Origin: an uncultured Verrucomicrobiales bacterium
Lineage (GTDB): Bacteria > Verrucomicrobiota > Verrucomicrobiia > Verrucomicrobiales > Akkermansiaceae
Direction: 5' to 3'
Assembly: GCA_937952875.1 (NCBI GenBank)
Contig: CALFDI010000320.1
Location: forward strand, 1 to 16,919
DNA: 16,919 bases
Under the pieces are notes generated by a model, which saw only the letters and a list, made by a program, of their open reading frames with translations, was not told where the DNA came from and ran no database searches. This document shows, piece after piece, positions 1-16,919 of this stretch (position 1 is the stretch's first letter; the number at the start of each line of letters is the position of its first letter). Both the position numbers and the translations under genes were made by a program.

Positions 1-1857
1 ATGACATCTCAGGCTGAGGTGATCAGTGACGCTGAGGCAAAAAAAGAAGCGCTCAAGATCGATAAATTCATCGCTCGTGGATTCCAGAATGAAAAATTGA
101 GCGTGCCGGCGCTCGTTGACGATACGACATTTCTGAGGCGATCATTTCTCACAATCGCAGGGCGCATTCCGACGCTGAATGAAGTGCGCTTCTTCATTGA
201 TGCAAAGGATGAGGATAAGCGTGATCTTATGATCAATTATCTTCTGAATTCACCAGGATACGAGAGCCATACCATTAATTGGATGAACGAGCTGTTTCGA
301 GTCCGCGACTCCAGTGGTGGTAATGGCCGGACACTTGAGCCCTATGTGTTCTTTTTTAGAGATGCTGTGAAAGCCAATAAGCCATGGAATACGATGACTT
401 ATGAGCTTCTCTCGGCTGAAGGATCACTGTGGGAAAACCCTGCCACTGGTTATTTTATCCGAGATAAGGGAATGGAAAAAGATAACCTGTCGATCACCAT
501 GCAGGTATTTGCCGGTGCTCGCATGGAGTGTTCGCAGTGCCATGACGATCCATTCGGTGGCTATGACCAGAGAGACTTCTATCACCTGATGGGGTTCATA
601 GATGGGATTCATAGTGCTGGAAAAGAAACTCTGGAGAAAGTGTATCAAGAAGCTCGGAAGGGCAGCGAAAGAGAGACAGATTTCAATACCTTAGCGTATT
701 TTTTGTTTAACGAGATTGGTTACAACTCGGTCAAAGGTGGAGGCAATGGCAGAACACAATTGCCACCAGACTATCAATACTCAGATGGGAATCCGAATGA
801 AATGATCGGAGCTAAGACGCCCTTCGGGAAACGCATTCGTAGCTCGGATAAAAAAAATAGCGGCAAAAGTCGCAAAGAATTTGCTGAGTGGATGGTGGAC
901 GATAAAAATGTCCGATTCACTCAGACGATAGCGAACCGATTATGGGGGCGAGTCATGGGTTCTCCGCTCTACTCTCCAGTCGACGAGTATCAGGAACCTG
1001 AAGAGACGAAGCACAGAGCTCTCATCACTCACCTGAATGCTCTCATAGTGAAGTTAAACTACGATATAAAGAGTTTTCAAAAGGTGCTGCTCTACACGCG
1101 CACGTATCAATTCGATTCGAATCCGAATCAGCTTGGGCGAGGAGATATTGATTACTTTAATGGAAGGCAGCTCAGGCGTCTCACTCCAGAGCAGTTATGG
1201 GACAGTCTGATTACTCTTCAAAAAGGCAATCCTGATTCACTCAGCACGCGGCAGCTCAGTGACTCGATTTATTTCCGTGGTAAGCCAGTGCTAGTGGGAA
1301 AGAAAAATATGACTGAGCTCTCCAAAGAAATCTTAGCGATAGATAACTACGAGAATTATAAGAATTATATGGAATCTTTGCTCGCTGAGATCCAGTCAGA
1401 TAAAGGATCATATTCCACAAATGCTGGTGAAGGAGGAATGATGATGGCGAGACAGTCGCGCCGTGGAGGCCTGAGTGGAATCGTCCGTGCGTCTGAACTC
1501 GCGCAACCTGTAAAAGCCGGGCATTTGCTTCGACAATTCGGGCTTTCCGATCGCTCCCTCGTCGAGGGCAATACTGATGAGGCGAATATTAGCCAGATTC
1601 TCACGATGCTTAATGGCTACGTGCAAGATGCCATTATCAATGACTCATCGAACTCAATGTATACCCTACTCAAAGGTCTCGACTCTCCTCAAGATCGAAT
1701 ACGAGGACTGTTTCTTTCTATTCTTACACGTCCACCGAGCGATGCAGAAATCGAATTAATGATGGGAGAAATCGCTCGGGTAAAAACCCCTGAAGAAGCC
1801 TACAGAAATATCGCTACGGCACTTCTTTGCACTCACGAATTTCTTTTCCTCAAATAA
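1..1857 (+). CDS. DUF1549/DUF1553 domain protein with CxxCH motif
   Basis: This is a member of the planctomycete/verrucomicrobial family that carries DUF1549 followed by DUF1553. The molecular role is unproven; these proteins are usually exported and are encoded next to DUF1501 proteins, as here. DUF1549 spans about residues 40-200 and includes the typical FLRRSFL and GRIPT motifs (44-57) and a c-type-cytochrome-like CSQCH at 177-181, followed by DDPFGGYDQ. DUF1553 begins near residue 291 (RKEFAEWMVDD, then ANRLWGRVMGSPLYSPVDEY) and runs to the C-terminus. The reading frame starts with the first base of the window and shows no signal peptide in its first 40 residues, although the family is normally secreted. 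The true N-terminus may therefore lie upstream of the window. The DUF1501 gene follows 5 bp after the stop codon, so the two are probably co-transcribed. The family call is secure; the function and the start are not. Confidence 0.9.
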   Translation: MTSQAEVISDAEAKKEALKIDKFIARGFQNEKLSVPALVDDTTFLRRSFLTIAGRIPTLNEVRFFIDAKDEDKRDLMINYLLNSPGYESHTINWMNELFRVRDSSGGNGRTLEPYVFFFRDAVKANKPWNTMTYELLSAEGSLWENPATGYFIRDKGMEKDNLSITMQVFAGARMECSQCHDDPFGGYDQRDFYHLMGFIDGIHSAGKETLEKVYQEARKGSERETDFNTLAYFLFNEIGYNSVKGGGNGRTQLPPDYQYSDGNPNEMIGAKTPFGKRIRSSDKKNSGKSRKEFAEWMVDDKNVRFTQTIANRLWGRVMGSPLYSPVDEYQEPEETKHRALITHLNALIVKLNYDIKSFQKVLLYTRTYQFDSNPNQLGRGDIDYFNGRQLRRLTPEQLWDSLITLQKGNPDSLSTRQLSDSIYFRGKPVLVGKKNMTELSKEILAIDNYENYKNYMESLLAEIQSDKGSYSTNAGEGGMMMARQSRRGGLSGIVRASELAQPVKAGHLLRQFGLSDRSLVEGNTDEANISQILTMLNGYVQDAIINDSSNSMYTLLKGLDSPQDRIRGLFLSILTRPPSDAEIELMMGEIARVKTPEEAYRNIATALLCTHEFLFLK

Positions 1858-1862
1858 GAACC

Positions 1863-3158
1863 ATGTCCAGTCAGCACGAATTCACACGCCGCCAGTTTAT
1901 GATAAATGCTGCGCGGAGTTACCTCGGTGTCAGCGTAGTCCCTATGCTCGGTGCATCACTTGCCAGCTCAGCTATTGCTCAGACGACTCGCCATTCAGGG
2001 GGGAAAGCTCAGTCCGTTATCTTTCTCAACATGGCCGGTGGAATGAGTCACATCGACACCTTCGACACTAAGCCATCAGCGAAAGAACAGCAGGGGCCGA
2101 CGAAGACAATTGGGACGAATGTGGACGGTCTAACCATTTCAAGCTATCTGCCAAAGACAGCAAAGATCATGGATAAGCTCTGTGTGATCAACTCGATGAC
2201 GTCCACGCAAGGGGCGCATCCGCAGGGTCAGTATATGATGCATAAAAGTTACGCTCAGCGTGGCACGATCGTTCATCCATCTATGGGATCATGGGTTCTC
2301 AAGCTGGGAGGTCGCTTGAATAAATCGATACCTGGCTACATCTCTATTAGCACGAATCATTCATCATCATCTGGTGGATTTTTTGGAGCCACCTATTCAG
2401 GCGTCCCGATAGGAGTGCCAAGTCGAGGTCTGCAGAATGTCAAACGGCATGGAACTGTGAGTTCAGAAAGTTTTGATGCACGCCTAAGTCTAGCGGCTAA
2501 ATTAAATGCTGAGTTTCACGCGCAGTATGGCCAAGAGCAGGTAAAGTCTTACGATGGTCTATACGATGAGGCAGCAAAGCTCATGAAGAGCAAAGATCTC
2601 AAAGCATTCGATATACGGTCTGAAAAAGAAAATATCCGGAACGGTTACGGACGGAATAATTTCGGTCAAGGCTGCTTACTCGCTCGCCGCTTAGTTCAAC
2701 ATCAAGTGCGCTACGTAGAAGTCACCCTTGGTGGGTGGGATACTCACTACGATAATTTTAAAAGGACAGAAAGTAAGACCAAAATACTAGATCAAGCGTA
2801 TTCTATGCTGATTGCTGACCTTGAGAGAAATGGTCTTCTCGATACGACTCTCGTCGTATTGAATACAGAATTCGGGCGGAGTCCTGATATTGAAGAAAAG
2901 CACTCGATGGGACGAGATCATCATCCAGCTGCCTTTTCGTGCGTATTAGCTGGTGGTGGGATCAAGCAAGGGCATAGATACGGGAAGACTGATAGGGCAG
3001 CTCGTCGCGTTCGCGAAAATCCTGTGACACATCAAAATATTAATGCGACCATAGGTTACGCGCTAGGCTTAGATCTCAATCAGGTTATGAAATCTGAGTC
3101 AAAGCGCCCGTTTTGGATGGCTGATAAAGCAAAGCCTATCACGGACATTTTCGCTTAA
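1863..3158 (+). CDS. DUF1501 family protein, Tat-exported
   Basis: The product (431 aa) belongs to the DUF1501 family, which has an alkaline phosphatase/sulfatase-like fold and is of unknown substrate. I chose ATG 1863 because it places a twin-arginine signal at residues 8-13 (TRRQFM), followed by a hydrophobic stretch and an Ala-rich cleavage region ending near residue 40 (SSAIAQ). An upstream in-frame ATG at 1827 would add 12 residues and overlap the previous gene by 31 bp, so it is less likely. Family motifs are visible: NMAGGMSHIDTFDTKP at 56-71 (probable metal-ligand Asp), GGWDTHYDNF in the middle, TEFGRSP, and GRDHHPAAFSCVLAGGGI near the C-terminus. It sits 5 bp behind the DUF1549/1553 gene, the usual partner pairing. 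By context it acts outside the cytoplasmic membrane. It converges with glmS with only 5 bp between the two stop codons and no clear terminator. Confidence 0.92.
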   Translation: MSSQHEFTRRQFMINAARSYLGVSVVPMLGASLASSAIAQTTRHSGGKAQSVIFLNMAGGMSHIDTFDTKPSAKEQQGPTKTIGTNVDGLTISSYLPKTAKIMDKLCVINSMTSTQGAHPQGQYMMHKSYAQRGTIVHPSMGSWVLKLGGRLNKSIPGYISISTNHSSSSGGFFGATYSGVPIGVPSRGLQNVKRHGTVSSESFDARLSLAAKLNAEFHAQYGQEQVKSYDGLYDEAAKLMKSKDLKAFDIRSEKENIRNGYGRNNFGQGCLLARRLVQHQVRYVEVTLGGWDTHYDNFKRTESKTKILDQAYSMLIADLERNGLLDTTLVVLNTEFGRSPDIEEKHSMGRDHHPAAFSCVLAGGGIKQGHRYGKTDRAARRVRENPVTHQNINATIGYALGLDLNQVMKSESKRPFWMADKAKPITDIFA

Positions 3159-3163
3159 ATAGG

Positions 3164-5008
3164 CTACTCGACCGTTACACTTTTTGCTAGATTACGAGGT
3201 TGGTCTATCGAGCAACCACGGATTCTCGCAATGTGGTAACTGAAAAGCTGTAATGCAACCGTAGCCGGGACGACTGATGTGTGCATAGGGCAAGCTGGTA
3301 TCTCAATGGCATAGTCCACAGATGAACGGGCTTCTTCATCGCCTTGAGTAATGACGCCAACAGTCGGAGCGGAGCGTGCTTTGCACTCGTGGACATTACT
3401 CATCGTCTTCTCCATTCCAGGTCCCTGGTTCAGCAGAGCGATGACTGGCATGTTCTCATCAAGGAGAGCGATCGGGCCATGCTTCAGTTCTGCAGCGTGG
3501 TATGCCTCCGCATGGATATATGAGATTTCTTTAAGTTTAAGGGCTCCTTCGAGAGCAACAGGGAACATATACCCGCGACCTATGAAAAAGCAGTGATCGT
3601 ATTGAGCGAATTTCTCGGCGACCTTTATGATTTCGTCTTCAGTTTTAAGGACCTCCTCGACGAGAGCCGGTATATCGGCGATGGCTTTCGCAAAGCATCT
3701 ACCAGATTCAATAGACATGCGGCGGCTGCGTGCGAACTTTAGCGCGATCATTAACAGCACAGACACTTGGCAAGTGAAGGCCTTAGTGGATGCGACAGAA
3801 ATCTCTGGCCCTGCGTGGAGGTAGATACCTCGCCCGGCTTCACGAGCAATCGTAGATCCGACGACATTGACAAGACCCGCGATAAGAGCGCCTTTTTCTT
3901 TCGCCTCACATACTGCGGCGAGAGTATCTGCTGTTTCTCCTGACTGAGAAATGGCAACGACTAAATCTTTAGAACCAACGATAGGGTTCCGATAACGGAA
4001 TTCTGCTGCCTGCTCGACTTCCGCATGCATGCCGCAAAAGTCTTCTGTCGCGTATTCTGCGACGAGCCCTGCGTTTAGTGAGGTTCCACACCCAACGACG
4101 AGTAGGCGGGAAATTTCAGCCATTTCACGGGGTTCAAGGTTAAGTCCCGAGAGAATAGCGTTTCCTTTATCTACATCGATTCGTCCACGAATGGCGTTTC
4201 GAATGGCGTCTGGTTGCTCGAAGATTTCCTTGAGCATGTAGTGCTCGTAGCCGCCTTTTTCTGCCGCTTCTGGAGACCAATCGATTTCTGAAGCTTCGCG
4301 AGAGACGCGGGCTGAGGTGAGTGTGCGGATATCGATTTCTACTCCATTGATTTTTGCAATATCGTTATCATCCAAGTAGATTGCATTTCGCGTATGAGTG
4401 ATAATGGCAGATGCATCTGAGGCTACGATTGTTTCTTCCGGTCCAATTCCTATAACAATAGGAGATCCTCTTCGCGCAACGACAAGCACACCAGGTTCCG
4501 CAGTCGCCATGGCAACGATACCAAAGGTGCCTTCCACCTGATTTAACGCCTTTGTCAAAGCATCGAGTAAATCGCCTTGATAAAGAGAGTCAGTGAGTTG
4601 TGCGAGAACTTCAGTATCAGTCTCCGAGAGAAAGGTGCGTCCTTCAGCTTCAAGTTTTGTTCTGAGCACACGATAGTTTTCGATAATACCATTGTGCACG
4701 AGAACGACCTTCGGATCACTGTTTCCCTTATGCGGATGAGCATTGACTGTCGTAGGTGGGCCGTGAGTCGCCCAGCGAGTATGTGCAATACCTGTGTGTG
4801 ATGTCGAAATGATGCTCTGGTCAGGATCGCTTTCGATCTCATTTTTGACCTCTGAGACTTTTCCTTCTTTTTTCCAGAGTCTGATAGCGTGCTCTGTCGC
4901 AAGAGCGATACCAGCTGAGTCATAACCTCGGTATTCGAGACGACGAAGACCACTTAGCAAGAGAGGAGCAGCAATGCGTTTACCTGTATATCCAACGATT
5001 CCACACAT
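3164..5008 (-). CDS. glmS: Glutamine-fructose-6-phosphate aminotransferase (isomerizing), GlmS
   Basis: GlmS converts fructose-6-phosphate and glutamine to glucosamine-6-phosphate and glutamate, the committed step of amino-sugar synthesis for peptidoglycan and outer-membrane glycans. It is cytosolic. The protein is 614 aa, close to the usual length. The N-terminal class II glutamine amidotransferase domain begins MCGIVGYTG, giving the catalytic Cys2 after Met removal; HTRWATHG is at 76-83 and HNGIIENY at 105-112. Two SIS isomerase domains follow from about residue 290: GCGTS (306-310), ISQSGETADT (353-362) and ISVASTKAFT (403-412) in the first, and GRGYMFPVALEGALKLKEIS in the second. The C-terminus LAKSVTVE is the canonical GlmS ending. 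It lies 27 bp behind the GlmU-type acetyltransferase gene and is probably co-transcribed with it. No glmS ribozyme can fit in that short gap, and no Shine-Dalgarno is visible before the ATG. Confidence 0.97.
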   Translation of the reverse strand: MCGIVGYTGKRIAAPLLLSGLRRLEYRGYDSAGIALATEHAIRLWKKEGKVSEVKNEIESDPDQSIISTSHTGIAHTRWATHGPPTTVNAHPHKGNSDPKVVLVHNGIIENYRVLRTKLEAEGRTFLSETDTEVLAQLTDSLYQGDLLDALTKALNQVEGTFGIVAMATAEPGVLVVARRGSPIVIGIGPEETIVASDASAIITHTRNAIYLDDNDIAKINGVEIDIRTLTSARVSREASEIDWSPEAAEKGGYEHYMLKEIFEQPDAIRNAIRGRIDVDKGNAILSGLNLEPREMAEISRLLVVGCGTSLNAGLVAEYATEDFCGMHAEVEQAAEFRYRNPIVGSKDLVVAISQSGETADTLAAVCEAKEKGALIAGLVNVVGSTIAREAGRGIYLHAGPEISVASTKAFTCQVSVLLMIALKFARSRRMSIESGRCFAKAIADIPALVEEVLKTEDEIIKVAEKFAQYDHCFFIGRGYMFPVALEGALKLKEISYIHAEAYHAAELKHGPIALLDENMPVIALLNQGPGMEKTMSNVHECKARSAPTVGVITQGDEEARSSVDYAIEIPACPMHTSVVPATVALQLFSYHIARIRGCSIDQPRNLAKSVTVE

Positions 5009-5035
5009 GAGAGATAATATTTTTTTAAAACGAGA

Positions 5036-5884
5036 TCAGAGAATGTCTTTTTCGACAGTTTGATTAGGGAGAGTAGTAGATTCTGCTGCTAGCTTGCGAC
5101 CTGGGTAGATAGCAGTGTGAATCCCAGTATGAACGCCGTCACCTATGATGGTGCCGAATTTTCGAAGCCCGGTATCGATGAGTTCGCCGTTCACTTGAGT
5201 TTTATGGTTTGCATTGTCATGGCGTAGGTTAGATGTCGTTGTTCCTGCGCCTAGATTTACGTTTTGACCTAATATACTATCTCCTACGTAGCTGAGGTGG
5301 CCTACAGATGTTCCATGGCCTAAGATAGAATTTTTGATTTCGACTGACTGTCCGACATGACACCCATCACCAATAGTAGTTGATCCACGTAGATAGCAAT
5401 TAGGTCCGATCTTACAATTTGCTCCGATGACAACTCTGCCTTCCACATACACTCCAGGTAGTATTCGAGTGTCCGGTCCAGTAATGAGAATTCCATCGAC
5501 ATGAGCTGCAGAGTGCACAGTCCCTTGGTGAGCGCTTTCCGTGAGAGAGGACAGCACAAGCTCGTTGACGCGAAGAAGGTCCCATGAGTATTTGATAAGA
5601 AAAGAGTCAGTGCTCGCTTCCATTAATGCCGCCATTGGAGGTCCTTTACGAGCCAGAAGCTGCCCAGAGGAATCATTGAGGATTCCACTTTCTGACGAAA
5701 TGAGACGTTGAATGTCTTTCTCCGAAACCCAGGCATTTTCTCTTACAAAAATGTCTTGTGCGTCTCCCCACATTTCTTCCTGTAATGCGCGAAACTCTTT
5801 GCCAGCAATGTATGCTTCGCCGATGTCCTCATTGAGGGGAAATAGCTGAGCTGGTTGCGGGTTTTTCAAGAAAGAGAGAGACAT
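5036..5884 (-). CDS. Stand-alone GlmU-type left-handed beta-helix acyltransferase
   Basis: A 282-aa protein that matches the C-terminal acetyltransferase half of GlmU, the enzyme that acetylates glucosamine-1-phosphate. Residues 1-110 form a small N-terminal region without the GxGTRM-type nucleotidyltransferase signature, so no uridylyltransferase domain is present. Residues of about 120-265 are hexapeptide repeats (GANCKIG, GDGCHVG, GHGTSVG, GDGVHTG). Aligned by eye to E. coli GlmU, the acetyl-transfer residues are kept: K184 (K351), catalytic His196 in GHLSY (H363), Y199 (Y366), N210 in NVNLGAGT (N377) and N219 (N386). E. coli Y387 is replaced by Leu220, within a NYDGANK-like loop that is slightly longer (NLRHDNANHK). 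It lies 27 bp upstream of glmS on the same strand, so a role in UDP-GlcNAc synthesis is likely. A different sugar or acyl donor remains possible. Confidence 0.85.
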   Translation of the reverse strand: MSLSFLKNPQPAQLFPLNEDIGEAYIAGKEFRALQEEMWGDAQDIFVRENAWVSEKDIQRLISSESGILNDSSGQLLARKGPPMAALMEASTDSFLIKYSWDLLRVNELVLSSLTESAHQGTVHSAAHVDGILITGPDTRILPGVYVEGRVVIGANCKIGPNCYLRGSTTIGDGCHVGQSVEIKNSILGHGTSVGHLSYVGDSILGQNVNLGAGTTTSNLRHDNANHKTQVNGELIDTGLRKFGTIIGDGVHTGIHTAIYPGRKLAAESTTLPNQTVEKDIL

Positions 5885-5941
5885 GTATTCTGGTCTGTGA
5901 CGAAGTATGAATGCTGTTTTATCTAATGACTTACAAGCGTG

Positions 5942-5969
5942 GATTCAGCTTATTTCATGCCCCTGAATC
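5942..5969 (-). terminator. Weak hairpin at the 3' end of the five-gene minus-strand group
   Basis: A perfect 7-bp inverted repeat, GATTCAG (5942-5948) and CTGAATC (5963-5969), encloses a 14-nt loop that contains the stop codon of the DUF6498 gene. It could stabilise or end the transcript on the minus strand. No U-run follows it, so a true intrinsic terminator is doubtful. Confidence 0.25.
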
Positions 5970-6560
5970 TGCCTTTTTACGTGAGCCGTATATTGATCTG
6001 AGATCGAGCACCAGCTTCCCTAATACAATGAGGCCGAGGAGCGGTAATGCAGATTCATAGTGTGAGACGATGGCGGCCGAGGCGATGATGGCCACATGAA
6101 TCACTATGATATGCTTGTAGGGTTCACCCATTAAACGCCCGATCTCTTGGCTCTCGCGACCACCTTCTTGGATATGCTCTCTATAGAAACGAATCCCGTG
6201 CATAATCATATTGGAAAAGACGGCGAGCAAACCACCTTGAGAGAGAATCTCGAAAAATAGAAATGGATTAGGTAATCCACGTGCTGCATCACCTCCGCTT
6301 GTGAGTGTGATGATGAATACCCCATGCACAAAGCAGAAGAAGCCGTAGTGAAACGTGAAGAAAAGGGATGTGCTGATCTTCGACTGTTGAGATGCCTTCT
6401 TAAGTGTCAGCATCTTCATCACCTGCCAGATTCCTATGATGAGATTCTCTACCCAATAGAGGATGATGACTTCTCTCGCTGACCAGCCCCATACCCAGAC
6501 TCCTAGTAATGGGAAAAGAGCAAAGATGATCGCAAAGGCGGCTTGAATATGCTTTAGCAT
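5955..6560 (-). CDS. DUF6498-type integral membrane protein
   Basis: A 201-aa polytopic membrane protein. Hydrophobic segments are visible at about 5-26, 28-50, 65-87, 103-122, 148-166 and 169-187, suggesting six membrane passes. The motif [10 protein letters not shown] (34-43) in the second segment and the KxLxDL near the end of the last segment are characteristic of the DUF6498 family as I know it. No enzymatic motif or function is known. Its start codon lies inside the 3' end of the VF530 gene (ATGCTAA, 7-bp overlap, 6554-6560), and it has a canonical Shine-Dalgarno AAGGAG 7 nt before the ATG, so translational coupling to VF530 is likely. The family assignment is from memory of the motif and moderately sure; the membrane topology is only estimated. 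Confidence 0.75.
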
Positions 6561-6796
6561 CCTGATTCTCCTTCACCTTTTACAGCTAACATATGAAGAT
6601 AAAGGTTTTCGACCTTTGTCCGAGCCCACTCTGTTTTGCGTAGGAATTTTAAACTCGAATTCACAGATGGATTGGACCGGAAGCAATTAATATCGACGAA
6701 AAAACTCAATTCTTCCCAGCCATAATACTCCTGCAACTCTGTGACGATTGTTTTGAGAGTGATTCCATGTAAAGGATTGTTCGGCTGGTTTGACAT
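6554..6796 (-). CDS. VF530 family (DUF2132) DNA-binding protein
   Basis: A small 80-aa protein of the VF530/DUF2132 family, known structurally as a compact alpha-helical DNA-binding-like domain. Family landmarks are NPLHGITL (7-14), YGWEEL (25-30), [18 protein letters not shown] (38-55) and [11 protein letters not shown] (57-67); the length is typical. What it binds or regulates is unknown. Its ATG lies one base after the stop of the UDP-glucuronate decarboxylase gene (TAG-T-ATG), and its last 7 bp overlap the DUF6498 gene, so all three are probably made from one message. The short tail after residue 70 (Lys/Gly/Glu rich) is not part of the domain and carries the Shine-Dalgarno of the next gene. 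Confidence 0.85.
6568..6573 (-). promoter_or_regulatory. Canonical Shine-Dalgarno (AAGGAG) for the DUF6498 gene
   Basis: On the minus strand, AAGGAG stands 7 nt before the ATG at 6560, inside the coding region of the VF530 gene. It fixes the start of the DUF6498 gene. It stands out because almost no other gene here has such a site. Confidence 0.75.
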
Positions 6797-6797
6797 A

Positions 6798-7733
6798 CTA
6801 AATGTTCAGTTCTTTTTTGAAATAGTCGATGGTTGGTTGTAGCCCATCTCGGAGTTGGACTTTTGGTTCCCAGTCGAGCAGCTCTTTAGCCAGAGAAATG
6901 TCAGGCTGACGTTGCTTTGGGTCGTCGGAAGGAAGGGGGAGATAAGATATTTTCGAGGTGGATTTCGTCAAATCAATCACTTCATTGGCAAGCTCCAACA
7001 TCGTGAACTCATTGGGGTTTCCGATATTTATAGGCCCCATATGTTCACCGTTCATCAGTTGAATCATTCCAGTAATCAGATCATCACAGTAGCAAAATGA
7101 TCGTGTCTGAGAGCCATCACCGTAAATGGTGATATCCTCTCCCTTGAGAGCCTGCACGACGAAGTTTGAAACGACCCTTCCAACCTCAGCATTCATGCGA
7201 GGACCATAAGTATTAAAAATACGCATGATCCGAATATCGACGTCGTTCTGCCGATGATAATCCATGAAGAGGGTTTCTGCACAGCGCTTCCCTTCATCGT
7301 AGCAAGAGCGTATTCCGATTGGATTGACGTGTCCCCAGTATTCCTCTTTTTGAGGGTGGATGAGTGGATCTCCGTAGACTTCTGAGGTTGATGCTTGAAG
7401 GATTCTTGCTCCTGTTCTGCGAGCTAGCCCTAGCATATTAATCGCCCCCATCACTGAGGTCTTCATCGTTTTGATCGCATTGTATTGATAATGGATTGGT
7501 GATGCTGGGCAGGCCAGATTGTAGATCTGGTCCACCTCTAGCTTGATGGGATCGATAATGTCGTGCCGGAGTAGCTCAAAATTTGGATTATCTAGTAGAT
7601 GAGATACATTCGTGCGGCGTCCAGTAAAGTAGTTGTCGAGGCAAATGACTTCGTTTCCTTCAGCGATCATTCGATCACAGAGATGGCTGCCGAGAAAGCC
7701 GGCTCCGCCAGTAATAAGGATTCGTTTTGGCAT
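6798..7733 (-). CDS. UDP-glucuronate decarboxylase (UDP-xylose synthase), extended SDR
   Basis: A 311-aa NAD-dependent extended short-chain dehydrogenase. UDP-glucuronate decarboxylase oxidises, decarboxylates and re-reduces UDP-glucuronate to UDP-xylose in the cytosol, supplying xylose for polysaccharide. The Rossmann motif GGAGFLG is at 9-15. The family-specific [11 protein letters not shown] is at 73-83 and STSEVYGDP at 115-123, with the catalytic Ser/Thr-Glu pair around 116-118. The YxxxK pair is Y145/K149 within RSCYDEGKR, and IFNTYGPRM follows. These signatures separate it from dTDP-glucose dehydratases and UDP-galactose epimerases. The length is typical for the soluble bacterial enzyme without an N-terminal anchor. 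It sits 54 bp after the TIM-barrel isomerase gene and 1 bp before the VF530 gene. No glycosyltransferases are adjacent, so the acceptor glycan cannot be guessed. Confidence 0.9.
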
Positions 7734-7787
7734 GCCGAGAGAGCCTAGATGTTTCTGAGAAAAGCAGAAGCCTAATCACTTTCCTTG

Positions 7788-8672
7788 CTAGAGGAGTGAT
7801 TGTAGAAGTCGCTGAGTTGCTCTAATCCCATCGACTTCGGACAAGTGTTTACCTTCATATTCAATCCCCACATGCCCGCTATAACCATGTTTTAAGACGA
7901 TTTGCATCATACGGGTGTAATCTGTTTCTGTCTCATTTCCTTTAGGATCGAAGTGCCGTGATTTCGCGGAAACGGCTTTGGCATATGGCATGAGTTCAGC
8001 GACGCCTTGGTAGCGATCGTAGGTTTTCTTTGGGAGTCTACTGATGAGAAAGTTTCCGAAATCAGGAAGTGTCCCACAGTTTTTCATCTCCACGTTTTTT
8101 ATGACCTGAGCTAGCCATGCAGCATTGGATGAAAGCCCTCCGTGATTCTCAACAAGTATATTAATCCCCATCGGTTCAGCTATTTCGCAGAGCGTTCGTA
8201 AGCCAGCGGTGCAGTTTTTTCCTTTTTCTTCAGCATTCGCTCCGTAGCCATGCGCATTCACACGGATGGAGTGGCAGCCGAGGAACTGTGCAGCGTCTAG
8301 CCATTTCTTATGCCTTTCGATCGTCACCATTCGAGATTTTTCAGTTTCCAGACCGATGTGTCCCTCGCCATCCACCATGATGAGTAAAGATTCGACACCT
8401 TCGTTATGACAACGATCTCTAAGATCTGTAAGAAAGTGCTGAGACGGCTTTTCTCCGAAGAGCGTATTCACATATTCCACTGCATCGATCCCAAACGTCT
8501 TTTTCGTGAAAGTAGGGAAATCAATGTGAGAGAGTTCTTTCTTGATGATCATCCGATGAAGAGACCATTCCGCTAATGAGAGTTTAAAGGCAGGCTGTTT
8601 CTTTTCGTTAGCACACATCGGGAGTGCGATGGAAGATGCCAAAGCTGTTTTTATGAAATGCCGACGATTCAT
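7788..8672 (-). CDS. Tat-exported xylose-isomerase-like TIM-barrel protein
   Basis: A 294-aa protein of the sugar phosphate isomerase/epimerase (AP endonuclease 2-like) TIM-barrel family. It begins MNRRHFIKTALASSIALPM, a good twin-arginine signal (RRHFIK), so it is expected outside the cytoplasmic membrane. A Cys at residue 20 follows (LPMC), but this is a poor lipobox. Likely metal ligands of the barrel are Glu175 (LVENHGG), Asp204 (LPDFGNF), His240 (SRHFD) and Glu271 (GIEYEG). Secreted members of this family are abundant in Planctomycetes and Verrucomicrobia and are generally linked to sugar catabolism, but the substrate cannot be read from sequence. It precedes the UDP-xylose synthase gene by 54 bp and follows the 288-aa gene by 53 bp. 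No Shine-Dalgarno is seen. Confidence 0.87.
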   Translation of the reverse strand: MNRRHFIKTALASSIALPMCANEKKQPAFKLSLAEWSLHRMIIKKELSHIDFPTFTKKTFGIDAVEYVNTLFGEKPSQHFLTDLRDRCHNEGVESLLIMVDGEGHIGLETEKSRMVTIERHKKWLDAAQFLGCHSIRVNAHGYGANAEEKGKNCTAGLRTLCEIAEPMGINILVENHGGLSSNAAWLAQVIKNVEMKNCGTLPDFGNFLISRLPKKTYDRYQGVAELMPYAKAVSAKSRHFDPKGNETETDYTRMMQIVLKHGYSGHVGIEYEGKHLSEVDGIRATQRLLQSLL

Positions 8673-8725
8673 GTGAATGCTCTATTTTACTATTTGTTTA
8701 GTTTGTAAATGCGTCGAGGCCTAGG

Positions 8726-9592
8726 CTAGGTGAAAATGTGATCGATGGCGTCGATCAGCCGTCTTCTCAAGATCTTAGCGCGTCGGGAAAAGTCTTTTTG
8801 GAGTTCTTCGTATTCTAGTTGGCCCTCGCGCGTTTCAATTTTGATAGGTTGATATCCCCATTCTGAGAGGTCGTAGGGTGAGGCACGCATGTCCATTGCT
8901 CGTATCTCGAGTGCTAAGTGAAATGTCTCTAACAAGAGATCGCTACCGATATATGGCATACAGCGATAGGCCCATTTGTAGAGATCCATATTAGCATGAA
9001 GGCAGGCAGGCTGTTCATTCTTTTCGCGTGTCTCGAAGGTAGGGCGAAGCTTATTTAAAGGCTCAGCACTTGGAGCGAAAAAACGATAGGCATCGTAGTG
9101 CGAACAGCAGATAGGGTGGCCTTCAACAAGGGCGTCAATATCTGCTTGAGGCAGTCTGAGATTCAGAGTCGCCTCATGACGCACCTCGTGCCCACGGTGG
9201 ACCATGGCCCATTCGTGCAGTCCGTGACAGCCAAAGTTAGCAGGACGAGCATTCGTGTTGTCGAGCAGAGTTTTTATCCAACGAATAGCAGCGAGTTTTT
9301 TTTCGCTTATGGTGGATTTGCAGAGGTAGGTGAGTCCTCCTTCGGATGTGTAGTTTTTATCGTTTAGAGTAAGAGACTCGATCGCTGTGCCCAGAGGTGG
9401 GTGCCAGGTCTCCAGCTTTGCCATAGAGTAACTGTAATAAGTGAATAAAAAGTCGTGGACAGGATGTGGCTGCCTCTTACTTCTTCGAGCACGATATGGC
9501 ATCGTCCAGGTAAGTAGAGTTTCTCTATGTGCGTCAGACCTCTCCCGCCATTCCTCGGCGGTGATGATATGCGTATGAGTGGTCTGAGGCAT
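8726..9592 (-). CDS. Conserved protein often labelled 3-methyladenine DNA glycosylase (function unproven)
   Basis: A 288-aa soluble protein. The stretch HPVHDFLFTYYSY (43-55) followed by WHPPLG (63-68) is the hallmark of a family I recall from Actinobacteria and Verrucomicrobia annotated as 3-methyladenine DNA glycosylase. I see no helix-hairpin-helix or other glycosylase motif that would support that name. The centre is rich in potential metal or acid-base residues: GCHGLHEWAMVHRGHEVRHE (121-140) carries five His, and HPICCSHYDAYRFFAP (159-174) adds His159, Cys162, Cys163 and His165. There is no signal peptide or membrane segment. It heads the minus-strand group, 53 bp before the TIM-barrel gene. 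The existence of the gene is secure; the function is not. Confidence 0.8.
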   Translation of the reverse strand: MPQTTHTHIITAEEWRERSDAHRETLLTWTMPYRARRSKRQPHPVHDFLFTYYSYSMAKLETWHPPLGTAIESLTLNDKNYTSEGGLTYLCKSTISEKKLAAIRWIKTLLDNTNARPANFGCHGLHEWAMVHRGHEVRHEATLNLRLPQADIDALVEGHPICCSHYDAYRFFAPSAEPLNKLRPTFETREKNEQPACLHANMDLYKWAYRCMPYIGSDLLLETFHLALEIRAMDMRASPYDLSEWGYQPIKIETREGQLEYEELQKDFSRRAKILRRRLIDAIDHIFT

Positions 9593-9798
9593 CGATTCGG
9601 CTTGGGTGCTGTGTGCCGCAGCATGGCATTTTACAAATGAGATTTCTCGTTTTTTCTTATCTCTTGCTGTTGAGACCTGTGCAGGAACGGACTCATTAAT
9701 ATGGTGAGTCTCATTTGGTTTTACCTGCGAGATTAAGGATTGTCGGTAGATTTTAGACTATGCCTCAGTTTAGGCGGGCAAGTCGCTAGAGGCTTAGC
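9593..9798. other. 206-bp intergenic stretch with a small dyad
   Basis: No gene is supported here. A perfect 6-bp inverted repeat, GACTCA (9690-9695) and TGAGTC (9705-9710), with a 9-nt spacer could be a regulatory-protein site or a weak hairpin. A second, TGCTG...CAGCA at 9607-9623, is shorter. No U-run accompanies either, so neither is a convincing terminator for the short gene at 9799-10113. Confidence 0.3.
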
Positions 9799-10113
9799 TT
9801 AACGTTTGCGTGAGAGTAGTCCACCAATCAGCCTAGTCGGACCATAAGTGATGCCACTGACTGTGGATGTGTAGGGGGCGAAGCCTCCTACACCGTTTGT
9901 ATCGAGCTCATTCGCGTTTCCGAGAAATGCTTGAAGTTGAGCGGATTGATCAATGCTATTATCTACATCTGCAGCAAAGTTCAGGCGAGATGCCCCTGAC
10001 TGATCATAATCATCAGTAAAGCCCCAAAATGAGACAACCGTCGTCATAGAAACTGCCGGAAGTGCAGTGAGAAAAACGGCTACTGCTGCGGGAAAGATCG
10101 TTTTTGTGCTCAT
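9799..10113 (-). pseudogene. Short exported protein, probable internally deleted PEP-CTERM-type remnant
   Basis: The 104-aa product from ATG 10113 begins MSTKTIFPAAVAVFLTALPA, a Sec signal peptide with cleavage likely near residue 20-25. Its next segment resembles the N-terminal part of verrucomicrobial PEP-CTERM proteins: VVSFWGF (26-32), FLGNANELDTNGVGGF (63-78) and YTSTVSGITYGPTR (81-94). It then stops abruptly with LIGGLLSRKR, which looks like the last turn of a PEP-CTERM tail (small hydrophobic, Gly-rich, basic end) but lacks a Pro-Glu-Pro motif and a full transmembrane segment. I infer an in-frame deletion of the body of a longer protein. A longer open frame exists up to 10467, but its extra part is antisense to dapL and upstream of the signal peptide, so I reject it. 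A near-consensus promoter lies directly upstream. It may still be expressed as a small secreted protein. Confidence 0.5.
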
Positions 10114-10125
10114 ATTGAAAAAAGT

Positions 10126-10154
10126 ATTATCACTTTTTTTCTCTACCAGGTCAA
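10126..10154 (-). promoter_or_regulatory. Sigma-70-type promoter for the short exported gene
   Basis: On the minus strand, a -35 box TTGACC (10154-10149) and a -10 box GATAAT (10131-10126) are separated by exactly 17 bp; each matches consensus at 5 of 6 positions. The -10 box ends 12 nt before the ATG at 10113, so the leader would be only about 5-7 nt, making the transcript leaderless or nearly so. Confidence 0.6.
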
Positions 10155-10251
10155 AGGCGAATTCCGTGACACTCTTGAGATATAGGCATATCCTTTCTTT
10201 TTTCCGTCCTTTGGTCTTGCCCGTCGCGTTGGATATGAGAAGCATCCAGCC

Positions 10252-11481
10252 ATGGCTCGTATCAATGATAATTTTCTCAAGCTCAAGGCTGGCTATCTTT
10301 TCCCAGAAATCGGTCGTCGTGTGACGGCCTTCACCACTGCGAATCCTGATAAGGCGGCAAAGCTGATTCGCTGTGGAATAGGTGATGTAACAGAGCCTAT
10401 TCCTGCTGCTGCTGCGCAGGCGATGCATGACGGAATAGATGAGCAGACGAATCGGGATACATTTCACGGATATGGTCCTGAACAGGGCTATGGATTCCTG
10501 CGTGAGGCCATTGCTGAGAATGCCTATGCAGGCTTGAATATTTCAGCTGATGAAATTTTCGTTTCAGATGGCTCGAAGTGTGATTCAGGAAACATTCTCG
10601 ATATCTTGGGACAGGGCAATGTCATCGCGGTCACTGATCCAGTCTATCCAGTTTACGTCGATACGAATGTGATGATCGGAAACACGGGCGAAGGCGATGC
10701 CGATGGTCGTTATGAAGGGCTCGTCTATCTCTCTTGCACAGCTGAGAACGACTTCGTCCCAGCTATCCCGACTGAGAAAGTCGATGTGATCTACCTCTGC
10801 TACCCGAATAATCCGACTGGTGCTGCTGCCACACGAGAGCAACTCACAGAATGGGTGAAGTATGCTAAGGAAAATGATGCGATTATCATGTATGACGCTG
10901 CCTATGAGGCCTTCATCCAGGATGAAAACGTGCCGCGTTCTATCTTTGAAATCGAGGGAGCACACGAGTGCGCTATGGAATTCCGATCTTTCTCTAAGAA
11001 TGGTGGATTCACAGGGTTACGCTGTGGTTATATCGCGATTCCTGATGCTCTAACAGGAGCCGCAGCTGATGGCTCACGCGTCTCTATCAAACAGCTCTGG
11101 TCACGCCGCACATCGACTAAGTTTAACGGAGCATCATACCCGATCCAGAAGGGCGCAGCTGCTCTCTTCTCTCCAGAGGGAAAAGCCCAAGTATCAGCTC
11201 TCATCGAGCACTACATGGCGAATGCAAGTCTACTCCGCACAGCGTGCCAAGAGGCAGGCCTGACTGTCTATGGTGGTGAAAATGCCCCTTACGTCTGGGT
11301 CGCTTGCCCAGAGGGTGTGACGAGTTGGGACATGTTCGATAAGATGCTCAATGACGCATCTGTCGTGATTACTCCAGGTTCAGGATTTGGTGCAGCTGGT
11401 GAAGGATTTTTCCGTATCTCAGCCTTTAACTCGAAGGCGAATGTCGAAGAAGTATGCCGCCGGATTAAAGAGATTTTCTAA
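10252..11481 (+). CDS. dapL: LL-diaminopimelate aminotransferase, DapL
   Basis: DapL, a PLP-dependent fold-type I aminotransferase, converts tetrahydrodipicolinate plus glutamate directly to LL-diaminopimelate, bypassing the succinylase and acetylase steps of lysine and peptidoglycan synthesis. The protein is 409 aa, as expected. Visible features are [16 protein letters not shown] (5-20, the family N-terminus), [10 protein letters not shown] (40-49), [14 protein letters not shown] (74-87), [10 protein letters not shown] (131-140), YPNNPTG (184-190), the PLP-binding Asp215 and Tyr218 (YDAAYEAF), the Schiff-base Lys249 in [16 protein letters not shown], and FRISAF near the end. The 138-bp region from 10114 to 10251 separates it from a divergent short gene. 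It stands alone as a transcription unit and ends in an intrinsic terminator. DapL is typical of Verrucomicrobia, Chlamydiae, Bacteroidetes and plants. Confidence 0.96.
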
Positions 11482-11504
11482 AAACTGAAGAACACTATTT
11501 ATTG

Positions 11505-11537
11505 AAAGGCCTCTTCGTAAATGAAGGGGCTTTTTTT
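11505..11537 (+). terminator. Rho-independent terminator of dapL
   Basis: Starting 24 bp after the dapL stop, GGCCTCTTC (11508-11516) pairs with GAAGGGGCT (11523-11531) through two G-U pairs around a 6-nt loop, and flanking A and T bases extend the stem. A run of seven T follows the GGGGC. This is a textbook intrinsic terminator. Confidence 0.9.
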
Positions 11538-11636
11538 GTCGTAAAATGCGGGACGGCCTAAGGGAACTTACTTATACAAAAAAGCCAACGAATTCCCATT
11601 GTGCATAAAGAGAAAAACTTTGTATCGTTCTAGCAG

Positions 11637-12470
11637 ATGAATCGATCAACGCTATTTTCTTTGGCACCTACTTTTCCTTTGGATGATGTGGAAATTAAGC
11701 GCCTTGGTCGTGATAAGATTCTCTCATCCCCGATTACTTGGAGTGCCGTTGTCGGCTCCGTGATTTTAGGGGCATTCATTAGTCCATGGGCTATCGCGAC
11801 TTTTCTCGGAGTGTCTGTCTTTGGGCTGAATAAATATTGGAAAAACAAAAAACCTGAAATCACTGCGGAGAGTATAATGAAGCTCATCTCGGATAGTAAT
11901 AGTAAACAGGACGAAGAAATGCTTCGAATTATCCGAGTGTTAGATAGATCGGGTTATCATCAGTATGCGATTTCTCTTTCTCGTTTCCTGAGCTTAAAGC
12001 AAAAAATAGAAAAATCTCTTCATAGTATAGCGTATCTTAAGCCATACGCGGAAGAGATTGAAAACCTCGTTGATGGAATCTGTATCGAGGTGTGTAAAGA
12101 GATTACAGCAGCTAAGGAGAGCACTAAAGGTCTTGGGGATATTTTGACTTCACGTGATGAATCTCAGCTAGATCGCTTTGCGGAGAACCGTAGAGAGATT
12201 CATGCTTCTATTCTTCATGCTTATACATCATTATACCATACCTATAGTGGTCTGAATCGTGTTGGGAAGTCAGCACAGCAGAACTCTTCTTCACAGCAGA
12301 AAATAAGAAAGTCTGAGCATATGAAGCATATGAAGCAGATGATAGAAGATCTGCGCGATGAAGCAGACTTTCTCTCTCGCTTGAGCACTCGTATCGATGA
12401 ATCTTTGGTATCTAGTGAGGGTGATGAATTTCTCACTGATGAGAGACATGTCGAGAGCCATCTCAAGTAA
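11637..12470 (+). CDS. Membrane-anchored helical protein of unknown function, partner of ModF-like ATPase
   Basis: I do not recognise this 277-aa protein. A short N-terminal cytoplasm-like region (1-32) is followed by a hydrophobic stretch at about 34-66 with a central Ser-Pro (49-50), readable as a tight helical hairpin of two membrane segments. From residue 75 it is highly charged and almost entirely helical, without Pro-rich breaks, consistent with a long soluble helical or coiled-coil domain. Near the end, a 9-bp direct repeat (GCATATGAA twice, 12317-12334) encodes HMKHMK. The start ATG 11637 has no visible Shine-Dalgarno. The ModF-like ATPase gene begins 11 bp after its stop, so the two are probably one operon. 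By context it could be a membrane tether or effector for that ATPase, but this is only inference. Confidence 0.8.
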   Translation: MNRSTLFSLAPTFPLDDVEIKRLGRDKILSSPITWSAVVGSVILGAFISPWAIATFLGVSVFGLNKYWKNKKPEITAESIMKLISDSNSKQDEEMLRIIRVLDRSGYHQYAISLSRFLSLKQKIEKSLHSIAYLKPYAEEIENLVDGICIEVCKEITAAKESTKGLGDILTSRDESQLDRFAENRREIHASILHAYTSLYHTYSGLNRVGKSAQQNSSSQQKIRKSEHMKHMKQMIEDLRDEADFLSRLSTRIDESLVSSEGDEFLTDERHVESHLK

Positions 12471-12481
12471 AGGCGTGTAGA

Positions 12482-13789
12482 ATGTTGGAGGTGTTAGATG
12501 ATCAATGCTGGGGGATCGTTGGTCGGAACGGCAGCGGTAAGTCTACTCTAGCAGCCCAGATCGCTAGCGATTCGGTGAACTCTGCACTCGTCTCTTTAGA
12601 GTTAGAAGATGGGCTTTTAGAAAGGGAACTTCAGGAGGATGATACAGACTTCATTGATAAGATAGATACTGGACGCACAGTAAGAGAGCTTATTTTAGAA
12701 GTCGGGCAAGACAGGGATATCGAGACATTAGTAACCGAGCTAGGATTGGTGGAGCTTCTAGATCGTGGTTTTCGTGTTTTATCTACGGGTGAGAGACGCC
12801 GCCTGATGATTGCACGTGCTCTTATTCAGGAGCCGAGCATATTGGTGTTAGACGAGCCATTCGATGGGTTAGACGTAGAGTTTCAACAGCAGTTAAGAGA
12901 GTTTTTAAGTGCTTTAAATGTCCGTATGATCATTGCGACGAATCGTCTGAGCGATCTTGATGGACTTGCCACACACTTTCTCTGCGTTGATAATCGCGAG
13001 GTTGTTTTAAGAGGAGAGCGAGCAGAGATAGAGGCAAATGCGACCTTTCAACAGCTAATGACTTTACCGGAAGGGGAGATCAAACTGCCGGAAGTGATCC
13101 GGGATGATGTTTTACGATTAGGGCCGTTAATTGAAATGAAGTCTGTCACCGTTATCCACAGCGGTCGGGAGATCTTATCTCGTCTGGACTGGATCGTAGA
13201 CCGTGGCGAGAATTGGAAGATCTCTGGGCCTAATGGCTGTGGTAAGTCTACTCTCGTTAATCTCGTCACTGGTGATCACCCGCAGTGCTATTCGAATGAT
13301 GTAGTCGTATTCGGAATGCAGCGGGGGAGTGGAGAGTCCATCTGGGATGTAAAAAAGCACATCGGAATCGTCTCTCCGCTTTTACACAGTCAATACCGTG
13401 TCGGAGTGAATAGTTTATCCGTCGTTGTGTCTGGATTCTACGATAGCGTTGGTATTTATCGTTCACCTCAACCTGAACATGTGGAACTGGCGAAGCAGTG
13501 GTTGGACATTATGAATATGGCAGACTGTGCTCATCAGGCTTTTAGATCACTTAGCTTTGGCCAACAGCGATTGGTTCTCATAGCGAGAGCTTTAGTCAAA
13601 GGTCCTCAGCTATTGATACTAGATGAGCCTTGCCAAGGATTGGATCGGCTAAATCGAGCACTTGTTTTAAAAGTGCTCGATCAGATCGTAATGGCGGGAA
13701 AGACACAACTCATATACATCACACATGAAGCGGAAGACCACTTAGAGTGTGTGACACATGAGCTACGTCTCGGAGATGCTTCAGGCTAG
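12482..13789 (+). CDS. modF: ModF-like tandem ABC ATPase (no transmembrane domain)
   Basis: A 435-aa protein with two ABC nucleotide-binding domains and no membrane segment, resembling E. coli ModF (the photorepair-associated/molybdate-linked ATPase; physiological role unsettled). Domain 1 has Walker A GRNGSGKST (14-22), signature LSTGE (100-104) and Walker B ILVLDE (120-125). Domain 2 has Walker A GPNGCGKST (249-257), signature LSFGQ (357-361), Walker B LLILDE (377-382) and H-loop His415. In domain 1 the H-loop position is Asn154 (ATNRL), as in E. coli ModF (LNRF), so the two sites are asymmetric. Strongly ModF-specific stretches are DTGRTVREL, DEPFDGLDV, SGESIWDVKKHIG and LVTGDHPQCYSND. It starts about 18 residues later than ModF, and no alternative in-frame ATG, GTG or TTG exists after the upstream TGA at 12440-12442. 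No molybdate transport genes are adjacent. Its stop overlaps the glycyl-tRNA synthetase stop. Confidence 0.87.
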   Translation: MLEVLDDQCWGIVGRNGSGKSTLAAQIASDSVNSALVSLELEDGLLERELQEDDTDFIDKIDTGRTVRELILEVGQDRDIETLVTELGLVELLDRGFRVLSTGERRRLMIARALIQEPSILVLDEPFDGLDVEFQQQLREFLSALNVRMIIATNRLSDLDGLATHFLCVDNREVVLRGERAEIEANATFQQLMTLPEGEIKLPEVIRDDVLRLGPLIEMKSVTVIHSGREILSRLDWIVDRGENWKISGPNGCGKSTLVNLVTGDHPQCYSNDVVVFGMQRGSGESIWDVKKHIGIVSPLLHSQYRVGVNSLSVVVSGFYDSVGIYRSPQPEHVELAKQWLDIMNMADCAHQAFRSLSFGQQRLVLIARALVKGPQLLILDEPCQGLDRLNRALVLKVLDQIVMAGKTQLIYITHEAEDHLECVTHELRLGDASG

Positions 13790-15180
13790 TGAATGCGTGG
13801 CAGGAGCCAGCCTAGCAAGTCATCTATTTTGACACGCTCTTGTTCCATAGAGTCGCGGTGACGTATCGTGACGGTATCTTTTAATTCTCCATCAGCCTCT
13901 TCGCCGAGAGTCTCAAAGTCGATCGCGACACAGAACGGTGTTCCGACTTCGTCCTGACGACGGTAGCGGCGGCCGATAGCTGCTGTCTCATCATAATAGA
14001 CAGTCATGTATGGCTGGAGAAGGTTCTTAACTTCTTTCGCTTTCGCCACGAGCTCTGGCTTATTTTTCAGAAGCGGGAGAACGGCGACTTTGATCGGAGC
14101 GATCGCAGGCTTAAAGCGCATGACTGTCCGGATGTCTTTCTTACCTCCTTCTTTCGTGAGGTCTTCTTCATCATAGGCCTCGCAGATCAGTGCGAGCACA
14201 GTGCGGTCACAACCAGCAGACGGTTCCACGACGTGTGGGATGAACTTTTCTTTGGTCTGCTCATCGAAGTATTCTTGAGTCTTGCCGCTCGCTTCATGGT
14301 GCTTTGTTAAATCGTAGGCACCGCGATAGGCGACTCCTTCGAGCTCCTGCTGGCCGAATGGGAAATCGTATTCGATGTCGTATGTCTTCTCAGAATAGTG
14401 AGCACGCTCGCCATCTGGGATGTCTAGGACGTGAAGCTTATTCTTATCGAGGCCGATCTCGTCATAGAAGGCGAGGCGTTTCTCTAGCCACTCATCTGTG
14501 AGGCGGAGGCCATCTTCTGGACGACAGAAATATTCAATCTCCATCTGTTCGAACTCGCGTGAGCGGAAGGTGAAGTTCCGAGGTGTGATTTCATTTCGAA
14601 AAGCCTTACCGATCTGTGCGATTCCGAACGGAAGTTTGATTCTGTTAGAATCTAACACGTTCTTAAATTGCACAAAAATGGTCTGAGCAGTCTCTGGTCT
14701 AAGGTAGGCGACGGCATTGGGATCATTGTCATCTGCAGATGCTCCCATCTTCGTCTGGAACATGAGATTAAAGTCCTTTGGCTCTGTCAGCTCACAGCTT
14801 TTATCTTCACCCTTAGGGAGCTGAGCCTTTGCTTCACAAATAGGTGTCTCTTCTATCGTGTCCGCACGGTAGCGCTTTTTACAGACTCTGCAGTCCACCA
14901 TGGGATCGCTAAATCCACCGACGTGGCCAGATGCTGTGAGCACGGCCTGATGGGTGAGGATGGAGCCATCCATGCCGAGAATATCATCTCTCTCTTGGAC
15001 GTTTTTACGCCACCAATAGTCTTTGAGATTTCTCTTCAGATCAGCACCGAGTGGGCCGTAATCCCAGCACCCATTAAGGCCTCCATAGATTTCTGCGGAT
15101 TGGAAAATGAATCCTTTGCGCTTACACAGAGAAACGATTGCTTCCATGCGTTCTGTATCAGTGTGCTCTTTATTTGCCAT
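13786..15180 (-). CDS. glyQS: Glycyl-tRNA synthetase, alpha-2 type
   Basis: This class II synthetase charges tRNA-Gly with glycine using ATP. It is the single-chain homodimeric type, not the alpha/beta (GlyQ+GlyS) type. I chose ATG 15180 (464 aa), which gives MANKEHTDTERMEAIVSLCKRKG..., because the longer frame would need TTG 15213 and adds a non-homologous MLLSATFTTPI. Motifs from the N-terminus are GFIFQSAEIYGG (23-34), DYGPLG (40-45), a likely zinc site using C97 and C100 with C115 and C129, RPETAQ (161-166), motif 2 FRNEITPRNFTFRSREFEQMEIEYF (194-218), and motif 3 with EPSAGCDRT. The C-terminal anticodon-binding domain begins near IAPIKVAVLPL. It faces the ModF-like gene tail to tail and upstream of it lies an intergenic region with a divergent promoter. 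No T-box leader is visible on the minus strand. Confidence 0.96.
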   Translation of the reverse strand: MANKEHTDTERMEAIVSLCKRKGFIFQSAEIYGGLNGCWDYGPLGADLKRNLKDYWWRKNVQERDDILGMDGSILTHQAVLTASGHVGGFSDPMVDCRVCKKRYRADTIEETPICEAKAQLPKGEDKSCELTEPKDFNLMFQTKMGASADDNDPNAVAYLRPETAQTIFVQFKNVLDSNRIKLPFGIAQIGKAFRNEITPRNFTFRSREFEQMEIEYFCRPEDGLRLTDEWLEKRLAFYDEIGLDKNKLHVLDIPDGERAHYSEKTYDIEYDFPFGQQELEGVAYRGAYDLTKHHEASGKTQEYFDEQTKEKFIPHVVEPSAGCDRTVLALICEAYDEEDLTKEGGKKDIRTVMRFKPAIAPIKVAVLPLLKNKPELVAKAKEVKNLLQPYMTVYYDETAAIGRRYRRQDEVGTPFCVAIDFETLGEEADGELKDTVTIRHRDSMEQERVKIDDLLGWLLPRIH

Positions 15181-15298
15181 AATAGGTGTGGTGAAGGTTG
15201 CGGATAAGAGCAAGGACAGCCTCTAAGAGCAAGGCGGGTTTACTGAAAAACACGATTGGCGGCATTTTTTTTAAGAAAAAACAATTTAATCCGACAAA

Positions 15299-15326
15299 TT
15301 GGCATGCTTACGGCAGTATATATAAT
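15299..15326 (+). promoter_or_regulatory. Strong sigma-70-type promoter, no protein gene downstream
   Basis: A -35 box TTGGCA (15299-15304) and a perfect -10 box TATAAT (15321-15326) are separated by 16 bp. The predicted start is near 15332-15334. It points away from glyQS into a stretch with no normal-sized gene and a terminator-like hairpin about 200 nt on. This is the best-matching promoter in the window. The AT-rich core could also serve glyQS in the other direction (TATACT on the minus strand at 15320-15315). Confidence 0.7.
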
Positions 15327-15332
15327 GTCTGA

Positions 15333-15531
15333 AGATTAAAAATCGCAGGCATTCCAGCTGGGTCATGTGAAAGTTTATGGGTTTTTCTGATCATAGCTTC
15401 AGTTGGGGTGCTTCTGCGGCCTCCGGATAATAATTTAACAAAGAGCATCAGCGCTATTGTTAGAGACGGCTCCGACCGTGATTTTGGCTTTAATGGGTTT
15501 TTGCCAAGATTACGTCGGGGCCGTTTTTTTT
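15333..15531 (+). ncRNA. Putative intergenic small RNA of about 200 nt
   Basis: The transcript is defined by the promoter at 15299-15326 and by a terminator hairpin with eight T ending at 15531. Within it, a hairpin at 15436-15462 pairs TAACAA with TTGTTA and AG/GC with GC/CT, closed by an ATCA loop with one A-G mismatch and one bulged A. The 3' hairpin has a 22-bp stem with three G-U pairs, which suggests RNA pairing and not a DNA palindrome. The 5' part also contains a 17-codon frame (15377-15430), so a small peptide is possible. I could not match it to 6S RNA, SRP RNA, tmRNA, RNase P or a T-box: the 6S end-to-end pairing and the SRP apical loop are not seen. The ends are estimated. Confidence 0.55.
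15466..15531 (+). terminator. Long terminator-type hairpin with U-run
   Basis: ACGGCTCCGA (15466-15475) pairs with TCGGGGCCGT (15515-15524), and after a single bulged C, CGTGATTTTGGC (15477-15488) pairs with GCCAAGATTACG (15503-15514). The loop is 14 nt and T-rich. Three G-U pairs occur. Eight T (15524-15531) follow. The stem is much longer than needed for termination and may be a functional RNA element as well. Confidence 0.85.
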
Positions 15532-15661
15532 GCTAGTGTAGCCAGCACCTAGATAGCAGAGCGAGACCGATGAATAATCGTGGGGTGGTATGATCGGCAC
15601 TAGAGAGAGACTCTCTCCTAATAAAAGTCATTCCGAGGGCTCAGGAATAGCCTGAAACGAA
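15532..15661. other. Intergenic tail with small dyads downstream of the MerC gene
   Basis: No gene is supported in this 130-bp part. A 6-bp dyad GAGAGA/TCTCTC with a 3-nt loop lies at 15603-15617, and TCAGG/CCTGA at about 15641-15655. Both lie after the MerC-like gene on the minus strand. Without a U-run they are at best weak 3'-end stabilisers. Confidence 0.3.
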
Positions 15662-16279
15662 CTATGCGCACGTAGAGCATTTACTGGCTCTACATGCGTG
15701 GCCACAGGAGCAGAGATTTGCGATGTGCGCAGCGATGAGAAAGAATCCGCCTAGAGTCGTGACTATCGCTGCAGAGGGAATGTGAATACTGGTTTTCCCG
15801 TTATCATCCACCTGTAGGCTAGGGCAGCAATTATCAACACAGCCTGTTGCAGTATCTGATTCATCTGTAGAAGCCAGTGTGTGCGCACAGTGAGCATCGG
15901 TTTGTTCACTGCCAGTGCTCGCGGGCGAATTGCTTACTGCAGTCGTCGTGTCGTTATTTGCAGCCTCTTTAGTAAGAGCGGGGAGAAGGGCTCCGACTAG
16001 GATGAGCAAAATTCCAATCGAGGCGACGGCAACAATCCAGCGTTTGCGATGTGTTTGATATCCTTTGCGAATTGAAAAAAGTGCGAGTGGAACGACAAAA
16101 AGTGCGACAAGAATATGAGACGCTGGATGCGCCCACACTTTGCCAAAGCTTGGCAGTGCAAGAAGGAGAATAGGCGCAAGCGCACAATGGATCGCACAAA
16201 GGATAGATGCGGCGACTCCGACTCGATCTGCTTTCTGGAGAGTGAGGGACGACGCTGTAGTTGTTAAATTGGGAGTCAT
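15662..16279 (-). CDS. MerC-domain membrane protein with Cys/His-rich linker and tail
   Basis: A 205-aa inner-membrane protein of the MerC family. The family includes mercury-resistance MerC, but most chromosomal members are of unknown metal specificity. The signature KADRVGVAASILCAIHCALAP (16-36) holds the Cys28-x-x-His31-Cys32 motif in the first membrane segment. Other membrane segments lie at about 52-70, 81-102 and 168-189. Unusual for the family, a 65-residue polar loop (103-167) carries HCAH (130-133) and C147, C151 and C152, and the C-terminus carries C190, C192, C196, C201 and C204 with H194. It probably binds or moves a thiophilic or transition metal. There is no merR, merT or merA nearby, so mercury resistance is not implied. 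The start has no Shine-Dalgarno; a dyad lies 71-87 bp upstream. Confidence 0.82.
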   Translation of the reverse strand: MTPNLTTTASSLTLQKADRVGVAASILCAIHCALAPILLLALPSFGKVWAHPASHILVALFVVPLALFSIRKGYQTHRKRWIVAVASIGILLILVGALLPALTKEAANNDTTTAVSNSPASTGSEQTDAHCAHTLASTDESDTATGCVDNCCPSLQVDDNGKTSIHIPSAAIVTTLGGFFLIAAHIANLCSCGHACRASKCSTCA

Positions 16280-16349
16280 TGGTCTGAGAAAAAGAAAAGA
16301 ATGAAGGGTGCGTGGAATGGTTCCTAGATGCTTGGTAGTAGCAGAGCAT

Positions 16350-16366
16350 TAGATCGGATTGATCTA
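16350..16366. promoter_or_regulatory. Possible operator dyad upstream of the MerC-like gene
   Basis: A perfect inverted repeat TAGATC (16350-16355) and GATCTA (16361-16366) with a 5-bp centre GGATT lies 71-87 bp upstream of the MerC-type start codon and 7 bp beyond the stop of the gene before it. A second, looser one (ATGCT...AGCAT, 16328-16349) is nearby. The geometry fits a dimeric repressor site; it could also be a chance hairpin. No U-run follows on the minus strand. Confidence 0.25.
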
Positions 16367-16372
16367 TGTCTG

Positions 16373-16903
16373 TTAACGTTGTGCTAAGAGCAAGCCTTTC
16401 GAAGAATAGTGCTTTGGTCTTTTGAGATCGTTCGGAGTATCGCGTAGACATTTGAACCATCGAAATGCAGCTGATGGCTCGGCCCATTGTCTCGCTTTAG
16501 GGACTTTTCTGTATTCACGATAATTTTCTAACCGATAGTCAGTCCCAAAGTTATCTAGAACGCTTTCTTCGTAGGTAATGAGCCAATCGAGAAACGGAAG
16601 GGCGGCAGTGTAGAGTTCGTTTCTCGTGACAGATTGGCAAAATTCTGTCTGCCAATCTCCTGGCACTGGAGTCTCTTGTGCGGAGTTCCAGACATAACAG
16701 CGACGGCGAGGGCGTATGAAGGTGAAGCCACCATCTTCATTATACCAGCCTGCGCAGGAGCCATAGAGTTCGATATGTCCATTCTGCCATGTTCGGCGGT
16801 AGCAGCTTGTGCCTTTGAGGCCTGTCGATGGGCTGCGTGTGAACCCTTGTTTTTTGAGAAAATTCCCAGTCGGGTGTAGAACGTCTTGTCCCCAGAAAAA
16901 CAT
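16373..16903 (-). CDS. Conserved hypothetical protein, possibly 5' partial
   Basis: A 176-aa protein starting MFFWGQDVLHPTGN, followed by GLKGTSCYRRTW (28-39) and IELYGSCAGWYNEDGGFTFIRPRRRCYVW (44-72). I recognise the FWGQDVLHPxGN and GLKGTSCYR style as a family of uncharacterised bacterial proteins common in this superphylum, with no assigned function. It is rich in Trp, Tyr and Arg, lacks a signal peptide or membrane segments, and has three Cys in the N-terminal half (C34, C50, C69). ATG 16903 is a reasonable start, but the frame stays open over the last 16 bases of the window with no stop, so an upstream start cannot be excluded. The MerC-like gene follows 93 bp downstream on the same strand. 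Confidence 0.75.
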   Translation of the reverse strand: MFFWGQDVLHPTGNFLKKQGFTRSPSTGLKGTSCYRRTWQNGHIELYGSCAGWYNEDGGFTFIRPRRRCYVWNSAQETPVPGDWQTEFCQSVTRNELYTAALPFLDWLITYEESVLDNFGTDYRLENYREYRKVPKARQWAEPSAAFRWFKCLRDTPNDLKRPKHYSSKGLLLAQR

Positions 16904-16919
16904 CTGTTGCTGTAATCCT

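Follow-up and report, generated by a model that had tools for sequence, protein, structure and literature searches.

What is encoded in the stretch between glyQS and the MerC-domain gene of this uncultured Verrucomicrobiales bacterium? The window, by which we mean the whole 16,919-nt stretch of DNA that was analyzed, carries at 15299-15531 a segment that the first-pass annotation had described as a putative small RNA gene of about 200 nt, upstream of and divergent from glyQS. We propose that this segment is a ~200-nt sRNA gene of a previously unrecognized Verrucomicrobiales family, and we put the probability of this reading, which is drawn from sequence comparison, at roughly 0.85. No description of the family was found in Rfam 15 or in the literature searched, a search that most subscription journals fell outside. 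The window also holds a GlmS-like gene (SIS plus glutamine amidotransferase; 3167-5008), an epimerase gene (6801-7733), and an aminotransferase gene (10252-11481), all ordinary by Pfam.

The layout of the locus (Table 1) is that of an independent sRNA gene, as had been claimed, and the promoter, hairpins, T8 tract, family relatives, and covariation all support it. The annotated TTGGCA-16-TATAAT promoter is present and is the best of 11 such sites in the window. Shuffled sequence gave a mean of 22.3 sites, more than the window itself, so the promoter site alone is weak evidence. The RNA would start at 15326 if transcribed with sigma54 or at about 15333 with sigma70, and would end in the T-tract. 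A 206-nt stretch covering it has a minimum free energy of -77.2 kcal/mol, compared to -54.5 ± 4.4 kcal/mol in 200 shuffles, none of which was as low. A coding reading was considered and rejected: the longest ORFs within 15299-15540 are 42 aa on the plus strand and 46 aa on the minus strand, neither has other support, and the claim that no normal protein gene lies in between holds.

Table 1. Features of the predicted sRNA gene and its flanks, in window coordinates
Feature	Position	Strand	Basis or remark
Sigma70-like promoter, TTGGCA-16-TATAAT	15299..15326	+	11/12 consensus positions; top site of the window
Possible sigma54 promoter remnant, TTGGCATGCTTACGGCAG	15299..15316	+	GG(-24)/GC(-12) and family spacing to RNA 5' end
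Predicted ~200-nt RNA	15333..15531	+	Promoter plus terminator; fold z -5.1 (15330-15535)
5' mini-hairpin, GATT-AAA-AATC	15334..15344	+	Roughly where relatives carry the GTCGCGAC / GTCGCAAGAC element
Hairpin H1, module copy 1, no T-tract	15343..15419	+	Fold; R2 match 15348-15413
H1 loop, TTTATGGGTTTT	15374..15385	+	Genome word search
Small hairpin H2 (spacer)	15434..15464	+	Fold
Hairpin H3, module copy 2 and terminator stem	15464..15526	+	Fold; R2 match
H3 loop, TTAATGGGTTTT	15490..15501	+	Genome word search
T8 tract of intrinsic terminator	15524..15531	+	Sequence
glyQS, dimeric-type glycine--tRNA ligase	Likely start about 15183	-	One flank of the predicted sRNA
MerC-domain gene	15662-16279	-	Other flank of the predicted sRNA

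The terminator hairpin had been described as a 22-bp stem with three G-U pairs, one bulge, and eight U. The bulge and the T8 tract are as described, but the stem (H3) contains 24 pairs, including 4 G-U pairs. The second hairpin that had been reported, at 15436-15462, corresponds to H2 (11 pairs, -8.6 kcal/mol). The first-pass annotation missed H1, which has 28 pairs (7 G-U) and folds with -30.7 kcal/mol, and with it the fact that H1 and H3 are one module occurring twice, with the loop as its conserved part. The 5' mini-hairpin is weak taken alone: it has 4 bp, shares 2 nt with the outermost H1 pairs, and has a similar counterpart in about a third of shuffled stretches.

The module is a hairpin of ~65 nt whose 12-14 nt loop reads UUNWUGGGUUUU. 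H1 and H3 place two copies of it within 180 nt, each with the long stem, the near-invariant loop, and covariation support, and the two are probably part of one transcript. The 12-nt loop word AAAACCCAWWAA occurs three times in the draft genome, which is 72% complete, and all three occurrences lie in such hairpin loops. The third copy (C144:6108-6172, locus L225) scores 34.9 bits (E 9.4e-4) with the family model described below, lies outside the training sequences of both early models, and has the canonical 5' element GTCGCAAGAC followed by CTTTTTT.

Does the module have relatives elsewhere? BLASTN against 58 genomes, 57 of them other than the window's own, found only the window itself. We then used covariance models. 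R1 was built from the window sequence alone, its alignment consisting of that sequence twice. At E<=0.001 it matched 12 of the 195 family genomes: the window's own and 11 others. In the best 8 alignments shown, the part that the matches share is the hairpin loop UUNWUGGGUUUU. The lowest R1 matches, at 26.9 bits, come close to the ~23 bits of the window's opposite strand. Long palindromes alone reach up to 23 bits with R1, and the opposite strands of true hairpins up to 26 bits with R2. The weakest matches therefore count for little by themselves and need the tail and the loop as well.

R2 was built from 17 hairpins aligned with MAFFT (2 of them from the window). Among the 195 family genomes it matched 87 at E<=0.01, including 75 that also pass E<=0.001, with up to 11 matches per genome and 8 of 16 genera represented. 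At the level of the order, 31 of 239 genomes matched at E<=0.001. A third model, R3, built from 91 matches, found 34 of 384 genomes of the class, including five from another family, f31. Copies in f31 (4 genomes fetched), f2 (4), and f6 (1) have the long hairpin, a related loop, and T-rich tails; the f31 loops have GG in place of GGG, and these members of other families, at 32-40 bits, were accepted by eye on loop and tail. Because 13-26 candidates were scored per genome, the counts may be low and absences are weak. None of the 20 listed genomes of genus g2 matched, nor did R2 match G007 or G020, the nearest relatives by glyQS, and the element is either patchy in these genomes or beyond the reach of the model.

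An important caveat is that H1 (54.1 bits) and H3 (51.1 bits) were among the R2 training sequences and match that model by construction. Independent sequence support comes from the other hairpins having been found with R1, and from the L225 copy, which has the canonical 5' element and a T-tract.

The stems vary between relatives in the way expected of a conserved fold, and this covariation, together with the relatives themselves, bears out the sRNA proposal of the first-pass annotation. RNAalifold on the 17 hairpins, aligned by MAFFT without fitting to structure, gives 14 pairs, of which 12 have at least one compensatory change. Across 82 distinct hairpins, 93.0% of cells are paired compared to 83.1% in shuffles, with 172 double-change cells compared to 44.2 ± 9.6, and double changes fall in 17 of 20 pairs. 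Sliding the partner by 1-3 columns reduces pairing to 29.5-51%. The 82-hairpin alignment was fitted to structure, so its figures lean toward structure, and the unfitted MAFFT alignment agrees with it. The loop itself hardly varies across the roughly 16 effective sequences.

We next considered how the family members are arranged as transcription units. The survey comprised 109 units (73, 19, and 17 from three sets of fetched loci), reduced to 97 by collapsing 12 with ungapped upstream identity of at least 80%; the survey covers the units that were fetched and not every family-level R2 match. Same-place duplicate loci, weak opposite-strand matches, and weak extras at L311 (13-82, 379-448) and L320 (615-667) were omitted, and shuffles were single-base. 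A sigma54-like site (TGGY-N8-YGC) ends 20-36 nt before the hairpin in 35 of 97 units, compared to 0.28 in shuffles (maximum 3 in 500). In 18 further units TTGAC lies 48-52 nt upstream (2.1 in shuffles, maximum 7 in 500). The GC of the sigma54-type site falls exactly 12 nt before GTCG in 26 of these 35 units.

Just before the hairpin, 75 of 97 units have a mini-palindrome with arms of at least 4 bp, compared to 30.8 in shuffles (maximum 42 in 100). The commonest are of the TGTCGCGACA, GTCGCGAC, and GTCGCAAGAC types, and others, such as GTTCACGCAATGTGAAC, GTTCCTGAGGGAAC, and TCCGCTTCGGCGGA, differ in sequence and keep the pairing. A T-tract follows in 87 units, a count made without a shuffle control. 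Many of the relatives' copies look from their sequence like ~90-nt single-module genes consisting of a promoter-like site, a short palindrome, the hairpin, and a T-tract. These copies, several to a genome and many behind sigma54-like sites, had escaped the first-pass annotation. Tandem copies occur at L185 (four), L186 (three), and L187 (four), and by eye two modules seem to stand behind one promoter-like site, as in the window, at L170, L172, L173, and L135. A gene for RpoN is present in 57 of 58 genomes, among them the window's own.

The window's two units are among the 44 of 97 that have neither promoter pattern, and they are divergent in other ways: the -12 element is GGC and not TGC, H1 lacks a T-tract, and the 5' mini-hairpin is weak. 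The possible sigma54 site TTGGCATGCTTACGGC keeps the GG and the GC, and the 12 nt from there to GTC (15327) is the commonest spacing in the family. Its matrix score of 6.8 ranks fifth among about 33,800 window positions, four of which score higher. Family sites score 16-29 in 32 of 33 cases and 0.9 in one, and the window's site is degenerate. Given the clean TATAAT, a sigma70 promoter may have taken over in the window, or both may work.

The position beside glyQS looks incidental, because neither such an element nor a match above noise was seen at the glyQS loci of relatives. At 29 loci of relatives, the 420 nt immediately upstream of glyQS contain no such element by eye; nhmmer found nothing at these loci, and blastn gave chance matches only (E 0.98 or worse). 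No R1 match at 45 glyQS loci exceeded 22.4 bits, which is noise level given the 23.2 bits of the window's own opposite strand. As a separate observation, a leader- or promoter-like motif recurs upstream of glyQS, by eye, as CTTGC or CTTGAC, ~17 nt, then CCTGYTTCC or TTATATC. Its sites lie at 15184-15290 (minus strand) in the window and, in L003-L031, ahead of glyQS. A clear TATAT is present here in some relatives and is replaced by CCTGCTTCCATCC, perhaps a different promoter type, in others; no consensus fold was found for the motif.

The neighbors of family members also differ between loci. They include xylose isomerase and a xylulokinase-like kinase at L202, xylose isomerase at L203, a 2-oxoacid dehydrogenase acyltransferase and a sigma-70 family factor at L225, LexA and a DsbD-like gene at L190, and MutL and an AlkB-like oxygenase at L156. 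That the neighbors of these five loci differ argues for action in trans. We also observed that two genera carry a module pair beside xylose isomerase, and that a sigma54-like site precedes the first of the two modules (L202 2704-2924, L203 2162-2383); the L202 pair lies between the xylose isomerase and xylulokinase-like genes, on the opposite strand.

The best reading of these sequences is a multi-copy, Hfq-independent, trans-acting sRNA family in which the window would be a double-hairpin member. A search for Hfq (PF17209) found it in none of 58 genomes of the order, including the window's own at 72% completeness, and the control found rings in 5 of 14 named genomes. The contrast between an invariant, exposed loop and stems that drift suggests that the active site is the loop. 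We hypothesize that the stem would protect the RNA and end transcription, and that the exposed loop would pair in trans, through a short seed, with AAAACCCA-like mRNA sites rich in A and C, without Hfq. Copy number and promoter would set the dose of RNA, and copies with a sigma54-like promoter would be turned on by an enhancer-binding activator. We give the protecting and terminating stem with a seed-pairing loop about an even chance of being the mechanism. A full-length complement of the 12-nt loop occurs nowhere else in the window's genome, which gives no sign of extended antisense pairing with a single conserved target. Such a target was also sought in 13 genomes and discarded: in a count by hand, 48 of 79 word matches lay on listed hairpins, and the other 31 were fewer than the 53 of a reversed-pattern control, which is no enrichment.

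Within the sRNA-family reading, the loop might instead bind an RNA-binding protein, either one sequestered in the manner of CsrB/RsmZ or an effector. The near-invariance of the loop on drifting stems would fit protein binding, as would the repetition of modules within and between transcripts and the lack of a full-length antisense partner in this genome. However, many units look by eye to have a single module, whereas one would expect many in a sponge. In addition, the loop lacks GGA, the CsrA motif, and the partner protein is putative. We regard protein binding as possible but less likely than seed pairing.

Could the hairpins instead be DNA elements? A dispersed palindromic repeat of the REP or MITE kind, without RNA function, would account for several copies per genome in scattered contexts and for the tandem groups. 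It would not account for the promoter-like sites and 5' palindrome at fixed distances in many units, or for a T-tract on one side. Furthermore, the stems covary rather than stay identical, the window's genome has only 3 matches, and members in distant genera have diverged, which makes a repeat improbable. Two related candidates were examined in their own right and dropped. The loop word TGGGTTTTT is not over-represented as a genome-wide DNA repeat (10 occurrences compared to 9 for the reversed pattern), and by eye the window's two copies are the only ones located in a long hairpin's loop. For carriage by phage, 24 stretches of viral contigs contain the 16-mer GGTTAATGGGTTTTCC, and their best R3 match, at 26.6 bits, is partial and at noise level. 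A similarity search of plasmids and phages gave short matches only (E 0.8 or worse).

A related proposal is that the hairpins are simply terminators of neighboring genes, their loop conserved for termination. A T-tract after 87 of 97 hairpins would fit this, and H3 is a good terminator. However, a promoter-like site, by the patterns defined in this analysis, lies just upstream in 53 of 97 units, and terminators are not known to need an invariant 12-nt loop. In the window both flanking genes are on the opposite strand, so H3 and its T-tract end no protein gene. We consider this proposal very improbable.

A chance pairing of promoter and terminator with no gene between them is more improbable still: promoter-like sites are frequent by chance and BLASTN found no relative, but the fold z-score of -5.1, the module repeated within 180 nt, and the covarying relatives speak against it. 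The last alternative, a divergent 6S or other housekeeping RNA, has the length of about 200 nt and the promoter of its own in its favor, and is scarcely credible given the separate hairpins with repeated loops, the lack of any Rfam match at gathering score, and a 6S match elsewhere in the genome.

The searches behind this last point agree with the original statement that the RNA does not fit the common housekeeping RNAs. Of 4227 Rfam families, 6S included, none matched the window at gathering score, and at E<=10 only three sub-threshold matches appeared, the top one being ctRNA at 17.6 bits compared to a gathering score of 50. The genome's 6S match lies at C31:4736-4918, with 45.7 bits, just below the cut-off of 46.4, and E 4e-8. 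A tRNA/tmRNA scan of the window found none. At seven loci bearing relatives, Rfam gave one tRNA, outside the unit, and at ten loci (L202 is in both sets) it gave, at E<=0.1, a tRNA, Acido-Lenti-1, and a CRISPR repeat, none of which covers a hairpin. As a side observation, the Acido-Lenti-1 (RF01687) matches lie amid tandem hairpin copies (L187 2876-3077, 3869-3922), one over the gathering score and two below.

Taken together, these observations favor the sRNA-family reading, and they allow a broader proposal that we put forward as possible and decidedly tentative: a dose-controlled RNA network operating where no Hfq was found, with an invariant loop, up to about ten genes per genome, promoters of sigma54 and sigma70 type, and a putative chaperone or binding protein of the Verrucomicrobiota. 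The family offers a multi-copy candidate regulatory RNA for bacteria in which no Hfq was found (0 of 58 genomes), and it raises the concrete question of what reads UUNWUGGGUUUU. The sigma54-like promoters give a handle on when the RNA is switched on, and the covariance models make the family searchable.

How does the family compare to known systems? The predicted sRNA resembles 6S RNA (RF00013) in size and in being an independent gene, and has no match to the 6S model. CsrB/RsmZ-type sponge RNAs carry a repeated loop on hairpins, in many modules. The new family shares the repeated hairpin loop, but its loop is without GGA and its units have one or two modules. The Qrr RNAs of Vibrio act with Hfq, whereas Hfq was found in none of the 58 genomes here, and the single-hairpin layout and the loop of the new family presumably differ from those of Qrr as well. 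These Vibrio sRNAs are sigma54-dependent and encoded by several short genes per genome (PMC10162802, PMC8043402), a layout that the new family resembles in its sigma54-like sites and its several short predicted genes.

The closest resemblance is to alpha-r14 of the Rhizobiales (NfeR1; RFM SmelA075/SmelA099), which has several hairpins with an ultraconserved loop on diverged stems (PMC3927594, PMC10746234). The number of modules varies, there are several gene copies per genome, and NfeR1 is Hfq-independent, while the loop is CCUCCUCCC, an anti-Shine-Dalgarno motif (PMC3927594, PMC10746234). The new family likewise has a repeated, identical loop on diverged stems and multiple copies. In contrast, its loop is UUNWUGGGUUUU and not CCUCCUCCC, it belongs to another phylum, and many of its promoters are sigma54-like. 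With sequence compared through Rfam only, the new family is not a member of alpha-r14, because the loop differs, and is like it in outline, which makes alpha-r14 its nearest parallel.
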